Shown here: piece after piece, positions 1-64,000 of the stretch
Layout: every line of letters starts with the position of its first letter
Position numbering within the stretch: the stretch's first letter is position 1
NCBI RefSeq assembly: GCF_036195325.1
Contig: NZ_CP108101.1
Span: 1,488,001 to 1,552,000 of the forward strand
Direction of reading: 5' to 3'
Length of the DNA stretch: 64,000 nucleotides
Source: Streptomyces sp. NBC_00234
Lineage (GTDB): Bacteria > Actinomycetota > Actinomycetes > Streptomycetales > Streptomycetaceae
Notes under the pieces: generated by a model
The model's database searches: none
Told to the model about the DNA's origin: nothing
The model's input: the letters and a program-made list of their open reading frames with translations, nothing else
Position numbers and translations under genes: made by a program

Positions 1-1014
1 CTCCAGCACCGGCCCGCGGGCGGCCAGGGCACCGACGCGCAGGCTGGGCGAGGTGACCTTGGTGAGGGAGCAGACATGGATGACGACACCGTCCTCGTCC
101 TGGGCCATGAGAGGCGCGGGCAGCGGGCCGGCGTCCTCGTGGACGAGGCGGCGGGCGAAGTCGTCCTCGACGACGAAGGCGCCCGCCTCGCGGGCGATCC
201 GGACGACGTCGCCCCGCCGGTCGGGAGCCAGGACGGCACCGGTCGGGTTCTGGAACAGCGGCTGGCAGACGAAGACGCGGGCGCCGGTCGCCCGGAACGC
301 GGCGGCGAGCAGGTCGGGGCGTACGCCGTCGGCGTCACCGGGGACCGGCACGGGGCGCAGGCCGGTAGCGCGGGCCGCCGCGAGCATGCCCGGATAGGTG
401 GGGGATTCGACGAGGACGGGGGCACCGGGCGGGGCGAGCGCGCGCAGGGCGGTGGCCAGGGCGCTCTGGCCACCCGCGGTGATCAGCACGTCGGCCCCGG
501 TGACGGTGGGACCGATCTCCCGGGCGAACCAGGCCCGCAGCTCGGGAAGCCCGTCCGTGGGCGGACGGCCCCAGGCGCCGGGGCGGCGCCCGGCACGGGC
601 CAGCGCGGCGGCCATGGCGCGCTCGGGCTGGAGCGAGGGGTGGAGGTATCCGCCGTTGAACTCGATGACGCCGGGAGCCGGCGCGGCGAGTGTGACCAGG
701 ACACCGGAGGCGTCGACCGTGCGCGGCACCACCTCGGGCCCGCCGTCGGCACTGAGGGACACCTCCTGCCATGAGGTGTCCCCCGGCGGGCGTACCTCGG
801 TACGGGGCTCCGCCCGGAAGGCCCCGGCCCCGGGGCGTGTGACGACGAGCCCTTCGGCGGCGAGCTGGGCGATGGCCCGGGAGACGGTCACCGGGCTCAC
901 CCGGAAGCGCTCCACCAGAGCCCGGCTCGACGGCAGCTTTCCACCTGGAGAGTAGCGGTCGAGTTCACCTCGGAGGGCTGCTACCAGCTCGGCCACGCTG
1001 CTACGCTCATGCAT
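1..1014 (-). CDS. MocR/PdxR-type GntR regulator with aminotransferase domain (3' end beyond window)
   Basis: The first ~65 residues form a GntR winged helix (RYSPGGKLPSSRALVERF, then VSPVTVSRAIAQLAAEGL). The rest is a fold-type I aminotransferase domain with FNGGYLHPSLQPE, VLITAGGQSAL, QPLFQNPTG and the PLP-lysine segment CSLTKVTSPSLRVG. MocR proteins usually sense PLP or an amino compound and control a neighbouring gene. The divergent EamA exporter is the obvious target. I chose the ATG at 1014-1012. It has no ribosome site but lies 8 bases after a TATTCT -10-like hexamer, which suggests a leaderless mRNA. The gene runs off the left edge, so the C-terminal part is missing. Family is secure; effector is unknown. 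Confidence 0.88.
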   Translation of the reverse strand, partial: MHERSSVAELVAALRGELDRYSPGGKLPSSRALVERFRVSPVTVSRAIAQLAAEGLVVTRPGAGAFRAEPRTEVRPPGDTSWQEVSLSADGGPEVVPRTVDASGVLVTLAAPAPGVIEFNGGYLHPSLQPERAMAAALARAGRRPGAWGRPPTDGLPELRAWFAREIGPTVTGADVLITAGGQSALATALRALAPPGAPVLVESPTYPGMLAAARATGLRPVPVPGDADGVRPDLLAAAFRATGARVFVCQPLFQNPTGAVLAPDRRGDVVRIAREAGAFVVEDDFARRLVHEDAGPLPAPLMAQDEDGVVIHVCSLTKVTSPSLRVGALAARGPVLE

Positions 1015-1028
1015 GAGAGCAGAGAATA
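1002..1028. promoter_or_regulatory. Divergent overlapping leaderless promoters around a start-codon palindrome
   Basis: A perfect 12-base palindrome, CTCATGCATGAG (1006-1017), holds both the + strand ATG at 1013 and the - strand ATG at 1014. TACGCT (1002-1007) lies 5 bases before the + ATG. TATTCT (- strand, 1028-1023) lies 8 bases before the - ATG. Neither ATG has a ribosome site. Related TAGCG/GTAGC words occur at 951-958 and 1027-1036. I read this as two leaderless promoters whose start sites nearly coincide; regulator binding is inferred. Confidence 0.45.
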
Positions 1029-2044
1029 GCGCTACTCGCGGCACAGCGATAGCAGTCGGCCCCCTGACCGACGAGCCCGCCGGATCCGGAGCAGATGCCG
1101 GAACGGAAGCCGGAGTCGCCGCGGGCCGTGCGCGGGGCCGCGCCGCAGCCGTGGCGGACGCCCCGGCCGCCGGCGGCAACGGGACCCTGCTCGCCGTCCT
1201 CGGCGTGGTCGCCTTCTCCCTGACCTTCCCCTCCACGGCCTGGGGCCTGGAGAGTTTCGGCCCGTGGTCGCTGGTCGCCCTGCGCAGTCTTCTCGCCGCG
1301 GCCATCGCCGGAACCGTCCTGCTGGCCGGCCGCGTGCCGGTGCCCGAGCGCCGGCACTGGGCGGGCCTGGCGGTCGTCGCGGGCGGCGTGGTGGTCGGCT
1401 TCCCCCTCCTGACCACCCTGGCCCTGCAGACCACCACGACCTCGCACGCGGCCGTGGTGGTGGGTTTGTTGCCCCTGACCACCGCGGTCTTCGCCTCGCT
1501 GCGTACCGGCTCACGCCCTCCGCGCGCGTTCTGGGCCGCGGCCCTGGCCGGTGCGGCCGTGGTCATCGTGTTCACCGTGCAGCAGAGCGGCGGGGCGCTC
1601 TCCGCCGGTGACCTCTATCTGTTCGGCGCCCTGCTCGTGTGCGCCGCCGGGTACACCGAGGGCGGCCGGCTGGCCCGGACCATGCCGGGGTGGCAGGTGA
1701 TCGGCTGGGCCCTGATCCTGGCCCTGCCGCTCGCGGTGGCGGGTGCGGCGATCGCCCTGCCCTTCGAGCCGGTGCGGCTGACGGCCCACGGCGTCATCGG
1801 CCTGGTCTGGGTCGCCGCGGGTTCCACGTTCGTCGGCCTGTACGTCTGGTACCGGGGCATGGCCGAGATCGGGGTGGCGCGGGCCAGCCAACTCCAGCTG
1901 GCGCAGCCGCTGCTGACCCTGGTCTGGTCGGCCCTGCTGCTCGGCGAGGAGATCCCGGCAGCCGCTCCGGTGGCCGCGCTGGCCGTGCTCGTCTGCATCG
2001 CGGTCACCCAGCGCGCAGGGGTCGGAGCCGCCCGGCGGTCATAG
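1013..2044 (+). CDS. EamA/DMT-family transporter
   Basis: The product is about 343 residues with ten predicted hydrophobic segments in two EamA repeats, as in drug/metabolite transporters (RhaT/EamA type) that export amino acids or other small metabolites across the cytoplasmic membrane. The first ~50 residues are Ala/Gly-rich and non-membrane. The membrane part begins near GTLLAVLGVVAFSLTFPSTAWG, so a downstream GTG around 1153 is an alternative start. The gene is divergent from a MocR-type regulator whose start codon overlaps its own, a common regulator-exporter pairing. Substrate cannot be told from the sequence. Confidence 0.85.
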   Translation: MRAENSATRGTAIAVGPLTDEPAGSGADAGTEAGVAAGRARGRAAAVADAPAAGGNGTLLAVLGVVAFSLTFPSTAWGLESFGPWSLVALRSLLAAAIAGTVLLAGRVPVPERRHWAGLAVVAGGVVVGFPLLTTLALQTTTTSHAAVVVGLLPLTTAVFASLRTGSRPPRAFWAAALAGAAVVIVFTVQQSGGALSAGDLYLFGALLVCAAGYTEGGRLARTMPGWQVIGWALILALPLAVAGAAIALPFEPVRLTAHGVIGLVWVAAGSTFVGLYVWYRGMAEIGVARASQLQLAQPLLTLVWSALLLGEEIPAAAPVAALAVLVCIAVTQRAGVGAARRS

Positions 2045-2086
2045 ACTTGTCGATATGGATCGCCACCCGTGAGGAGGCCACTCCCG

Positions 2087-2290
2087 ATGGAGGCACACAC
2101 CGGCGACCGGCTCCTGATCCACGGCAGGACCGTGGGGCAGCACGACAGAGTCGCAGAGATCATCGAAGTGCTCGGTACCGGGGGCGCCCCTCCGTACCGG
2201 CTTCGCTACGACGACGGACACGAATCGATCAAGTCCCCCGGCCCGGACTGTGTCGTGCGGCACACGCCCCCGCAGGACAAACAGCGGTAG
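2087..2290 (+). CDS. DUF1918 small protein
   Basis: This is a 67-residue protein (MEAHTGDRLLIHGRTVGQHD at the N-terminus; PPYRLRYDDGHESIKSPGPD further on) matching the DUF1918 family, a small SH3-like beta barrel found widely in actinobacteria with no firm function. The ATG at 2087 is chosen because GAGGAGG (2071-2077) sits 9 bases upstream. It lies 42 bases after the EamA gene and may be read through from it, but it has its own ribosome site and a hairpin terminator directly downstream. Confidence 0.8.
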   Translation: MEAHTGDRLLIHGRTVGQHDRVAEIIEVLGTGGAPPYRLRYDDGHESIKSPGPDCVVRHTPPQDKQR

Positions 2291-2304
2291 AGCCGGGAAC
2301 GACC

Positions 2305-2333
2305 GCCGGGGACCTCCGAGCGGGGTCCCCGGC
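2305..2333 (+). terminator. Hairpin terminator after DUF1918 gene
   Basis: A 10-bp stem (2305-2314 pairing with 2324-2333; core CCGGGGACC/GGTCCCCGG) with a 9-base loop begins 14 bases after the stop codon. There is no T tract, which is typical of Streptomyces terminators. Confidence 0.7.
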
Positions 2334-2526
2334 CCCTGCCCCCGCCCCGGCGGGGGCAGCCTCGTGTCGCCCTGCCGGCCCTCCCGCGTGACGGGCGTCA
2401 CGCCCGGCCTCCCGCGGTACGACCCCCAGGTCACCGGCCCCGGATCACGGAGTAACGTCGTGGGGTCGAGGCGGGCACCGGAACCGGACGGGAACCTGCG
2501 ACACAGGGATCAGCGAAAGGCACGAG

Positions 2527-3399
2527 GTGACGGACTCTATGGCCGACATTGCACGCGTCGGAGTGGTGGGCTGTGGCCAGATGGGCGCAGGTATCGCGGA
2601 GGTGTGCGCCCGCAGCGGCCTTCAGGTCATGGTGGCCGAGACCACCGGCGAGGCGCTGGAGATCGGCCGCACCCGGCTGCACAACTCCCTCTCGAAGGCC
2701 GCCGAACGCGGCAAGATCACCGAGGAGGAGCGGGACGAGACGCTCGGCCGCCTCAGCTTCACCACCGACCTCGGCGAGTTCGCCGACCGCGATCTCGTCA
2801 TCGAGGCCGTCGTCGAGAACGAGCAGGTCAAGACCGAGATCTTCCAGGTGCTCGACCAGGTGGTGACCCGGCAGGACGCGATCCTCGCCTCCAACACCTC
2901 GTCCATCCCCCTGGTGAAGCTGGCCGTCGCGACCTCGCGCCCGGACCAGGTCATCGGCATCCACTTCTTCAACCCGGCACCGGTGCAGAAGCTCGTCGAG
3001 CTGATCCCCGCGCTGACCACCTCCGAAGAGACGGTGAAGCGCGCGGAGGCCCTGGTCCAGGACGTCCTGGACAAGCACCCGATCCGCGCGCAGGACCGTT
3101 CCGGCTTCGTGGTCAACGCCCTGCTGATTCCGTATCTGCTCTCCGCGATCCGGATGTTCGAGTCGGGCATCGCCAGCCGCGAGGACATCGACAACGGCAT
3201 GGAGATGGGCTGCGCCCACCCGATGGGTCCGCTGAAGCTCGCCGACCTCATCGGTCTGGACACCGTGGCCTCGGTCGCCGACTCGATGTACGCCGAGTAC
3301 AAGGAGCCCCTGTACGCCGCTCCCCCGCTGCTCCAGCGGATGGTGGACGCGGGCCGGCTCGGCCGCAAGACGGGCTCGGGCTTCTACCCGTACTCCTGA
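2527..3399 (+). CDS. 3-hydroxybutyryl-CoA dehydrogenase family protein
   Basis: The product has 290 residues, the usual length of single-domain 3-hydroxyacyl-CoA dehydrogenases. The N-terminal NAD-binding Rossmann motif is VGVVGCGQMGAGIAEVCARS. Family landmarks follow: LVIEAVVEN, SNTSSIPLVKLA, GIHFFNPAPVQKLVELI (with the catalytic His) and DRSGFVVNALLIPYL. It oxidises (S)-3-hydroxybutyryl-CoA to acetoacetyl-CoA or runs in reverse, in fatty acid, PHB or butyryl-CoA metabolism. The GTG at 2527 follows GAAAGG by 6 bases; ATG at 2539 is an alternative. It stands alone and ends at a shared bidirectional terminator. Confidence 0.93.
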   Translation: MTDSMADIARVGVVGCGQMGAGIAEVCARSGLQVMVAETTGEALEIGRTRLHNSLSKAAERGKITEEERDETLGRLSFTTDLGEFADRDLVIEAVVENEQVKTEIFQVLDQVVTRQDAILASNTSSIPLVKLAVATSRPDQVIGIHFFNPAPVQKLVELIPALTTSEETVKRAEALVQDVLDKHPIRAQDRSGFVVNALLIPYLLSAIRMFESGIASREDIDNGMEMGCAHPMGPLKLADLIGLDTVASVADSMYAEYKEPLYAAPPLLQRMVDAGRLGRKTGSGFYPYS

Positions 3400-3416
3400 A
3401 CCACAGCGCGTCCGTG

Positions 3417-3448
3417 AAGGGCCGGCCGGGATCTCCCGGCCGGCCCTT
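3417..3448. terminator. Bidirectional terminator between convergent genes
   Basis: A perfect 15-bp stem (3417-3431 with 3434-3448, AAGGGCCGGCCGGGA and its complement) with a minimal loop lies between the convergent dehydrogenase and Nudix genes. It ends in A and T runs, so it can act in both directions. Confidence 0.85.
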
Positions 3449-3466
3449 CGCGCGTTCCGTTTCGGC

Positions 3467-3997
3467 TCAGCCCAGCCGCATGTGATGGAGCATCATCAGC
3501 CCGGCGGCCATGTTGGCGGCGGGGATCTCGCCGCGCGCGATCATGTCGGGCACCAGCTTGAGCGGTATCCATTCGCGGCGCGAGGACTCGAAGTCGTCCT
3601 GGGGATGGCCGGTGTACGTGGCCTCACGGGACCAGTAGAGATGGTGCCGGGCGTCGATGAGCCCGTTGGCGGGCTCCACCGTCATCAGCGGCTCCAGCTC
3701 ACCCGGGCGCCAGCCGGTCTCCTCCTCCATCTCGCGGGCGGCGGCGGAAGCGATGTCCTCACCGTCCTCGACCACGCCCGCCGCGAGTTCCCAGCCCCAG
3801 CTGTCGGTGATGAAGCGGTGCCGCCAGAGCAGCAGCACCTCGTTGGCCTCGTTGACGACGGTCGCCGCCGCGACCGGGCGGAGCCGGATGAGGAAGTGGT
3901 CGAGGTGCCGCCCGTCGGGCAGGACGACATCCGCCAGATTGACCCGGAACCAACGGTTCTGGTACACCGTGTGCTCGTTTAAGTTCATCCACTGCAC
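3467..3997 (-). CDS. Nudix hydrolase (ADP-ribose pyrophosphatase-like)
   Basis: A complete Nudix box, G-x5-E-x7-REM-EEETGW, spans about residues 74-96 of this 176-residue protein and supplies the Mg2+-binding glutamates that hydrolyse nucleoside diphosphate derivatives. The N-terminal part (NEHTVYQNRWFRVNLADV) resembles NudF-like ADP-ribose pyrophosphatases, but the substrate is not determined. I chose the GTG at 3997 because GGAAGGTGG ends 7 bases before it. ATG at 3988 lacks a close ribosome site and a TTG at 4018 would extend the protein by 7 residues. The gene is monocistronic and converges on the dehydrogenase. Confidence 0.88.
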   Translation of the reverse strand: MQWMNLNEHTVYQNRWFRVNLADVVLPDGRHLDHFLIRLRPVAAATVVNEANEVLLLWRHRFITDSWGWELAAGVVEDGEDIASAAAREMEEETGWRPGELEPLMTVEPANGLIDARHHLYWSREATYTGHPQDDFESSRREWIPLKLVPDMIARGEIPAANMAAGLMMLHHMRLG

Positions 3998-4084
3998 AGT
4001 TCTGCCACCTTCCGACAAGTCGATGGCAACATCGGAGCAGGGACTGACCGTCAGGGGAACCGACGGCAGGCCGTACGACGGAGC

Positions 4085-5425
4085 TCACAGAGGCACGCGC
4101 AGCGCCCCGTCGATGATCCCCGCGGCCTCTTCGGCATCGGCGCAGCCGCTCGCCACGAGGTGTTCACGGACCGCTCGGAGCCGGTCGCGCAGCCGCCGGG
4201 ACTCCATGCCCCTGGCCCGTTCGGCCATCTCCGAAGCCGTGCGCGCCGCCCGGTCCGCCTCCCCCTGGAGCAGCTCGATCTGGGTGAGCATCGCCAGCCG
4301 GTGCACCTGGCCGCGGTCGTGGGCCGGGGAGCGTACGGCCGCCGCCGCGTGCTCCCGGGCCCCCACCAGATCCCCGAGACCGAGCAGCGCCTCGGCCACC
4401 TGCACATTGACCAGGCCGGGCTGGACGTATCCCGTCTCCTCCGGTTCCCGGCCCGGCAGGATCCGCTCGGCCTCCGACTCCGCGCGGCGGATGCACGTGC
4501 GGGCGTTGCTCCCGTCGCCGAGATGCGCGTACGCCTTGGCCTGCATCGCGTACAGATCGGCGGCCAGCGCCGGGGTGATGTGGGTGCCCGCCGCCCGCAG
4601 CGCGGCCTCGGCGAAGGCGACGGACCGGCGGTACTCGGCCAGGAACAGGGACTGGTTGACCAGCAGCGCGATCACATAGCCGCCGAGCCCCCGGTCACCG
4701 CTGGCCTTGGCCAGCCGCAGCGCCTGGTGGAAATAGCGCTGGGCGAGGCCGTGCGCGTCGGAGTCGTACGCGCAGATACCGGCGACGGCCACCAGCCCGC
4801 CGGTCGCCCGGTGCAGCTGACGTCCCACCGGGTCGCTGTAACCGCCGCGCAGCAGGGGAGCCGTCTCCGCGTTGAGGAAGCCCACGACCCGTGAACGGGT
4901 CGCGACGCCACCGGTCTTGCGGTACATCTGCTCGTAGTGGGCGCGGGCCGCGCGGAGCATCACGATGTCCGCCGGGCTCACGCGGACCGGCCCGGGGCGG
5001 GAGACATCGGCGTCCTCGGGCGGGTTCTCCCACTCCCAGACCGGCATCACGGCCGTCGTGCCCGTGACGGCCGGGGCGGTGACGACGTTCGGGCGCTGCT
5101 GTTCGTCGGAGCGCCACAGCGCGGTGGCCCCCTCGACGAAGCCGGGAAGGGTGGAGCCGTGCACCACCGTGTTCCCGCCTGCCGGTCCCATTCCGATGTC
5201 GTCGAGGGCGAGGGAGCGCTGCAGACGCGCCCCGAGGACGTCGCAGATCAGGTCGGGCACATGCCCGCGCGGTCGCTGTCCCTTGAGCCAGCGGGCCACC
5301 GCGGTGTGCTCGTACCGCAGATCCAGACCCCGGGCGCGGCCGGCCCGATTGACATGCCCTGCCAGACCGGCACGGGACATCCCGGCCTCGTCGATCAGGG
5401 ATTCGAGCAGGATGTTGGGCTCCAT
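4085..5425 (-). CDS. NsdA-like regulator with TPR-type helical repeats
   Basis: This 446-residue protein has an N-terminal helix-turn-helix-like segment (residues ~5-75, with MSRAGLAGHVNRAGRARGLD and HTAVARWLKGQRPRGHVPDL), a variable linker, then a long all-alpha region (~150-440) of TPR-like repeats (AQRYFHQALRLAKASGDRGL, AKAYAHLGDGSNARTCIRRA). This architecture matches Streptomyces NsdA-type regulators that repress antibiotic production and sporulation. I assign it to that broad family, not to NsdA itself. It starts with ATG at 5425 and is preceded by a long gene-free stretch that should hold its promoter. Confidence 0.7.
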   Translation of the reverse strand: MEPNILLESLIDEAGMSRAGLAGHVNRAGRARGLDLRYEHTAVARWLKGQRPRGHVPDLICDVLGARLQRSLALDDIGMGPAGGNTVVHGSTLPGFVEGATALWRSDEQQRPNVVTAPAVTGTTAVMPVWEWENPPEDADVSRPGPVRVSPADIVMLRAARAHYEQMYRKTGGVATRSRVVGFLNAETAPLLRGGYSDPVGRQLHRATGGLVAVAGICAYDSDAHGLAQRYFHQALRLAKASGDRGLGGYVIALLVNQSLFLAEYRRSVAFAEAALRAAGTHITPALAADLYAMQAKAYAHLGDGSNARTCIRRAESEAERILPGREPEETGYVQPGLVNVQVAEALLGLGDLVGAREHAAAAVRSPAHDRGQVHRLAMLTQIELLQGEADRAARTASEMAERARGMESRRLRDRLRAVREHLVASGCADAEEAAGIIDGALRVPL

Positions 5426-5781
5426 TGCCCCCCCCAGTCACGCGTCGCACTGAGCCTAGTGCAGCACGATTCACACGGGGTGTGAACGGAATGCCCGAAC
5501 CATCCTGCTGTGCGCTCTGTCGCGTCCTGGGGCGAATCGGTTGACTGGGTCGTCTCGCAAGAGGCGGCCGGGTCGTCGGCTCCCCCTCGTACAGTCGACG
5601 ACCCGCACCCGCGCCGTCCGCTCTGCCGACCTGCCCAACACTCCGTGGCAGCGCGGACGGCGCCGGATCGCACGACCCACTGCCCACGGATCGGAGGGTG
5701 GCTGCGGGTCGGTCCGCAGCCGGGTTCCCCCGGTCCGGGGCCTGGACCCGTGTGCGGTCCCCCGCCTCTCGGCGAGCACGG
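5426..5781. other. Intergenic region upstream of the NsdA-like gene
   Basis: About 360 bases lie between the start of the NsdA-like gene and the pheT terminator. The region must hold the promoter of the leftward regulator gene. I found no tRNA, riboswitch-like fold or convincing coding frame in it, and no promoter hexamers strong enough to report. Confidence 0.4.
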
Positions 5782-5818
5782 AGGAGGGGCGTATCCGGTG
5801 GCCGGATACGCCCCTCCT
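5782..5818 (-). terminator. Strong hairpin terminator of pheST
   Basis: A perfect 17-bp stem (5782-5798 with 5802-5818; inner part GCGTATCCGG/CCGGATACGC) with a 3-base loop lies 37 bases beyond the pheT stop codon in the direction of transcription. Confidence 0.85.
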
Positions 5819-5855
5819 TATGACGTGGTACCAGCGGATGCCCGCCGGTGCCGTA

Positions 5856-8369
5856 CTACGCGCCGCGCAGCACCGCGCCGGTCCGCTCGGCGGCCAGGGC
5901 GACCGCCGCGTCACGGGCGCGCGAGGCCTGGTCGACGGTCAGCGTGCGGTCCGCGGCACGGAACCGCAGCGCGTACGCCAGGGACTTCTTGCCCTCACCG
6001 ATCTGGTCGCCGGTGAAGACGTCGAACAGCCGCACCGATTCGAGGAGCTTGCCCGCGCCTTCGCGCAGCGCCCCCTCCACCTCGGCGGCGGTGACGTCCT
6101 GCCCGACGATCAGCGCGACGTCCTGGGTCGCCACCGGGAAGGTGGAGATCCGCGGCGCCTGGAGGGCGCCGTCGACGGCCTGCTCCAGGACGTCGAGCTC
6201 GACCTCCATGGCGCAGGTGCGCTCGGGCAGGTGGAACTCCTTGACGACGCGCGGGTGGAGCTCACCCGCGTGTCCGAAGAGGGTCTCCTCGCCGTTCACC
6301 GTGACGTACAGCGCGGCGCAGCGGCCGGGGTGCCACGGCGCGTGCTGGTCGCTCCGGACGATCAGCTCGACGCCCGCCTCACGGGCGATCGTGCGGGCCG
6401 CCTCGATGGAGTCCGCCCAGTCGGCCGGGCGGCCCTTGCCCCACCAGCCGGCCTGCTCGCGGGCGCCCGCGAGGACGACGGCGGCGCGGCGCGGCTGACG
6501 CGGGAGCGCCGCGTCGAGTCCGGCGATCTCCTCGTCGGTGGGACGGCGGTCGACGGGCAGCCGTACGGCCTGCGTCTCGTGGCCGGTCGGCCGGAAGACC
6601 AGACCGGTCTCGAAGAGCGCGAGGTCGTGGCTGCCGCGGCCGTCGTTGCGCCGCAGTGCGCCGAGGAGACCGGGCAGCAGCGTCGTGCGCAGCGCCGGCT
6701 CCTCGTCGGAGAGCGGGTTGACGAGCGTGACCGTGCGGCGGCGGGCGTCGTCCTTGTCCAGACCCAGCTGGTCGAGGACGGCGTCGCCGATGAACGGGTA
6801 GCTCAGCGCCTCGACGTAGCCCGCTCCGGCGAGCGCCCGGCCGATGCGGCGGTGCAGCCGCTGGCGCTCGGTGAGCCCCCGGCCGGACGGCGGCGTCGGC
6901 AGGGTCGACGGAAGGTTCTCGTAGCCCTCCAGCCGGATGACCTCTTCGGCGAGGTCGTTCGGCTCGCCGAGGTCGGGGCGCCAGGACGGCACGGTGACGA
7001 TCAGCTCGTCCTGCCCGTAGACGTCGCAGCCGACCTGCTGGAGGCGGCGTACGACGGTCTCGCGGCCGTAGCCGACACCGGCCACCCGGTCGGGGTGGTC
7101 GGCCGGCATGGCGATGGTGCGGGGCGCGGACGGGGCGCTGATCTCGGTGACGCCCGCCTCGGCGGTGCCGCCCGCGAGGAGGACCAGGAGGTCCACGGTG
7201 CGCTGCGCGGCGGCTGCGGCGGCTGCCGGGTCGACACCGCGCTCGAAGCGCTTGGACGCCTCGGACGACAGCTTGTGGCGGCGCGCGGTGCGGGCGATCG
7301 AGATCGCGTCGAAGTGCGCCGCCTCGATGACGACCGAGGTGGTGGTGCGCTCACCGGCCGCCGCGTCGGCGATCTCGGTGTTGGCTCCACCCATGACGCC
7401 CGCGAGACCGATCGGGCCGCGGTTGTCGGTGATGACGAGATCCTCGGCGTCCAGGACCCGCACGGTGCCGTCGAGCGTGGTGAGCTTCTCGCCCTGCTGG
7501 GCGCGGCGCACGCCGATCGGACCGTCGATGAGGGTCCGGTCGTAGGCGTGCAGCGGCTGGCCGAGTTCGAGCATCACGTAGTTGGTGACGTCGACGGCGA
7601 GCGAGATCGGGCGCATCCCGGCCTTCTGCAGACGGCGCTGCATCCAGATCGGGGAGCGGGCCTCGGGCTCCAGGCCGACCACGGTGCGCGCGGTGAAGCG
7701 GTCGCAGCCGATCGGGTCGGACACCTGCACCGCGTAGCCGAACGCGTTCGGCGCGGGTACGTCGAGGAGTGCCGGGTCGCGCAGCGGCAGCCCGTACGCG
7801 ATGGCCGTCTCACGGGCGACACCGCGCAGGGAGAGGCAGTAGCCCCGGTCCGGGGTGACGGCGATGTCGAGGACCTCGTCGATGAGCTCCAGGAGCTCGA
7901 TCGCGTCGGTGCCGACCTCGTGCTCCGGCGGCAGCACGATGATGCCGTGCGTGCCGTCGTCGCCCATGCCGAGCTCGTCGGTGGAGCAGATCATCCCGTG
8001 GGAGGTCTTGCCGTACGTCTGACGTGCGGCGATGGCGAATTCGCCGGGCAGTACGGCGCCCGGGAGGACCACGACGACCTTGTCGCCGACGGAGAAGTTG
8101 CGGGCTCCGCAGACGATCTCCTGCGGTTCACCGGTGCCGTTGGCCATGCCGACGTCGACCGTGCAGAAACGGATGGGCTTCTTGAAGCCCTCCAGCTCCT
8201 CGATGGTCAGGACCTGTCCGACGACCAGGGGGCCCTTGAGGCCGGCGCCGATCTGCTCGACGGTCTCGACCTCCAGACCCACGGCGACGAGCTTGGTCTG
8301 TACGTCACGGCCGGTCTCCGACGCCGGCAGGTCGACGTACTCCCGCAGCCAGGAAAGCGGGACGCGCAT
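5856..8369 (-). CDS. pheT: Phenylalanyl-tRNA synthetase beta subunit
   Basis: The 837-residue product begins [15 protein letters not shown]. It has the expected PheT order: EMAP/tRNA-binding domain (~40-155, [24 protein letters not shown]), B3/B4 editing region (~210-370), B5 (~405-475), a catalytic-like core (~485-690, [28 protein letters not shown]) and C-terminal FDX-ACB domain (~740-837, [14 protein letters not shown]). With PheS it forms the alpha2-beta2 enzyme that charges tRNA-Phe. Its ATG overlaps the pheS stop codon by one base (TGATG), so the two are translationally coupled. Confidence 0.98.
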
Positions 8370-9508
8370 CAGATCTCCATCCCGAACGGCCGGGTGAACC
8401 GGACGTCACCCTCGACCATGTCTCGCATGTCTTCGACGTTGTGGCGGAACATCAGCATCCGCTCGATGCCGAACCCGAAGGCGAATCCGCTGTACTTCTG
8501 GGGGTCGACACCACAGGCGATGAGCACCTTGGGGTTGACCATGCCGCAGCCGCCCAGCTCGATCCAGCCCTCGCTGCCGCAGGTGCGGCAGGGGCGGTCC
8601 GGGTTGCCGACGGACTCGCCGCGGCAGACGTAGCAGACCATGTCCATCTCGGCGGACGGCTCGGTGAACGGGAAGAAGTTCGGCCGCAGCCGGGTCTTCA
8701 TGTCCGGACCGAAGAGCGCCTGGACCATGTGGTCGAGGGTGCCCTTGAGGTCGGCCATCGTGAGGCCCTCGTCGACGGCCAGCAGCTCGATCTGGTGGAA
8801 GACCGGGGTGTGCGTGGCGTCGAGCTCGTCGGTGCGGTAGACCCGGCCGGGGCAGACCACGTAGACGGGGGGCTTCCGGCTGAGCAGGGAGCGGGCCTGG
8901 ACCGGCGAGGTGTGCGTACGCAGCACGATGCCGGACTCGTCGCCCGTGGTGGGCTTCCCGTCGGGCGTGGTGCCCTGGACGAAGAAGGTGTCCTGCATCT
9001 GCCGGGCCGGGTGGTCGGGCACGAAGTTCAGGGCGTCGAAGTTGAACCACTCCGCCTCGACCTCGGGGCCCTCGGCGATCTCGTAGCCCATCCCCACGAA
9101 GACGTCGGCGACGCGCTCCATGATGGTGGTCAGCGGGTGCCGGGCGCCTGCCGGGGTGCGGTCGTAGGGCAGCGTGACGTCGACTGCCTCCTCGACCAGG
9201 ACCCGGGCGTCACGCTCGGCCTCCAGTTCCTTCTGACGGGAGGCGAGTGCCTTGGAGACGGCACCGCGGGCCTGGCCCACGCGCTTGCCCGCCTCGGCCT
9301 TGGCCTGCGGCGGCAGTGCGCCGATCTCCCGGTTGGCGAGCGACAGGGGCGAGGTACCACCGGTGTGCGCGGTCTTCGCCTGGGCGAGCGCGTCGAGGTC
9401 GCCCGCGGCGGCGAAGGCGGCGAACGCCTCGTCCCGCATGCGCTCGATCTCTTCCGGTTTCAGTGCCTCGACCTCGACTGGGTCGTACGACTTGTTCGGT
9501 GCCGACAT
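8369..9508 (-). CDS. pheS: Phenylalanyl-tRNA synthetase alpha subunit
   Basis: The product is 379 residues. A coiled-coil arm (~20-105) precedes the class II catalytic core with motif 2 ([17 protein letters not shown]), a zinc-type cysteine set ([20 protein letters not shown]) and motif 3 ([16 protein letters not shown]). The cysteine insertion is seen in many actinobacterial PheS proteins. I chose ATG 9508 because GGGAAGAG lies directly before it and [20 protein letters not shown] is the usual N-terminus. An in-frame ATG at 9577 would add 23 residues without a ribosome site. The 116-base gap upstream should hold the pheST promoter; I saw no T-box or leader peptide in it. Confidence 0.97.
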
Positions 9509-9624
9509 CTCTTCCCGTGCTTCCGATTGGCTGATGGCGCGGCCCCGCTCGACGACTGGAGGACGCAAAGGTGCCAAAGGTCGAGTCTAAAGGCCACAGG
9601 GAGGCGAAGAAGCCCGTGGGCTGC

Positions 9625-10776
9625 TCAGGCCAGGTAGGCCGGGGCGCTCACGGGCAGGATAAATCGGAATTCCGCGCCGCCGCCGGGTCCGCGGTCGACG
9701 GTGATCGTCCCGCCGTGCGCCTCGACGATGCCCTTGACGATGTACAGGCCCAGGCCGGTGCCGCCGCGCTTGCTCCCCCGCCAGAAGCGGGTGAAGACGC
9801 GGCCCATCGACTCCTCGGGGATGCCGGGACCTTCGTCGCTCACGGTGACTGCCGTTCCTGTCTCGTCGCTCTTGGCCGGTGCGGGGGCGATCTCAATGGT
9901 GACGGTTCCCTCGCCGTGGCGCACCGCGTTTTCGAGGAGGTTGCCGAGCACCTGATCGACCTTGTCCGGGTCGGCCCACAGCGCGGGCAGCGGCTGCCGG
10001 GTGCGTACGAGGAAACGGTCGGGCGCCTGGCCGTTCGCGGTGAGGGCCTGGATGTGGCGCTCGACCGCCGCGGAGATGTCCACGGGCTGGCGGCGCAGTT
10101 CCAGGCGGCCGGAGTCGATCCGTGAGATGTCGAGCAGTTCGGCGATGAGCCGGGTGACGCGGTTGGCGTCGGCGTCGACCGTCTCCAGCATCAGCCGCTT
10201 CTGGTCGTCGGTGAACCGTTCCCACTTGGCGAGGAGGGTCGCGGTGAAGCCCTTGACCGAGGTGAGCGGGGAGCGGAGCTCGTGGGCGACGGTGGCGATC
10301 AGCTCGGCGTGGCTGAGCTCGGTGCGGCGGCGGGCCTCGGTGCCCCGCAGGGAGACCACCAGGCGGCGCACCGGTCCGGTCGGGCTCTCGCGTACGTACC
10401 GCGCGGAGACCAGGACCTCGCGCCCGCCGGGCAGGAGCAGATTCCTCTCGGGCTGGCCGACCCGGGTGGCGAGACCGCCGTACGGGTCCGTGAGGGTCCA
10501 CCAGCGCCGGCCCTTGAGGTCTTCGAGGGGCAGCGCGTGTTCCAGCGGGCGGCCGAGCGCGGCGGCCCGCGGCGTGGCGGTGATCCGGGCCGCGGCGGAG
10601 TTGAAGCAGATGACCCTGCCGGTCTCGTCGGCGACGACGAGACCGTCGGGCAGGTCGTCCGGGTCGATGGCCTCGCCGGGAGCGAGGACGGACTCGTCCC
10701 TCGTGGCGGCTTCGGCGGTCACGGCGCGCACGACGGCCGTGTGTGTCTCCCGCGGCCTGCTCATGCCGACAGCCAT
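9625..10776 (-). CDS. Orphan PAS-containing sensor histidine kinase, apparently soluble
   Basis: This 383-residue kinase has an N-terminal PAS-like domain (~40-145, DDLPDGLVVADETGRVICFN), a HisKA dimerisation domain with the H-box ATVAHELRSPLTSVKG (phospho-acceptor His165), and a HATPase domain with N-box NLLENAVRHGEG, DEGPGIP and GTGLGLYIVKG. No transmembrane segment is visible, so it should sense a cytoplasmic signal. No response regulator gene is nearby. I recall a kinase at this place beside pheST in other Streptomyces. The first Met (10776) is kept; Met5 (10764) is possible. Confidence 0.9.
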   Translation of the reverse strand: MAVGMSRPRETHTAVVRAVTAEAATRDESVLAPGEAIDPDDLPDGLVVADETGRVICFNSAAARITATPRAAALGRPLEHALPLEDLKGRRWWTLTDPYGGLATRVGQPERNLLLPGGREVLVSARYVRESPTGPVRRLVVSLRGTEARRRTELSHAELIATVAHELRSPLTSVKGFTATLLAKWERFTDDQKRLMLETVDADANRVTRLIAELLDISRIDSGRLELRRQPVDISAAVERHIQALTANGQAPDRFLVRTRQPLPALWADPDKVDQVLGNLLENAVRHGEGTVTIEIAPAPAKSDETGTAVTVSDEGPGIPEESMGRVFTRFWRGSKRGGTGLGLYIVKGIVEAHGGTITVDRGPGGGAEFRFILPVSAPAYLA

Positions 10777-10934
10777 TCCCGTACCCCACCTCTCGAACCG
10801 GTGCAGTGGGCCCCCGAGTTCGTCACCCTACTAGTCGTCGGGGAACGAGCGACACCCTGCGGGGGCGCACTGCGCGGGTCCGCCGGTCGGCGGGGTACGG
10901 GACGGCCTGATTCAGCCGGTGCCGGGCCGTCGGC

Positions 10935-12257
10935 TCAGACGGCCGCCTTCACGCGCTCCGCGGACGGGGCGGCTGCCCTGTCGCGCCGTTCCAGCCTGCC
11001 CGCGGCGAGGGAGCCGACCGCCGTACAGGCGGCGATGGCCACGAGGAGCAGGGCCGCGCCCCAGGAGGCGCCGTTCGCCGCGCCGGTGAGGGACGTGGCG
11101 AGCAGCGGCACGAAGCCGGCCACGACGCCCGCGAGGTTGTACGACATGGCAACGGCGCTGTAGCGGAACGCCTCGGGGAACATGCCGGAGACGACGGCGC
11201 CGATGGGGGCGTACGGAATCGAGAGTGCGCCGATCCCGAGCCCCACACCGAGGTAGACCAGGCCCGGGCGGCCGGTGTCGACGAGCCAGAAGGCCGGGAA
11301 GGCGACGGCCATCGAGACGAGGCCACCGATGGCGCACACCTTCCAGGCGCCGATCCGGTCGGCGATCCGGCCCGCCACGACGAGCACGGCGATCTCGACG
11401 ACGGAGCCGATGACCGTGGCGTTGAGCATCACCGACTTGTCGATGCCCAGCTCGTCGGTGCCGTACGAAATGATGAAGGTGGTCATCAGGAAGAAGCCGC
11501 CCACACCCAGCAGCGCGGCGCCGATGCCGACGATCATGCGGCCCCAGGTGCGGCGGAACGCCTCGATCAGCGGGGCGGGCTTGGGACCGTTCTTCTCCGC
11601 GTCGGCGAGCATGGCGTGGAAGACCGGGGACTCCTCGATGCGCAGCCGCATGTAGAGCGCGAAGCCGAGCAGCGGGAACGCGGCGAGGAACGGCAGACGC
11701 CAGCCCCAGGAGTAGAAGTCCTCGTCCGGCAGCAGGCCGACGAGGGCGAAGGCGCCGGAGGAGATCAGGGTGCCGACGGGCGAGCCGAGCTGCGGGATCG
11801 AGGAGTAGCTGCCGTGCTTCTCCTTCGGCGTGTGCTCCAGCGTGAGCAGCATGGCCCCGCTCCACTCGCCGCCGACCGAGATGCCCTGGAGGAAGCGGAG
11901 GAGGGCCAGGAGTATCGGGGCCCAGATGCCGATGGTGCCGTAGCTGGGCAGCAGGCCGATGCAGCCGGTGGTGACGCCCATCATCACGACGGTGATGATC
12001 AGGGCGACCTTGCGGCCGTAGCGGTCACCGATGTGTCCGAAAACGGCTGCTCCGATGGGACGGGCGACGAAGCCCACCGCGAAGGTCACGAAGGACGCGA
12101 TGGTGCCCACGGTCGGGTCCAGCTCGGGGAAGAAGAGCCGGTTGAAGACCAGGGCGGCGGCGGTGCCGTAGAGGAAGTAGTCGTACCACTCCAGGGCTGT
12201 ACCGGTGAAGGCGGCGGTCAGCAGCCGCCGGATGTCCTTGATGTCGGGCGAGCTCAC
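10935..12257 (-). CDS. MFS transporter, metabolite:H+ symporter (MHS) type
   Basis: The 440-residue protein has about 12 transmembrane segments and MHS-family landmarks: GTALEWYDYFLYGTAAALVF near the start, GHIGDRYGRKVAL after helix 2, and LRFLQGISVGGEWSGAMLL. Members take up dicarboxylates, shikimate, betaine and similar solutes with protons. It is the last gene of a leftward operon: its ATG overlaps the amidohydrolase stop by 4 bases. It therefore probably imports the substrate, or a product, of the urease-like/amidohydrolase enzymes encoded just upstream. The substrate is not determined. Confidence 0.9.
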   Translation of the reverse strand: MSSPDIKDIRRLLTAAFTGTALEWYDYFLYGTAAALVFNRLFFPELDPTVGTIASFVTFAVGFVARPIGAAVFGHIGDRYGRKVALIITVVMMGVTTGCIGLLPSYGTIGIWAPILLALLRFLQGISVGGEWSGAMLLTLEHTPKEKHGSYSSIPQLGSPVGTLISSGAFALVGLLPDEDFYSWGWRLPFLAAFPLLGFALYMRLRIEESPVFHAMLADAEKNGPKPAPLIEAFRRTWGRMIVGIGAALLGVGGFFLMTTFIISYGTDELGIDKSVMLNATVIGSVVEIAVLVVAGRIADRIGAWKVCAIGGLVSMAVAFPAFWLVDTGRPGLVYLGVGLGIGALSIPYAPIGAVVSGMFPEAFRYSAVAMSYNLAGVVAGFVPLLATSLTGAANGASWGAALLLVAIAACTAVGSLAAGRLERRDRAAAPSAERVKAAV

Positions 12258-13996
12258 ACGTTCTCCTGGGGACGGAGGGCCTGGTGGCCTTGAGGGGACG
12301 GGGGAACAGGCGGTGCGGGGGTACGGGGGGCGAGCGGGGTCGCGAGGCCGTGCGGATCGTGGGCGGGGTCGCCGCCCACGACGGTCGCGAGGACCTGGAT
12401 GGCGCCGATCCGGTCCGGATCGGTACGCAGCGGGTCGGCGTCCAGGACGGTGAGGTCGGCGAGGTATCCGGGGGCGAGCCGGCCCTTGCGGCCGGCGAAG
12501 CCGGTGGCCCGGGCCGAGCCGTCGGTCCAGGCACGCAGCGCGTCGAGGGCCGGGACCCGCTCCTCGGGGCCGTAGGCGGCGCCCGAGGCGGTGAGCCGCT
12601 GGACCATGGCCTGGATCGCGGGCAGGGGTGCGCCCGGTGCGACGGGCCGGTCGGAACTGCCGGGGACGGGCAGCCCGAGGTCGAGGAGCGAACGCAGCCG
12701 GTAGGACCAGGCGGTGCGCTCGGGGCCCAGGGACGCGGCCATCGCGTCGCCGAAGGCCGACAGGAAGTTGTGCTGCGGTACGGGGACGGCGCCCAGCGCG
12801 GCGAACCGGCGGAGCTGGTCGGGGCGGACGACACCGGCGTGCTCGACGCGGTGCCGGACTCCGGGGCGCGGCAGCTCGTGCTGGGCGCGCTCGAAGGCGT
12901 CCAGGGCCAGGTCGACGGCCCGGTCGCCGATGGCGTGGGCGGCCACGGTCCAGCCGGCGCGGTGGGCGGCGACCACTGTCTCGGTCATCGCGTCCGCGTC
13001 GTTCTGGAAGTAGCCGGTGGGGTTCTGCGCCTCGGCCTCGTTGTGCGGGCAGCCGCAGAAGGGTTCGCTGACCGCGGCGGTGCGCCCGAGGAGCGAGCCG
13101 TCGAGGAAGATCTTGACGGGGCCCAGGGAGAGCAGGTCGTCGCCGAAGCCGGTGCGCATCCCGAGGTCCAGGCCGAAGTCGATGGGGTCGTCGGCGTGCG
13201 AGACGAGCGGGTGCAGGACGTCGGAGGCCGCCATCAGCTGGGCGCGGGCGTGCAGACGGCCGGTCTCGCGGGCCAGCTGGTAGGCGGCGAGCTCGACCGG
13301 GGTGTGGCCGATCCAGCCGCCGCCGATGCCGGCTTCCGTGAAGCTGGTGATGCCCTCGGTGAGGTAGTGCCGGGTGGCCGCGTCCACCGCGTCGGCGACG
13401 GTCTCGACGGGGTACGGCAGGACGTGCCGCTGCACCAGCCGCTGGGCGGTCTCCTCCAGCAGCCCGTCGGGCCGCCCGTGCTCGTCCCGCGAGACGACCC
13501 CGCCGTCCGGGTCGGTGAAGGAGGGGTCCAGGACGCCCGCGAGGCGCAGGACCGGGGTGCTGACGACGCAGGCGTGCCCGGAGGTGTGCTTCAGCCAGAC
13601 GGGGCGCCCGCCCGCGGCCCGGTCGAGGGCGTCCCGGTGCGGATACCGCCCGCCGGTCCGGTTGTGGTCGAGTCCGGCGCCGATCACCCAGGCGTCCTCG
13701 GGCAGCGTGGCGGCGTACGCGGCGACGGCGTCGTACACCTCCTCGACCGTGCGGGCCGTGGAGACGTCGAGCTGGGTGAGCGTGAGGCCGAACCAGGCGG
13801 TGTGGCAGTGGGCGTCGTTGAAGCCGGGCACCACCGTGGCTCCGCCCGCGTCGACGACCCGGTGGGCGGGGAGGTGCTCGACCTCCTCGTCGAGTCCGAC
13901 GATCCGGCCGTGCAGCACGCCGAGCGTGCGGGCGGTGGGCCGGGTGTCGTCGAGGGTCAGGATGCGGGCGTCGCGGATCAGCAGGTCGAGTTTCAC
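12254..13996 (-). CDS. YtcJ-like amidohydrolase
   Basis: The 580-residue product belongs to the amidohydrolase-3/YtcJ group. It has the metal motif VVPGFNDAHCHTAWFG near residue 60, GITSFTEAGIGG, VKIFLDGSLLGRTAAVSEPF, the downstream metal histidines (VAAHAIGDRAVDLAL, RHRVEHAG) and the C-terminal composite-domain strand LAPGYLADLTVLDADPL. Such enzymes hydrolyse C-N bonds in amides, ureas or cyclic imides. It starts 10 bases after the urease-like alpha gene and overlaps the MFS gene by 4 bases, so all are one transcript. Its real substrate is unknown; context points to a nitrogen compound. Confidence 0.88.
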   Translation of the reverse strand: MKLDLLIRDARILTLDDTRPTARTLGVLHGRIVGLDEEVEHLPAHRVVDAGGATVVPGFNDAHCHTAWFGLTLTQLDVSTARTVEEVYDAVAAYAATLPEDAWVIGAGLDHNRTGGRYPHRDALDRAAGGRPVWLKHTSGHACVVSTPVLRLAGVLDPSFTDPDGGVVSRDEHGRPDGLLEETAQRLVQRHVLPYPVETVADAVDAATRHYLTEGITSFTEAGIGGGWIGHTPVELAAYQLARETGRLHARAQLMAASDVLHPLVSHADDPIDFGLDLGMRTGFGDDLLSLGPVKIFLDGSLLGRTAAVSEPFCGCPHNEAEAQNPTGYFQNDADAMTETVVAAHRAGWTVAAHAIGDRAVDLALDAFERAQHELPRPGVRHRVEHAGVVRPDQLRRFAALGAVPVPQHNFLSAFGDAMAASLGPERTAWSYRLRSLLDLGLPVPGSSDRPVAPGAPLPAIQAMVQRLTASGAAYGPEERVPALDALRAWTDGSARATGFAGRKGRLAPGYLADLTVLDADPLRTDPDRIGAIQVLATVVGGDPAHDPHGLATPLAPRTPAPPVPPSPQGHQALRPQENV

Positions 13997-14006
13997 GGGG
14001 CGGCTC

Positions 14007-15692
14007 TCAGGCGAGGTGGTGCAGCTGGGCCAGCGGCACGGCGTGGGCGGGTGCGGTACCGGTGGGGACGCCGTCGACGAGGACGGGCGCCGGTTCGCGG
14101 GGCACCACGACCCGCGGCGTCGCGGTGTTGTGGAGCATGTCGGCCCGGGTGAGGCCGCGGGAGCCGCGGATCGCCGCGTACGTGAGCCCCTTGGGCAGGG
14201 CCGCGCGGGCGGCGCGGTCCTCCAGTGCGGCCTGCGAGACGAAGACGCGGGAGAGCCGCGCGGGTGCCTGGCCGAGTGCGCCGAAGTAGGGCCGGTACGT
14301 ACGGGGCTGGGTCAGCCGGGTCGAACCGGAACCCGATCCGCTGTTGCCCCAGGCCACGAATCCCGCCTTGATGACCAGTTCTGGCTTGGAACCGAAGTAG
14401 GCGGGGTGCCAGAGCACCAGGTCGGCGAGGCGCCCCACCTGTGCGGTGCCGACCTCGTGCGCGAGGCCGTGGGCGATCGCCGGATTGAGGGTGATCTTGG
14501 CGAGGTAGCGCAGCGCCCGCTCGTTGGCGCGGTGCCCGACACCGCCCTGCCCGTTGGCGAGTGCCTGGAGGTGGGCGAGCTGCCAGGTGCGGCGTACGGT
14601 CTCGGCGATCCGGCCCATGCCCATGGAGTCGGAGTTGACGATGGAGATCGCCCCGAGGTCGTGCAGGGCGTTCTCGGCGGCGATGGCGTGGGCCCGGATG
14701 CGGCCCTTGGAGATCTCCACATCGCTGGCGGAGTGGTGGTTCTGCCGGTGCACGGTCATCGTCATCGGGAAGAGTTCGCCGACGGTGTTCGGGGTGTACG
14801 GGATCGTCGGCGTCGTCGAGGACGGCAGGATGTTCGGCTCGGAGAGGATCTCCAGCAGATCGGGATGACCCCCGCCGCCCTCCACGTGGTAGGCGTGCAC
14901 GGTCCGGCCCCGGGTCGAGCCGATGGTGTCGCGCAGGTAGCCGGACTCGTTCATCGAGTCGGTGTGCAGGGCCACCGGGAGATCGGCGGCCTCCGCGGTG
15001 TCGAGGCAGTTGTCGATGATGCGCGGGGTGGCCCCGAAGTCCTCGTGGATCTTGAAGCCGCCCGCCCCGGCGAGCACGGACTCGTCGAGGAGGGTGCGGG
15101 AGCTGGACGAGCCGCGCGCCAGGAACGCGATGTTGAGCGGGGTGCCCTGCCAGGAGCTCATCAGCGTGTGCAGATTGTGCGCCGGGTTGCAGCCGATCTC
15201 CCAGACACCGCCGAGGCCCATGCCGACGAGCGTGGTCACTCCGGCGGCGAGTGCCGCGGGGGCCACGTCGGGAGAGGAGAGGTGGACATGGCTGTCGACG
15301 ATTCCGGGGGTGGCGATCAGGCCCTCGCCGGGGACGACCGAGGTGTGCGAGTCGATGGCGTACTCGACGGGCATGATGTCGGGGTTCCCGACGCCGCCGA
15401 CCGAGACGATGCGGCCGTCCTTGATGCCGATGTCGGTCTTGCGGATCCCGAGGACCGGGTCCATGAGCACGACCCCGGCGACCACCATGTCCAGGGCGGA
15501 GTCCCGGTCGGAGCGGGGCGAGGCCAGCAGCCCGTCGCGCACGGTCTTGCCGCAGCCGCCGAGCAGTTCGTCACCGGGCGTGCCGTCGTCCGCCTCGACC
15601 TCGACCCACAGCTCGGTGTCGCCGAGCCGGATGCGGTCGCCGGTCGTGGGTCCGTACAGAGCGTTGTACGTACGTCGGTCGATGCTGGTCAT
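14007..15692 (-). CDS. ureC: Divergent urease-like alpha subunit
   Basis: The 561-residue protein aligns by eye with UreC. Nickel-site residues are present: H135/H137 (IVDSHVH), K214 for carbamylation ([12 protein letters not shown]), H243 ([12 protein letters not shown]), H269 (YHVEGGGGH) and D355 (NSDSMGMGR). Two conserved segments are not. The GGGTGPA-type loop after GVTT is replaced by [20 protein letters not shown]. The active-site flap, canonically ..MVCHHL.., reads [13 protein letters not shown], so flap Cys (Cys319 in Klebsiella) is Asn318 and about four residues are lost. No ureD/E/F/G accessory genes are in the window. It overlaps the gamma-beta gene by 4 bases. It may not be a true urease. 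Confidence 0.85.
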
Positions 15693-16297
15693 GCGCGCTC
15701 CTCGGACGGTGCGTGGTGCGGGTGGCGGGAGAGGGGGACCAGCGAGACCTCGCGGGACTCCCCCGGCTCGAAGGCCAGCGCGGTGCCGGCCGCGACGTCG
15801 AGCCGCAGACCCCGCGCCGCCGTCCGGTCGAGCTCCAGGGCCTCGTTCACCTCGTGCAGCGGATAGTGCGAGGAGACGAACACCGTACGGTCACCGGTGT
15901 TGCGGACGGTGAGGGTGGTGCGGGTGCGCCCCTCGTTGATCAGCACCGGGTCGGGGGCGGTCCGTACGGCTCCGGGGGCCGACGCCGGTGTGCCCGCGCC
16001 GATCGGTCGGTCGACGGCGACGAGCGCGGTGCCGCTCGGGAAGAGCGCTTCGACCTGGACGGTGGTGACGATGTCCGGGACACCCTCCATCACGTCGGCC
16101 TCGGTGAGCACGGAGCGGCCCACCTCGATGACCTCGTCGAGGGAGAGCCCGTCCCAGGCGGCTTCCAGCACCTCGTCGCAGATCAGGGCGATGGCCTCCG
16201 GCGTGTTGAGCCGTCGTCCGCGCGCCCTGCGGCGGCGGGCCAGTTCGGCAACGGTGAACAGTTGGAGACGCTCCTGCTCGCGCGGCGTCAGATGCAC
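15689..16297 (-). CDS. ureAB: Fused urease-like gamma-beta subunit
   Basis: The 202-residue protein joins a urease gamma domain (~1-100, [34 protein letters not shown]) to a beta domain (~105-202, [32 protein letters not shown]). The beta part is altered: the usual SHYHFFEVN reads SHYPLHEVN, and the C-terminal tail after the VSLVPL strand lacks the usual GGxR..GF sequence. GTG 16297 is chosen because GGGAGG lies 8 bases upstream and homologues begin just here; an in-frame ATG at 16393 would add 32 unlike residues. It is first in the operon and divergent from the PucR-like gene. Confidence 0.85.
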
Positions 16298-16407
16298 TGC
16301 CAGGACCTCCCGGAGGAAACGGAACCGCATGCGATGTGCGGGATCGCCCCAGCTTCGAGGGCAACGAGCACAAATCCAACGTCGAAACATCACCCGTACA
16401 GCCCCTT

Positions 16408-16438
16408 ACATTGGTCACATGCACACTCCGGTGACCAA
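16408..16438 (+). promoter_or_regulatory. Promoter and inverted-repeat operator straddling the PucR-type start codon
   Basis: TACATT (16408-16413) is a -10-like hexamer ending 5 bases before the ATG at 16419, which has no ribosome site, so the mRNA is probably leaderless. An exact 8-bp inverted repeat, TTGGTCAC (16411-16418) and GTGACCAA (16431-16438), has a 12-base spacer and encloses the start codon. A regulator bound here would block its own transcription start and early elongation. Autoregulation is inferred. Confidence 0.5.
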
Positions 16439-17642
16439 TTTCCCTCCTCCCTCGCGTCGGATCGCGGAGCTGGCGGGCCAGTGCCTGGACAACATCGACG
16501 GGCTGATCGGCCAGTGGATGGAGATGATCAACCCGGTGCGCAGCGCCTACGCGGAGCGGGTGCCGGACGCCGACTTCCGCAGTTCGGCCTGGCAGGCGTT
16601 CGAACTGCTGCTGCGCACGGTGGCGCAGCTGCCCGTCCCCGCCCACATCGCCGGGGTCTCGGAACGGGTCGGTGAACAGCGCGCCCGTCAGGGCGTCCCG
16701 CTCGACGCCCTGCTGGAGGCGGCGAGGCTGGACTTCCGCGTGGTCTGGGCGGCGCTGGTTCAGCGGGCCGACGAGGCGGACATGGCGGATCTCGTGACGT
16801 CCGCGTACCACGTGTGGGAGGCCGTCGAGAGCCATGTCACCGGCATCATGACCGCGTACCAGCGCACGGTCCTGGAGATGGGCCGGCGCCAGGAGGACGA
16901 GCGGAGGATGTGGTTCTCCCGGCTCCTGGAGAGCGAGGGCCGCAATCCGACGGTGGTACGCGACGCGGCGCTGGCCCTGGGTTTCGGGAGCGCGGGAGAC
17001 TTCCTGTGCGCCGCCGCTCCGGCGGCGGAGGGCTCGGGACTGCACAGGGCGGCGACGGCGCTGCGGGCCGCGGGCGCGCCGGTGCAGTACCAGGCGGTCG
17101 GCGGGGACGCGGTGCTCGTGGTGGAGCTGGGCGGGCGGACTACCTGGCAGTCGGTGCTGGTCCGTCTCGCGTCCACGCCCTGCGGGGTGTCACCGCGGGC
17201 GGGCGGACTGGCGGCGGTGCCGAGGGCCGCCGTACTGGCCATCGCGACCGCGCAGATGCTGCCGCCGGACGCGCTGGCCCCGCGGCTGCTGGAGGACAGC
17301 TGGCTCGACGTCCTGGTGCGGCGGGCCGGGGACTTCGGTGCGGACCTGGCCACCGACGTACTGGGCGGCCTCGACGCCCCGGGCGTCTCCGCCTCGGAGC
17401 GGGCGCGCCTGCTGGAGACCGTCACGGTGCATCTGCAGGGCAGCGGCTCCATCGCGGACACGGCGACCGCGCTCTACTGCCACCGCAACACGGTCCAGCA
17501 CCGGTTCGCCCGCTTCCACGAGCTGACCGGCCGCGATGTACGGCGCCCGGACGACGCGGCACTGGTGGCGGTGGCCCTGCGGGCGCGTGGCATCGAGGAC
17601 CAGGCGGGACGCGGAGGCGCCTCCGCCACGCTCAGGGCCTAG
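16419..17642 (+). CDS. PucR/CdaR-type transcriptional regulator
   Basis: The 407-residue protein ends in the PucR C-terminal helix-turn-helix ([20 protein letters not shown], then [20 protein letters not shown]). Its N-terminal ~170 residues are helical ([20 protein letters not shown]) and a GGDEF-related central region follows. PucR-type regulators often activate purine, allantoin or other nitrogen-catabolic genes. It is divergent from the urease-like operon across a 121-base gap, which makes that operon its likely target. ATG 16419 is chosen for the promoter position and the typical N-terminus; the frame is open further upstream but without credible signals. Confidence 0.85.
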
Positions 17643-17685
17643 GGAGTGTCCGAGGGCACCGCGGCCGGACGGTCCCGGTGAACCG

Positions 17686-18525
17686 TCAGGCGCCCTTGCG
17701 CGGTCGCTGCGCCCGCGCGGACGCGTAGAGGCACACCGCCGCCGCCGTCGCGAGGTTCAGGCTCTCGGCCTTGCCGTGGATCGGCACCCGGACCACCGCG
17801 TCGGCCAGGGCCCGCGTCTCCTCGGGCAGCCCCCACGCCTCGTTGCCGAAGACCCAGGCGGTCGGCCCGCCCATGGTGCCGGCGTCCAGCTCGTCGTCGA
17901 GGTCGTCGTCCCCCGCCCCGTCCGCGGCGAGAATGCGCACGCCCGCGTCCCGCAGTCCCCGTACCGCCTGCTCGACGGGCACACCCACGGCGACCGGCAG
18001 ATGGAACAGCGAACCGACCGACGCCCTCACCGACTTGGGGTTGTAGAGGTCCACGGACGCATCGGTCAGCACGACCGCGTCGGCCCCCGCCGCGTCGGCG
18101 CAGCGCAGCACCGTACCGGCGTTCCCGGGGTCGCGGACGTTGGCGAGCACGGCGACCAGCTTCGGCTTCGCGGCGAGGATGTCCTCGAACGGCGAGTCCA
18201 GGAAGCGGCAGACGCCGATCAGGCCCTGCGGCGTCACGGTCTGCGACACATCCGCCAGTACGTCGCCGTCGGCGAGATGGACCCGGGCTCCGGCGGCATG
18301 CGCGGCGTCGACGATGTCGGCGTACCGCTCGGCGGCCTCGACGGTGGCGAAGAGCTCGATGAGGGTCGGCTCACCGTCGCCGCCCCGGTGCTCCGCGGCC
18401 TCGCGCACGGCCTGCGGCCCCTCGGCGATGAACCTGCGCTCCTTGCCGCGGAAGTTTCGCTTGGCCAGCCGTCGGGCGGCCGTGACACGCGGCGACCGCG
18501 AGGAGATCAGTTCGGGGATGCCCAT
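17686..18525 (-). CDS. TrmH/SpoU-family RNA 2'-O-methyltransferase
   Basis: The 279-residue protein has an N-terminal substrate-binding region (LISSRSPRVTAARRL, RRFIAEGPQAV) and the C-terminal SPOUT fold with all three motifs: motif 1 NVRDPGNAGTVLRCADAAGA, motif 2 WVFGNEAWGLPEE, motif 3 VPIHGKAESLNLATAAAVCL. It methylates a ribose 2'-OH in rRNA or tRNA using S-adenosylmethionine. It lies downstream of rplT in the same direction but after a strong hairpin, so part of its expression may come from its own promoter. Confidence 0.93.
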   Translation of the reverse strand: MGIPELISSRSPRVTAARRLAKRNFRGKERRFIAEGPQAVREAAEHRGGDGEPTLIELFATVEAAERYADIVDAAHAAGARVHLADGDVLADVSQTVTPQGLIGVCRFLDSPFEDILAAKPKLVAVLANVRDPGNAGTVLRCADAAGADAVVLTDASVDLYNPKSVRASVGSLFHLPVAVGVPVEQAVRGLRDAGVRILAADGAGDDDLDDELDAGTMGGPTAWVFGNEAWGLPEETRALADAVVRVPIHGKAESLNLATAAAVCLYASARAQRPRKGA

Positions 18526-18579
18526 GGTCGGCGGCGGGCCTCTCTGCGTACGGAGGGACGGAAACGGGGGTGCAACGCA

Positions 18580-18614
18580 CCGGACCCGCAGACGGCTTGC
18601 GCCTGCGGGTCCGG
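18580..18614 (-). terminator. Hairpin terminator after rplT
   Basis: A perfect 12-bp stem, CCGGACCCGCAG (18580-18591) with CTGCGGGTCCGG (18603-18614), has an 11-base loop and lies 27 bases beyond the rplT stop codon. Confidence 0.75.
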
Positions 18615-18641
18615 CTCACATACCTGGAAGGACTGCCTGGA

Positions 18642-19025
18642 TCAGGCGGCCTTCGGGGCGTTGACGTCGCTCGGGAGGGCCTTCTGGGCAACCTCGACGA
18701 GGGCGGCGAACGCGTTGGCGTCGTTGACCGCGAGCTCGGCCAGGATCTTGCGGTCCACCTCGATGTTGGCGGCCTTCAGACCCTGGATGAGGCGGTTGTA
18801 CGTCATGCCGTTCTGGCGGGCAGCGGCGTTGATGCGCTGGATCCACAGCTGACGGAAGTCGCCCTTGCGCTTCTTGCGGTCGTTGTAGTTGTAGACCAGG
18901 GAGTGGGTGACCTGCTCCTTGGCCTTGCGGTACAGGCGCGAACGCTGACCGCGGTAGCCCTTGGCCGCCTCGAGAATTGCCCGGCGCTTCTTGTGGGCGT
19001 TGACTGCCCGCTTGACGCGTGCCAC
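18642..19025 (-). CDS. rplT: Ribosomal protein L20
   Basis: The 127-residue basic protein starts [19 protein letters not shown] and has [19 protein letters not shown] and [19 protein letters not shown], all characteristic of L20, which binds 23S rRNA early in 50S assembly. It starts with GTG at 19025, with AAGGAG 7 bases upstream. It is third in the infC-rpmI-rplT operon. In Firmicutes L20 feeds back on this operon; whether that holds here is not shown. Confidence 0.98.
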
Positions 19026-19130
19026 TTGTTAACTCCTTGTAGCGGGGCCGCGGTTGAACTCACACGGCCCGGAAACGAATTGGTCCCGGTCGGATCGAGA
19101 TCGCGCCCCCGGATCAGCGGGGGCGGCGAC

Positions 19131-19325
19131 TCACTTGCCGAGAAGCTTCTTGATCTTCTTGGCGTCGGCCGGAGCCACGACGACCGTGCCGGTCAGCGAG
19201 CGGGTCTTCTTGGACGACTTGTGCTCGAGCAGGTGGCGCTTGCCGGCCTTCTCGCGGAGCACCTTGCCGGAGCCGGTGATCTTGAAGCGCTTGCTGGCAC
19301 CGCTGTGCGTCTTGTTCTTCGGCAT
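19131..19325 (-). CDS. rpmI: Ribosomal protein L35
   Basis: The 64-residue lysine-rich protein ([39 protein letters not shown]) is a standard bacterial L35. Its ATG follows a GGAGAG ribosome site and it lies between infC and rplT in the conserved operon order. Confidence 0.97.
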
Positions 19326-19418
19326 CGCGCCGTTCTCTCCTCGTCAGTGGCGCCCCTCTCGGTGCGGGGCACCGGACTGCAGGGGCGTCAGATCTTTGGT
19401 GGGATATTCCGGAGGGAC

Positions 19419-19446
19419 CTGGGGGCGCCTGGATGGCAGCCCCCAG
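19419..19446 (-). other. Hairpin just after infC stop codon
   Basis: CTGGGGGC (19419-19426) pairs with GCCCCCAG (19439-19446), an 8-bp stem with a 12-base loop only 4 bases past the infC stop codon. It could partly terminate transcription or protect the 3' end, setting the ratio of IF3 to ribosomal-protein message. That role is inferred. Confidence 0.45.
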
Positions 19447-19449
19447 AGG

Positions 19450-20112
19450 TCACGCCTCGGAAGGTGTCTCGGCCGGAGCCTCGGCCGCTTCGGCCGGAGC
19501 CTCTGCCGCGTCGCCCTCGGACTCGGCGTCGTGGGCGTAACCCTGACGCTCCGCCTTGCGGGCGGCCTGGGCCTCACGGGCCTCGGCCATGGCTTCGGTC
19601 TTCTTCTTGTGCGGGCCCAGAACCATGATCATGTTCCGGCCGTCCTGCTTCGGGTTGGACTCGATGAAACCGAGGTCCTCGACATCCGAAGCGAGACGCT
19701 GGAGCAGTCGGAAGCCCAGCTCGGGGCGGGACTGCTCACGACCACGGAACATGATCGTGATCTTGACCTTGTCACCCTGCTTGAGGAACCGGACGACATG
19801 ACCCTTCTTGGTGTCATAGTCGTGCGGGTCGATCTTCGGCCGGAGCTTCATTTCCTTGATGACCGTGTGCGCCTGGTTCTTGCGCGCCTCACGGGCCTTC
19901 ATGGCCGACTCGTACTTGAACTTCCCGTAGTCCATGAGCTTGCACACGGGGGGACGGGCTGTCGCCGCCACCTCGACCAGGTCGAGGTCATACTCCTGTG
20001 CGAGCTCAAGGGCCTTGGCGAGCGGAACAATCCCGACCTGCTCGCCGCTGGGACCGACAAGTCGCACCTCGGGAACGCGAATCCGGTCGTTGATGCGGGG
20101 CTCGGCGCTGAT
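19450..20112 (-). CDS. infC: Translation initiation factor IF-3 with apparent AUC start
   Basis: The 220-residue product contains the IF3 N-domain ([20 protein letters not shown]), the linker and the C-domain ([38 protein letters not shown]), plus an acidic Ala/Glu-rich tail of ~40 residues common in Streptomyces. The N-terminal segment [16 protein letters not shown] is essential to the fold yet has no ATG, GTG or TTG before it in frame. ATC at 20112-20110 is preceded by AGGAGG (20117-20122) with 4 bases between. The first standard start, GTG at 20067, would remove 15 conserved residues and lacks a good ribosome site. IF3 genes are known to use AUU/AUC for autoregulation. Confidence 0.92.
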
Positions 20113-20402
20113 GGATCCTCCTCGGTAGCACCACGCGGACCGCCTGGCGGACAGCCGCGTAACGTCTGTTTCGAAAGACCAACCGTGCCGGGATACGAAA
20201 AATGCCCCGGACGGGACACAGGCGGGGCTCCTGGAAATACCGGAACACCGCCGCGGTCAACCGCGGGGCGCATCGAGCGGCTCCATCGTCCGTACGGAAC
20301 GATGGGCGCCACCTGACCGGTGACCCGCCGTCCCGGAGGACAGTCGGGTGGGAGATCGGAGCCTCCACTTGTGGGCCGAGCACATAGGTGTCCGGCCGGT
20401 CG
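20113..20402 (-). promoter_or_regulatory. Structured ~290-nt infC operon leader with attenuator-like terminator
   Basis: Reading leftward from the likely start site near 20402, the leader folds into a hairpin at 20305-20283 (CCATCGT/ACGATGG arms extended by a G-U and a C-G pair), a 7-bp hairpin at 20266-20251 (CCGCGGT/ACCGCGG), then GCCCCG/CGGGGC (20228-20223 with 20209-20204) followed at once by ATTTTT (20203-20198). A rho-independent-like terminator about 90 bases before the start codon suggests attenuation. No long coding frame in the leader looks real. Confidence 0.5.
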
Positions 20403-20409
20403 TTACACA

Positions 20410-20439
20410 AGGTTAGCAGCTCTGGCGGGGTGCCGCTAA
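20410..20439 (-). promoter_or_regulatory. Candidate infC operon promoter
   Basis: On the - strand, TTAGCG (20439-20434) and TAACCT (20415-20410) are separated by 18 bases and placed about 300 bases upstream of infC. They resemble a housekeeping-sigma promoter and would start transcription near 20402. This is assigned by eye. Confidence 0.4.
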
Positions 20440-20523
20440 CCGCGCGCCGCCGCAGGCCGGGGCCGGGTCGGAGAGCCTCTCCCGCAGTCGGGGGCCTGTG
20501 GGCATGGCCTTATCGTGTGGGGC

Positions 20524-20886
20524 ATGAGTGACGCGACCCCCCGCAGTGAATCCCCCGGCTTCGACGACATGGCCCGCGACATCGCGGAGGTCCCCGCGGT
20601 CGAGGTGATCGTGACGGTCGCCGTCAACCTGATGAGTGCCGCCGCCGTGAAGCTCGGTCTCACCGAGGACGGCGACCAGCACAAGGACCTGGACGAGGCC
20701 CGCAAGCTGGTGCAGGCCCTGGCCGGCCTGCTCGACGCGAGCACCACCGAGATCAGCACCTTCCACGCGTCCCCGCTGCGCGACGGCCTGAAGTCGCTGC
20801 AGCTGGCGTTCCGCGAGGCATCGCTCGTACCGGACGAGCCCGGCCAGGGCCCGGGCGAGAAGTACACGGGGCCGGTGTACGGCTAG
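20524..20886 (+). CDS. DUF1844 domain protein
   Basis: The 120-residue acidic protein (DIAEVPAVEVIVTVAVNLMS, LTEDGDQHKDLDEARKLVQA) is the DUF1844 protein regularly found divergent from infC in Streptomyces; its function is unknown. ATG 20524 is chosen over an in-frame GTG at 20515 because TATCGT (20511-20516) fits a -10 box 7 bases upstream, implying a leaderless mRNA. The protein is mostly helical with no membrane segment. Confidence 0.8.
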   Translation: MSDATPRSESPGFDDMARDIAEVPAVEVIVTVAVNLMSAAAVKLGLTEDGDQHKDLDEARKLVQALAGLLDASTTEISTFHASPLRDGLKSLQLAFREASLVPDEPGQGPGEKYTGPVYG

Positions 20887-20909
20887 AGCCTTTCGTTTGG
20901 ATCCACCAT

Positions 20910-20944
20910 GCGAGCCCGCAGCCTGTGACAGGCCGCGGGCTCGC
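20910..20944. terminator. Long bidirectional hairpin terminator
   Basis: GCGAGCCCGC-a-GCCTGT-g-ACAGGC-c-GCGGGCTCGC forms a 16-bp nearly perfect stem between the convergent DUF1844 and aquaporin genes. Confidence 0.85.
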
Positions 20945-20979
20945 TTCATGTCCGCCCGGGGTTCGCCGGACGACAGACC

Positions 20980-21696
20980 CTAGGTCGTGTTGTCGGCCGG
21001 CGCGGTGGCGTACCCGGTGGGGAGCGGGTGGGTCACCCGGTGCACGAGCGCCGCGAGCGCGCCGCCGATCAGGGGCGCGACGAAGAACAGCCAGAGTTGC
21101 GAGAGGGCCGCGCCGCCCGCGAAGAGTGCCGGGCCGAGGCTGCGGGCCGGGTTGGCGGACGTGCCGGTGAGCGGGATGCCGACGAGGTGGATCGCGACGA
21201 GCGACAGCCCGATGGGAAGTCCGTCGAAGCCGAGGACCGCGACCTTGTGGGTCACCGCGAGAACCACGAAGACCAGCAGGAAGGTCAGCATCACCTCGAC
21301 GAGGAACGCCCCGCCCACGTTGATGTGCACGGCCGACCGGTCGCCGTAGCCGTTGCTGCCGAACGTGCCGCTCGTTCTCAGCCCCGGAACCTGCTTGGCG
21401 AGCAGGAAGAGCAGAGCGGCGCCCGCGACGGCACCGAGGAACTGGGCCACCCAGCGCCATACGGCGACACGCAGCCCGATCCGCCGGGCGACCAGCATCC
21501 CCAGCGTGACGGCCGGGTTCACATGGCAGCCGGAGATGGGGCCGAGTGCGTAGGCGAGCGCCAGGAGCGTCAGGCCGAACGCGAAGGCGATGCCCACCGT
21601 TCCTATGTAGTCGACGGCGAGCACCGCAGATCCGACGGCGAAGAACACCAGCAGCAGCGTGCCGAGGAATTCCGACACGACCGTCCGCGTCTGCAT
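20980..21696 (-). CDS. Aquaporin (MIP family)
   Basis: The 238-residue protein has six membrane segments and two half-helix pore signatures: CHVNPAVTLG after helix 2 and TSANPARSLGPAL after helix 5. The arginine of the second motif and nearby His (VAIHLVGIPLTG) resemble water-selective AqpZ rather than glycerol facilitators, though selectivity is only predicted. It sits alone, convergent with DUF1844. ATG is at 21696. Confidence 0.93.
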   Translation of the reverse strand: MQTRTVVSEFLGTLLLVFFAVGSAVLAVDYIGTVGIAFAFGLTLLALAYALGPISGCHVNPAVTLGMLVARRIGLRVAVWRWVAQFLGAVAGAALLFLLAKQVPGLRTSGTFGSNGYGDRSAVHINVGGAFLVEVMLTFLLVFVVLAVTHKVAVLGFDGLPIGLSLVAIHLVGIPLTGTSANPARSLGPALFAGGAALSQLWLFFVAPLIGGALAALVHRVTHPLPTGYATAPADNTT

Positions 21697-21788
21697 ACAA
21701 CCACCTCGCGAGGTTTGTCCGTTGTGTGGACTTCCTCGCTCATTCTGGAGGCGGGAGGCGGGACGCGCGCGTTGGGCCGTCCGGGTGA

Positions 21789-22517
21789 TCAGCGGGTGAA
21801 CAGAGGCGTACCCGGAGCGACGGCGTCCGCCGGCAGGAGCGCCAGGTCCAGACCCCGCACGAGCCGGGCCCGCAGGTCCTCGCTGGCCGCCAGTGCCCCG
21901 GCCAGCCGCCGGGCGGCTTCGGCGGGAACGGCGTCCGGGGCGAGCACCACCGCGACGATGCCGTCGGCCGGACCGGGGCCGAGATGGGCGCGGATCACGG
22001 CGGGCTCGGCGGCGACGACGTCACGCACCGCCGCGACGACGGCCGGGTCGTCGAGCGGGTCCGCGCTGGCGCGGTTCTCGGCGAGGGCCCGCAGCGCGGA
22101 GCCGGTCAGCTCGAAGGCGACGGGACCCGCGAGGTCGAGCACGACGGTGTCGGCCTTCTCGTGCGCGGCGGCCTGCAGCGCCTGGTGCAGGGGGACGGCG
22201 ACGGGGCGGGCCTCCGGGTCCCAGAGCGCCAGCGAGGCGGTCGAGGTGAAGGCGGGCAGGGCGCGGCGGTCGCCGGCCTGCAGCGTGGGCACCGCCATGT
22301 CGCTGGTCTTCTCGCGCCGCAGCCCGTTCTCGTCCTCCTCCACCTCGCCGAGGACGGCGACGACGGGGACGAGCAGCCGGGCACCCAGCAGGGCTTCGAG
22401 GACCGGGGCCACGGCCGTCCGGTCCTGTGACCATGCGGCGAGTGCCGCGGTCAGCTCGGGAGCGGCCGTGCCGTCGTCGTCGGAGAAACCGGAGTCCGGG
22501 ATGTTCTTGAGCGCCAC
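21789..22517 (-). CDS. SseB-like protein
   Basis: The 242-residue protein begins MALKNIPDSGFSDDDGTAAP and contains an SseB-like region (LEALLGARLLVPVVAVLGEV, LPAFTSTASLALWDPEARPV). These proteins are of uncertain role. GTG 22517 is chosen because a TACGCT -10-like box ends 6 bases upstream and homologues start ALKNIPD; an in-frame ATG at 22547 would add 10 residues. It is divergent from the serine hydrolase gene across an 86-base gap. Confidence 0.7.
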   Translation of the reverse strand: MALKNIPDSGFSDDDGTAAPELTAALAAWSQDRTAVAPVLEALLGARLLVPVVAVLGEVEEDENGLRREKTSDMAVPTLQAGDRRALPAFTSTASLALWDPEARPVAVPLHQALQAAAHEKADTVVLDLAGPVAFELTGSALRALAENRASADPLDDPAVVAAVRDVVAAEPAVIRAHLGPGPADGIVAVVLAPDAVPAEAARRLAGALAASEDLRARLVRGLDLALLPADAVAPGTPLFTR

Positions 22518-22603
22518 GGGACGAGCGTAGTGGGTCGGCTCTCTCACCTGGGCGACAGGTCGGGCACAGGGTGCTGCCAGCTCCGCTTCCTAGCGTGCCG
22601 ACC

Positions 22604-23548
22604 ATGCCCCGCCGCCCTCTCCGCCGCCCTGCCGGACACCTCCCCCGCCACCGGGTGCGCCGCTCCGCGCTGTCCGCTTCCGTGACGGCCGTGGTTCTGC
22701 TCGCCGGTTCGGCCGCCGGGGGTGCCTTCCTGGTGGGTCGGTCGCCGGACAGCGCGCCCGCCGCCGTCGCGTCCGTATCGTCCGCTTCGAGTCCGCCGGC
22801 CGCGGCGGCGACGAGCGAGGAGGCCGGGGTGGATCTCGACGCGGTGCTTGCCGAGGCGGTGGCGCCGTTGATCGGCGACGCCCGTCTGTCGGTGGCCGTG
22901 CTGGGCGACGGCGACGCGATCGCGGCGTACGGGGACTCGGAGGCGTACGACACCGCGAGCATCGTCAAGGTGGATGTGCTGGCCGCCCTGCTGCTCCTGG
23001 CCCAGGACGAGGGGCGCGAGCTGAACGGGGCCGAGCACGGATACGCGTCAGCGATGATCCGGCGCAGCGACAACGCCTCGGCCACCCGGCTGTGGCAGGT
23101 GATCGGCGGTGCGGAAGGGCTCGACGCGGCCAACGCCCGGCTCGGGCTCACCGCGACGACCGCGGCGCGGGCGTGGGGGCTGACGCAGACCACGGCCTCC
23201 GACCAGGTGCGCCTGCTCCGTGCGGTCTTCGACACGGACGGGGACTCCGTGCTCTCCGCGGATGCGCGCGCCTACGTCCAGGAGCTGATGGGCCGGGTCG
23301 AGGCGGACCAGCAGTGGGGGGTCTCCGCGGCGGGCACCGGCTGGTCGCTGAAGAACGGCTGGATGCCGCGGACCACGACGGGGCTGTGGGACATCAACAG
23401 CGTGGGCCGGGTCGTCGCCGGTGGCCGCACGTATCTGGTCGCGGTGCTCTCCGACGGACACGCGACGAAGGAGGCGGGCATCTCTCTCGTCGAGTCGGTG
23501 GCCGAGGCCGCCGTCTCGGCGGTCGGAGCGGTCAGCGACGCCCGGTGA
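22604..23548 (+). CDS. Secreted or membrane-anchored serine hydrolase (class A beta-lactamase fold)
   Basis: A basic N-terminus and hydrophobic segment (~22-44) are followed by an Ala/Ser-rich spacer and a beta-lactamase-like domain. Active-site motifs are S119-x-x-K122 (TASIVK), SDN at 155-157 (RRSDNASA) and LKNG replacing the usual KTG. It may be a non-lactamase D,D-peptidase-like enzyme acting at the cell wall; the altered KTG box argues against a typical beta-lactamase. ATG 22604 lies 7 bases after a TAGCGT box. Its last 17 bases overlap the convergent subtilase gene. Confidence 0.78.
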   Translation: MPRRPLRRPAGHLPRHRVRRSALSASVTAVVLLAGSAAGGAFLVGRSPDSAPAAVASVSSASSPPAAAATSEEAGVDLDAVLAEAVAPLIGDARLSVAVLGDGDAIAAYGDSEAYDTASIVKVDVLAALLLLAQDEGRELNGAEHGYASAMIRRSDNASATRLWQVIGGAEGLDAANARLGLTATTAARAWGLTQTTASDQVRLLRAVFDTDGDSVLSADARAYVQELMGRVEADQQWGVSAAGTGWSLKNGWMPRTTTGLWDINSVGRVVAGGRTYLVAVLSDGHATKEAGISLVESVAEAAVSAVGAVSDAR

Positions 23549-24731
23549 GGCCGCGGCCTTCCCTGCCCCGCCACAGGACGACGGCCAGCGCCAGCAGGAC
23601 CGCGCCGAGTCCGCCGGCGGACGGCGCGAGCCAGTTGGCCGGGCCGTCGTCCGCGGGCGGCGGGGTGGGGCCGGAGCCGAAGTACTTCCTGGCGTGGCCG
23701 GTGGCGGCGGCGCCCGAGCTCCCGGCGGTACGGATGCGCGCTCCGGCCTCGATCGCGGCGGCCGGGTCGACGAGGCCGTAGCCCCGGGCGTCGTCGCGGC
23801 CGTCCGGCGGGGAGTTGCGTGCGGTGTCCGCGAGCAGCTTCTTGATCTGGACGGGAGTCAGCCCCGGGTGGGCGGCGCGCACCAGCGCGACGGCCCCGGA
23901 GACGAACGCGGAGGCGGCCGAGGTGCCCCACTCGATGTAGTAGTGGCGGTCGGGGTTGGCGACGACGATGTCGACGCCGGGCGCGCTGACGGTGGCGTAC
24001 CAGCGGCGGGTGGAGAACGCGGCGTGCGTGCCGTGCTTGTCGACGGCCGCGACCGCGATCACTCCGGGGTAGGCGGCCGGGTACGAGATGTGGTCGCCCT
24101 TCTCGCCGCTGTTGCCGGCCGAGGCGACGACGGAGACGCCCTTGGCCAGGGCGTACTGGACGGCGGCGTCCTCGCTGGGCTCCGGGTGGGCGGACTTGCT
24201 GTCGTCGCCCAGGGAGAGGTTGATGACGTCCGCGCCCTGGTCGGTGGCCCAGCGGATGCCTTCCGCGAGGGCGGTTCCGCGTGAGGTGCGGGCCTTGGCG
24301 CGGGAGGGGTCGTTGGACTCCAGGATCACCCGGCCGGGGAGGATCTTCGCTCCGGGCGCGATGCCGAGGACGCCGTTGCTCCGGCCCGGACCGCTGCCCC
24401 GGCCCGCGATGATGCCGGCCATCGCGGTGCCGTGCAGCGCCCAGGACCGGTCGCCGCGCTCGGCGCCGAAGCCGATCAGGTCCTTGCCCGGCAGCACCTG
24501 GCCGGCGAGGTCCGGATGTCCGGCGTCGACGCCGGTGTCGAGGACGGCGACCGTGATGCCTTCGCCCTTGGTGGTCTGCCAGGCCCGGTCGGTGTGGAGC
24601 GCCGCGAGGCCCCACTGCTGGTCCCGGATGCCGTCCGCGTGGGCGGGCGCCGCGGGGATCAAGGTGAACGCGGTCGCGGCGCAGACGGCGGCGAGGCTCC
24701 GGCGGCGGGCGGGCGGGCGTCGGCGGCTCAT
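23532..24731 (-). CDS. Mycosin-like subtilisin-family (S8) serine protease, membrane anchored
   Basis: The 399-residue protein has a signal peptide (to about AHA-32), a subtilase domain with Asp65 (VAVLDTGVDAGHPDL), His100 (ALHGTAMAGIIAG), oxyanion Asn207 (VVASAGNSG) and Ser271 (EWGTSAASAFVSG), a Pro-rich linker and a C-terminal transmembrane helix (~370-390) with a basic tail. The layout is that of mycosins (MycP), which act with type VII secretion, but no ESX genes are in the window. It overlaps the upstream gene by 4 bases, so the two are co-expressed. Confidence 0.9.
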   Translation of the reverse strand: MSRRRPPARRRSLAAVCAATAFTLIPAAPAHADGIRDQQWGLAALHTDRAWQTTKGEGITVAVLDTGVDAGHPDLAGQVLPGKDLIGFGAERGDRSWALHGTAMAGIIAGRGSGPGRSNGVLGIAPGAKILPGRVILESNDPSRAKARTSRGTALAEGIRWATDQGADVINLSLGDDSKSAHPEPSEDAAVQYALAKGVSVVASAGNSGEKGDHISYPAAYPGVIAVAAVDKHGTHAAFSTRRWYATVSAPGVDIVVANPDRHYYIEWGTSAASAFVSGAVALVRAAHPGLTPVQIKKLLADTARNSPPDGRDDARGYGLVDPAAAIEAGARIRTAGSSGAAATGHARKYFGSGPTPPPADDGPANWLAPSAGGLGAVLLALAVVLWRGREGRGLTGRR

Positions 24732-26041
24732 CCGGGCTGCTCCGTGCGTGCGGTGACGGTCCTGCGCAGACCTCGTTCCACGCGGTCCGCGACGCCCTTC
24801 GCCTCGTGGCCGAGCCCGGCCTGCGCGACGGCCGTCGTCGCGCCCGCGGCCATGGCCTCGGCGGCGGGCTGGGGGGTGCCGACCGGGCGTCCGTCGGCGA
24901 AGCCGGAGACGGCGAAGACGACGACGGGCACCTCGGTCAGGACGTGGATGGTCCAGCTGGCACGCTGCCGGTCACCGAACCCGGAGGCGACGGTGCCCTC
25001 GGGGGCGTACGTACGCGGCATCAGATCGGCCCGCCTGTCGAGGCGCTGGCCGGTGAACCGGGCGTCGAGGGCGCGCATCCCCTCGGTGTCGGCCTCGGTG
25101 AAGACCATCCCGACGGTGACGACGCTGCTGTGGGTCGCGTCGGTGTAGGTGGCCCGCACCATGCGTGCGCAGCCGACGGGGCGCAGTGTCTTCAGCAGCA
25201 GCGGGTCGAGGCCCTTGGTGCAGGTGCTGTCCGGGGCGACGGCGACCCGGGTCCAGACCCGGTCGGTGGCGCCGGGTCCCGCCCCGTCGCCCTTGAGGGT
25301 GGCCGGGAAGAGAGTGGCGACGGGCACGCTGTGCCAGGCGCTGCGGCCCTCGCTGTACGCGGTACGGGCGCCGGGGTCGGCCGAGGAGTCCCCGGTCAGC
25401 CAGGTTCCGGTGACCGCGCCGCCGATCAGCCCGAGTCCGAGGACGACGCAGGCCGCGGCGCCCGCGGTCCGCGCGGGGTGGCGGGGCCGGACGGGGCGCA
25501 GCCGGGTGGTGGTCTCCACGGGCGTCTCGGCGAAGGAGTACCGCGGCGGCGCGTAGGGGTACGGAGAGGGCGGCGCCGGGGAGGACCCGGGCGCCGCGGT
25601 GAGGTCCACGGCTCCGACGGGCCTGCGCCGGGTCACGGCGGGGGGCGGCCCGCCGGGCGTCGCGGGGCGCGGTCCGGCCGGCGGACCGGCCGCAGGGCCG
25701 TCCGCCGGACCGGCGGGAGGTACCCGCCGCAGCCGCGTGGTCGTTTCGGCGGGCGAGGGCGGTACGGGCGGCGCCTGCCCCGGCGGCCTGCTCGGGGGCA
25801 GGTGGACAGGGGGCAGGTGGACGGGGGGCTGCTGCCCTGCGGGAGCGGGGCGGCCCGGCAGCGGGGGCACGGCGGGAGCGGGCGGCTGCGTGTGCACGGG
25901 GGCGGGCGGCGCGTTCCGGGGCGACGGGGGTTCCGGCGGCTGCGGTGCGTCGTGCCGGGCGGCGGGCGGAGGGGGCGTCGCCGTGGACGGCGGGCCGGCC
26001 GGGCGGGGTGGCACGGGAGCGCGCTGCGCTTCGGTACTCAT
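24728..26041 (-). CDS. Proline-rich single-pass membrane protein
   Basis: The 437-residue protein has a ~190-residue N-terminal cytoplasmic region rich in Pro and Ala with short repeats such as PPVHLPPVHLPP, one transmembrane helix (AGAAACVVLGLGLIGGAVTG) and a ~210-residue extracytoplasmic domain (YSEGRSAWHSVPVATLFPAT, VTVGMVFTEADTEGMRALDA). I recognise no enzyme motif. It is translationally coupled to the subtilase, so it may be its partner or substrate. Confidence 0.75.
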   Translation of the reverse strand: MSTEAQRAPVPPRPAGPPSTATPPPPAARHDAPQPPEPPSPRNAPPAPVHTQPPAPAVPPLPGRPAPAGQQPPVHLPPVHLPPSRPPGQAPPVPPSPAETTTRLRRVPPAGPADGPAAGPPAGPRPATPGGPPPAVTRRRPVGAVDLTAAPGSSPAPPSPYPYAPPRYSFAETPVETTTRLRPVRPRHPARTAGAAACVVLGLGLIGGAVTGTWLTGDSSADPGARTAYSEGRSAWHSVPVATLFPATLKGDGAGPGATDRVWTRVAVAPDSTCTKGLDPLLLKTLRPVGCARMVRATYTDATHSSVVTVGMVFTEADTEGMRALDARFTGQRLDRRADLMPRTYAPEGTVASGFGDRQRASWTIHVLTEVPVVVFAVSGFADGRPVGTPQPAAEAMAAGATTAVAQAGLGHEAKGVADRVERGLRRTVTARTEQPG

Positions 26042-26225
26042 CCGGCCCCCTGGTTCGCGTCCTCGTACCGCCCGCGGACCGCCCTCACGGGCGGGCCCGT
26101 TGGTCAGCGCGTGACGGTCACTCTACGGGTTGACGGCTGACCGTTGGGAACGGACGCAGCGGCTCGGGGGATCTGCCCCGATCGTCCCCCTACCCAGCGG
26201 TACGGCCGTCTGGCAAGCTGCGGCC

Positions 26226-27428
26226 ATGACTGCCCGTGCCGCTGACCGGACCCGCTACGACCGGGCCACCGCCCACCTCGACGCCCCGCTCGCCGTGGTC
26301 GACTTGGAGGCGTTCGACGCCAATGCCGACGACCTCGTGAGCCGGGCGGCGGGCAAGCCCGTCCGGGTGGCGAGCAAATCGGTGCGCTGCCGGGCGCTGC
26401 TGGAGCGGGTGCTCGCACGTCCCGGGTTCGCCGGGATCATGTCGTTCACCCTCGCGGAGTCGCTGTGGCTGGCCCGGGCCGGCTTCGAGGACGTGCTGCT
26501 GGCCTATCCGTCGGCCGACCGTGCCGCCTTCGCCGAGCTGGCCGGTGATCCGAAGCTCGCCGGGGCCGTGACCGTGATGGTCGACGACCCGTCCCAGCTG
26601 GAGCTGATCGACGCCGCGCGGGCCGGCGGGCGGGAGGAGATCCGGGTCTGTCTGGAGCTGGACACCTCGCTGCGGATGCTCGGCGGCCGGGTCAGGATCG
26701 GGGCGCTGCGCTCTCCGCTGCGCTCCCCCGCGCAGCTGGCCGAGCTGGCCCGCTCGGTGACCCGCAGGCCGGGCTTCCGGCTGGTGGGTCTGATGGCGTA
26801 CGAGGGTCATGTCGCCGGGGTGGGCGACTCCGTCGCCGGACAGCCGCTGCGGTCGCGTGCGGTGCGGCTGATGCAGTCGGCCGCCCGCAGGGAACTGGCG
26901 GCGCGGCGGGCCGAGGTCGTGCGGGCGGTGCGGGCGGTGGCACCGGATCTGGAGTTCGTGAACGGCGGCGGCACCGGCAGCGTGCAGCACACGGCCGCCG
27001 AGTCCGCGGTGACCGAGATCGCGGCCGGGTCGGGGCTGTACGTGCCGCGGCTGTTCGACAACTACACGTCGTTCACGGGCCGTCCGGCGGCCCTGTTCGC
27101 GCAGCCGGTGGTCCGGCGGCCCGGTGTGGGCGTGGTGACCGTGCTGGGCGGCGGCTACCCGGCGTCCGGGGCGGCGGGGCGGGACCGGCTGCCCGTCCCG
27201 TATCTGCCGGAGGGGCTGCGCTACGACCCGCAGGAGGGTCCGGGCGAGGTGCAGACCCCGCTGCTGGGCTCCGCCGCCGACGACCTGCTGATCGGTGACA
27301 AGGTGTGGTTCCGGCACGCCAAGGCCGGTGAGCTCTGCGAGCGCTTCGACGAGCTCCGGCTGATCGAGGGCGACCGGATCACGGCGACGGTGCCGACGTA
27401 CCGCGGCGAGGGCCTGACCTTCCTCTGA
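26226..27428 (+). CDS. PLP-dependent amino acid deaminase/aldolase (alanine racemase-like fold)
   Basis: The 400-residue protein has the alanine racemase N-terminal barrel with the PLP lysine in VRVASKSVRCRALLE, then LMAYEGHVAG, FVNGGGTGSVQHTAAESAVT and a C-terminal region (VTVLGGGYPASG, LIGDKVWFRHAKAGELCERF) typical of D-threonine aldolase/D-serine dehydratase-like enzymes. It likely acts on a D-hydroxy-amino acid. ATG 26226 is chosen because the motif-bearing N-terminus starts there; the frame is open upstream. It is transcribed alone, divergent from the Pro-rich membrane protein. Confidence 0.85.
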   Translation: MTARAADRTRYDRATAHLDAPLAVVDLEAFDANADDLVSRAAGKPVRVASKSVRCRALLERVLARPGFAGIMSFTLAESLWLARAGFEDVLLAYPSADRAAFAELAGDPKLAGAVTVMVDDPSQLELIDAARAGGREEIRVCLELDTSLRMLGGRVRIGALRSPLRSPAQLAELARSVTRRPGFRLVGLMAYEGHVAGVGDSVAGQPLRSRAVRLMQSAARRELAARRAEVVRAVRAVAPDLEFVNGGGTGSVQHTAAESAVTEIAAGSGLYVPRLFDNYTSFTGRPAALFAQPVVRRPGVGVVTVLGGGYPASGAAGRDRLPVPYLPEGLRYDPQEGPGEVQTPLLGSAADDLLIGDKVWFRHAKAGELCERFDELRLIEGDRITATVPTYRGEGLTFL

Positions 27429-27461
27429 CCGGACCGCCCACCGGTCCGTCCGGGGACCGGT

Positions 27462-28403
27462 TCAGGGGGCGATCGAGCTGCCCACTCCGCCGCTGGTCGC
27501 GCTGTCGCCGACCGGGCGGATGCCCTTGGTGATGGTGTCCATGAGGGAGAGCGGCAGGTCGTCCTGGCCCGCGTCGAAGGCGAAGCGCACGACGACCGGC
27601 GTCTCGCTGCCCACGGCCGAGGGGAAGGCGAGGGACTGCACGTAGCCGCCGGGTCCCTTGCCCGTGGTCACCCGCCAGCGCACCAGATAGCCGGTGCGCC
27701 CCGCCACGCTGACCGACCTGGACGCGAGCTCCTGGTGGGACCTGATGCCTCCGTGGATGCGGTCGCCGAGGGAGTTCTCCTCGTACGCGTTGTCCGCGGC
27801 GGTTTCGATGTCCGCCTTGGCCAGGGCCTCGACGGAGGTGAGATCGGTGGAGCTCGCGGTGCGGCTGGTGACCGTCCCGTGGTGGCAGAAGTCCCCCGCG
27901 TCGCCGGGGCACCGGTAGGAGACGAGCGTACGCATCGTCGTCGCGTCCTCCAGCGTGTTGTCCGGCTTCTCCCAGCCCTCGGGGACGGGCAGGGTGATCC
28001 CGTTGAGCTGGTCGACGAGCACCTTCGGGTCCTCGGACGGGGCGGGGCCGGGCGCCGGGGTGTCCGACGTGGCGCTGTCCGTGGGGGCCGGGGCCGTGCT
28101 GCTGGGCGCGGACTCCGGTTTCGTACCGCCGTCGTCCTTGCCGAGCAGCACGGCCCCGGTGACGGCCGCGCCGACGACGACCAGTCCCGCCAGGGTCATG
28201 ACGACGATCCTGGTACTGCCGCCGGGACGCCGCTCCGAGGGCCCCGGGGCCCCGAACTCCTGCGTCGCGTACACCTGGTGCGGGGCGGGTGCGACGGCGC
28301 CGGCCGGGCGGGTGTGCGCGCTCCACGCGGCGCCGTCCCACCAGCGTTCGGTACCGGGTGTTCCCGCGTCCGGATACCAGCCGGGCGGTGTCGCGTTGCT
28401 CAT
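27462..28403 (-). CDS. DUF2510-containing membrane protein
   Basis: The 313-residue protein opens with a DUF2510 module (PPGWYPDAGTPGTERWWDGA), then a transmembrane helix (IVVMTLAGLVVVGAAVTGAV, ~75-97), a Ser/Thr/Pro-rich stretch and an extracytoplasmic domain of ~200 residues (YRCPGDAGDFCHHGTVTSRT, GYLVRWRVTTGKGPGGYVQS). DUF2510 is a short W-rich motif at the N-terminus of many actinobacterial membrane proteins. Function is unknown. It ends 33 bases from the convergent PLP enzyme gene. Confidence 0.8.
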   Translation of the reverse strand: MSNATPPGWYPDAGTPGTERWWDGAAWSAHTRPAGAVAPAPHQVYATQEFGAPGPSERRPGGSTRIVVMTLAGLVVVGAAVTGAVLLGKDDGGTKPESAPSSTAPAPTDSATSDTPAPGPAPSEDPKVLVDQLNGITLPVPEGWEKPDNTLEDATTMRTLVSYRCPGDAGDFCHHGTVTSRTASSTDLTSVEALAKADIETAADNAYEENSLGDRIHGGIRSHQELASRSVSVAGRTGYLVRWRVTTGKGPGGYVQSLAFPSAVGSETPVVVRFAFDAGQDDLPLSLMDTITKGIRPVGDSATSGGVGSSIAP

Positions 28404-28416
28404 CCGGCCTACCTTA

Positions 28417-28436
28417 GGGCCCCGGATCCGGGGCCC
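28417..28436 (-). terminator. Palindromic hairpin between two leftward genes
   Basis: GGGCCCCGGATCCGGGGCCC is a perfect 20-base palindrome 43 bases after the stop of the Kir-like gene and 13 bases before the start of the DUF2510 gene. It is a likely terminator. Confidence 0.6.
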
Positions 28437-28479
28437 GGGAGGCGGCGCCCCTCCTTCGCGGCGCCGTCGTGGTGTCCGC

Positions 28480-29550
28480 TCACTTCCCGCCCCGCACGGG
28501 GCCGACGGCCGTCGTCCACCCGGGTGCGCGCCGGCGTCTGCCGAATCCGCGCACGGCGGGTCCGCCGTCCTTGACGGGCTCCGGGAGCGTCTGTCCGTCC
28601 TCCTCGGACGTGAGCAGGTGGTCGAACGTCCGCCATCCCTCCCACTGGCGTATGTCGGCGTCCACCTGCGGCGTGAGCGGGGCGAACCGGCCCAGCTCGA
28701 AGTCCTCGCCGTCCAGGTCGAACCAGCGTTCGCCGAAGACCTCCGTGCCCAGCCCCCCGGCCTTTCCCGTCAGCCGGACCAGGATCCTCACGGACTCGGC
28801 GCCGTCCAGGGTGGTGCCCTGGATCTCGGTGATCGGCAGTGTGGGGACGGCCGCTTCTACGGGGACCCACACGGTGAAGGCCGCGCCCCGGTCCATGACG
28901 AACCAGGTGCGATCCTCGGCCGGAATGCCCTGATGGTCGAGTACGCGCAGCGTCTGCTTGCGGAAGACCGGGGTCCCGTCGTGCGGGGACTTGCGCAGGT
29001 ACCAGAGGTAGACCCGGGCCGTCAGGTCGATGACGGTGAGGTTCTCCATCCGGTTGTAGAACCGCACGGCGATGATGCGTTCCTCGCTGCCCCGGTGTGC
29101 CTCGGCGAACTCGTGGGCGTCGGCCTGGTGCGCGTAACAAACACTCAGTTTCCGGCGCCAGACGAAGGGCCGCATCGAGAACATCTTGATGAAGACGACA
29201 CCCACCATCGTCGCGGGGACGACGGCGCCGACGACGGATGCCGTGGTGGAGAGCAGTTCGTGTGCCGTGTTGCCCTCCTGCGGTGTGATGCTGTCCGTGC
29301 CGACGCAGGCGCGCAGCGACTGCATCGTCAGACCGGCGAGCTGCCCGGTGTCGCCCAGTCTCTCGGCGTGGCCGCGCGGCGAGTCGAGCGTCAGTGTGAG
29401 CGCCACGGCGATCAGGACCGAGAGCAGGACGAGCCCACCGATCACGAGACCGACCAGCCCCAGGACCGTTCGTTCGGCGATCCACCAGCGCAGTGACGTC
29501 CGGAAACGCGGATGTCCCCTCCTCATGATCACCGCACGCGTCAGCATCAT
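28480..29550 (-). CDS. Inward-rectifier (Kir)-like membrane protein with altered pore signature
   Basis: The 356-residue protein has TM1 (~29-55, LVGLVIGGLVLLSVLIAVAL), a re-entrant-like segment QSLRACVGTDSITPQ (~77-91), TM2 (~97-123) and a beta-rich cytoplasmic domain (IIAVRFYNRMENLTVIDLTA, RVYLWYLRKSPHDGTPVFRK). This order resembles prokaryotic inward-rectifier channels, but where those carry TVGYGD this protein has ACVGTD. Potassium selectivity is therefore doubtful. I chose ATG 29550 because GGGGGAGG lies 7 bases upstream; ATG 29574 has no ribosome site. Family assignment is by eye. Confidence 0.6.
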   Translation of the reverse strand: MMLTRAVIMRRGHPRFRTSLRWWIAERTVLGLVGLVIGGLVLLSVLIAVALTLTLDSPRGHAERLGDTGQLAGLTMQSLRACVGTDSITPQEGNTAHELLSTTASVVGAVVPATMVGVVFIKMFSMRPFVWRRKLSVCYAHQADAHEFAEAHRGSEERIIAVRFYNRMENLTVIDLTARVYLWYLRKSPHDGTPVFRKQTLRVLDHQGIPAEDRTWFVMDRGAAFTVWVPVEAAVPTLPITEIQGTTLDGAESVRILVRLTGKAGGLGTEVFGERWFDLDGEDFELGRFAPLTPQVDADIRQWEGWRTFDHLLTSEEDGQTLPEPVKDGGPAVRGFGRRRRAPGWTTAVGPVRGGK

Positions 29551-29705
29551 CAAAAAGCCTCCCCCGTAAGACATTTGAGCTGCAAGCCACCAATTCTAGC
29601 CGGGGCGGCGCCCCGCCCGGCGGTGTGGCGCGAGCCGGGGCTTCCGCCCTACCGTCGGTGTGACAAGCTCAGCCGCTGAGGACGTGGTCAGTGAGGAGAC
29701 ACAAG

Positions 29706-30530
29706 GTGCTGAATCGTTCACTCAAGGCCCTGGGCCTGGCGACCGTACCGGCGAAGGAACCGCTCAGCTATCCCGGGCGGCCGATCGAGGCGCCCTCGCT
29801 CCTCGACGACGGATCCCTCCTGGAGCTGACCGTCGGACCGGGGCCCGTGGAGACCTGGGACGTTCTCACCGAGGAGGGCCCGGTACCGCTCGACGTCCAC
29901 CTGGCGGCGCGCGGCACGGCTCCGCTGCGGGAGCGCCACGCCGCCGTGTCGGTCGGCTCCAACGCGTCACCGGCGCAGCTGAACAACAAGCTGGTGAGCC
30001 GCGGGCTGTCGGGCACCGTGCCGATGATCCCCGTGCAGGCCCACGGAATCGCGATCGGCATGTGCGCGCACATCTACCCCGCCGGGTACGTGGCGACCGC
30101 GCCCTTCGCCGACGAGCGTTCCGAGCTGACCCTGGCCGTCACCTGGCTGGACGACGACCAGCTCAAGGCCGTCGACGAGACCGAGATCCCGTTCTACGAG
30201 CGCGTCGTGCTGCCCGGAGACCTCTTCCCCATGCGGCTGCCGCACGGGGAGACGCTCAAGGAGGTGCATCTCTACGCCAGCGCCATGGGCGTCCTGGCGG
30301 GCCCGGACGGCGCACCCCGCCCCGCGCAGGCGGAGCAGGCGGCACTCCTCGAAGACCTGCTGGCGGCCTCGCCGCGGCTCCGCGCCCTCCTCGGACCCGA
30401 CCCGCACAGCTGGGTGGAACGCGCGGTAGGCCAACCGGAGTTGCGGGAGGAAGGGACCCGGATCTTCCGCGAGGAGGGCTGGGTCCTGATGCTCGACGAC
30501 TTCACCCGGTACGCCGTCGGACAGTCCTGA
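29706..30530 (+). CDS. Uncharacterised protein upstream of eutBC, possible GGCT-like fold
   Basis: The 274-residue soluble protein has the segment VSVGSNASPAQLNNKLVSRG, similar to the GSN..QL loop of gamma-glutamylcyclotransferase-like folds, followed by VATAPFADERSELTLAVTWL and YERVVLPGDLFPMRL. I do not recognise the family with certainty. It ends 12 bases before eutB, so it is probably co-expressed with ethanolamine ammonia-lyase and may process an amide, or reactivate or assist that enzyme. GTG 29706 is chosen because AGGAG lies 7 bases upstream. Confidence 0.6.
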   Translation: MLNRSLKALGLATVPAKEPLSYPGRPIEAPSLLDDGSLLELTVGPGPVETWDVLTEEGPVPLDVHLAARGTAPLRERHAAVSVGSNASPAQLNNKLVSRGLSGTVPMIPVQAHGIAIGMCAHIYPAGYVATAPFADERSELTLAVTWLDDDQLKAVDETEIPFYERVVLPGDLFPMRLPHGETLKEVHLYASAMGVLAGPDGAPRPAQAEQAALLEDLLAASPRLRALLGPDPHSWVERAVGQPELREEGTRIFREEGWVLMLDDFTRYAVGQS

Positions 30531-30542
30531 TCGGAGTGTGTC

Positions 30543-31943
30543 GTGGCGCCCTACTCCGCCTCGGTCGGCGTCTCCGGGTACCGCTTTCCCGATCTGCGGA
30601 CGGTGCTCGCCCGGGCGAGCCCCGTGCGTTCGGGCGACGAGCTCGCGGGAGTCGCGGCCGGCAGTGACGCCGAGCGGGTCGCCGCCAGGCTCGTCCTGGC
30701 GGATCTCCCACTGCGCACGTTCCTCGACGAGGCGGTGGTGCCGTACGAGACCGACGAGGTGACGCGTCTGATCGTCGACACGCACGACGCGGCGGCCTTC
30801 GCGCCGGTCGCCGGGATGACGGTGGGCGAATTCCGCGACTGGCTGCTGTCGTACGAGGTCACCTCGTCGGAGCTGTCCGCACTGGCCCCCGGCATCACCC
30901 CGGAAATGGCCGCGGCCGTCAGCAAACTGATGCGCAATCAGGATCTGATCCAGGTCGCCCGGAAGTGCACGGTCGTCACCCGTTTCCGGAACACCATCGG
31001 TCTGCCGGGGCGCATGTCGGTCCGCCTCCAGCCGAACCATCCCACCGACGCGCCCGAGGGGGTGGCCGCCTCCGTCCTCGACGGCCTGCTGTACGGCTGC
31101 GGCGACGCCGTGATCGGCATCAACCCCGCGACGGACTCCGTCCCGGCCGCCATCGAGCTGCTGCGGCTGACGGACGACATCAGGCAGCGGTACGCGATCC
31201 CCACCCAGACCTGTGTGCTGACGCATGTCACGAACACGATCCGGGCGATCGAGCGGGGCGCACCCGTCGATCTCGTCTTCCAGTCCGTCGCCGGTACCGA
31301 GGCGGCCAACCGCGCGTTCGGCGTCGACCTCGCCCTGCTGGCCGAGGCGCATGCGGCGGGGCGCTCCCTGGGCCGGGGCGAGGTGGGAGACAACGTCATG
31401 TACTTCGAGACGGGCCAGGGCAGCGCCCTCTCCTCCGACGCCCATCACGGGGTCGACCAGCAGACGCTCGAAGCGCGCGCGTACGCCGTCGCCCGGCGCT
31501 TCAGTCCCCTGCTGGTGAACACGGTCGTCGGCTTCATCGGCCCCGAGTACCTCTACGACGGCAAGCAGATCGCGCGGGCCGGGCTGGAGGACCACTTCTG
31601 CGGGAAGCTGCTCGGCCTGCCGATGGGCTGCGACGTCTGTTACACGAACCACGCCGAGGCCGACCAGGACGACATGGACAACCTGCTGACGCTGCTCGGC
31701 GTGGCGGGCTGCACGTTCGTCATGGGAGTGCCGGGCTCGGACGACGTCATGCTCAACTACCAGAGCACCTCCTTCCACGACGCCCTCTACGTCCGGTCGG
31801 TCCTGGGGCTGCGCCCCGCCCCCGAGTTCGAGGCGTGGATGGAGCGCATGGGGATGTTCGACGCCGAACGCAGGGTCGTGGCGCCGGTCGGCCACAGTCC
31901 GCTGGCGGCCGGTCTCGACGCACTGCTGAGGGGGGCCGGATGA
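30543..31943 (+). CDS. eutB: Ethanolamine ammonia-lyase large subunit
   Basis: The 466-residue protein matches EutB along its length, including AAVSKLMRNQDLIQVARKCT, FRNTIGLPGRMSVRLQPNHP, TQTCVLTHVTNTI, FQSVAGTEAANRAFGVDL, GDNVMYFETGQGSALSSDAH and MGCDVCYTNHAEADQDDMDN. With EutC it uses adenosylcobalamin to convert ethanolamine to acetaldehyde and ammonia. GTG 30543 follows a GGAG site. No microcompartment, reactivase (eutA) or aldehyde dehydrogenase genes are here, the minimal arrangement common in actinomycetes that use ethanolamine as a nitrogen source. Confidence 0.96.
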   Translation: MAPYSASVGVSGYRFPDLRTVLARASPVRSGDELAGVAAGSDAERVAARLVLADLPLRTFLDEAVVPYETDEVTRLIVDTHDAAAFAPVAGMTVGEFRDWLLSYEVTSSELSALAPGITPEMAAAVSKLMRNQDLIQVARKCTVVTRFRNTIGLPGRMSVRLQPNHPTDAPEGVAASVLDGLLYGCGDAVIGINPATDSVPAAIELLRLTDDIRQRYAIPTQTCVLTHVTNTIRAIERGAPVDLVFQSVAGTEAANRAFGVDLALLAEAHAAGRSLGRGEVGDNVMYFETGQGSALSSDAHHGVDQQTLEARAYAVARRFSPLLVNTVVGFIGPEYLYDGKQIARAGLEDHFCGKLLGLPMGCDVCYTNHAEADQDDMDNLLTLLGVAGCTFVMGVPGSDDVMLNYQSTSFHDALYVRSVLGLRPAPEFEAWMERMGMFDAERRVVAPVGHSPLAAGLDALLRGAG

Positions 31944-32689
31944 ACGACGCGGAGAGCCCGGACCTGTGGGACCCGCTGCGCCGGTACACCCCGGCCCGGG
32001 TGGGTCTCGGGCGCAGCGGCGCCGCGCTGCCCGTGCGCCGGCTGTTGGAGTTCCAGCTCGCTCACGCGCAGGCGCGCGACGCGGTCCATCTCCCGGTCGA
32101 CTTCCGGTCGGTACGGGAGGCGGCCGACGGGCTCCCGGTCGTCGAGGTGCGCAGTTCGGCGCCCGACCGCACGACGTATCTGCGCCGCCCGGATCTCGGC
32201 AGGCGGGTGCACCCGGACGATCTCGCGCTGCTCCCGGAGCCCGACGGCTGCGAACTCGTCGTGGTGGTGGCGGACGGACTCTCGGCGGCGGCGGTCCACC
32301 GGCACGCGGGGCCCCTGCTGACGGAGCTGCGTCCGCGTCTCGCGGCCTTCGGCGCGGTCCCGGTCGTCCTGGCCTCCCAGGCACGCGTCGCCATCGGGGA
32401 CGAGATCGGCGAACGGGTCGGCGCACGCCTGGCCGTGGTCCTGGTGGGCGAGCGGCCCGGTCTCAGCGCGGCCGACAGTCTCGGGGTCTATCTGACGTAC
32501 GCGCCGCGCGTCGGCCGCCGGGACTCCGAGCGCAACTGTCTCTCCAACATCCATCCGCCGACGGGGCTCGGCCATGAGGCCGCCGCGCGTGCTCTGGCCT
32601 CGCTGATCACGCGCTCACTGCGGCTGGGCCTGACCGGTGTGGGACTCCAGGACGACGAAGGGCCGCCGCCCATCGGCCCCGCGCGGTGA
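31940..32689 (+). CDS. eutC: Ethanolamine ammonia-lyase small subunit
   Basis: The 249-residue EutC has ARVGLGRSGAALPVRRLLEF, LAHAQARDAVHLPVDF, VVVVADGLSAAAVHRHAGPL, VVLVGERPGLSAADSLGVYL and RNCLSNIHPPTGLGHEAAAR, the last near the cobalamin-contacting region. Its ATG overlaps the eutB stop codon by 4 bases (ATGA), giving coupled subunit synthesis. It ends 23 bases from the convergent LysR gene. Confidence 0.95.
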   Translation: MNDAESPDLWDPLRRYTPARVGLGRSGAALPVRRLLEFQLAHAQARDAVHLPVDFRSVREAADGLPVVEVRSSAPDRTTYLRRPDLGRRVHPDDLALLPEPDGCELVVVVADGLSAAAVHRHAGPLLTELRPRLAAFGAVPVVLASQARVAIGDEIGERVGARLAVVLVGERPGLSAADSLGVYLTYAPRVGRRDSERNCLSNIHPPTGLGHEAAARALASLITRSLRLGLTGVGLQDDEGPPPIGPAR

Positions 32690-32712
32690 GCCCGCGCGGC
32701 GCATGCGCCGCG

Positions 32713-33636
32713 TCAGGACTCACGGCCGGTCAGCGAGAGCAGGTCGCGGGCCGGGCCTGTGGGGCGGTGGCCGGTGGGCCAGACCGCGCGGAGCTGGCGC
32801 CGGAGCCGTACGCCCGCGATGGGGACCGTGACCAGGCGGCGGGCGGAGAGTTCCTCGCCGAGCGCCAGTTCGCTCAGTACGCAGGGGCCGGCGCCGCTCT
32901 CCGCCGCGCCCTTCACGGCCGTGGTCGAGGAGAGTTCGAGCAGCGGCTGCGCCAGACCGCCGTGGACGGCGAGTGCGGCGTCGAGGACCTGGCGGGTGCC
33001 GGAGCCGTACTCGCGCAGGATCAGCGGGGTGGCGGCCAGCTCCCCGGGTGTCAGGGCCGTGCGGCGGCGGGCCCAGGGATGGCTGGGGGCCACCACGACG
33101 ACGAGGCGGTCGTGGGCGATGACCGTGCCGTCGAGACCTTCCGGTATCGAGAGGCCCTCCACGAATCCCAGATCGGCCTCGCCGGCGAGCAGGCGCTGCG
33201 CGACCGCCGCGGAGTTCCCTGCCAGCAGGGACACCGCCGTGCCGGGCCGCTCGGCACGCAGCGCGATCAGCCAGCCCGGCAGCAGGTACTCGGCGATGGT
33301 CATGCTGGCCGCGACCCGCAGCCGGGAGTCCCTGCGGTCGCGCAGTGCCTGCGCGCCCGCGTCGAACGCCTCGGCCGCCTCGACGATCCGGCGCGCCCAG
33401 TCCGTGACGAGTGCGCCCGCGTCGGTCAGCCGGGAGCCGCGGGGCGAGCGGTCCAGGAGGGCGACGCCGAGCTGGCGCTCCATCGTCCGGACGCGGCTGG
33501 ACGCCGCGGGCTGGGTGATGCCGACGTCGCGGGCCGCACGCCCGAGGCTGCCGTGCCGGGCGACGGCGAGAAGCAGCTCCAGCGCTCCCAGGTCGGGAAC
33601 CCGGTGGGACAGGGGTGTGTGCTGGTCGCTGGGCAT
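32713..33636 (-). CDS. LysR-family regulator
   Basis: The 307-residue protein has a LysR helix-turn-helix (LELLLAVARHGSLGRAARDV, GITQPAASSRVRTMERQLGV) and a periplasmic-binding-like effector domain from ~95 (LRVAASMTIAEYLLPGWLIA, ADLGFVEGLSIPEGLDG). It is divergent from a TDT-family transporter, the usual pairing in which the LysR protein activates its neighbour. Two inverted repeats in the 70-base gap are likely binding sites. It converges on eutC, but that gene lies on the far side and is a less likely target. Confidence 0.92.
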   Translation of the reverse strand: MPSDQHTPLSHRVPDLGALELLLAVARHGSLGRAARDVGITQPAASSRVRTMERQLGVALLDRSPRGSRLTDAGALVTDWARRIVEAAEAFDAGAQALRDRRDSRLRVAASMTIAEYLLPGWLIALRAERPGTAVSLLAGNSAAVAQRLLAGEADLGFVEGLSIPEGLDGTVIAHDRLVVVVAPSHPWARRRTALTPGELAATPLILREYGSGTRQVLDAALAVHGGLAQPLLELSSTTAVKGAAESGAGPCVLSELALGEELSARRLVTVPIAGVRLRRQLRAVWPTGHRPTGPARDLLSLTGRES

Positions 33637-33646
33637 AAAGGCAGCT

Positions 33647-33697
33647 TATGACCTCATAGGGCAGGGCTCCCTGGTGGGGGATGCCGTACGCCACCAG
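33647..33697. promoter_or_regulatory. Inverted repeats in the LysR/TDT divergent gap
   Basis: TATGA-cc-TCATA (33647-33658) overlaps the likely -10 of the LysR gene (CATAAG on the - strand). CTGGTGG (33671-33677) and CCACCAG (33691-33697) form a 7-bp repeat with a 13-base spacer ending in CAGAAT (33695-33700), a -10-like box 6 bases before the TDT ATG. LysR-type control is inferred from position. Confidence 0.45.
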
Positions 33698-33706
33698 AAT
33701 CGTGTC

Positions 33707-34861
33707 ATGGCCATCTATTCGCAGACCCAGTCCCGCGCCGGTGCGTACCGCCCGGCCGCTCTCCGGCCCCCGGCCCTGCGGTATGTCGGCCCCAACTGGT
33801 ACGCGACCGTCATGGGCACCGCGATCGTGGCGAGCGCGGGCGCCACCCTGCCCGTGCACGTCGACGGACTGCGGGCGGCCTGCACGGTCGTGTGGGCGCT
33901 CTCGGCGGTGCTGCTCGCCGTCGTCCTCGTGGCCCGCGCCGGCCACTGGCTGCTCCACCGCGACCAGGCGCGGGCCCACCTCCTGGACCCGGCCGTCGCC
34001 CCCTTCTACGGCTGCCTCTCCATGGCGCTGCTCGCGGTCGGCGGGGCCACGATGGTGGTCGGCCGGGACGTGATCGGGCACGGGGCAGCGGTCGCCGTGG
34101 ACACGGTCCTGTACGTTCTCGGCACCGTGATCGGACTCGTCACCGCGGTCGCGATCCCGTATCTGATGGTCGTACGCCACCGGCCCGCGCCCGGGACGGC
34201 TTCCCCTGTCTGGCTGCTGCCGCTGGTGGCGCCCATGGTCTCCGCCGCGCTCGGTCCGCTGCTGGTGCCGGAACTGCCCGCCGGTCAGTGGCGTGAGGCG
34301 CTGCTGCTGGCCTGTTACGCGATGTTCGGGCTGTCCCTGCTGGCGACGCTGGTGGTGCTGCCGCTGGTGTTCGGCCGGCTGGTGCACCACGGGCCGCTGC
34401 CCCTCGCCCTGACGCCCACGCTGTTCCTGGTGCTCGGTCCGCTGGGGCAGTCGACGACCGCGGTGAATCAGCTGGCCGATGTGGCGCCGGCGGCGATCGG
34501 GGCGCCCTACGCCTCCGCCTTCTCCGCGTTCGCCGTGCTGTACGGGGTGCCCGTGATGGGGTTCGCGCTGCTGTGGCTGGCGCTGGCCGGTGCCATGGTC
34601 GTACGGGCGGCGCGGGGCGGGATGACGTTCACGATGACGTGGTGGGGCTTCACCTTCCCGGTCGGCACGTGTGTGACCGGCGCCTCGGGACTGGCCAGGC
34701 ACACCGGGCTCACGGCCTTCACCTGGCTGGCCGTCGCCCTGTACGTGTTCCTCGTGGCGGCGTGGTCGGTGGCCGCGGTGCGGACGCTGCGGGGTCTGGC
34801 CGGCGGATCGCTGCTCGCAGCGCCGCCGGCGCCGCTGCCAGTGACGGCCCGTACCACGTGA
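33707..34861 (+). CDS. TDT-family transporter (tellurite-resistance/dicarboxylate, SLAC1-like)
   Basis: The 384-residue protein has about ten membrane segments and TDT-type landmarks: YVGPNWYATVMGTAIVASAG at the start, LFLVLGPLGQSTTAVNQLAD in the middle and MTFTMTWWGFTFPVGTCVTG near the end. Members include TehA, Mae1 and SLAC1 and move anions or dicarboxylates. ATG 33707 lies 6 bases after a -10-like box, so the message may be leaderless. The last 143 bases overlap the 3' end of the oppositely oriented BtuF-like gene. Confidence 0.88.
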   Translation: MAIYSQTQSRAGAYRPAALRPPALRYVGPNWYATVMGTAIVASAGATLPVHVDGLRAACTVVWALSAVLLAVVLVARAGHWLLHRDQARAHLLDPAVAPFYGCLSMALLAVGGATMVVGRDVIGHGAAVAVDTVLYVLGTVIGLVTAVAIPYLMVVRHRPAPGTASPVWLLPLVAPMVSAALGPLLVPELPAGQWREALLLACYAMFGLSLLATLVVLPLVFGRLVHHGPLPLALTPTLFLVLGPLGQSTTAVNQLADVAPAAIGAPYASAFSAFAVLYGVPVMGFALLWLALAGAMVVRAARGGMTFTMTWWGFTFPVGTCVTGASGLARHTGLTAFTWLAVALYVFLVAAWSVAAVRTLRGLAGGSLLAAPPAPLPVTARTT

Positions 34862-35507
34862 GGAAACGCCCGTCGACGAGTGCGGCGGGCAGTCCGGGGA
34901 AGGCTTCGGGGCCGTCGTCCGCGGTGAAGCGGTACGGCTCGTCGGGCAGCACGACCAGGTCGGCCCCGGCCGCGCGGAGCTCCTCCAGCGGAATCCGCGG
35001 ATAGCGCTCGGGGTGGTCCGCGTAGACGTTGCGCACGCCGAGGCGGGCCAGCAGGTCGCCGGCGAAGGTGTCGCGTCCCAGCACCATCCAGGGTCTGCGC
35101 CAGATCGGCACGATCGCGTCCCGGGGCGGCGGGGGCGGCGGCAGCGCCGCCCAGGCCGCCCGCGCCTCCTCCAGCCAGCCGGGCACGGCCAGTCCGCAGC
35201 CGGTGACCAGGACCCTGCGCAGCTCGTCGAATGCCTCGTCGAGGGTGCGGATCCCGGTGGTCATCACCTCGATGCCGGCCTCACGCAGCGCGGTCAGGTC
35301 GGCGGGCCGGTTCTCCTCCTCGTTGGCGAGGACGAGGTCGGGGCGCAGCGCGACGATCGCCGCCACGTCGGGGTTCTTGGTGCCGCCGATACGCGCGGCG
35401 GCGAGACCGGCGGGGTGGGTGCACCAGTCGGTGACACCCACCAGCAGGCCGGGGGCCGTGACGGCGACGGCCTCGGTCAGCGAGGGGACGAGCGAGACGA
35501 CGCGCAC
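34719..35507 (-). CDS. BtuF-like helical-backbone metal receptor protein without signal peptide
   Basis: The 262-residue protein has the BtuF/periplasmic-binding-2 fold signature: MRVVSLVPSLTEAVAV, VGVTDWCTHPAGLAAARIGG, ALRPDLVLANEEENRPADL and GDLLARLGVRNVYADHPERY. Family members bind cobalamin or metal chelates. An in-frame TGA lies just before the GTG start, so there is no room for a signal peptide and the protein should be cytosolic. Its last ~45 residues (Pro/Arg-rich) are encoded antisense to the TDT gene. It starts 16 bases after the XRE-cupin gene and is probably in its operon. Cobalamin-dependent eutBC is 2 kb away. Confidence 0.8.
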   Translation of the reverse strand: MRVVSLVPSLTEAVAVTAPGLLVGVTDWCTHPAGLAAARIGGTKNPDVAAIVALRPDLVLANEEENRPADLTALREAGIEVMTTGIRTLDEAFDELRRVLVTGCGLAVPGWLEEARAAWAALPPPPPPRDAIVPIWRRPWMVLGRDTFAGDLLARLGVRNVYADHPERYPRIPLEELRAAGADLVVLPDEPYRFTADDGPEAFPGLPAALVDGRFLTWYGPSLAAAPAALRAAIRRPDPAASAPRPPTTPPRGTRTGRRPAR

Positions 35508-35523
35508 GCGCGATCAGCGCCTT

Positions 35524-36069
35524 TCAGCGACGGGGGTCGAAGGTGGCGTCGATGTGCTCCGCCACCGCGACGACGAGCAGCCTGGTGCCGGGGACGGTCG
35601 CGCGCCAGCGGTGCCGCACACCGCCGGACAGGAACAGCGTGTCGCCGCGGTCGAGCCGGTACGCCTGCCCCTCGGCCTCCACCTCGGCGGCGCCCTCCAC
35701 CACGTACATCACCTCGTCGTTGCGGTGCTGGAACTCGCGCCCGAGGTCCTGCTCGCCGGTGAACTCCAGGGCGCTGAGCTGATGACGCCCGCGCACCACC
35801 CTGCGTACGCCGTCGCCCTCGCCCGCCCGTACGACGTCCACGGCGCGCGCCGAGTCGGCGGCGGCCCGCAGCCGGGCGGTCGTGGTCTCCAGGGCTTCCG
35901 CGACGCGGTCCAGGGACTTGGCGCTCGGCCGGGCCCGTTCGTTCTCGATCTGGCTGAGGAAGGGCACGGACAGTCCGCTGCGCGCGGCGACCGCGGACAG
36001 CGTGAGCCCGAGGTTCCTGCGCCGTCGGCGAACCGCGGCACCTACCCGCGGTGTGTCCTTGTCGTCCAT
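35524..36069 (-). CDS. XRE regulator with C-terminal cupin
   Basis: The 181-residue protein joins an HTH_3 domain (VGAAVRRRRRNLGLTLSAVA, SGLSVPFLSQIENERARPSA) to a cupin barrel (GREFQHRNDEVMYVVEGAAE, YRLDRGDTLFLSGGVRHRWR). Such regulators sense small molecules through the cupin and control amine, amino acid or phosphonate genes. ATG 36069 has GGGAGGGAG 6 bases upstream; an in-frame start at 36186 would add 39 unlike residues. It precedes the BtuF-like gene by 16 bases in the same direction. Confidence 0.9.
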   Translation of the reverse strand: MDDKDTPRVGAAVRRRRRNLGLTLSAVAARSGLSVPFLSQIENERARPSAKSLDRVAEALETTTARLRAAADSARAVDVVRAGEGDGVRRVVRGRHQLSALEFTGEQDLGREFQHRNDEVMYVVEGAAEVEAEGQAYRLDRGDTLFLSGGVRHRWRATVPGTRLLVVAVAEHIDATFDPRR

Positions 36070-36247
36070 GTCCGGCTCCCTCCCGCCTGGCCATCCTCCC
36101 GGCTGCCAGCACCCTACGCATGTCGTTCGCCGGATGGCGCCGGAGCGAATGGAGGGAAACCTACCGGGGAGTGACCGGGAGTACACCGAAGGGGACGGTC
36201 CCGGTGCGATACCGGGGCCGTCCCCTTCGTCGTGTTACGGGGCCGAA

Positions 36248-38878
36248 TCAGCTGCCGACGGGCGTCAGCTCGTCGATCACGTCCGGGTTGGCGTCCATCC
36301 AGCGACGGGCGGATTCCTTCTCCTTGCCCGCACCGCCCTTCTGGATCTCCACCTCGAGCGAGGCGAGCTGCGCCTCGCTGAGCTTGAACTCCTTGAGCCA
36401 GCCGGTCAGCTCGGGGAAGTCCTCGGCGAAGTCCTTCTTGGCGACCGTGTGGATCTGCTCGCCCTTGCCCCAGGCACCCTTCGGGTCCTTGAGCTTCTTC
36501 AGGTCGTGCTTGCCGTAGGCCCAGTGCGGCGACCACAGGGTCACCACGACCGGCTCCTTCTTCTTGATCGAGCGGTTGAGCTCGGCCAGCATGGAGGAGG
36601 TGCTGGAGGAGACGACCTCGTACTCGCCCTCCAGGCCGTACTCCTTGAGGACCTTCTTGTTCAGCGTGCCCATCATCCCGGCGCTCGACTCGATGCCGAT
36701 GATCTTGCCGTCGAACTTCTTGCCCTGACCCTTGAGGTCGTCGAGCGAGTCGATGCCCTTGACGTACGAGGGGACGCTCAGCTCCAGCGAGGTCGGCCCG
36801 TACCAGGAGCCGAGATCGGTGAGGTCGTCCTTGTAGCGGTCGAAGTAGTCCTTGTGCGTGGTCGGCAGCCAGGAGTCGAACTGGACGTCCATCTGCCCCT
36901 GCGCGAGACCGGTGTACAGCGGACCGGGGTCGAGCTGCTTGACCGTCGTGTCGTAGCCCCGGTCCTCCAGCATGTTCTGCCAGAGGTAGGTGCTGGCGAT
37001 GGCCTCGTCCCACGGGAAGTAGCCCATGTTGACGGTCTTGCCCGCGTCCTTGCCCTGGGCGGGGCCACCGGCGCCGTCGGGCAGCGGGGCGAGCTTGTCG
37101 ACGAGGCCCGGGTTCTTCTTCAGCCAGGTGCGGACGCCGTCCTGCTCCTGGCCCTGGCCGGCTCCCTGGATCTCGTTCTCGAGACCGGTGAGCTGCTTCT
37201 CGGTGAGCTTGAACTTCTTCAGCCAGTCGGCGACGGCGGGCGCCTTCTTCGCGAAGCCCTTGTGCGCGACCGTGTGGATCTGCTCGCCCTTGCCCCAGGC
37301 ACCCTTCGGGTCCTTGAGCTTCTTCAGGTCGTGCTTGCCGTAGGCCCAGTGCGGCGACCACAGGGTCACCACGACCGGCTCCTTCTTCTTGATCGAGGCG
37401 TTCAGCTCGGCCAGCATGGAGGAGGTGCTGGAGGAGACGACCTCGTACTCGCCCTCCAGGCCGTACTCCTTGAGGACCTTCTTGTTCAGCGTGCCCATCA
37501 TCCCGGCACTGGCCTCGATGCCGATGATCTTGCCGTCGAACTTCTTGCCCTGACCCTTGAGGTCGTCGAGCGAGTCGATGCCCTTGACGTACGAGGGAAC
37601 CGTCAGCTCCAGCGAGGTCGGGCCGTACCAGGAACCGAGGTCGTCCAGCTGGTCGCTGTACTTGTCCCAGTAGTCCTTGTGCGTCGTCGGCAGCCAGGAG
37701 TCCGTCTGGAAGTCGATGTCACCGCGGGCGACGCCCGAGTAGAGCGGACCGGCGTCGAGCTGCTTGATGCCCGTCGTGTAGCCGCGCTGCTCCAGGAGTT
37801 CCTTCCAGAGGAAGGTGGAGGCGATGCCCTCGTCCCAGGGGATGTAGCCCAGGTTGATCTTCTGGCCCTTACCGACGTTCGTACCGGCCGCCTGAGCGGT
37901 CTTCCCGTTGTCGGAGCCCACGAGGTTCAGGCCGCCCGCGACGAGCGCCAGGACGACCACACCGACCATCGCGACCGCGGTGCCCGGCTTGTAGTGCGTG
38001 AACGCGAGGCGCCGCGCACCGGAGGCGGCCTTGGCCGCGGCCCGGCGTCCGAGCGGGGAGACCCGCTCGTTGAGCGCGCCGGTCATCCGGTCCAGGTACA
38101 TGGCGAGGATGACGACGGCGATGCCGCTCTCGGCGGCGAGGCCGACCTGGAGCTGGGTGATCGCGGCGTACACCTTCTCGCCGAGACCGCCGGCTCCGGC
38201 CATACCGCCGATGACGACCATCGACAGCGCCAGCATGATGACCTGGTTGATACCGGCCATGATCGTCGGCAGTGCGAGCGGCAGCTGCACCCGGGTCAGG
38301 GTGTCCTTGGGCGTGGTACCGAACGCCTCGGCCGCCTCGACCAGTTCACCGTCGACCTGACGGATGCCGAGCTCGGTCATGCGGACGCCGGGCGGCATCG
38401 CGAACACGATGGTGGCGATCACACCGGGGGTGACGCCGACGCCGAAGAACATGACGCCGGGGATCAGGTAGACGAAGGCCGGCATCGTCTGCATGACGTC
38501 GAGCACGGGCCGCAGAGCGGCGCTGACCTTGTTGTTGCGTGCGGCCCAGATGCCGGTGGGCACCGCGATCACGATGGTGATGACCGCCGCCACGACGACC
38601 AGCGACAGCGTGGCCATCGCCTCGTCCCAGAGGGCGAGGGAGTCGATCAGGGCGAAGCCCACGAAGGTGAGGGCGGCCGGGATCACACCGCGCAGCCAGA
38701 AGGCGATGACGGCGAAGATGCCCGCCATGAGCAGCGGTTCACCGCCGCCGAGTACCGCGTTGACTCCGTCGTACATGCCGCCGAGCACGGCCTTGATGGC
38801 GTCGAAGATCCAGGTGAGGTTCGACTGGAGCCAGTCGACCGCGTTCTCGACCCATTCGCCGAAGGTGAACCTAGGCAC
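36248..38878 (-). CDS. opuABC: Quaternary-amine ABC permease fused to two tandem substrate-binding domains
   Basis: The 876-residue protein has a ProW-like permease (~15-300; FAMPPGVRMTELGIRQVDGE is the EAA loop region) followed by two OpuAC-type binding domains: ~345-600 (INLGYIPWDEGIASTFLWKE) and ~620-876 (VNMGYFPWDEAIASTYLWQN). Each carries tryptophan-containing ligand-cage motifs (DSWLPTTHKDY, LWSPHWAYGK). Lactococcal OpuA has one fused domain; this has two. Residues ~419-538 and ~694-813 are nearly identical, also at DNA level, so the duplication is recent or kept alike by gene conversion. It imports glycine betaine-like osmolytes with the ATPase encoded upstream, which it overlaps by 8 bases. 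Confidence 0.92.
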   Translation of the reverse strand: MPRFTFGEWVENAVDWLQSNLTWIFDAIKAVLGGMYDGVNAVLGGGEPLLMAGIFAVIAFWLRGVIPAALTFVGFALIDSLALWDEAMATLSLVVVAAVITIVIAVPTGIWAARNNKVSAALRPVLDVMQTMPAFVYLIPGVMFFGVGVTPGVIATIVFAMPPGVRMTELGIRQVDGELVEAAEAFGTTPKDTLTRVQLPLALPTIMAGINQVIMLALSMVVIGGMAGAGGLGEKVYAAITQLQVGLAAESGIAVVILAMYLDRMTGALNERVSPLGRRAAAKAASGARRLAFTHYKPGTAVAMVGVVVLALVAGGLNLVGSDNGKTAQAAGTNVGKGQKINLGYIPWDEGIASTFLWKELLEQRGYTTGIKQLDAGPLYSGVARGDIDFQTDSWLPTTHKDYWDKYSDQLDDLGSWYGPTSLELTVPSYVKGIDSLDDLKGQGKKFDGKIIGIEASAGMMGTLNKKVLKEYGLEGEYEVVSSSTSSMLAELNASIKKKEPVVVTLWSPHWAYGKHDLKKLKDPKGAWGKGEQIHTVAHKGFAKKAPAVADWLKKFKLTEKQLTGLENEIQGAGQGQEQDGVRTWLKKNPGLVDKLAPLPDGAGGPAQGKDAGKTVNMGYFPWDEAIASTYLWQNMLEDRGYDTTVKQLDPGPLYTGLAQGQMDVQFDSWLPTTHKDYFDRYKDDLTDLGSWYGPTSLELSVPSYVKGIDSLDDLKGQGKKFDGKIIGIESSAGMMGTLNKKVLKEYGLEGEYEVVSSSTSSMLAELNRSIKKKEPVVVTLWSPHWAYGKHDLKKLKDPKGAWGKGEQIHTVAKKDFAEDFPELTGWLKEFKLSEAQLASLEVEIQKGGAGKEKESARRWMDANPDVIDELTPVGS
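36441..36800. repeat. Direct repeat copy 1 within opuABC
   Basis: This ~360-base segment matches 37266-37625 with an exact 825-base (275-codon) offset. I count about a dozen mismatches by eye, grouped at four or five places. It codes for the core of the second binding domain. Confidence 0.9.
37266..37625. repeat. Direct repeat copy 2 within opuABC
   Basis: This is the partner of 36441-36800 and codes for the core of the first binding domain. Outside the ~360-base core the two domains diverge markedly, for example at their C-terminal linkers. Confidence 0.9.
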
Positions 38879-39962
38879 CGGCGCTCACCTTCTTGACGTC
38901 ACGCGGAGCGGGGAGCACCGTCTCGATCTGCGGTTCCTCGCCCAGGGCGGCGAGCAGCCGGTCGCGGGGCACGACGCCGATGACGTCGCCCTCCGCATCG
39001 GTGACCGCGACCGCGACACCACTGGTGGAGCAGGGGGTGAAGAGCTCGGCGATCGGCGTCTCCGCGGACACCGTCGCGGGCGCGTCGGCCAGCAGCTCGG
39101 CGTCGGAGCGGCCCTTCTCGGGCTGCTCCATGATCGAACCCGCGGTGAGCACGCGCGAGCGGTCGACGTCCTGGATGAACGAGGCGACGTAGTCGTTCGA
39201 CGGACGCACCAGGATGTCCTCGGCGGTGCCCTGCTGGACGATCTTCCCGTCGCGCATCACGGCGATCCGGTCACCGAGGCGCATGGCCTCGTTGAGGTCG
39301 TGCGTGATGAAGACGATGGTCTTCTTGAGCCGCTTCTGCAGTTCGAGGAGCTGGCTCTGCATGTCGCGGCGGATCAGCGGGTCCAGCGCGCTGAAGGACT
39401 CGTCCATCAGCAGCAGGTCCGCGTCCGTGGCGAGCGCGCGGGCCAGGCCGACCCGCTGCTGCATGCCTCCGGACAGCTCGTCGGGCCAGGACTTCTCCCA
39501 GCCGGCGAGGCCGGTCATCTCCAGCGCCTCGGCGGCGCGCTTCTCACGCTCGGCGCGCGGCACACCCTGGACCTCCAGGCCGTACGCGGCGTTCTCCAGG
39601 ACGCTCCGGTGCGGGAAGAGCGCGAAGTGCTGGAACACCATGCTGATCTTGGAGGAGCGGACCTTGCGCAGGTCCCGGGGGCTCAGTGCGGTCAGGTCCT
39701 GACCGTCGAAGAGCACCCGTCCGGCTGTGGGGTCGAGCAGCCCGTTGAGCATCCGCAGCAACGTGGACTTGCCGGATCCGGACAGACCCATCACGACGAA
39801 GATCTGGCCCGGTTCCACGGTGAACGATGCGTCGATCACCGCTGCGGTCGTTCCGTCGGCGCGCAGCTCGTCGCGGTCCGTGCCGCTCTCGAGTTTCCGC
39901 ACGGCTTGATCGGGTCGTCTGCCGAACACCTTGTACAGGTGCTCAGCTTGCAGCCTTGACAC
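38871..39962 (-). CDS. opuAA: Quaternary-amine ABC transporter ATP-binding protein with CBS domains
   Basis: The 363-residue protein has an ATPase domain with Walker A (VVMGLSGSGKSTLLRMLNGL), signature LSGGMQQRVGLARAL and Walker B LLLMDESFSALDPL, then a CBS pair (~270-345, TAGSIMEQPEKG, DAEGDVIGVVPRDRLLAA). In OpuA the CBS domains sense ionic strength or cyclic-di-AMP. GTG 39962 is chosen because GAGG lies 5 bases upstream and homologues begin SRLQAEHLYKVFGR; the frame stays open to 40112. It is first of a two-gene operon with opuABC. Confidence 0.95.
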   Translation of the reverse strand: MSRLQAEHLYKVFGRRPDQAVRKLESGTDRDELRADGTTAAVIDASFTVEPGQIFVVMGLSGSGKSTLLRMLNGLLDPTAGRVLFDGQDLTALSPRDLRKVRSSKISMVFQHFALFPHRSVLENAAYGLEVQGVPRAEREKRAAEALEMTGLAGWEKSWPDELSGGMQQRVGLARALATDADLLLMDESFSALDPLIRRDMQSQLLELQKRLKKTIVFITHDLNEAMRLGDRIAVMRDGKIVQQGTAEDILVRPSNDYVASFIQDVDRSRVLTAGSIMEQPEKGRSDAELLADAPATVSAETPIAELFTPCSTSGVAVAVTDAEGDVIGVVPRDRLLAALGEEPQIETVLPAPRDVKKVSAGA

Positions 39963-39987
39963 ATACACCTCACGCGTTGAACCGAAA

Positions 39988-40041
39988 ACGGTCTGCCACC
40001 CCCGCCGGCAGACCGTGGAGCGGTGCGGATTCGGTCCGCAC
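39988..40041 (-). other. Paired hairpins in the opuA leader region
   Basis: Within the 250-base gap upstream of opuAA, ACGGTCTGCC/GGCAGACCGT forms a 10-bp stem (39988-39997 with 40007-40016), and GTGCGGA/TCCGCAC a 7-bp stem (40023-40029 with 40035-40041). They begin 26 bases before the start codon and would lie in the 5' leader. They do not match a riboswitch I can name. The rest of 40042-40215 holds no gene I can support and probably the divergent promoters. Confidence 0.4.
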
Positions 40042-40215
40042 TGCACACGCACTGGTCGAAAATGCGCGTGGTCCGCTCCGGTGGCGCGCCTGCCCCCGCT
40101 TACGTAACCCAAACACGAGAGTGACCCAGTTCACTTTTATTCATGGCTCAACCAGGAACCGCGCGGGCTCCGGCGGGTCGCCGCGGGTGTCAGTGGCGTG
40201 CGGCATCATCGGGGT

Positions 40216-41139
40216 GTGACGCGACGCCTGATGCTCCTCGACACCGCTTCCCTCTACTACCGCGCCTATTTCGGCGTTCCGGACTCGGTGCGCGCACCGG
40301 ACGGCACCCCGGTGAACGCCGTGCGCGGACTGCTCGACTTCATCGGACGCCTGGTGCAGGACCACCGGCCGGACGATCTGGTCGCCTGCATGGACGCCGA
40401 CTGGCGGCCCCACTGGCGCGTCGAGCTGATCCCCACCTACAAGGCGCACCGGGTGGCGGTGGAGACGCCCGCGGGCCTGGCCGACGAGGAGGACACCCCC
40501 GACACCCTGGCCCCCCAGGTCCCGATCATCGAGGACGTCCTCGACGCGCTCGGTATCGCCCGGGTCGGCGTCTCTCCGTACGAGGCGGACGACGTGATCG
40601 GCACACTGACGGGCCTGGCGAAGGGCCCCGTGGACATCGTCACGGGCGACCGGGACCTCTATCAGCTGGTCGACGACGCCCGCGAGGTGCGGGTGCTCTA
40701 CCCGCTGAAGGGCGTCGGCTCGCTCCAGGTGACCGACGAGGCGTGGCTGCGCGGGAAGTACGGCGTGGACGGCGCCGGCTATGTCGATCTGGCCCTGCTG
40801 CGGGGCGACCCGAGCGACGGGCTGCCGGGCGTCCCCGGCATCGGCGAGAAGACGGCCGCCAAACTGCTGGACGCCTTCGGCGACCTGGCCGGGATCATGG
40901 CCGCGGTCGACGATCCGGCCGCCCGGCTGACCCCCTCGCAGCGGAAGCGCCTGGACGAGGCGCGGGACTACGTGGCGGTCGCCCCGAAGGTCGTCCGGGT
41001 CGCCGCGGACGTACCCCTGCCCCCGTTCGAACCGGCACTTCCGCGTGAGCCGCGCGACCCGGCCGCCCTCGAAGCGCTCGCGGAGCAGTGGGGGCTGGGT
41101 GGCGCCCTGATGCGCCTGCTCTCCACACTGCGGAGCTGA
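40216..41139 (+). CDS. 5'-3' exonuclease (Pol I N-terminal domain-like)
   Basis: The 307-residue stand-alone nuclease has PIN/FEN acidic clusters MLLDTASLYYRAYFGVPDS, VACMDADWRPHWRVEL, YEADDVIGTLTGLA and DIVTGDRDLYQLVDDA, followed by the H3TH DNA-binding motif GDPSDGLPGVPGIGEKTAAK. It resembles the 5'-3' exonuclease domain of DNA polymerase I without the polymerase, as in many actinomycetes, and should process flaps or RNA primers. GTG 40216 is chosen over ATG 40198 from homologue N-termini (TRRLMLLDTASLYYR). Confidence 0.9.
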   Translation: MTRRLMLLDTASLYYRAYFGVPDSVRAPDGTPVNAVRGLLDFIGRLVQDHRPDDLVACMDADWRPHWRVELIPTYKAHRVAVETPAGLADEEDTPDTLAPQVPIIEDVLDALGIARVGVSPYEADDVIGTLTGLAKGPVDIVTGDRDLYQLVDDAREVRVLYPLKGVGSLQVTDEAWLRGKYGVDGAGYVDLALLRGDPSDGLPGVPGIGEKTAAKLLDAFGDLAGIMAAVDDPAARLTPSQRKRLDEARDYVAVAPKVVRVAADVPLPPFEPALPREPRDPAALEALAEQWGLGGALMRLLSTLRS

Positions 41140-41147
41140 GATGCTAA

Positions 41148-41163
41148 CTTAGGTAAGCCTAAG
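41148..41163 (+). promoter_or_regulatory. Iron box (DmdR/IdeR-type operator)
   Basis: CTTAGG-TAAG-CCTAAG is a perfect 6-bp inverted repeat that matches the core of the actinobacterial iron box (TTAGGTTAGGCTAACCTAA). It lies 24 bases before the siderophore-interacting protein gene, so iron-loaded DmdR/IdeR should repress that gene. Confidence 0.8.
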
Positions 41164-41186
41164 TATTCGGAAACAGGGAGACCCTC

Positions 41187-42029
41187 GTGGCAGAACGGCC
41201 GGCACGTCAGGCACCCCAGGCGCAGGGGGCCCAGGTCCTGCGGACCGAGCAGATCACTCCGCACATGGTGCGCGTGGTGCTCGGTGGTGACGGTCTTGCC
41301 GATTTCGCGCTCGCCGGGTTCACCGACCACTACATCAAGCTGTGCTTCGCACCCGAGGGCGCGGACTACACACACCCCTTCGACATGGCGGCGATCCGCG
41401 AGGAGTTCCCGCGGGAGCTGTGGCCGACCACCCGCACCTACACCGTGCGGGCCTGGGACCCGGTCGCCCGTGAGCTGACGGTCGACTTCGTGGTGCACGG
41501 CGACGAGGGCCTCGCGGGCCCGTGGGCGATGCGCGCAGCCCCCGGCGACCAGGTGACGTTCCTGGGCCCCGGCGGGGGTTACGGGCCGGACGCCTCGGCG
41601 GACTGGCACCTGCTGGTCGGCGACGAGAGCGCCCTGCCGGCGATCGCCGCGACCCTGGAGCAGATGCCGGCGGGCGCGGTGGTCCACGCGTTCGTCGAGG
41701 TGCCGGACGCCTCGGAGGAGCAGAAGATCGTCACGCCCGACGGCATCGCCGTCACCTGGCTGCACCGGGGCGACCGGCCGGTCGGCGAGGCCCTGACGGC
41801 CGCGGTGACGTCCCTGGACTTCCCCGCGGGCGAGGTCCAGGCGTTCGTGCACGGCGAGGCGGGCTTCGTGAAGGACATCCGCCGCCATCTGCGCCTGGAG
41901 CGGCAGATCCCGCTCTCGCAGCTGTCGATCTCCGGGTACTGGCGCGCCGGCCAGAACGACGACGCCTGGCGCGCGGTCAAGCGCGAGTGGAACGAGCAGG
42001 TGGAGCGCGAGCAGGAGAGCCCCGCATAG
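41187..42029 (+). CDS. Siderophore-interacting protein (FAD-dependent ferric-siderophore reductase)
   Basis: The 280-residue protein matches the ViuB/YqjH-type SIP family. The FAD-binding barrel has ITPHMVRVVLGGDGL and LWPTTRTYTVRAWD; the NAD(P)H-binding lobe has WHLLVGDESALPAIAATLEQ, FVHGEAGFVKDIRRHLRLER and the C-terminal LSISGYWRAGQNDDAWRAVK. It reduces Fe(III)-siderophore in the cytoplasm to release iron. GTG 41187 has GGGAG upstream. A consensus iron box just before it shows iron-dependent control. It is monocistronic, ending at a strong terminator. Confidence 0.95.
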   Translation: MAERPARQAPQAQGAQVLRTEQITPHMVRVVLGGDGLADFALAGFTDHYIKLCFAPEGADYTHPFDMAAIREEFPRELWPTTRTYTVRAWDPVARELTVDFVVHGDEGLAGPWAMRAAPGDQVTFLGPGGGYGPDASADWHLLVGDESALPAIAATLEQMPAGAVVHAFVEVPDASEEQKIVTPDGIAVTWLHRGDRPVGEALTAAVTSLDFPAGEVQAFVHGEAGFVKDIRRHLRLERQIPLSQLSISGYWRAGQNDDAWRAVKREWNEQVEREQESPA

Positions 42030-42043
42030 CGCGTACGCACAGG

Positions 42044-42078
42044 AACCCCGGTCACCGACCAGGACGGTGACCGGGGTT
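42044..42078. terminator. Bidirectional hairpin terminator
   Basis: A perfect 14-bp stem (42044-42057, AACCCCGGTCACCG, with 42065-42078) and a 7-base loop lie between the convergent siderophore-interacting and MerR genes. Confidence 0.85.
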
Positions 42079-42118
42079 CGGTCGTTCCGGGGGCACGCCC
42101 CCTCCCCGCGCGGCGCCC

Positions 42119-42775
42119 TCAGCCGGCCTCTCCCCCGGCCCCCTCGCCACCCTCCCCGTACGCCCGCGCCGACGCGTCCACGTGCGCGAGGCGTCGCAGC
42201 GCACTGAACATCGCCTCGCCGAGCACCGTGCCGACGACCACGCTCTCCACGAGGTCCTCCCGCGCGACCCGCCGCCCCACGTAGTCCAGATCGGCGCGGG
42301 CGACCGGCTCGGCGGCAGCCGCGTAGTCGTCGAGCAGTTCGACGAATCCCCCGTGCCCGACGCGCCGCAGCGCGGCCAGGACCGCGGCCAGGCTCTCGCC
42401 GGCCGGGCTCGTCGCATCGACCTTCCAGCCGCGCCGCTCCAGCAGTTCGGCCACCTCTTCCCGGGCGTCCTCCAGCTCGGGCCCGGCCTCGCCGCCCTCC
42501 AGCAGCGCGATCCGTTTCGCCGCGACACCCAGCACGTTGTGCACGGGCTGGCCGGGGTCGTCGACCGAGCGGAGCACGTCCCCGATCGCGGAGAGCGAGA
42601 GCCCGCCGACGTCGAGCAGCGCACGGATCAGCTTCAGCCTGCGCTCGTGGCCGGAGTCGTAGCTGGCCTGGTTCGGGCTGGTCAACTGCCCGGCGGGCAG
42701 CAGCCCTTCCCGTACGTAGAACTTGATCGTCGGTACCGGGACCCCCGACTTGCGACTCAACTCACCGATGCGCAC
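42119..42775 (-). CDS. MerR-family regulator
   Basis: The 218-residue protein starts with the MerR winged helix (MRIGELSRKSGVPVPTIKFY, then VREGLLPAGQLTSPNQASYD) and a helical dimerisation arm (RLKLIRALLDVGGLSLSAIG). A ~110-residue C-terminal domain lacks the cysteines of metal sensors, so it probably binds an organic ligand. It is divergent from a two-gene membrane-protein operon across a repeat-rich gap and is likely to control it. It starts with GTG at 42775. Confidence 0.9.
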   Translation of the reverse strand: MRIGELSRKSGVPVPTIKFYVREGLLPAGQLTSPNQASYDSGHERRLKLIRALLDVGGLSLSAIGDVLRSVDDPGQPVHNVLGVAAKRIALLEGGEAGPELEDAREEVAELLERRGWKVDATSPAGESLAAVLAALRRVGHGGFVELLDDYAAAAEPVARADLDYVGRRVAREDLVESVVVGTVLGEAMFSALRRLAHVDASARAYGEGGEGAGGEAG

Positions 42776-42825
42776 CGCGTGTTCATCCTTCCGCCCTTGC
42801 CAACTACGGAGCCCATAGTAGATAG

Positions 42826-42864
42826 TTCCACTACCGGATAGCAGACAGTTCTACTATCCATAAT
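42826..42864 (+). promoter_or_regulatory. MerR-type promoter region with repeats
   Basis: The gap holds related words GATAGTTCCACTA (42821-42833) and GACAGTTCTACTA, and the inverted pair GGATAG/CTATCC flanking the latter. TTCCAC (42826-42831) and TACTAT (42852-42857) are 20 bases apart, the long spacing seen in MerR-activated promoters; CATAAT (42859-42864) is another -10 candidate. Assignment is tentative. Confidence 0.35.
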
Positions 42865-42893
42865 TGCTCATGATCCTCACCGGGGGTACTCCT

Positions 42894-43865
42894 ATGCAGT
42901 CCTGGCGTTCCTGGCACCGTCCCTTAGTCCTCTTCGCCGCGGCGATGGCCGTGATGGCCGTGGTCTCCGCAGTCGGCGTCCTGGCCGACGACCGGGTCCT
43001 CGCGGGCTCGGCGATCTGGGCGAAGCCCTTCAAGTTCGCCGTCTCGTTCGTGGCGTACGCGCTGTCGCTCGCCTGGATGCTGACGCTGCTCACACGCGGC
43101 CGTCGCATCGGCCGGTGGGCGGGGAACGCGGTGGCGGCGGCCTGCCTGGCCGAGATGGTCATCATCACCGTCCAGGTGGTCCGCGGCCGGCGCAGTCACT
43201 TCAACAACGCCACCCCCTTCGACGCACAGCTGTACAACGCGATGGCCATCAGCGTCGTCGTGCTCTGGACCGGCACCCTCCTGATCGCGATCCTGCTGAT
43301 GCGCGCCCGCATCGCGGACCGCGCCTCCGCCTGGACGATCCGGGCCGGCGTCGCCCTCGCCCTGGCCGGGGCCGGACTCGGCTTCCTGATGACCCGGCCG
43401 ACCCCCGAGCAGGAGGCCGCGGCCGACGCCGGCACGACCGACGTGGTCGGCGCCCACGCCGTCGGCGTACCGGACGGCGGCCCGGCGATGCCCCTCACCG
43501 GCTGGTCGACGACCGGCGGCGACCTGCGCATCCCGCACTTCGTCGGGATGCACGCGCTCCAGCTGCTCCCTCTCCTCCTGCTCGTGCTGGCCGCGCTGGC
43601 GGCTCGTCTCCCCCGCCTGGCCGACCCGCTGGTCCGGCTGCGTCTGGTACGTGTCGCCTCCGGTACGTACGCCGGCGTCCTCGCCCTGCTCACGTGGCAG
43701 GCGCTGCGCGGCCAGCCGCTGATCCACCCGGACGGTGCGACGCTCACCGCCGCGGCCCTGGTCCTCGGCGCATCCGCCGCCGGGGCGTACGCGGCACTGC
43801 GACCGACGCCCCTGACCCCCGCAAGCCACTCCACCGGACCCGCCGAGAAGGAGCTCATGTCATGA
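42894..43865 (+). CDS. Multipass membrane protein of unknown function
   Basis: The 323-residue protein has about seven to eight hydrophobic helices (PLVLFAAAMAVMAVVSAVGV, KFAVSFVAYALSLAWMLTLL, MHALQLLPLLLLVLAALAAR). I do not recognise the family. The GGDLRIPHFVGMHALQ segment with two histidines could bind a metal or heme, but that is speculative. ATG 42894 has GGGGGT 6 bases upstream; ATG 42870, just after a CATAAT box, would give a leaderless alternative with 8 more residues. It overlaps the next gene by 4 bases. Confidence 0.65.
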   Translation: MQSWRSWHRPLVLFAAAMAVMAVVSAVGVLADDRVLAGSAIWAKPFKFAVSFVAYALSLAWMLTLLTRGRRIGRWAGNAVAAACLAEMVIITVQVVRGRRSHFNNATPFDAQLYNAMAISVVVLWTGTLLIAILLMRARIADRASAWTIRAGVALALAGAGLGFLMTRPTPEQEAAADAGTTDVVGAHAVGVPDGGPAMPLTGWSTTGGDLRIPHFVGMHALQLLPLLLLVLAALAARLPRLADPLVRLRLVRVASGTYAGVLALLTWQALRGQPLIHPDGATLTAAALVLGASAAGAYAALRPTPLTPASHSTGPAEKELMS

Positions 43866-44362
43866 CCGGTGCACTCTTCGAGATCGCGTTCCTGCTGGCC
43901 GCGCCCTTCTGGCTGCTCATGATCTTCGCCCCGCGCCTGCGGGCCACCGCACGCATCGCCGCCTCCCCGCTCACGGTGCTGCCGGTGCTGGCCGTCTACG
44001 TCACCATGGCGGTGCCGGTCCTCCCCGAACTGTGGACCGCGGTGAGCAGCCCCGACATCGACACGTTCCGCGAGCTGACGGCCCTGGCGAACGGCGCGGG
44101 CGCGGTCTGGGCGCAGGTCATCGCCTGGGATCTGCTGCTCGGTCAGTGGATGTACCTGGAGGGGCGGCGGCTGGGCATCTCCCCGCTGGTGATGGGTCCT
44201 CTGCTGGTACTCACGATCCTTCTGTCGCCGTTCGGCCTCCTGGTCTTCCTGGCCCTGCGCGCGGGCGTCGCCCGGGCGGCGAAGAAGCGTCCCGACCGGG
44301 CGGCACCCGTCGCCCACGGCCTCGCGGATTCCCCCGTGCGTGGAAGAATTTTTACGGATTGA
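43862..44362 (+). CDS. ABA4-like (DUF4281) membrane protein
   Basis: The 166-residue protein has four membrane helices and ABA4-like features: LFEIAFLLAAPFWLLMIFAP, an NGAGAVWAQVIAWDLLLGQW segment, and LVMGPLLVLTILLSPFGLL. ABA4 is the plant protein required for neoxanthin synthesis; bacterial members are uncharacterised. It is coupled to the upstream membrane protein (ATGA overlap). Its stop codon abuts the SigK-type promoter: TGA ends at 44362 and the -35 starts at 44363. Confidence 0.7.
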   Translation: MTGALFEIAFLLAAPFWLLMIFAPRLRATARIAASPLTVLPVLAVYVTMAVPVLPELWTAVSSPDIDTFRELTALANGAGAVWAQVIAWDLLLGQWMYLEGRRLGISPLVMGPLLVLTILLSPFGLLVFLALRAGVARAAKKRPDRAAPVAHGLADSPVRGRIFTD

Positions 44363-44391
44363 CCAATCCGTGCGGGCACCGGCTCCGAATC
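44363..44391 (+). promoter_or_regulatory. SigK-type promoter of sigK
   Basis: CCAATCC (44363-44369), 15 bases, CCGAATC (44385-44391). The -10 equals, and the -35 nearly equals, the mycobacterial SigK consensus as I know it (CCATCC, CCGAAT). It would start transcription about 33 bases before the sigK GTG. The same element with the same spacing precedes two other units at 50.2 kb. Confidence 0.75.
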
Positions 44392-44430
44392 ATGCCTGGG
44401 AACCGATGCGCTGCCTTGGAGGAAGCCCGC

Positions 44431-45015
44431 GTGAAAGAAGCCGTACACATCAGCGGAGCCCCTGCGGCGGGGCCCGATCTCCAGGAACTCCTGGTGATGG
44501 TCGCCCGTGGTGACCAGAACGCCTTCGCCACGGTGTACGACGCCGTCTGCGGGCCCGTACTCGGGCTGGTACGCAGTGTGCTCCGCGACCCGGCCCAGTC
44601 CGAGGAGGTGGCCCAGGAAGTCCTGGTGGAGGTGTGGCGCACGGCGCCCCGCTTCCAGCCGGACCGCGGGAGCGCCATGAACTGGGTCCTGACACTGGCC
44701 CACCGCAGGGCCGTCGACCGGGTCCGTTCGGCGGAGGCGGCGTCGGCACGCGAGCACAAGGCCGCCCTGCTGGACCGTACGCCCGACTTCGACGAGGTCG
44801 CGGAGCAGGTCGAGACCCGGCTCGAACGCGAGCAGGTGCGGCGCTGTCTGCGCACCCTCTCCGAACTGCAACGCCAGTCCGTGACCCTGGCCTACTACCG
44901 GGGTCTCACCTACCGCGAGGTGTCGGAGCTGCTCTCCGTACCTCTCGGCACGATCAAGACACGGCTGCGTGACGGGCTGATCCGGATGCGCGACTGCCTG
45001 GGGGTGAACGCATGA
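44431..45015 (+). CDS. sigK: ECF RNA polymerase sigma factor, SigK type
   Basis: The 194-residue protein has sigma region 2 (~30-95, SEEVAQEVLVEVWRTAPRFQ, AMNWVLTLAHRRAVDRVRS) and region 4 (~135-190, RQSVTLAYYRGLTYREVSEL, VPLGTIKTRLRDGL). The N-terminal half of region 4 and the C-terminus carry Cys139 and Cys189, 50 residues apart, the spacing of the Cys133/Cys183 redox pair I recall from M. tuberculosis SigK. GTG 44431 has GGAGG 8 bases upstream. It overlaps the RskA-like gene by 4 bases and has an autoregulatory-looking promoter, so it probably controls this locus. Confidence 0.88.
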   Translation: MKEAVHISGAPAAGPDLQELLVMVARGDQNAFATVYDAVCGPVLGLVRSVLRDPAQSEEVAQEVLVEVWRTAPRFQPDRGSAMNWVLTLAHRRAVDRVRSAEAASAREHKAALLDRTPDFDEVAEQVETRLEREQVRRCLRTLSELQRQSVTLAYYRGLTYREVSELLSVPLGTIKTRLRDGLIRMRDCLGVNA

Positions 45016-45764
45016 GCACGGCCGAGTTGCACACGCTCACCGGCGCCTACGCCCTGCACGCGCTGCCGGACGACGAACGGATCGAGTTCGAACGTCACCT
45101 GGGTGTCTGCGAGGCATGCGCCCAGGAGGTGCGGGAGCTGTCCGCGACCGCTGCCCGGCTCGGTCTCGCGGTGTCCCGGACACCGTCGGCCGGACTGCGC
45201 GACCGGGTGCTGCGCGAGATCGTGACGGTACGCCAGGAGCCGCCGCCGAACGGCAGGCTCGCCCGGTCCGCCGGGGCCCGCGAGCGGGCGCGCCGCCGGA
45301 CCACGTACGTGCTCGCCGCCTGCATCGCCGCCGCGGTGGCCTTCGGCGGGGTCGCGGTGTGGCAGAACCAGGTGGCCCAGGACGCGAGGCAGGAGGCGAA
45401 CCGGGCCGAGGCGCGGACCGAACAGATGGCCCAGGTGCTCACGGCTCCGGACGCGAAGACCAGTTCGGCCACGCTGGAGGGCGGCGCGCGGGGCACCGTC
45501 GTCGTCTCCGAGAGCGTGAACCGGGCGGTGTTCCTGGCTTCGGGGATGGAGCGGCCACCGGCGGGGAGCGTGTACCAGCTGTGGTTCGACGAGGACGGCA
45601 CCATGCGGTCCGCGGGTCTGATGGACCCGTCCCGCTCGGACGAGGCCGTGCTGATGGACGGACCGGTCGACCAGGCGTCCGGCATGGGCATCACCGTCGA
45701 ACCGGCGGGCGGGTCCGAGGAGCCGACCTCCGCTCCGCTGGCCCTGATGAGCCTCCCGGCCTGA
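45012..45764 (+). CDS. rskA: Anti-sigma-K factor, RskA type
   Basis: The 250-residue protein has an N-terminal anti-sigma domain (residues ~1-80) with the zinc-type motif H29-x3-C33-x2-C36 (RHLGVCEACAQEV), a single transmembrane helix (~97-116, TYVLAACIAAAVAFGGVAVW), a coiled region (QVAQDARQEANRAEARTEQM) and an extracytoplasmic RskA domain (GSVYQLWFDEDGTMRSAGLM). It should hold the sigma factor at the membrane until proteolysis or a redox change releases it. ATGA overlap with sigK ensures balanced synthesis. A very strong terminator follows. Confidence 0.92.
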   Translation: MSTAELHTLTGAYALHALPDDERIEFERHLGVCEACAQEVRELSATAARLGLAVSRTPSAGLRDRVLREIVTVRQEPPPNGRLARSAGARERARRRTTYVLAACIAAAVAFGGVAVWQNQVAQDARQEANRAEARTEQMAQVLTAPDAKTSSATLEGGARGTVVVSESVNRAVFLASGMERPPAGSVYQLWFDEDGTMRSAGLMDPSRSDEAVLMDGPVDQASGMGITVEPAGGSEEPTSAPLALMSLPA

Positions 45765-45792
45765 GAGGCCCGGTGGCCGGACGGGCGCCGGC

Positions 45793-45843
45793 AGAAGAGC
45801 GGGACCCGGTGGTGCGTCATGCACCACCGGGTCCCGCTCTTCT
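45793..45843. terminator. 23-bp-stem bidirectional terminator
   Basis: A perfect 23-bp stem (45793-45815 with 45821-45843; arms begin AGAAGAGCGGGACC) with a 5-base loop separates sigK-rskA from the convergent DUF1295-end operon. It is the strongest hairpin in the window. Confidence 0.92.
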
Positions 45844-45844
45844 C

Positions 45845-45930
45845 CGTCAGCCCGTGCGTGGCGGACGCTCTTCGTCGTCAGGCCCTGCGTGGCGGACGCT
45901 TCGTCGTCAGGCCCTGCGGGGCGGACGCGG
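45845..45930. repeat. Three short tandem repeats at the DUF1295 gene end
   Basis: CGTCAG(C/G)CC(C/G)TGCG(T/G)GGCGGACGC recurs at 45845, 45876 and 45905, with units of about 30 bases. The third copy contains the DUF1295 stop codon and last codons (RPPRRA). The other two repeat that coding end downstream, each with a decayed copy of the stop. Confidence 0.8.
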
Positions 45931-46710
45931 GAAGAAACCGCTCGTGCGCGCCCGGTACTCCGCGAACCCGGGCCGCTCGGCCATGTGCCGCTCCAGGAGT
46001 GCCTTGCCGCTGCCCCTGATCAGCAGCCAGCTCATCACCAGGGGCGCCACGATCGTCGCACCGAGCACGGCCGGCTGTTCGCAGACGAACAGGAAGAGTC
46101 CCCACCACACGCAGAAGTCGCCGAAGTAGTTCGGGTGCCGGGTCCACGACCACAGCCCCCGGTCCATGATCCGGCCGCGATGCGCGGGATCGGCCTTGAA
46201 CCGCGCCAGTTGCCGGTCCCCGACCGCCTCGAAGCAGAACCCGACCGACCACAGCGCCGTCCCCGCCCAGGACCACCACGTCAGCGGCCCCGTCAGGTAC
46301 TGCGCCGCCTGAACCGGCAGGGAGACCAGGAGAACCAGGGCGCCCTGGAGCAGGTAGACCTTCCAGAGCGCGTGCAGGACGGGATTCCCCCGGGCCTTGG
46401 CGAGCATCGCCGCATAGCGGGGGTCCTCGCCGTGCCCCCGGCCGCGCCGCGCGATGTGCACGGCCAGCCGCAGCCCCCAGACCATGGTCAGAACCGTCAC
46501 CAGGAGGCGGCGGACGTCGTCCCCGTGCCCCGCCGAGAGGGCGTACGAGACGAGCGCGACAGCCGCGAACCCGACACCCCAGGCGACGTCGACGATGCGG
46601 TGCACACCCTTGCGCAGGGCCAGCGCGAACGTGACGAGCATGACGCCGAACGCGGCACCCGCGCAGGCCCCGAGCGCCTGCGCGAACGCCGCTCCGTCGA
46701 AGCCGTTCAC
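45907..46710 (-). CDS. DUF1295 (steroid-reductase-like) membrane protein
   Basis: The 267-residue protein has about six to seven membrane helices and the isoprenylcysteine methyltransferase/steroid 5-alpha-reductase-like C-terminal motif DRGLWSWTRHPNYFGDFCVW, plus RGSGKALLERHMAERPGFAE. DUF1295 members probably reduce or modify lipids. It is last of a four-gene operon matching mycobacterial Rv0449c-Rv0446c, where a DUF1295 protein (Rv0446c) sits beside sigK. GTG 46710 overlaps the stop of the upstream gene by 4 bases. Confidence 0.85.
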   Translation of the reverse strand: MNGFDGAAFAQALGACAGAAFGVMLVTFALALRKGVHRIVDVAWGVGFAAVALVSYALSAGHGDDVRRLLVTVLTMVWGLRLAVHIARRGRGHGEDPRYAAMLAKARGNPVLHALWKVYLLQGALVLLVSLPVQAAQYLTGPLTWWSWAGTALWSVGFCFEAVGDRQLARFKADPAHRGRIMDRGLWSWTRHPNYFGDFCVWWGLFLFVCEQPAVLGATIVAPLVMSWLLIRGSGKALLERHMAERPGFAEYRARTSGFFPRPPRRA

Positions 46711-48041
46711 CGCAGGCTCCCTTCCGGGCTCCCCGGGATCCCCGCGCCGCGCGTGAGCAGTATCTGCTGCACATCGAGGTACCCCGAACGGAATCCGGCC
46801 TCGGAGTAGGCGAGGTAGAAGGTCCACATCCGGCGGAACGTCGCGTCGAAGCCGAGGGCGTCGACCTCCGCGGTGCGTGCGGTGAACCGTTCCCTCCAGA
46901 GCCTCAGGGTCTCCGCGTAGTGCATGCCGAACCGGATCCGCTGCTCCGTTCGCAGCCTCGTGTGCGCGGTGGCGGTCCGTTCGATCGCGTCGGCGGAGGG
47001 CAGCAGACCGCCGGGGAAGATGTACTTCTGGATCCAGGTGTACGTGGCCCGCGAGGCGCGCAGCCGCTCGTCCCGCATGGTGATGGCCTGGAGCACGATC
47101 CGGCCGCCGGGAGCGAGCCGCTCGTCCAGCGTCCGGAAGTAGACCGGCCAGTACTCCTCGCCCACGGCCTCGATCATCTCGACGCTGACGATCGCGTCGT
47201 ACTCCCCGGTGATCCGGCGGTAGTCGAGGAGCCTGATGTCCACGCGGCTCTCGAAGCCGGCGTCGCGGACACGGGCGCGGGCCAGTTCCCGCTGCTCCCG
47301 GGAGAGCGTGACGGTGACGACGCGGGCGCCCCGCTCGGCCGCCCGGACGGCCAGCTCGCCCCAGCCGGTGCCGATCTCCAGAAGCCGGGTACCGGGCCCC
47401 ACGTCCGCCATGTCCAGCAGCCGGTCGATCTTGCGGTGCTGGGCGGCGGGCAGGAGTGCCTGCTCGGCGGGGAAACCGCGGAAGACGGCGGCGGAGTACG
47501 TCAGGGTCTCGTCGAGGAACGTCGCGAAGAGCTCGTTCGACAGGTCGTAGTGGTGGCTGATGTTGGCGCCGGCGCCCTCCGGGGTGTTGGCCTGCTCCGG
47601 CGGACGGTGCAGCGCCCACAGTCCGCGCAGCCGTTGCAGCGGCTTCGGGACGAGCTCCGCGGCGTGACTCGCGAAGACCGTCAGGACACCGACGAGGTCG
47701 GGCGACTCCCACTCCCCCGCCATGTAGGACTCGCCGAAGCCGATGAGTCCGCTCGCACCGATCCGCCGGAAGAACGCGACGGGATCGTGGATCTCCATCA
47801 GCGGTCCGCCGAGGCCCACGCTCTCCCCTCCCGCGAGCCGGGCCCGGAGCGGCAGCCGGGAGAGGGCGCGGCGTACGAGGCGCTCGGCGAGGGCGGTGCG
47901 GGCCCGGGACGCCCGGGGCAGGGCGACGACGTCCGGCCAGCGCAGCGGGTCGGGACCTCCGGTGCCGTACGGCGCCGGGGGCGCGGGCGGGCTCGAAGCC
48001 GAGGGCGAGGGGGACGGGGCGGGCGAAGGGGGCATCTTCAC
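46707..48041 (-). CDS. ufaA1: Cyclopropane-fatty-acid synthase-like SAM methyltransferase (UfaA1 type)
   Basis: The 444-residue protein has an N-terminal CFAS domain (FFRRIGASGLIGFGESYMAG, then EWESPDLVG), ISHHYDLSNELFATFLDETL, the SAM-binding motif LLEIGTGWGELAVRAAERGA and IVSVEMIEAVGEEYWPVYFR with the Glu typical of the family, then YIFPGGLLPSADAI. It should transfer methyl or methylene groups to unsaturated phospholipid acyl chains. Its M. tuberculosis counterpart ufaA1 (Rv0447c) is also in the sigK cluster. GTG 48041 overlaps the DUF1365 stop (GTGA), giving coupling. Confidence 0.9.
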   Translation of the reverse strand: MKMPPSPAPSPSPSASSPPAPPAPYGTGGPDPLRWPDVVALPRASRARTALAERLVRRALSRLPLRARLAGGESVGLGGPLMEIHDPVAFFRRIGASGLIGFGESYMAGEWESPDLVGVLTVFASHAAELVPKPLQRLRGLWALHRPPEQANTPEGAGANISHHYDLSNELFATFLDETLTYSAAVFRGFPAEQALLPAAQHRKIDRLLDMADVGPGTRLLEIGTGWGELAVRAAERGARVVTVTLSREQRELARARVRDAGFESRVDIRLLDYRRITGEYDAIVSVEMIEAVGEEYWPVYFRTLDERLAPGGRIVLQAITMRDERLRASRATYTWIQKYIFPGGLLPSADAIERTATAHTRLRTEQRIRFGMHYAETLRLWRERFTARTAEVDALGFDATFRRMWTFYLAYSEAGFRSGYLDVQQILLTRGAGIPGSPEGSLR

Positions 48042-48856
48042 TGCATGCCTTCCTGAGTGCGGTGGCGGGGACGTGGCTGCACGGGTGTACGGCGCAGATA
48101 CAGCCGGATGCCGTGCAGTCGGATCGCGGCGGAGACGGCCGCGGTGGACAGGGGGTGGCGCAGGGCGACGCGGAGCAGCGAGGCGGGCGTCGCGGGGCGC
48201 CGGGTTCCGCGGACGGTGGCGGTGAACGGCCGTGTTCCGGCGCGCTCCAGCTGGACCGTCAGATCGAGGCGGCGGCCCGGCTCGGGGAGCCGCATCCGGT
48301 AGCCGCCGTCGACGGGGAAGAACGGGGATACGTACAGCTCCTTGGCCGTCTCCGCCCGGCCCGCGGCATCCGGGCGGAGCAGGTAGCAGTGCCGTTCGCC
48401 GTAGGTGTTGTGCACCTCGGCGACCACGCAGAGCGGGGTGCCGTCGGCCCGGCGGCACCAGTAGACGGTCAGCGGGTTGAAGACGTGGCCGAGGACCCGG
48501 GCGTGGGTGAGCATGGTGACGGTGCCGTCGGCGAGCTCGATGCCACGGGGGGCGAGGAACCGTTCGAGTCCGGCTCTGATGGTCGGCACGCCGCCGCCGA
48601 AGTGGTCACGGGCGTCGAAGCGGGCCAGCGGGCGCAGGACGGCGGGCAGCCGCGGCGGCCGGTCCGGGTCGATCAGCCACATGTAGGTGCGGTGGCGGAG
48701 CGCGTACCTGCGGGGCGTGGTCCGCACGTGCCGGATCGTGCAGGGGTAGAGGGCGTTCACGCCGTCGCTCCCGATGCCGTTCACGCCGTCGCTTCCGGTG
48801 CCGTTCACGCCGTCGCTTCCGGTGCCGTTCACGCCGTCGCTCGCGATGCCGTTCAC
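48038..48856 (-). CDS. DUF1365 protein with repeat-extended N-terminus
   Basis: The 272-residue protein is DUF1365 from about residue 33 (ALYPCTIRHVRTTPRRYALR, then HRTYMWLIDPDRPP; later LTHARVLGHVFNPLTVYWCR and EVHNTYGERHCYLL). It corresponds to Rv0448c in the mycobacterial sigK cluster; its role is unknown but it is always near the FAD oxidoreductase and CFA-like enzyme. GTG 48856 overlaps the upstream stop codon (GTGA). The first 32 residues are four copies of VNG(I/T)(A/G)SDG, which homologues lack. Each copy starts with GTG, so a start as late as 48760 is possible. Confidence 0.85.
   Translation of the reverse strand: MNGIASDGVNGTGSDGVNGTGSDGVNGIGSDGVNALYPCTIRHVRTTPRRYALRHRTYMWLIDPDRPPRLPAVLRPLARFDARDHFGGGVPTIRAGLERFLAPRGIELADGTVTMLTHARVLGHVFNPLTVYWCRRADGTPLCVVAEVHNTYGERHCYLLRPDAAGRAETAKELYVSPFFPVDGGYRMRLPEPGRRLDLTVQLERAGTRPFTATVRGTRRPATPASLLRVALRHPLSTAAVSAAIRLHGIRLYLRRTPVQPRPRHRTQEGMQ
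48761..48856. repeat. Four 24-bp tandem repeats at the DUF1365 start
   Basis: The unit (on the + strand GTTCACGCCGTCGCTTCCGG followed by TGCC) occurs four times, the two middle copies identical and the outer ones changed at 2-3 positions. A partial fifth begins the conserved region. Each unit contains an in-frame GTG AAC, so copy number changes keep the reading frame. Confidence 0.9.
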
Positions 48857-50136
48857 CACGGCGCCCCCAGCGCCCCGGCGGCCTCGGCCCCCGAGCGGCA
48901 GCCGTCCTCGTGGAAGCCCCAGCCCTGGTAGGCCCCCGCGAAGGCGACGACCGGCCCGGACAGGGCGGGCAGCCGGGCCTGCGCGGCCACCGACTCGGGG
49001 GTGAACACCGGGTGCTCGTAGACCATGCGGGCGCGGACGAGGGCCGGATCGACGCGGTCGGCGCCGTTCAGGGTGACGACGAAGGACTCGGGCGCGTCGA
49101 GGCGCTGGAGACGGTTCATGTCGTAGCTGACGGTGACCCGGTCGGCATCGGCGGAGCAGGCGGGCATCAGGTAGTTCCAGGAGGCCCTGGCCCGCCGGCT
49201 GCGCGGCAGCAGCCTGGTGTCGGTGTGCAGCAGGGTCGGGTTGCGCGAGTACCGGAACGCGCCGAGGACGCTCCGCTCCTCGTCGCTGGGGTCGGCGAGC
49301 AACCGCAGCGCCTGGCCGGGATGGGTGGCGACGACCACCGCGTCGTGCCGCTCGGTGGAGCCGTCCTCGGTGACGACGTCCACGCCGTCGCCGTGCCGGC
49401 GCACGGTCCGTACCGGCGTCGAGGTCCGCACGGCGGAGAGCTGCTTCGCGACACGGTCCACGTAGGCGCGCGAGCCGCCGGTCACGGTGCGCCAGACGGG
49501 CGAGCCGCCGATCGCGAGCATGCCGTGGTGGTCCAGGAACCGGAAGAGGTGGCGGGCCGGGTAGCGCAGGGCCGTCACCGGGTCGCAGGACCAGACGGCG
49601 GAGACCACCGGGGTCAGGAAGTGGGCCCTGAAGTACGGGGAGAAACGGCCGCGGTCGGCGAACTCTCCGAGCGTCGGACCCGTTTCGCCGTCCGTGCCCG
49701 TCTCCGCACCCGCCAGCAGCGCACGGGCCTCCCGGTGGAAGCGCGGCACCTCGGCCAACATCCGCAGGTACGGCCCTCGGAGGGCAGCACCCGGCTGGGC
49801 GAGGAGTCCTGCCGGTCCGCGCGCGCCCGCGTATTCGAGGCCACACCCCTCGCACCGTACGGACATGCTCATCTCCGACTCCTGCGTGTCCACGCCGAGT
49901 TCCTCGAAGAGCCGCAACAGGTTCGGGTACGTACGCCGGTTGTGCACGATGAAGCCCGAGTCGACGCGGTGCACGCGGCCGTCCGACGCGGCCAGGTCGT
50001 GGGTGTGGGCGTGACCTCCGAGCCGCTCGTCCGCCTCGTACAGCGTCACTTCGTGCGTCCGCCGGAGGAGGTACGCGGCGGTCAGTCCCGCCACCCCGCT
50101 TCCCACCACGGCTGCGCGCCGTCTTTCCCCTGACAT
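48853..50136 (-). CDS. FAD/NAD(P)-binding oxidoreductase (amine oxidase family)
   Basis: The 427-residue protein starts with the FAD dinucleotide motif AAVVGSGVAGLTAAYLLRRT, then VTLYEADERLGGHAHTHDLA. Further family segments are GFIVHNRRTYPNLLRLFEEL, VVVATHPGQALRLLADPSDE and GPVVAFAGAYQGWGFHEDGC near the C-terminus. It matches Rv0449c, the FAD oxidoreductase of the mycobacterial sigK regulon, and similar proteins beside CFA synthases. It is first of the leftward operon, with ATG 50136 preceded by GAGGGA, and its promoter carries a SigK-type element 60 bases upstream. Substrate is probably a lipid. Confidence 0.88.
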   Translation of the reverse strand: MSGERRRAAVVGSGVAGLTAAYLLRRTHEVTLYEADERLGGHAHTHDLAASDGRVHRVDSGFIVHNRRTYPNLLRLFEELGVDTQESEMSMSVRCEGCGLEYAGARGPAGLLAQPGAALRGPYLRMLAEVPRFHREARALLAGAETGTDGETGPTLGEFADRGRFSPYFRAHFLTPVVSAVWSCDPVTALRYPARHLFRFLDHHGMLAIGGSPVWRTVTGGSRAYVDRVAKQLSAVRTSTPVRTVRRHGDGVDVVTEDGSTERHDAVVVATHPGQALRLLADPSDEERSVLGAFRYSRNPTLLHTDTRLLPRSRRARASWNYLMPACSADADRVTVSYDMNRLQRLDAPESFVVTLNGADRVDPALVRARMVYEHPVFTPESVAAQARLPALSGPVVAFAGAYQGWGFHEDGCRSGAEAAGALGAPW

Positions 50137-50195
50137 CCCGGTTCCCTCTCGTTCACTGCCTGCGTGTCGGGGCCGCCCTGGCACGCCCCCGATCT

Positions 50196-50224
50196 GATTC
50201 GTCGCAGGACGCGCGAAGGATTGG
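50196..50224 (-). promoter_or_regulatory. SigK-type promoter of the FAD oxidoreductase operon
   Basis: On the - strand, CCAATCC (50224-50218), 15 bases, ACGAATC (50202-50196). It differs from the sigK promoter by one base in the -10 and has the same spacing. Transcription would start near 50189, about 53 bases before the ATG at 50136. Confidence 0.65.
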
Positions 50225-50258
50225 TCGGAACCGCGGATTCATCCGATCGGGTGACTGA

Positions 50259-50287
50259 CCAATCCGCGGCCCGCCCGGGGCCGAATC
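50259..50287 (+). promoter_or_regulatory. SigK-type promoter of the molybdopterin oxidoreductase gene
   Basis: CCAATCC (50259-50265), 15 bases, CCGAATC (50281-50287), identical in both boxes and spacing to the sigK promoter. The GTG start at 50294 is 6 bases after the -10 box, so this message is probably leaderless. Confidence 0.75.
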
Positions 50288-50293
50288 ACCGGT

Positions 50294-51925
50294 GTGAAAG
50301 CAGATCAGAACGATTCGCAGCCGCACGGGGTCTCGCTGTCCCGTCGATCCCGCTGGGCGCGCGCCTTCTTCGCCGCGCTCAGCGGTCTGATCGCGGGTTT
50401 CTGTGCCCTGTGCGTCGCCGAGCTGGTCGCTGCTGCCGTACGACCGGAGGCCGGTCCCGTCAACGCGGTGGGCGGTGCGGTCATCGACCGCACTCCCCCG
50501 GCGGTGAAGGACTTCGCGGTCCGGAACTTCGGCACCAACGACAAGCTGGTGCTGCAGCTCGGCATCCTCGCGCTCCTGGCGGCCTTCGCCATGGCGGTGG
50601 GGGTGCTGGCGCTGCGGCACCGGCGGCTCGGTGCGGCTGCCGTCCTGGTCTTCGGTGTGGTCGGGGCAGTGGCGGCGGTCGGGCGGCCCGAGGGCCTGCC
50701 CGGCGACGCCCTGCCTTCGGTGGTGGGTGCCCTGGTGGCCGCAGGAGTGCTGTACTTCCTGGTCGGACGGCTTGCCCCGAGGACCGTTCCCTCTCCCGCG
50801 GCTGGGGAGACGGAGGTCCGGGCGGACCAGGGCACCTTCGACCGTCGCGGATTCGTGATCGCGGCGACCGCCGCGGCGGTGGCCTCGGCCGGCGCCGGCT
50901 TCGTCGGACGCCGGATCACCGCTTCGGTACAGGCGGGGGCGTCCGCTTCACGCGGTGCGATCACCCTGCCGGTTCCCGATGCGGCGGCGCCCGCCGTACC
51001 CCGCGGCGCCGATCTGGGCATCCGCGGGCTGAGCTCCTTCGTCACGCCGAACAAGAGCTTCTACCGGGTGGACACCGCCCTGGTGGTCCCCCGTGTCGAC
51101 GCGGGCCGCTGGCGGCTGCGCATCCACGGCAAGGGCGTGGCGCGGCCCCTCACGGTCGACTTCCAGGACCTGCTCCGGCGGGAGCTGATCGAGCGCGACA
51201 TCACCCTGACCTGCGTCTCCAACGAGGTCGGCGGCCCGTACATCGGCAACGCCCGCTGGATCGGCGTACGGCTGGCCGATCTGCTGCGCGAGGCCGGGGT
51301 GAAGCCGCCGTCCAGGGGCGGGCCCGCCGACCAGCTCGTGGCCCGGTCCGTCGACGGCATGACGATCGGCACGCCGGTCGAGGACGTCATGGACGGCCGC
51401 GACGCGATGCTCGCCCTGGGGATGAACGGCGAACCGCTCCCCTTCACCCACGGATTCCCTGTCCGCATGCTCGTCCCCGGTCTGTACGGCTATGTGTCCG
51501 CCTGCAAGTGGATCAAGGACATCGAGCTGACGACCTTCGACGACTACGACGCGTACTGGGTCAAGCGCAGCTGGTCGCGCGAGGCCCCCGTCAAGACCCA
51601 GTCACGCATCGACACCCCGCGCCCCTTCGCCTCCCCCACGGCGGGCACGGTGCCGGTCGCCGGGGTCGCCTGGGCCCAGCACCGGGGCATCGCCCGGGTG
51701 GAGGTCCGGGTGGACGGCGGCGCGTGGCAGACCGCCCGGCTGGCCGCCGAGGACAGCAGGGACACCTGGCGCCAGTGGGTGTGGGAGTGGCCGGCCACGA
51801 CCGGCAGCCACACCCTCGAGGTCCGCGCGACGGACCGCACCGGCGCCACCCAGACCGACGAACGGGTCGGCACCGTCCCCGACGGTGCGACCGGCTGGCA
51901 TTCGGTGGTGGTCAACGTGCCCTGA
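50294..51925 (+). CDS. Membrane-anchored molybdopterin-dependent oxidoreductase (sulfite oxidase/YedY family)
   Basis: The 543-residue protein has about four N-terminal transmembrane helices (~20-160), a further hydrophobic segment after RRGFVIAATAAAVASAGAGF, and a sulfite-oxidase-type molybdopterin domain with the Mo-ligand Cys307 (DITLTCVSNEVGGPYIGNAR) and FTHGFPVRMLVPGLYGYVSA, then a dimerisation beta domain (~440-543). Related proteins reduce oxidised methionine or other S/N-oxides outside the cell. It lies directly behind a perfect SigK-type promoter and before the fasciclin gene, so a redox-repair role at the envelope is a fair inference. Confidence 0.9.
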   Translation: MKADQNDSQPHGVSLSRRSRWARAFFAALSGLIAGFCALCVAELVAAAVRPEAGPVNAVGGAVIDRTPPAVKDFAVRNFGTNDKLVLQLGILALLAAFAMAVGVLALRHRRLGAAAVLVFGVVGAVAAVGRPEGLPGDALPSVVGALVAAGVLYFLVGRLAPRTVPSPAAGETEVRADQGTFDRRGFVIAATAAAVASAGAGFVGRRITASVQAGASASRGAITLPVPDAAAPAVPRGADLGIRGLSSFVTPNKSFYRVDTALVVPRVDAGRWRLRIHGKGVARPLTVDFQDLLRRELIERDITLTCVSNEVGGPYIGNARWIGVRLADLLREAGVKPPSRGGPADQLVARSVDGMTIGTPVEDVMDGRDAMLALGMNGEPLPFTHGFPVRMLVPGLYGYVSACKWIKDIELTTFDDYDAYWVKRSWSREAPVKTQSRIDTPRPFASPTAGTVPVAGVAWAQHRGIARVEVRVDGGAWQTARLAAEDSRDTWRQWVWEWPATTGSHTLEVRATDRTGATQTDERVGTVPDGATGWHSVVVNVP

Positions 51926-51997
51926 ACAGCCGTCACCGTCAGCCGTCGTACGCACACCACAGCTCCGGAACAACAGAATCCGAACCAGGAGAACACC

Positions 51998-52642
51998 ATG
52001 AACACCCTCCACTTCCGCCGCGCAGCCGTCGCCGTCTCCGCCGCGGCCGTCCTGCCGCTCGCCCTGACTGCCTGCTCCAGCGACACCAAGGACTCGGCCG
52101 CCGGTTCCACGCCCTCGGCCGCGTCCTCGGCACCGGCAGCCTCGGCCGACGACTCCATGGACACGGACAAGCCGTTCGGTCCGGGCTGTGCGTCCGTGCC
52201 GGAGGACGGAGCGGGTTCGTTCGACGGCATGGCGAAGGACCCGGTCGCGACGGCCGCCTCGAACAACCCGGACCTCTCCACGCTGGTCACCGCCGTCAAG
52301 CAGGCCGGCCTGGTCGACACGCTGAACAACGCGGAGAACATCACGGTGTTCGCGCCGACCAACGAGGCGTTCGCCAAGGTCCCGAAGGCGGACCTCGACG
52401 CGCTGCTGGCGAACAAGGCCGAGCTCACCAAGGTCCTCACCTACCACGTGGTGGGCGAGAAGCTGACGCCGCAGCAGCTGGAGAACGGCTCCTTCGACAC
52501 CCTGGAGAAGAGCAAGCTGACCACGTCCGGTTCGGGCGTGACGTACACCGTCAACGACTCCTCGAAGGTGGTCTGCGGCAACGTCCCGACGGCCAACGCC
52601 ACGGTCTACATCGTCGACTCGGTGCTGATGCCCCCGAAGTAA
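51998..52642 (+). CDS. Fasciclin (FAS1) domain lipoprotein, MPT70/MPT83-like
   Basis: The 214-residue protein has a lipoprotein signal peptide with lipobox LALTAC (Cys26), a low-complexity Ser/Ala linker and one FAS1 domain (~60-214; VATAASNNPDLSTLVTAVKQ, ENITVFAPTNEAFAKVPKAD, LTYHVVGEKLTPQQL, VYIVDSVLMPP). MPT70 and MPT83 of M. tuberculosis are FAS1 proteins and the best-known SigK targets. ATG 51998 has AGGAG upstream and follows the molybdopterin gene by 72 bases with no terminator between, so the two form one unit. Confidence 0.92.
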   Translation: MNTLHFRRAAVAVSAAAVLPLALTACSSDTKDSAAGSTPSAASSAPAASADDSMDTDKPFGPGCASVPEDGAGSFDGMAKDPVATAASNNPDLSTLVTAVKQAGLVDTLNNAENITVFAPTNEAFAKVPKADLDALLANKAELTKVLTYHVVGEKLTPQQLENGSFDTLEKSKLTTSGSGVTYTVNDSSKVVCGNVPTANATVYIVDSVLMPPK

Positions 52643-52651
52643 CCGCGGTGC

Positions 52652-52689
52652 CTCCGCCGGGGCCGGGCGTCCTCCGGCCCCCGGCGGAG
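52652..52689 (+). terminator. Hairpin terminator after fasciclin gene
   Basis: A 15-bp stem with one bulged base (52652-52666 with 52674-52689; outer arms CTCCGCCGGGG/CCCCGGCGGAG) starts 10 bases after the stop codon. Confidence 0.8.
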
Positions 52690-52749
52690 CGGCGTGAGCA
52701 CTTCGGCGCCGCGCGGACACCGTCACGTGACGCCCACGAAACAGCCCGT

Positions 52750-52772
52750 CCCTAATTTCTGTCGCCTGACAG
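52750..52772 (+). promoter_or_regulatory. Promoter/operator of the permease gene (shared box, copy A)
   Basis: CCCTAATTTCTGTCG (52750-52764) recurs exactly at 56653. It combines a TAATTT -10-like hexamer with the left arm of an inverted repeat CTGTC-gcct-GACAG (52759-52772). The TetR gene at 55.9-56.6 kb is the likely binder. The operator would sit at the transcription start. Confidence 0.65.
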
Positions 52773-52794
52773 GTAATCGGCGACAGGGGCTCAC

Positions 52795-54339
52795 ATGACT
52801 GCCACCGCACCACCCGGAGTACGGCAGGACGAGGCCGGGACCGGCCCGCGCGACTCGGTCGCGCTGGCCGGTTTCGGCTACCAGCAGGAGTTGCACCGGA
52901 CCATGGGGCGGTACGCCTCGTTCGCCGCCGGGTTCTCCTTCATCTCCGTCCTCACCACGGTCTTCCAGTTCTTCGCGTTCGGTTTCTCCTTCGGCGGCGC
53001 CGCCTTCTTCTGGACCTGGCCCGTAGTCCTCGTCGGGCAGCTCCTGGTCGCCGCCTGCTTCGCCGAACTCGCCGCCCGTTACCCCTTGTCGGGCGCGATC
53101 TACCAGTGGGCGACACGGCTCAGCAGCCCGGCGTTCGGCTGGTTCGCGGGCTGGATCATGGTGATCGGGCAGATCGTCGTGGTCGCCGCCGCGGCGCTGG
53201 CGCTCCAGGTCGTACTCCCCGCGATCTGGTCGGGCTTCCAGCTGCTGGGCGGCGATCCGGCCCCGACCACACCGACGGGCGCGGCCAACGCCGCGCTCCT
53301 CGCGGTGGTGCTGCTCGTCCTCACCACGACGGTGAATCTGCTCGACAACCGGATCATGTCGGCCGTCAACCGGGTCGGGGTCACGGCCGAGATCATCGGA
53401 GCCGTCCTCATCGTCGTCCTGCTGTTCACGCACGCCGAGCGGGGCCCCGGCATCACCCTGCACACCGGCGGCCAGGGCGGCGCGATCGGCGCGCTGCTGG
53501 TCGGCTCGTTCACGGCGGCGTACGTCCTGATCGGGTTCGACAGCGCGGGCGAGATGAGCGAGGAGACCCGCTCCCCGCGCCGGACCGCACCCCGCACGAT
53601 CCTGCTCGCGCTGGCATCGGCGGGCGTACTCGGCGGGCTCCTGGTCCTCGGCGGCGTCCTGGCCGCGCCGGACCTCACCGACGGCAGGCTGGCCACGGAG
53701 GGGCTCTCCTACGTGCTGACCAGCAGCCTCGGCGACGGGGTCGGCCGCGCGCTGCTCGCCGATGTCGCGGTGGCCATCGCCGTAGCCACGCTGGCCATCC
53801 AGACGTCCGGGTCCCGGATGCTCTTCTCGATGGCGCGGGACGGTGTGCTGCCCTGCTCGGCCCTGCTGTCCAGGGTCTCGCCCCGCACCGGGATGCCCGC
53901 CGCGCCCGCGCTGCTGGTCGGCGTCGCCGCTGCCGCGCTCGGCCTGCTGAATCTCGCGTCGCCCGAGGCGTTCCTCGCGATCGGCACCACCTGCATCGCG
54001 ATGCTCTACCTGGCCTACACGATGGTCACGGGCCCGATGCTGTGGCAGAGGCTCCGGGGCGCCCCCGTCGCCCCGGCGGACGGCCCGCTCCACGACGAGA
54101 CGGGCCGGCCGCTCTTCTCCCTGGGCCGGTGGGGACTGCCGGTCAACGCGCTGGCCTTCGTGTACGGCGTGGGCATGACCGTCAATCTGGCCTGGCCACG
54201 GGCCGCGGTGTACGACCCGGCGGGCGGCCACTGGTACTTCCAGTGGTTCACGGTGCTGTTCCTGGCGGTGACCGTGGCCCTGGGAGCGGTCTACCGGACC
54301 GGCCGCGCCCGGAAGGTCACCTCTACGCTGGCCGGATGA
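52795..54339 (+). CDS. APC-family permease (candidate guanidine/urea or amine importer)
   Basis: The 514-residue protein has about twelve membrane segments with APC amino acid/choline-type features: LAGFGYQQELHRTMGRYASF, GFSFISVLTTVFQFFAFGFS, AELAARYPLSGAIYQW and FDSAGEMSEETRSPRRTAPR. Permeases of this subgroup commonly accompany urea carboxylase operons. The upstream region shares a 15-base box with the carboxylase operon promoter, so it is probably induced with it and imports its substrate. It overlaps the DraG-like gene by 4 bases. Substrate is inferred only. Confidence 0.88.
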   Translation: MTATAPPGVRQDEAGTGPRDSVALAGFGYQQELHRTMGRYASFAAGFSFISVLTTVFQFFAFGFSFGGAAFFWTWPVVLVGQLLVAACFAELAARYPLSGAIYQWATRLSSPAFGWFAGWIMVIGQIVVVAAAALALQVVLPAIWSGFQLLGGDPAPTTPTGAANAALLAVVLLVLTTTVNLLDNRIMSAVNRVGVTAEIIGAVLIVVLLFTHAERGPGITLHTGGQGGAIGALLVGSFTAAYVLIGFDSAGEMSEETRSPRRTAPRTILLALASAGVLGGLLVLGGVLAAPDLTDGRLATEGLSYVLTSSLGDGVGRALLADVAVAIAVATLAIQTSGSRMLFSMARDGVLPCSALLSRVSPRTGMPAAPALLVGVAAAALGLLNLASPEAFLAIGTTCIAMLYLAYTMVTGPMLWQRLRGAPVAPADGPLHDETGRPLFSLGRWGLPVNALAFVYGVGMTVNLAWPRAAVYDPAGGHWYFQWFTVLFLAVTVALGAVYRTGRARKVTSTLAG

Positions 54340-55319
54340 ACCGAACGGACCGGGCCGTGGGAGCCGTCGTCGGCTCGGCGGTGGGCGACGCGCTGGGCGC
54401 ACCCTTCGAGTTCGGCGCGGCAGGCGTCTTCACGGAGCGCTTCCCCGACGGCGTCGGCACGATGTGCGGGGGCGGCGGCTGGGACCCCGGCGAGGCCACC
54501 GACGACACACAGATGGCGGTCCTGGTCGGGGAATCCCTGCTGGAGCGTGCGGGGCTGGACCTGCCCGACATCTTCGACCGGTTCCGTCGCTGGGCGGCGG
54601 GCGACCCGAAGGACATCGGCCTCCAGACGGAGGACGTGCTGACGAGCGGGGAGCCCTGGGACCTGGCGGCGGCGCTCCACTTCCAGATCAACGGGCGGGC
54701 GGCGGGGAACGGTTCGCTGATGCGGGCCACCCCGCCCGCCGTCCACTTCGCGCGGGCGGGCCGGACGCCGACGATGGACGCGGCCCGGCGGATCGCGGCG
54801 CTGACGCACGGCGACCGGGCGGCCTGGGAGGGCACGGCCGTCTTCCACGAACTGGTACGGATCGCCCTGGACGGAGGCGACCCGCTCGCCGCCGTCCCGG
54901 AGACCCTCGCGGAGGTCCACGCCGACCACCGCGCCCGCTGGGCGGTGGTCCTGGCACCCGACTGGCACCCGGACGACGCGACGGAGTTCAACGGCGCGGT
55001 GTGGCCCTGCCTCGGCACGGCCCTGTGGGCGCTGCGTACGACCCGTACGTACGAGAGCGCCCTGGCGGCGGCCGTCGACGTGGGCGGCGACACCGACACC
55101 GTGGCGGCGGTGACGGGCGGCCTGGCGGGCGCGGTGTACGGGGCGGACGCGATCCCGGAGCGCTGGACCCGGCCGCTGCACGTCCCACTGCCGGGCTCGG
55201 GCGGCCGGGTGCTGCGGGCGGCGGAGCTGGCCTCGCTGGCCCGGAAGTTGAACGGGGACGAGGCCCCGGCGGTGGATTCGAATCCTTGGACCGACCCGAA
55301 AGCTACACATAAGGGATAG
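54336..55319 (+). CDS. ADP-ribosylglycohydrolase (DraG-like) family protein
   Basis: The 327-residue protein has the ADP-ribosylglycohydrolase signatures: GSAVGDALGAPFEFG, the metal motif EATDDTQMAVLVGESL and the C-terminal VGGDTDTVAAVTGGLAGAVY. Such enzymes remove ADP-ribose from arginine or other residues, or from small molecules. DraG regulates nitrogenase by reversing ADP-ribosylation, but here the neighbour is an amine permease. It is coupled to the permease by an ATGA overlap. A link to the guanidino group of arginine is possible but unproven. Confidence 0.9.
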   Translation: MNRTDRAVGAVVGSAVGDALGAPFEFGAAGVFTERFPDGVGTMCGGGGWDPGEATDDTQMAVLVGESLLERAGLDLPDIFDRFRRWAAGDPKDIGLQTEDVLTSGEPWDLAAALHFQINGRAAGNGSLMRATPPAVHFARAGRTPTMDAARRIAALTHGDRAAWEGTAVFHELVRIALDGGDPLAAVPETLAEVHADHRARWAVVLAPDWHPDDATEFNGAVWPCLGTALWALRTTRTYESALAAAVDVGGDTDTVAAVTGGLAGAVYGADAIPERWTRPLHVPLPGSGGRVLRAAELASLARKLNGDEAPAVDSNPWTDPKATHKG

Positions 55320-55401
55320 ATAAGCGCAGAATAGGCGTGATGGGCGCCAACCGCGCACGCATCCGGCGGTCGGGCCCGTAGGACCGAAGGGGACGAATCT
55401 C

Positions 55402-55839
55402 ATGAGTAACGTCTCGCACACCGGGAGCGACCTACGCGGTCACCCCGATGTCTCCGAAATGCAAGCACGGTACGACCGCATGCTCGGCGGCCGAGACGTG
55501 GCCCTCGTGGACGCACCGGTACTCCTGGTCGGTCTGTACTGCGCCGTCTCGCCGTGGGTGCTGCACTTCACGGCGAGCCAGCCCGCTCTCGTGGCGCACA
55601 ACCTCGTCCTGGGCATCGCGATCGCGGTGCTGGCACTCGGGTTCACCGTGATGCCGGAGCGGATGTACGGACTGAGCTGGGCCATCTGCGCCATCGGCGC
55701 CTGGCTCATCGTGTCGGCGTGGGTCGTGGGCTCCAGCCCGGACACCGGGGTCATCCTCAACAACGTCATCGTCGGCGCCCTGACCGTCGTGCTGGGCATG
55801 GCCTGCGCGGCCACGGCGATGAGAAGCACCAAGAGCTGA
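55402..55839 (+). CDS. SPW-repeat membrane protein
   Basis: The 145-residue protein has four membrane helices arranged as two SPW units: LVGLYCAVSPWVLHF and SWAICAIGAWLIVSAWVVG, each followed by a second helix (LVLGIAIAVLALGF and NVIVGALTVVLGMACAA). Streptomyces and Mycobacterium encode many SPW proteins, often stress induced, with no known function. The ATG at 55402 follows an 82-base gap that should hold a promoter. It ends at a bidirectional terminator. Confidence 0.82.
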   Translation: MSNVSHTGSDLRGHPDVSEMQARYDRMLGGRDVALVDAPVLLVGLYCAVSPWVLHFTASQPALVAHNLVLGIAIAVLALGFTVMPERMYGLSWAICAIGAWLIVSAWVVGSSPDTGVILNNVIVGALTVVLGMACAATAMRSTKS

Positions 55840-55855
55840 GGAGGCCGACAGGCGA

Positions 55856-55902
55856 CTGTGGCCGCGGACCGGGTACGGAGAGCCGCCCGTCCGGGGCCAC
55901 AG
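55856..55902. terminator. Imperfect bidirectional hairpin terminator
   Basis: CTGTGGCC-g-CGGAC pairs with GTCCG-g-GGCCACAG across 55856-55902, with one internal mismatch, between the convergent SPW and TetR genes. Confidence 0.65.
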
Positions 55903-55907
55903 CCCTG

Positions 55908-56576
55908 TCAGGCCCGGCCCCCCGCGCCACCACCCGCGGCGCCCGCGATCCGCAGCGCCGCGTCCGCCGTCGCCTCGGCGAACGCCGCCACCGGGCGCTG
56001 CGGGTCCGAGCGGTGCACCAGGATCACGCCCTCGATCAGCCCGAAGACCAGATCGGTGCGCAGTTCCACCTCCGTCTTGTCGAACTCCGCGCCCGCCCGG
56101 GTGGCCACGAGCAACTGCCCGTACGCCTCCTTGAGTTCCGCCCGCACACGGTGGAATCCCGCGAACCGTTCGGCACGCACCTCGGGAAGTACGTACAGCG
56201 CGCCCAGGTTGTACGGGCCACCGCACAGCAGCGCCACGTCCGAGCGGCACAGTTCCCACAGCCGCGCCTCCGCGGAGGCCCCGTCCTCGGCGAGAAGCTG
56301 CCGGGCGAGCGCCAGTGACGGAGTGACCGTCGACTCCAGGAGTTCCGCGAGCAGATCCTCCTTGCCGGCCACGTAGTGGTACATCGTCGCCTGCCGCATG
56401 CCCGCGCGCTCCGCGACGGCCCTGGTGGTCGTCGCCGCGTACCCGCGGGTGGTGAACAGCTCGGCGGCGGCCGACAGCAGTTCCTCGCGCGCGGACAGCC
56501 CGCTGTCGGGCCGCTGCTGCGCGCGCGGCCGGCCGACCCGTCTCCCGGTGGTGGACATGGGCCGATCGTCGCACAT
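55908..56576 (-). CDS. TetR-family regulator of the carboxylase/permease genes
   Basis: The 222-residue protein has a TetR helix-turn-helix (REELLSAAAELFTTRGYAAT, TTRAVAERAGMRQATMYHYV) and an all-helical ligand domain. ATG 56576 is chosen because GGAGGGGTG lies directly upstream; ATG 56558 has no ribosome site and homologues start near STTGRRVGRP. It is divergent from the DUF1989/carboxylase operon; the 117-base gap holds a 16-bp inverted repeat that is copied before the permease. It is the best candidate for control of both units, probably as a repressor released by substrate or pathway product. Confidence 0.9.
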   Translation of the reverse strand: MCDDRPMSTTGRRVGRPRAQQRPDSGLSAREELLSAAAELFTTRGYAATTTRAVAERAGMRQATMYHYVAGKEDLLAELLESTVTPSLALARQLLAEDGASAEARLWELCRSDVALLCGGPYNLGALYVLPEVRAERFAGFHRVRAELKEAYGQLLVATRAGAEFDKTEVELRTDLVFGLIEGVILVHRSDPQRPVAAFAEATADAALRIAGAAGGGAGGRA

Positions 56577-56652
56577 CACCCCTCCGCCCGATCTTGGTGA
56601 GCAGTCGGTAACTCCCCTGCAACGGACGGGCAATGGCCTCGACTCCACCGCG

Positions 56653-56677
56653 CCCTAATTTCTGTCGGGCGACAGAA
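56653..56677 (+). promoter_or_regulatory. Promoter/operator of the carboxylase operon (shared box, copy B)
   Basis: CCCTAATTTCTGTCG (56653-56667) is identical to 52750-52764. Here the inverted repeat is longer: TTCTGTCG-gg-CGACAGAA (56660-56677). It lies between a TAATTT -10-like hexamer (56656-56661) and the ribosome site. TetR binding is inferred. Confidence 0.7.
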
Positions 56678-56693
56678 ACCACCGGAGGTCAGC

Positions 56694-57512
56694 ATGGCGA
56701 CAGCGACGACATACGGGGCCCGGGACCACGCCCGCGCCCAGCACGGCACCCGGACCGAGGCCATGCCCGTGGTCCCCGCCGGCGACTGGCCCGCGGCGCT
56801 TCCCGGCACACCGGTCTGGGCCGAGACGGTCGCGGGCGGCAACTACACCCACCGCGTCCTCGCCCGCGGTACGGAGATGCGGCTCACCGACCTCGCGGGC
56901 GACGCCTGCGCGCATCTGCTCCTCCTCGTCGACGGGCGCCCCTGGGAACGGCTCAACACCGCCGACACGGTCAAGGTGCAGTGGAACGCCTACCTGGGTG
57001 CCGGTCGGCTGCTCCTCTCCGACCAGGGACGGGTGCTCGCCTCGGTGACCGCCGATTCCTCTGGCCGCCACGACGCGCTGTGCGGCACCTCGACGCTGCG
57101 GCGCAACACCGCGCGGTACGGGGACGGCACACCGCAGTCGGCCTCCCCCGCCGGACGTGAGCTCCTGAAGCTCGCCGCCGCCAAGCACGGCCTGGAGCCG
57201 CGCGATCTGCCGGCCTCGCTCTCCTTCTTCCAGGGAGTGGAGGTACGGGAGGACGGCGCCCTGGACTTCACCGGCTCCGCGGGGCCCGGCACCGCCGTGA
57301 CGCTCCGCGCCGAGCAGGACCTGACCGTACTGATCGCGAACGTGCCCCACCCGCTGGACCCGCGCCCCGCCTACACCAGCACCCCGCTGGAGGTACTGGC
57401 CTGGCGGGCACGGCCCACCGCGCCGGGCGACCCGCTCTGGGACGCCACCCCGGAGGGCCACCGCGCCTTCCTCAACACGCTCGACTTCCTCACCGCCAGG
57501 GGGCTCGCATGA
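56694..57512 (+). CDS. DUF1989 urea carboxylase-associated protein (candidate carboxyguanidine deiminase subunit)
   Basis: The 272-residue protein is of the urea carboxylase-associated type (DUF1989), with AGGNYTHRVLARGTEMRLTD, WNAYLGAGRLLLSDQGRVLA and SGRHDALCGTSTLRRNTARY. Paired DUF1989 proteins were shown elsewhere to act together as carboxyguanidine deiminase (CgdA/CgdB), turning carboxyguanidine into allophanate plus ammonia. It has GGAGG before ATG 56694, is first in the operon and overlaps the second DUF1989 gene by 4 bases. Which Cgd subunit it is I cannot say. Confidence 0.85.
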   Translation: MATATTYGARDHARAQHGTRTEAMPVVPAGDWPAALPGTPVWAETVAGGNYTHRVLARGTEMRLTDLAGDACAHLLLLVDGRPWERLNTADTVKVQWNAYLGAGRLLLSDQGRVLASVTADSSGRHDALCGTSTLRRNTARYGDGTPQSASPAGRELLKLAAAKHGLEPRDLPASLSFFQGVEVREDGALDFTGSAGPGTAVTLRAEQDLTVLIANVPHPLDPRPAYTSTPLEVLAWRARPTAPGDPLWDATPEGHRAFLNTLDFLTARGLA

Positions 57513-58138
57513 CCGATGTCCGTTCCACGACCGTCATTCCCGCCCGCGGCGCCTGGTCCTCGGTCGTCCGCGCCGGCGAGGAGCTCACCCTCACCGACCT
57601 CCACGGCAACCAGGCCGTCGACTTCCTCGTCTACGACGCCCACGACACGGCCGTCCGCTACAGCGCCCCGGACACCCTCCAGGCCCAGGGCGGCATCTTC
57701 CTCACCACCGGGAGCGTCCTCATGTCCGGTGAGCACACCCCGCTGATGACGGTCACCGAGGACACCTGCGGACGCCACGACACGCTCGGCGGTGCCTGCT
57801 CCAAGGAGTCCAACACCCTGCGCTACGGCCACCACACCTGGTCGCAGCACGCCTGCGTGGACAACTTCCTGGCGGCGGGCGCCCGGCACGGCCTCGGCAA
57901 GCGCGACCTCGTGTCCAACATCAACTGGTACATGAACGTGCCGGTGGAGAAGGACGGCACGCTCGGCATCGTGGACGGCCTCTCGGCCCCCGGACTGAAG
58001 GTCACCCTGCGCGCCGAGACGGACGTGCTGGTCCTGGTCTCCAACTGCCCGCAGATCAACAACCCGTGCAACGGCTTCGACCCCACCGCGGTCGAGGCCA
58101 CCATCGCCGGGTCCGCCGTCAGCGGGGCCGGCCGATGA
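57509..58138 (+). CDS. DUF1989 urea carboxylase-associated protein (second candidate deiminase subunit)
   Basis: The 209-residue paralogue of the preceding gene has LTLTDLHGNQAVDFLVYDAH, VTEDTCGRHDTLGGACSKES and NCPQINNPCNGFDPTAVEA. The Cys and His residues of these segments probably bind a metal at the active site. It overlaps its neighbours by 4 bases on both sides (ATGA), implying fixed stoichiometry with the carboxylase. Two DUF1989 proteins beside the carboxylase distinguish guanidine-degrading operons from plain urea amidolyase loci. Confidence 0.87.
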   Translation: MTDVRSTTVIPARGAWSSVVRAGEELTLTDLHGNQAVDFLVYDAHDTAVRYSAPDTLQAQGGIFLTTGSVLMSGEHTPLMTVTEDTCGRHDTLGGACSKESNTLRYGHHTWSQHACVDNFLAAGARHGLGKRDLVSNINWYMNVPVEKDGTLGIVDGLSAPGLKVTLRAETDVLVLVSNCPQINNPCNGFDPTAVEATIAGSAVSGAGR

Positions 58139-61100
58139 CCTTCGACACCCTGCTGGTCGCCAATCGCGGCGAGATCGCCGTCCGCATCATCCGCACCGCC
58201 CGTCGCCTCGGGCTGCGTACGGTCGCCGTCTTCTCCGACGCCGACCGCGCGGCACCCCACGTACGCCTCGCCGACGAGGCCGTACGCCTCGGTCCCGCGC
58301 CCGCCAAGGAGTCGTACCTCGACGCCGATCTGGTCCTCAAGGCCGCAAAGGACACCGGGGCCGGTGCCATCCACCCGGGCTACGGATTCCTCTCCGAGGA
58401 CGCGGAGTTCGCCCGGCGCTGCGAGGACGCGGGCATCGTCTTCGTCGGCCCGACCGCCGCGCAGCTCGACCTGTTCGGCGCCAAGCACACCGCACGCGCC
58501 GCGGCCGAGAAAGCGGGTGTCCCGCTCGCCCCCGGCACCGGCCTGCTGGCCGGCCCGGAGGCCGCCCTGGCGGCGGCGGAGACCATCGGCTATCCGGTGA
58601 TGCTGAAGGCGACGGGAGGCGGCGGCGGCATCGGAATGTCGGCGTGCCGGTCCGCCGCCGAACTGTCCGACGCCTGGGAGCGGGTGCAGCGCGTCGCCGG
58701 GGCCTCGTTCTCCTCGGCGGGCCTCTTCCTGGAGCGGCTCGTCGAGCACGCCCGCCATGTCGAGGTGCAGGTCTTCGGCGACGGACAGGGCAGGGTCGTC
58801 ACCTTCGGCGACCGCGACTGCTCCCTCCAGCGCCGCAACCAGAAGGTCCTGGAGGAGGCCCCGGCCCCCGGCCTCCCCGACCGTGTCCGCGCCTCGCTCT
58901 CCCGGGCCGCCCGTGAGCTGTGCGCCTCGGTCGGCTACCGCTCGGCCGGCACGGTGGAGTTCGTGTACGACGCCGCGTGCGAGGAGGCGTACTTCCTGGA
59001 GGTCAACACCCGCCTCCAGGTGGAACACCCGGTCACCGAGGAGATCTTCGGCGTCGACCTCGTCGAGTGGATGCTGCGCCTGGCCCAGGGCGACACGGAT
59101 GTCGTGCGCGAACCGGGCGCACCGCACGGCCATGCCGTCGAGGCACGCGTCTACGCCGAGGACCCGTCCCGCGACCACCGGCCGGGCGCGGGTCTGCTGA
59201 CCCGCGTCGCGTTCCCCGGAGCCAGCGGCGTGCGCGTGGACACCTGGATCGAGACGGGGACGGAGGTGACGACCTCGTACGACCCGATGCTGGCCAAGGT
59301 CGTCGTACGGGGGGACGACCGCGCCGACGCCCTCGCCCGTCTGGACTCCGCCCTCGCGGCCACCCGGATCGACGGCATCGAGACGAATCTGGGCCTGGTC
59401 CGTGCCGCCCTCGCCGACGACCGGGTCCGTGCCGCCACCCACTCCACGGCCACGCTCGCCACCGTCACCGACCCGACCCCCCGGATCGAGGTCGTGTCGG
59501 GCGGCACCCTGACCACGGTGCAGGACTGGCCGGGCCGCACGGGCTACTGGCAGGTCGGCGTACCGCCGTCGGGCCCGATGGACGACCTCTCCTTCCGGCT
59601 CGGCAACACCGCGCTGGGCAACGACCCCGGCGCCCCCGGCCTCGAATGCACCCTCCAGGGCCCCACTCTGCGCTTCAGTCATCCGACGGCGGTCTGCGTC
59701 ACCGGCGCCCCGGCACCGGTGACGATCGACGGGGAGCCGGTGGCGCAGTGGGAGCCGCTGACCGTCCCCGCGGGCGCCACCCTCGCCGTCGGTGCTCCGG
59801 CCGGACACGGCCTGCGTACGTACGTCCTGTTCGCGGGCGGCGGCCTGGACGTGCCCGAGTTCCTGGGCAGTTCGGCGACCTTCACCCTCGGCGGCTTCGG
59901 CGGTCACGGCGGGCGCGCCCTGCGCACGGGCGACGTCCTGCACGGCGGCACGGCGGACCACACCGGCGGCCCCGTCCCGGAGGCCGAGCGGCCCGTCCTC
60001 GGCACCGCGTGGCGGATCGGCGCGGCCGAAGGCCCGCACGCCGCACCGGAGTTCTTCACCGAGGAGGACGTACTCGACTTCTACGCGGCCGACTGGAAGG
60101 TCCACTTCAACTCCGCCAGGACCGGGGTCCGCCTCATCGGCCCCAAGCCGCGCTGGGCCCGTACCGACGGGGGCGAGGCCGGCCTCCACCCCTCCAACAT
60201 CCACGACACCCCGTACTCGGTGGGCGCCGTCGACTACACCGGCGACATGCCGGTCCTGCTCGGCCCGGACGGGCCCTCGCTGGGCGGTTTCGTCTGCCCG
60301 GCGACGGTGGTGACCGGTGAACGCTGGAAGCTCGGACAGCTGCGTCCCGGCGACACGGTGCGCTTCGCGCCGGTGACCGTCACGGGCGCTCCCCGTCCGG
60401 AGATCGTCGACGGCGGCATCCTCTTCCAGGACGCGACGCGTACGTACCGGCGCAGCGGCGACGACAACGTCCTGGTCGAGTACGGCCCGATGCAGCTCGA
60501 CCTGGCCCTGCGCATGCGGGTCCACGCCCTGATGGAGGCCCTGGCGGCCGAGTCCGTTCCCGGCGTCACCGGTCTCACGCCGGGCATCCGTTCCCTCCAG
60601 GTCCAGACGGACCCGGCGGCCCTCTCCCAGGAGCGGCTCCTGGAGCTGCTGCACCGGACCGAGGCCGCTCTCCCGCCGACCGACGCCCTGGTGGTCCCCT
60701 CCCGCACCGTGCATCTGCCGCTGTCCTGGGACGACCCGGCCACCCGCGAGGCCATCGCCCGCTACATGGCGGGGGTCCGGGACGACGCGCCCTGGTGCCC
60801 GTGGAACATCGAGTTCATCCGCCGGGTCAATGGCCTGGAATCGGTCGACGACGTGTACCGCACGGTGTTCGACGCGGAGTATCTGGTGCTGGGCCTCGGC
60901 GACGTCTATCTGGGCGCGCCCGTCGCGACTCCCCTGGATCCGCGCCACCGCCTGGTCACCACGAAGTACAACCCCGCCCGCACCTGGACCGCGGAGAACT
61001 CGGTGGGCATCGGCGGCGCCTACCTCTGCGTCTACGGGATGGAGGGGCCGGGCGGCTACCAGTTCGTGGGCCGTACGACGCAGGTGTGGTCGGGCTGGCA

Positions 61101-61650
61101 GCAGCGCGGCGCCTTCGAGGCGGGCTCTCCGTGGCTGCTGCGGTTCTTCGACCGCATCAAGTGGTATCCGGTCGAGGCCGACGAACTCCTTGAGCTGCGC
61201 GCGGACATCACGTCCGGTCGCTTCGTACCGAAGATCGAGGAGGGCGAGTTCTCGCTGGCGGAGTACCAGGCGTTCCTCGCCGGGAACGCCGAGTCGATCG
61301 CCGCGTTCCGGGCCGGACAGAGCACGGCGTTCTCGGCCGAGCGGTCGGCCTGGGAGGAGGCGGGCGAGTTCACCCGCGCCGAGGCGGCGGCCGAGCCGGC
61401 GCCCGCCCCCGACGAGGTGGCCGTCCCCCCGGGCAGCCACCTGCTGGAGGCGGAGTTCGCCGCCTCCGTATGGCAGCTGAACGTGGCTCAGGGGGACACC
61501 GTGACGGCGGGGCAGCCGCTCCTGGCGCTGGAGGCGATGAAGATGGAGTCCCGTGTGCACGCCCCGGCCTCCGGCACGGTCACCCGCATCCTCACCCGGC
61601 CGGGCGCTCAGGTGGAGCCCGGAACCCCGCTGCTGATCCTGACCCCCTGA
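58135..61650 (+). CDS. Biotin-dependent urea/guanidine carboxylase
   Basis: The 1171-residue protein contains a biotin carboxylase domain (~1-445; [31 protein letters not shown]-like glycine loop at [34 protein letters not shown]), the carboxyltransferase region of KipI/KipA-related domains (~455-1080; [56 protein letters not shown]) and a C-terminal BCCP domain with biotinyl Lys1136 ([14 protein letters not shown]). It carboxylates urea or guanidine at the expense of ATP and bicarbonate. The DUF1989 neighbours favour guanidine. It is followed after 29 bases by allophanate hydrolase. Confidence 0.93.
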   Translation: [1171 protein letters not shown]

Positions 61651-61679
61651 ACCGCCCGTCCCTCCCGGAAAGGAGCACG

Positions 61680-63341
61680 ATGCACCCCACGTCCGTCCCC
61701 ACGCCCACCGTCACCCGGGTCCGCGCCGCCTACGCCCGCATCGGGGCGGTGGACCGTCCCGAGATCTGGATCGGCCTGCGCCCGCTCGCCGAGCTGGAGA
61801 CGGAGGCCGCCGCACTCGACGGCCGTGTGTCCGCCGGCGAACAACTGCCCCTCGCCGGAAGGCTCCTGGCGGTCAAGGGGAACATCGACGTGGCCGGCCT
61901 GCCGACCACCGCGGGCTGCCCGTCCTATGCCTACGAGCCCGCAGCCGACGCACCCGCCGTGGCACGGCTGCGCGCAGCGGGGGCCCTGGTGATCGGCACG
62001 ACGAACCTCGACCAGTTCGCCACCGGCCTGGTCGGGACCCGCTCCCCGTACGGCGCGGTCCGCAACGCCCACGCCCCCGACCGGATCAGCGGCGGCTCCA
62101 GCTCGGGTTCGGCGGTGGCGGTCGCCCTCGGCATCGCGGACCTGGCCCTGGGCACGGACACGGCGGGCTCCGGCCGCGTGCCGGCGGCGTTCAACGGCAT
62201 CGTCGGTCTGAAACCGACCTACGGTCTGGTCCCCACCGAGGGCGTGGTCCCCGCCTGCGCGAGCCTGGACTGCGTCACCGTCTTCGCCCGTACGCTCCCC
62301 GAGGCCGAACAGGCCCTCGCGCTGATGGCCACCCCGGTCCCCCCGGCCGGCCCCGCCCCCGCCCGGACACCGGGCCCCTGGCGCATCGCCGTCCCGCCCA
62401 CCGCCCGGCTCGGCGAGCTGGCCCCCGGCTGGGCGGCGGCCTACGAGGCCGCCGCGGACCGGCTGCGCGCGGCCGGCGCCGTCCTCGTACCGCTGGACCC
62501 GGCCCCGTTCCTGGAAGCCGCCGCCATGCTGTACGCGGGGGCGTTCGTCGCCGAGCGCTACACCGCGGTGGGCGCGTTCGTGGACGGCACACCGACGGCC
62601 CCCGACCTGGACCCGACGGTGGCGGGCATCATCACGGCGGCCCGCGACATCCCGGCCCACCGCCTCTTCGCCGACCAGGCGGAACTGGCACGCCTCCGGG
62701 ACGCCGCCACGGCCGCCCTCGCCGACGCGGACGCGCTCCTGCTCCCCACCACGACGTCCCACCCCACGATCGCCGAGGTGGCCGCCGACCCCCTGGGCAC
62801 CAACGCCGCGCTGGGCCGCTTCACCAACTCCACGAACCTCTTCGGCCAGTGCGCGGTGGCGGTGCCGGCGGGCGAGGTCGACGGCCTGCCGTTCGGCGTG
62901 ATGCTGATCGGCCCGGCCCACACCGACGAACGGCTGGCCCGCCTGGCCGCGCTCCTCACCCCACCGGTCCGGCTGGCGGTCGTCGGCGCACATCTGACGG
63001 GCGAACCGCTGAACCCCCAGCTACTGGCTCTCGGGGCCCGCTTGGTCCGCTCCACGACGACGGCCCCGCTCTACCGCCTGCACGCCCTCGCCACCACCCC
63101 GCCGAAGCCGGGCCTGGAGTACGTCGGCGAGTCCGGTTCCCCCGTCGAAACGGAGATCTGGGAACTCCCCGCCGAGGGCCTGGGACACCTGACGGCCTCC
63201 CTCCCCCACCCCATGGCGCTGGGCCGGGTCGAACTGGCGGACGGCACCTCGGCTCCCGGCTTCCTCTGCGAGCCGTACGCCGTACCCGGGGGGAAGGACA
63301 TCACCGCCCACGGAGGCTGGCGCGCCTACCGCGCCCTGTGA
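61680..63341 (+). CDS. atzF: Allophanate hydrolase
   Basis: The 553-residue enzyme has the amidase-signature domain with the Ser-Ser-Lys triad K66 (RLLAVKGNIDVAG), S140 (RISGGSSSGSAVAVAL) and S164 (GTDTAGSGRVPAAFNG), followed by the C-terminal AtzF domain (~440-553; LVGAH-like VVGAHLTGEPLNPQLLALGA, PGFLCEPYAVPGGKDITAHG). It hydrolyses allophanate to ammonia and CO2, the last step of this pathway. ATG 61680 has AAGGAG 5 bases upstream. The C-terminal domain is present, so decarboxylation of the N-carboxyl intermediate should be complete. Confidence 0.95.
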   Translation: MHPTSVPTPTVTRVRAAYARIGAVDRPEIWIGLRPLAELETEAAALDGRVSAGEQLPLAGRLLAVKGNIDVAGLPTTAGCPSYAYEPAADAPAVARLRAAGALVIGTTNLDQFATGLVGTRSPYGAVRNAHAPDRISGGSSSGSAVAVALGIADLALGTDTAGSGRVPAAFNGIVGLKPTYGLVPTEGVVPACASLDCVTVFARTLPEAEQALALMATPVPPAGPAPARTPGPWRIAVPPTARLGELAPGWAAAYEAAADRLRAAGAVLVPLDPAPFLEAAAMLYAGAFVAERYTAVGAFVDGTPTAPDLDPTVAGIITAARDIPAHRLFADQAELARLRDAATAALADADALLLPTTTSHPTIAEVAADPLGTNAALGRFTNSTNLFGQCAVAVPAGEVDGLPFGVMLIGPAHTDERLARLAALLTPPVRLAVVGAHLTGEPLNPQLLALGARLVRSTTTAPLYRLHALATTPPKPGLEYVGESGSPVETEIWELPAEGLGHLTASLPHPMALGRVELADGTSAPGFLCEPYAVPGGKDITAHGGWRAYRAL

Positions 63342-63356
63342 CCGACCGGCCCGGCC

Positions 63357-64000
63357 TCACCCCACGGAGCTGTACGCCACCACGCCGCGCAGCACGGCGT
63401 CCACGGCCTTGTGCGCGTTCTTGGCCACGGTCCCGCCCTCGCGCGGCGCCGCAGCCGCGATCTGTCCCAGTACGTCGATCACCTGCTTGCACCACCGTAC
63501 GAAGTCCCCCGCCGGCATCTCCGCCTCGCGCAGCACCTCGTCCAGCGTCCGCCCGGAGGCCCACATGTAGACCGCCCAGGCGAACCCGAGGTCGGGTTCG
63601 CGCTGTCCGACCCCCTCCGTCTGATTGATCTTGAAGTCTTCCTCCAGCGCGTCGAGCCGGCCCCAGATCCGGACCATCTCGGCCATCGCCGTCTTCGCCG
63701 GACCGCTCGGCAGCTTCGGTGCCACCGCATCGTCCGCCTGCCGCGACTCGTACACCAACGCCGAGACGCACGCCGCGAGTTCGGCCGGGTTCAGCCCTTC
63801 CCAGACGCCGTCCCGCAGGCACTCGCTGGCGAGCAGGTCGAGCTCGCCGTAGAGGCGGGCGAGCCGCCGGCCGTTCGGGGTGACCTCGTTGCCCCGGAGG
63901 TAGTCCAGCTCGGTGAGCAGCGCCACGATCCGGTCGAAGGTGCGGGCGATCGTGTTCGTACGCCCCTCGATCCGGTTCTCCAGCTGCTTCGTGTCACGCT
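63357..64000 (-). CDS. helY: HelY-like DEAD/DEAH RNA helicase, C-terminal DSHCT part (5' end beyond window)
   Basis: This is the 3' end of a larger gene. The translated tail (RTNTIARTFDRIVALLTELD, CLRDGVWEGLNPAELAACVS, GFAWAVYMWASGRTLDEVLR, VRWCKQVIDVLGQIAAAA) is the DSHCT helical domain of Ski2/Mtr4-like helicases, HelY in actinobacteria. The ATP-binding helicase core lies off the right edge. It converges on atzF with a 15-base gap and no clear hairpin between. Confidence 0.85.
   Translation of the reverse strand, partial: RDTKQLENRIEGRTNTIARTFDRIVALLTELDYLRGNEVTPNGRRLARLYGELDLLASECLRDGVWEGLNPAELAACVSALVYESRQADDAVAPKLPSGPAKTAMAEMVRIWGRLDALEEDFKINQTEGVGQREPDLGFAWAVYMWASGRTLDEVLREAEMPAGDFVRWCKQVIDVLGQIAAAAPREGGTVAKNAHKAVDAVLRGVVAYSSVG

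Follow-up and report, generated by a model that had tools for sequence, protein, structure and literature searches.

The operon and its proteins

The window, by which we mean the whole stretch of 64,000 nucleotides of Streptomyces sp. NBC_00234 that was analysed, carries on its minus strand a urease-like gene pair, an Amidohydro_3 family hydrolase gene and a symporter gene, with a regulator gene diverging from them (Table 1). Transcription runs from ureAB through ureC and the Amidohydro_3 gene to the MHS gene, and the successive junctions, a 4-bp overlap, a 10-bp gap and a further 4-bp overlap, are spaced as in a coupled operon. A first-pass annotation of this DNA had named an amidohydrolase and an MHS transporter as the neighbours of the urease-like genes, and both genes were verified. 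The window's own operon contains neither a TPP enzyme nor an aldehyde dehydrogenase gene.

Table 1. Genes of the urease-like operon and its divergent regulator (window coordinates)
Feature	Coordinates	Strand	Basis or remark
ureC-like catalytic subunit, 561 aa	14007..15692	-	ORFs and domain search
Fused UreA-UreB-like subunit, GTG start	15689..16297	-	4-bp overlap with ureC
Amidohydro_3 family metal-dependent hydrolase	12254..13996	-	domain search
MHS-type MFS symporter	10935..12257	-	4-bp overlap with Amidohydro_3 gene
Divergent regulator, PucR C-terminal HTH (HTH_30)	16419..17642	+	domain search

Urease_gamma and Urease_beta domains were detected in the UreAB-like protein, and the UreC-like protein matches Urease_alpha (PF00449, 126.9 bits) and Amidohydro_1 (PF01979, 151.2 bits) above their gathering scores. 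The latter protein scores below the cut-off of the urease equivalog TIGR01792 (565.7 bits against 680) and passes the broader urease subfamily model NF009686 (684.8 bits, cut-off 354). Its structure model has a clear fold (pTM 0.83, mean pLDDT 73), which Foldseek matches to that of canonical Klebsiella aerogenes UreABC (1EJW and related entries, TM 0.89 for the model). Also shared with that enzyme are the division into three parts, every metal ligand and the Lys whose urease counterpart is carbamylated. The loops that differ from urease were modelled with a confidence too low for reading active-site geometry.

The cassette spanning 10935-17642 lies, both in the window and at a second locus (L033), between genes that we take to be rplT and an rRNA methyltransferase gene and a presumed histidine kinase gene, with a putative pheS next in the L033 flank. 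Since the surroundings differ at many other loci, the cassette seems to move.

Active-site residues and the beta segment

The ten metal and catalytic residues of K. aerogenes urease (H134, H136, K217, H219, D221, H246, H272, H320, R336 and D360) are all conserved in the window UreC and do not vary in any of the 70 rows of its clade, a count that includes at least one duplicate, L168 being a repeat assembly of L060. The partial canonical rows L128 and L141 entered the residue counts and were left out of both trees described below. The four His, the Lys and the Asp of the binuclear site are present throughout the clade (70/70), and the earlier statement that the metal ligands and the carbamylated Lys are kept appears sound, as judged from the conservation of the ligands and of the Lys217 position in the alignment.

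The protein departs from K. aerogenes urease at positions 319, 321 and 363 and in the stretch 163-171, all of which we take to line the urea pocket. The loop 163-171 is changed in 70/70 rows, in agreement with the first-pass report of an altered GGGTGPA loop; four residues are deleted here, and a different stretch of 14 residues stands in place of that motif. The position of Ala363 is Gly in all 70 rows (Gly358 in the window protein), and that of His321 is Arg in 65 and Lys in 5. The same annotation had reported an Asn in place of the flap Cys and a shortened flap; both readings were rejected as alignment slips, and the arguments built on them fail, as a gapless alignment pairs Cys319 with Val314 (Val in 70/70 rows), followed by His315 and Arg316, with no deletion in the flap. 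Cys319 of the mobile flap is usual in nickel urease and is not essential, and K. aerogenes urease carrying C319A stays active.

In the beta part of the window UreAB the HFFE-type segment reads HYPLHE, and the distance from this motif to the C terminus has a clade median of 54 residues, compared with 67 for a single canonical protein from the window genome; an altered segment and a lost tail had been described at first pass, and the segment is indeed changed and the tail shorter. An early-branching member from an Acidimicrobiaceae MAG (L088) retains HYHFFE together with a long beta tail, and His occupies the Pro position of the HYPLHE-type segment in 2 of 65 rows, so that the change in the beta part was probably a later event.

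Fused ureAB and ureC genes with Gly at the Ala363 position were also seen in the proteobacterial loci L095, L097, L103, L105 and L106. There a UreG gene follows directly, and the five sequences cluster with L107, L108 and L129, apart from most canonical ureases.

Relatives, accessory genes and neighbouring genes

Of 392 Streptomyces genomes, 13 have window orthologues, among them the genome of the window itself. A scan of named genomes, of which the best 80 of 95 relatives were taken, gave 78 distinct loci, 64 of them window-type; the genes around the loci were called from ORFs by custom scripts rather than by a gene finder. Among these best 80 of 95, window-type members come from Streptomyces, Microbispora, Streptosporangium, Sphaerisporangium, Nonomuraea, Saccharopolyspora, Pseudonocardia, Actinomycetospora and Mobilicoccus and from several actinobacterial MAGs. 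A UreC phylogeny had been proposed as a check on whether the protein forms a separate clade, and it does: in a tree of 116 rows built by a quick method, a branch with support 100 separates the 65 window-type rows from the rest, canonical ureases included, and 14 rows of a second accessory-less type stand on their own branch with support 99. A 72-row tree gives the same groupings. In both trees the window type, the second type and the canonical sequences with all others meet at one node, and the midpoint root serves display only; a claim that the two accessory-less types are sister groups depends on the root and was dropped. Pairwise dN/dS of ureC ranges from 0.043 to 0.180 over 11 pairs, by which measure the window-type gene evolves under purifying selection. 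The window type is a real conserved enzyme group within the urease superfamily.

The locus had been described as lacking accessory genes, and this extends to its relatives: UreD, UreF and UreG queries matched at 0 of 64 loci, at 60 and at 90 bits, within flanks of at most 10 kb and in some cases much shorter. Their unlinked state is a further difference from the K. aerogenes operon. The window genome itself has four full UreC genes with pairwise identities of 43.6-48.7%, apart from the canonical pair at 70.5%. A canonical ure operon elsewhere in the genome had been suggested as something to look for, and canonical loci were found at 1.10 and 7.94 Mb, each with UreD and UreG nearby over cut-off; the second (L011:10172-12958) encodes a UreC with long insertions and a tree branch of 0.52. 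The first-pass annotation held that its reading would fall to urease activity that depends on a complete accessory set elsewhere and has kinetics like those of normal urease. Accessory genes elsewhere in the genome do exist, at these two loci, and the rest of that statement concerns measured activity.

UreG was then sought genome-wide in 62 genome entries, comprising the 12 other Streptomyces with an orthologue and the genomes of 50 of the 64 loci; the coordinates found were identical for the pairs G145/G411, G233/G397 and G389/G440. It scored over cut-off in 45 of the 62, so that many hosts probably own a canonical urease too. The remaining 17 entries, which represent 16 distinct genomes (G145 and G411 are one assembly), gave no UreG over cut-off: 12 had no match and 5 had weak ones. 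UreD was likewise absent from all 17 (positive controls 4/4), and no other UreC was found in them, the match in G433 being split into two adjacent pieces. Several of these genomes are MAGs or drafts; one, the closed-like G069, consists of two contigs and has a completeness rating of 100%. Pairs whose members both come from genomes lacking UreD and UreG have dN/dS of 0.178 (L085-L081) and 0.115 (L088-L089). As the sole UreC of such genomes, under low dN/dS, the window-type enzyme is kept without UreD or UreG, and these 17 entries (16 distinct) support the view that it does not depend on the nickel accessory system. The operon of G069 comprises ureAB, ureC, MHS, a TPP enzyme, an aldehyde dehydrogenase and PucR; it has neither a deiminase nor Amidohydro_3, which counts against a deiminase pairing.

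Around the 64 window-type loci ureAB is universal (64/64), and MHS (52/64), PucR (48/64) and Amidohydro_3 (46/64) are frequent. Five loci, all of them in Nonomuraea, carry a member of the DDAH/arginine-deiminase family, for instance L069:2740-3735. This DDAH-like gene aligns with DDAH structures through to the C-terminal Cys; its aligned residues are presumably catalytic. Amidohydro_3 and the DDAH-like gene never occur together in the 64 loci, two of the five DDAH contigs ending less than 2 kb downstream, and 13 of the 64, some on short contigs, have neither. The nearest structures in a fold search with Amidohydro_3 are uncharacterised hydrolases, so a deiminase role for this protein is a guess from the neighbour swap. 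TPP enzymes lie near 22 of the 64 loci and aldehyde dehydrogenases near 15, some of them remote. Four aldehyde dehydrogenases from window-type neighbourhoods were scanned: those of L042, L063 and L164 score above the cut-off of the aminobutyraldehyde dehydrogenase subfamily, and that of L065 lies below it (492 versus 615 bits). All three TPP enzymes scanned fall far under the 2-ketoarginine decarboxylase cut-off (209-236 versus 500 bits), and the three class III aminotransferases scanned reach the cut-off of none of the models listed; a naming after the arginine transaminase pathway was dropped for this reason.

Some individual loci have further neighbours. At L063:4945-7693 a urea-ABC-like substrate-binding protein gene, below cut-off, and the aminobutyraldehyde dehydrogenase gene both adjoin the window-type locus. 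An amidase-signature gene is near L089, and a CoA-transferase with a GntP permease is found at L079 and L087. An ornithine carbamoyltransferase gene lies near the early-branching Acidimicrobiaceae MAG members (L088:3526-4428 and L089:12472-13389). In a Pseudonocardiaceae MAG (L057:4846-13237) the window-type ureABC stands by genes for a terpene synthase, a NUDIX protein, an aminotransferase and an FAD oxidase, surroundings that resemble a biosynthetic cluster.

The second accessory-less type is represented in the window genome at 5.75 Mb (L010:7027-10503), where ureAB-ureC is directly followed by a gene of the agmatine deiminase family; 245 of the 392 Streptomyces genomes have this type. The AguA-like gene directly adjoins the second-type genes at 7/7 named loci and at 20/20 sampled loci, the latter hand-picked among the matches listed and not random. 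At L010 its product scores 293.5 bits, below the AguA cut-off of 381.8. Outside Streptomyces five second-type loci were examined. At one of these, L172, the neighbour is 54% identical to that of L010 and scores 293.4 bits, under the same cut-off. At L174, in another family, the neighbour exceeds the AguA cut-off (518 versus 381.8 bits), in opposite orientation and about 0.5 kb away. At the three loci L169-L171, in a third family, an AguA-like gene was not found; an ABC transporter adjoins these, and the ATPase of L169, the only one scanned, is over the polyamine transporter subfamily cut-off. Over its family cut-off AguA is found in 3 of 392 Streptomyces genomes (G055, G096 and G384), none of which belongs to the 245. 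An E-value limit of 1e-90 returned 115 of 392; this limit cut through the AguA score range, so a co-occurrence analysis was abandoned in favour of adjacency at the sampled loci. AguB exceeded its cut-off in none of the 392 genomes. Residue 321 is Asp in 27 of 28 Streptomyces rows of the second type and Gly in five rows outside the genus. A rule by which Arg or Lys at this flap position would mark acids and Asp would mark amines was at first favoured and then weakened by these Gly residues.

Possible function and alternatives

The reading we favour, and hold to be only a little short of an even chance, is that the window ureAB-ureC encodes a urease-fold hydrolase of N-substituted ureas that is independent of UreD and UreG and paired with a guanidino deiminase. 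Mono-substituted ureas (R-NH-CO-NH2) would have replaced urea as the substrates of such an enzyme. A deiminase would convert a guanidino compound to a ureido compound and ammonia, the candidates being Amidohydro_3 in the window, the DDAH-like protein in some Nonomuraea and the agmatine-deiminase-family enzyme beside the second type; the urease-like protein would then release the free amine, CO2 and ammonia from the ureido group at its binuclear site. We infer that this site binds metal with the carbamylated Lys kept and that it matures without UreD or UreG. For the window type the probable substrate is a ureido acid that the operon imports or produces; 4-ureidobutyrate, which would give GABA, is one example. 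A ureido acid is suggested by Arg or Lys at position 321, by the aminobutyraldehyde dehydrogenase of relatives and by the MHS symporter. The charge part of this argument is weak because of the Gly found there in the second type outside Streptomyces, and 4-ureidobutyrate serves as an example only, the TPP enzyme and the aminotransferases being under their cut-offs. The first-pass suggestion of another small amide or ureide as substrate fits the separate clade, the changed loop and flap and the neighbours from guanidino deiminase families in relatives. Its alternative, use of some metal besides nickel, is conjectural.

AguB, the N-carbamoylputrescine amidohydrolase, has a fold unrelated to that of urease. 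The reaction proposed here, in which a ureido group yields an amine together with CO2 and ammonia, would be like the one given for AguB in part of PMC9397018. A wider and more speculative version, possible but distinctly the less probable, is that both accessory-less clades are substituted-urea hydrolases that mature without UreDEFG and complete a two-step dismantling of guanidino compounds, with the second type as the N-carbamoylputrescine hydrolase so far missing from Streptomyces and the window type as a hydrolase of ureido acids such as 4-ureidobutyrate. The AguA-like gene lying below its cut-off and the loss of the sister-group claim have lowered our confidence in the substituted-urea reading and in this wider version.

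The counterpart of SCO5525-5526 in the window genome is probably L010. Fused ure(AB)C without accessory genes has already been published for Streptomyces coelicolor and S. avermitilis (in passages of PMC2492869), and the window genes resemble SCO5525-5526 in combining fused ureAB with ureC and no accessory genes. Proteins of the L010 type, however, form a separate clade and stand by an agmatine-deiminase-family gene rather than by Amidohydro_3 and MHS. Excerpts of PMC3293853 count SCO5525-5526 as urea-utilizing genes and SCO5527 as a homologue from the arginine decarboxylase (ADC) pathway. According to the same paper every Pseudomonas gene of that pathway has a homologue in S. coelicolor, so that AguB homologues below cut-off may exist in Streptomyces. 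In the portions of open-licence literature consulted, no non-urea substrate for accessory-less actinobacterial ureABC was found.

An accessory-independent true urease with a different metal, on the model of the Helicobacter mustelae iron urease UreA2B2, would account for the conservation of every metal ligand and for the 17 genome entries without UreD and without UreG over cut-off, and we consider it unlikely. Passages of PMC6737895 describe the Helicobacter iron urease as needing no accessory proteins (the enzyme is also treated in part of PMC11541087), and its small subunits are fused as here (3QGA). Structures of K. aerogenes C319 variants have been solved, a point on the same side as the activity of C319A. 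Against this reading, the pocket loop is replaced and A363 is Gly in 70/70 rows, the operon partners are a hydrolase (46/64) and an MHS transporter (52/64), a urea-ABC-like binding protein was seen, below cut-off, at the one locus L063, and UreG is present in 45 of 62 genome entries. The substrate of UreA2B2 is urea, and in sequence the window protein is no closer to that enzyme than to other ureases. An ordinary nickel isozyme matured in trans by the accessory proteins of a canonical operon is, in our estimate, more improbable; two UreD and two UreG over cut-off in the window genome and the same 45 of 62 would provide for it, whereas the 17 entries (16 distinct) with a sole UreC, no UreD and no UreG over cut-off, one of them 100% complete in two contigs, and the dN/dS of 0.178 and 0.115 between members from such genomes speak against it.

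A urease-fold amidase that acts on some other small amide taken up by the MHS symporter, with no relation to guanidino compounds, is an explanation to which we also give rather low weight. Its operon partner Amidohydro_3 has no assigned substrate, and the neighbours at 13 of 64 loci are variable, including the amidase-signature gene and the CoA-transferase with GntP mentioned above; against this, genes of guanidino deiminase families adjoin members of two separate clades. That the protein is a degenerate or non-catalytic paralogue is highly improbable: the short beta tail and changed HFFE-type segment of most members could be so read, but all metal and catalytic residues are invariant in 70/70 rows and dN/dS is 0.043-0.180. 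The window-type proteins may well be substituted-urea hydrolases independent of UreD and UreG.

If the substituted-urea reading is true, predictions of urea use in actinobacteria are inflated, since such genes are counted as urease, and a missing step in polyamine or arginine breakdown may be filled. It would also mean that the urease fold and its metal site can serve non-urea substrates without nickel chaperones. A urease-type site that assembles without UreD and UreG would offer a direct test of which features of urease demand chaperones.
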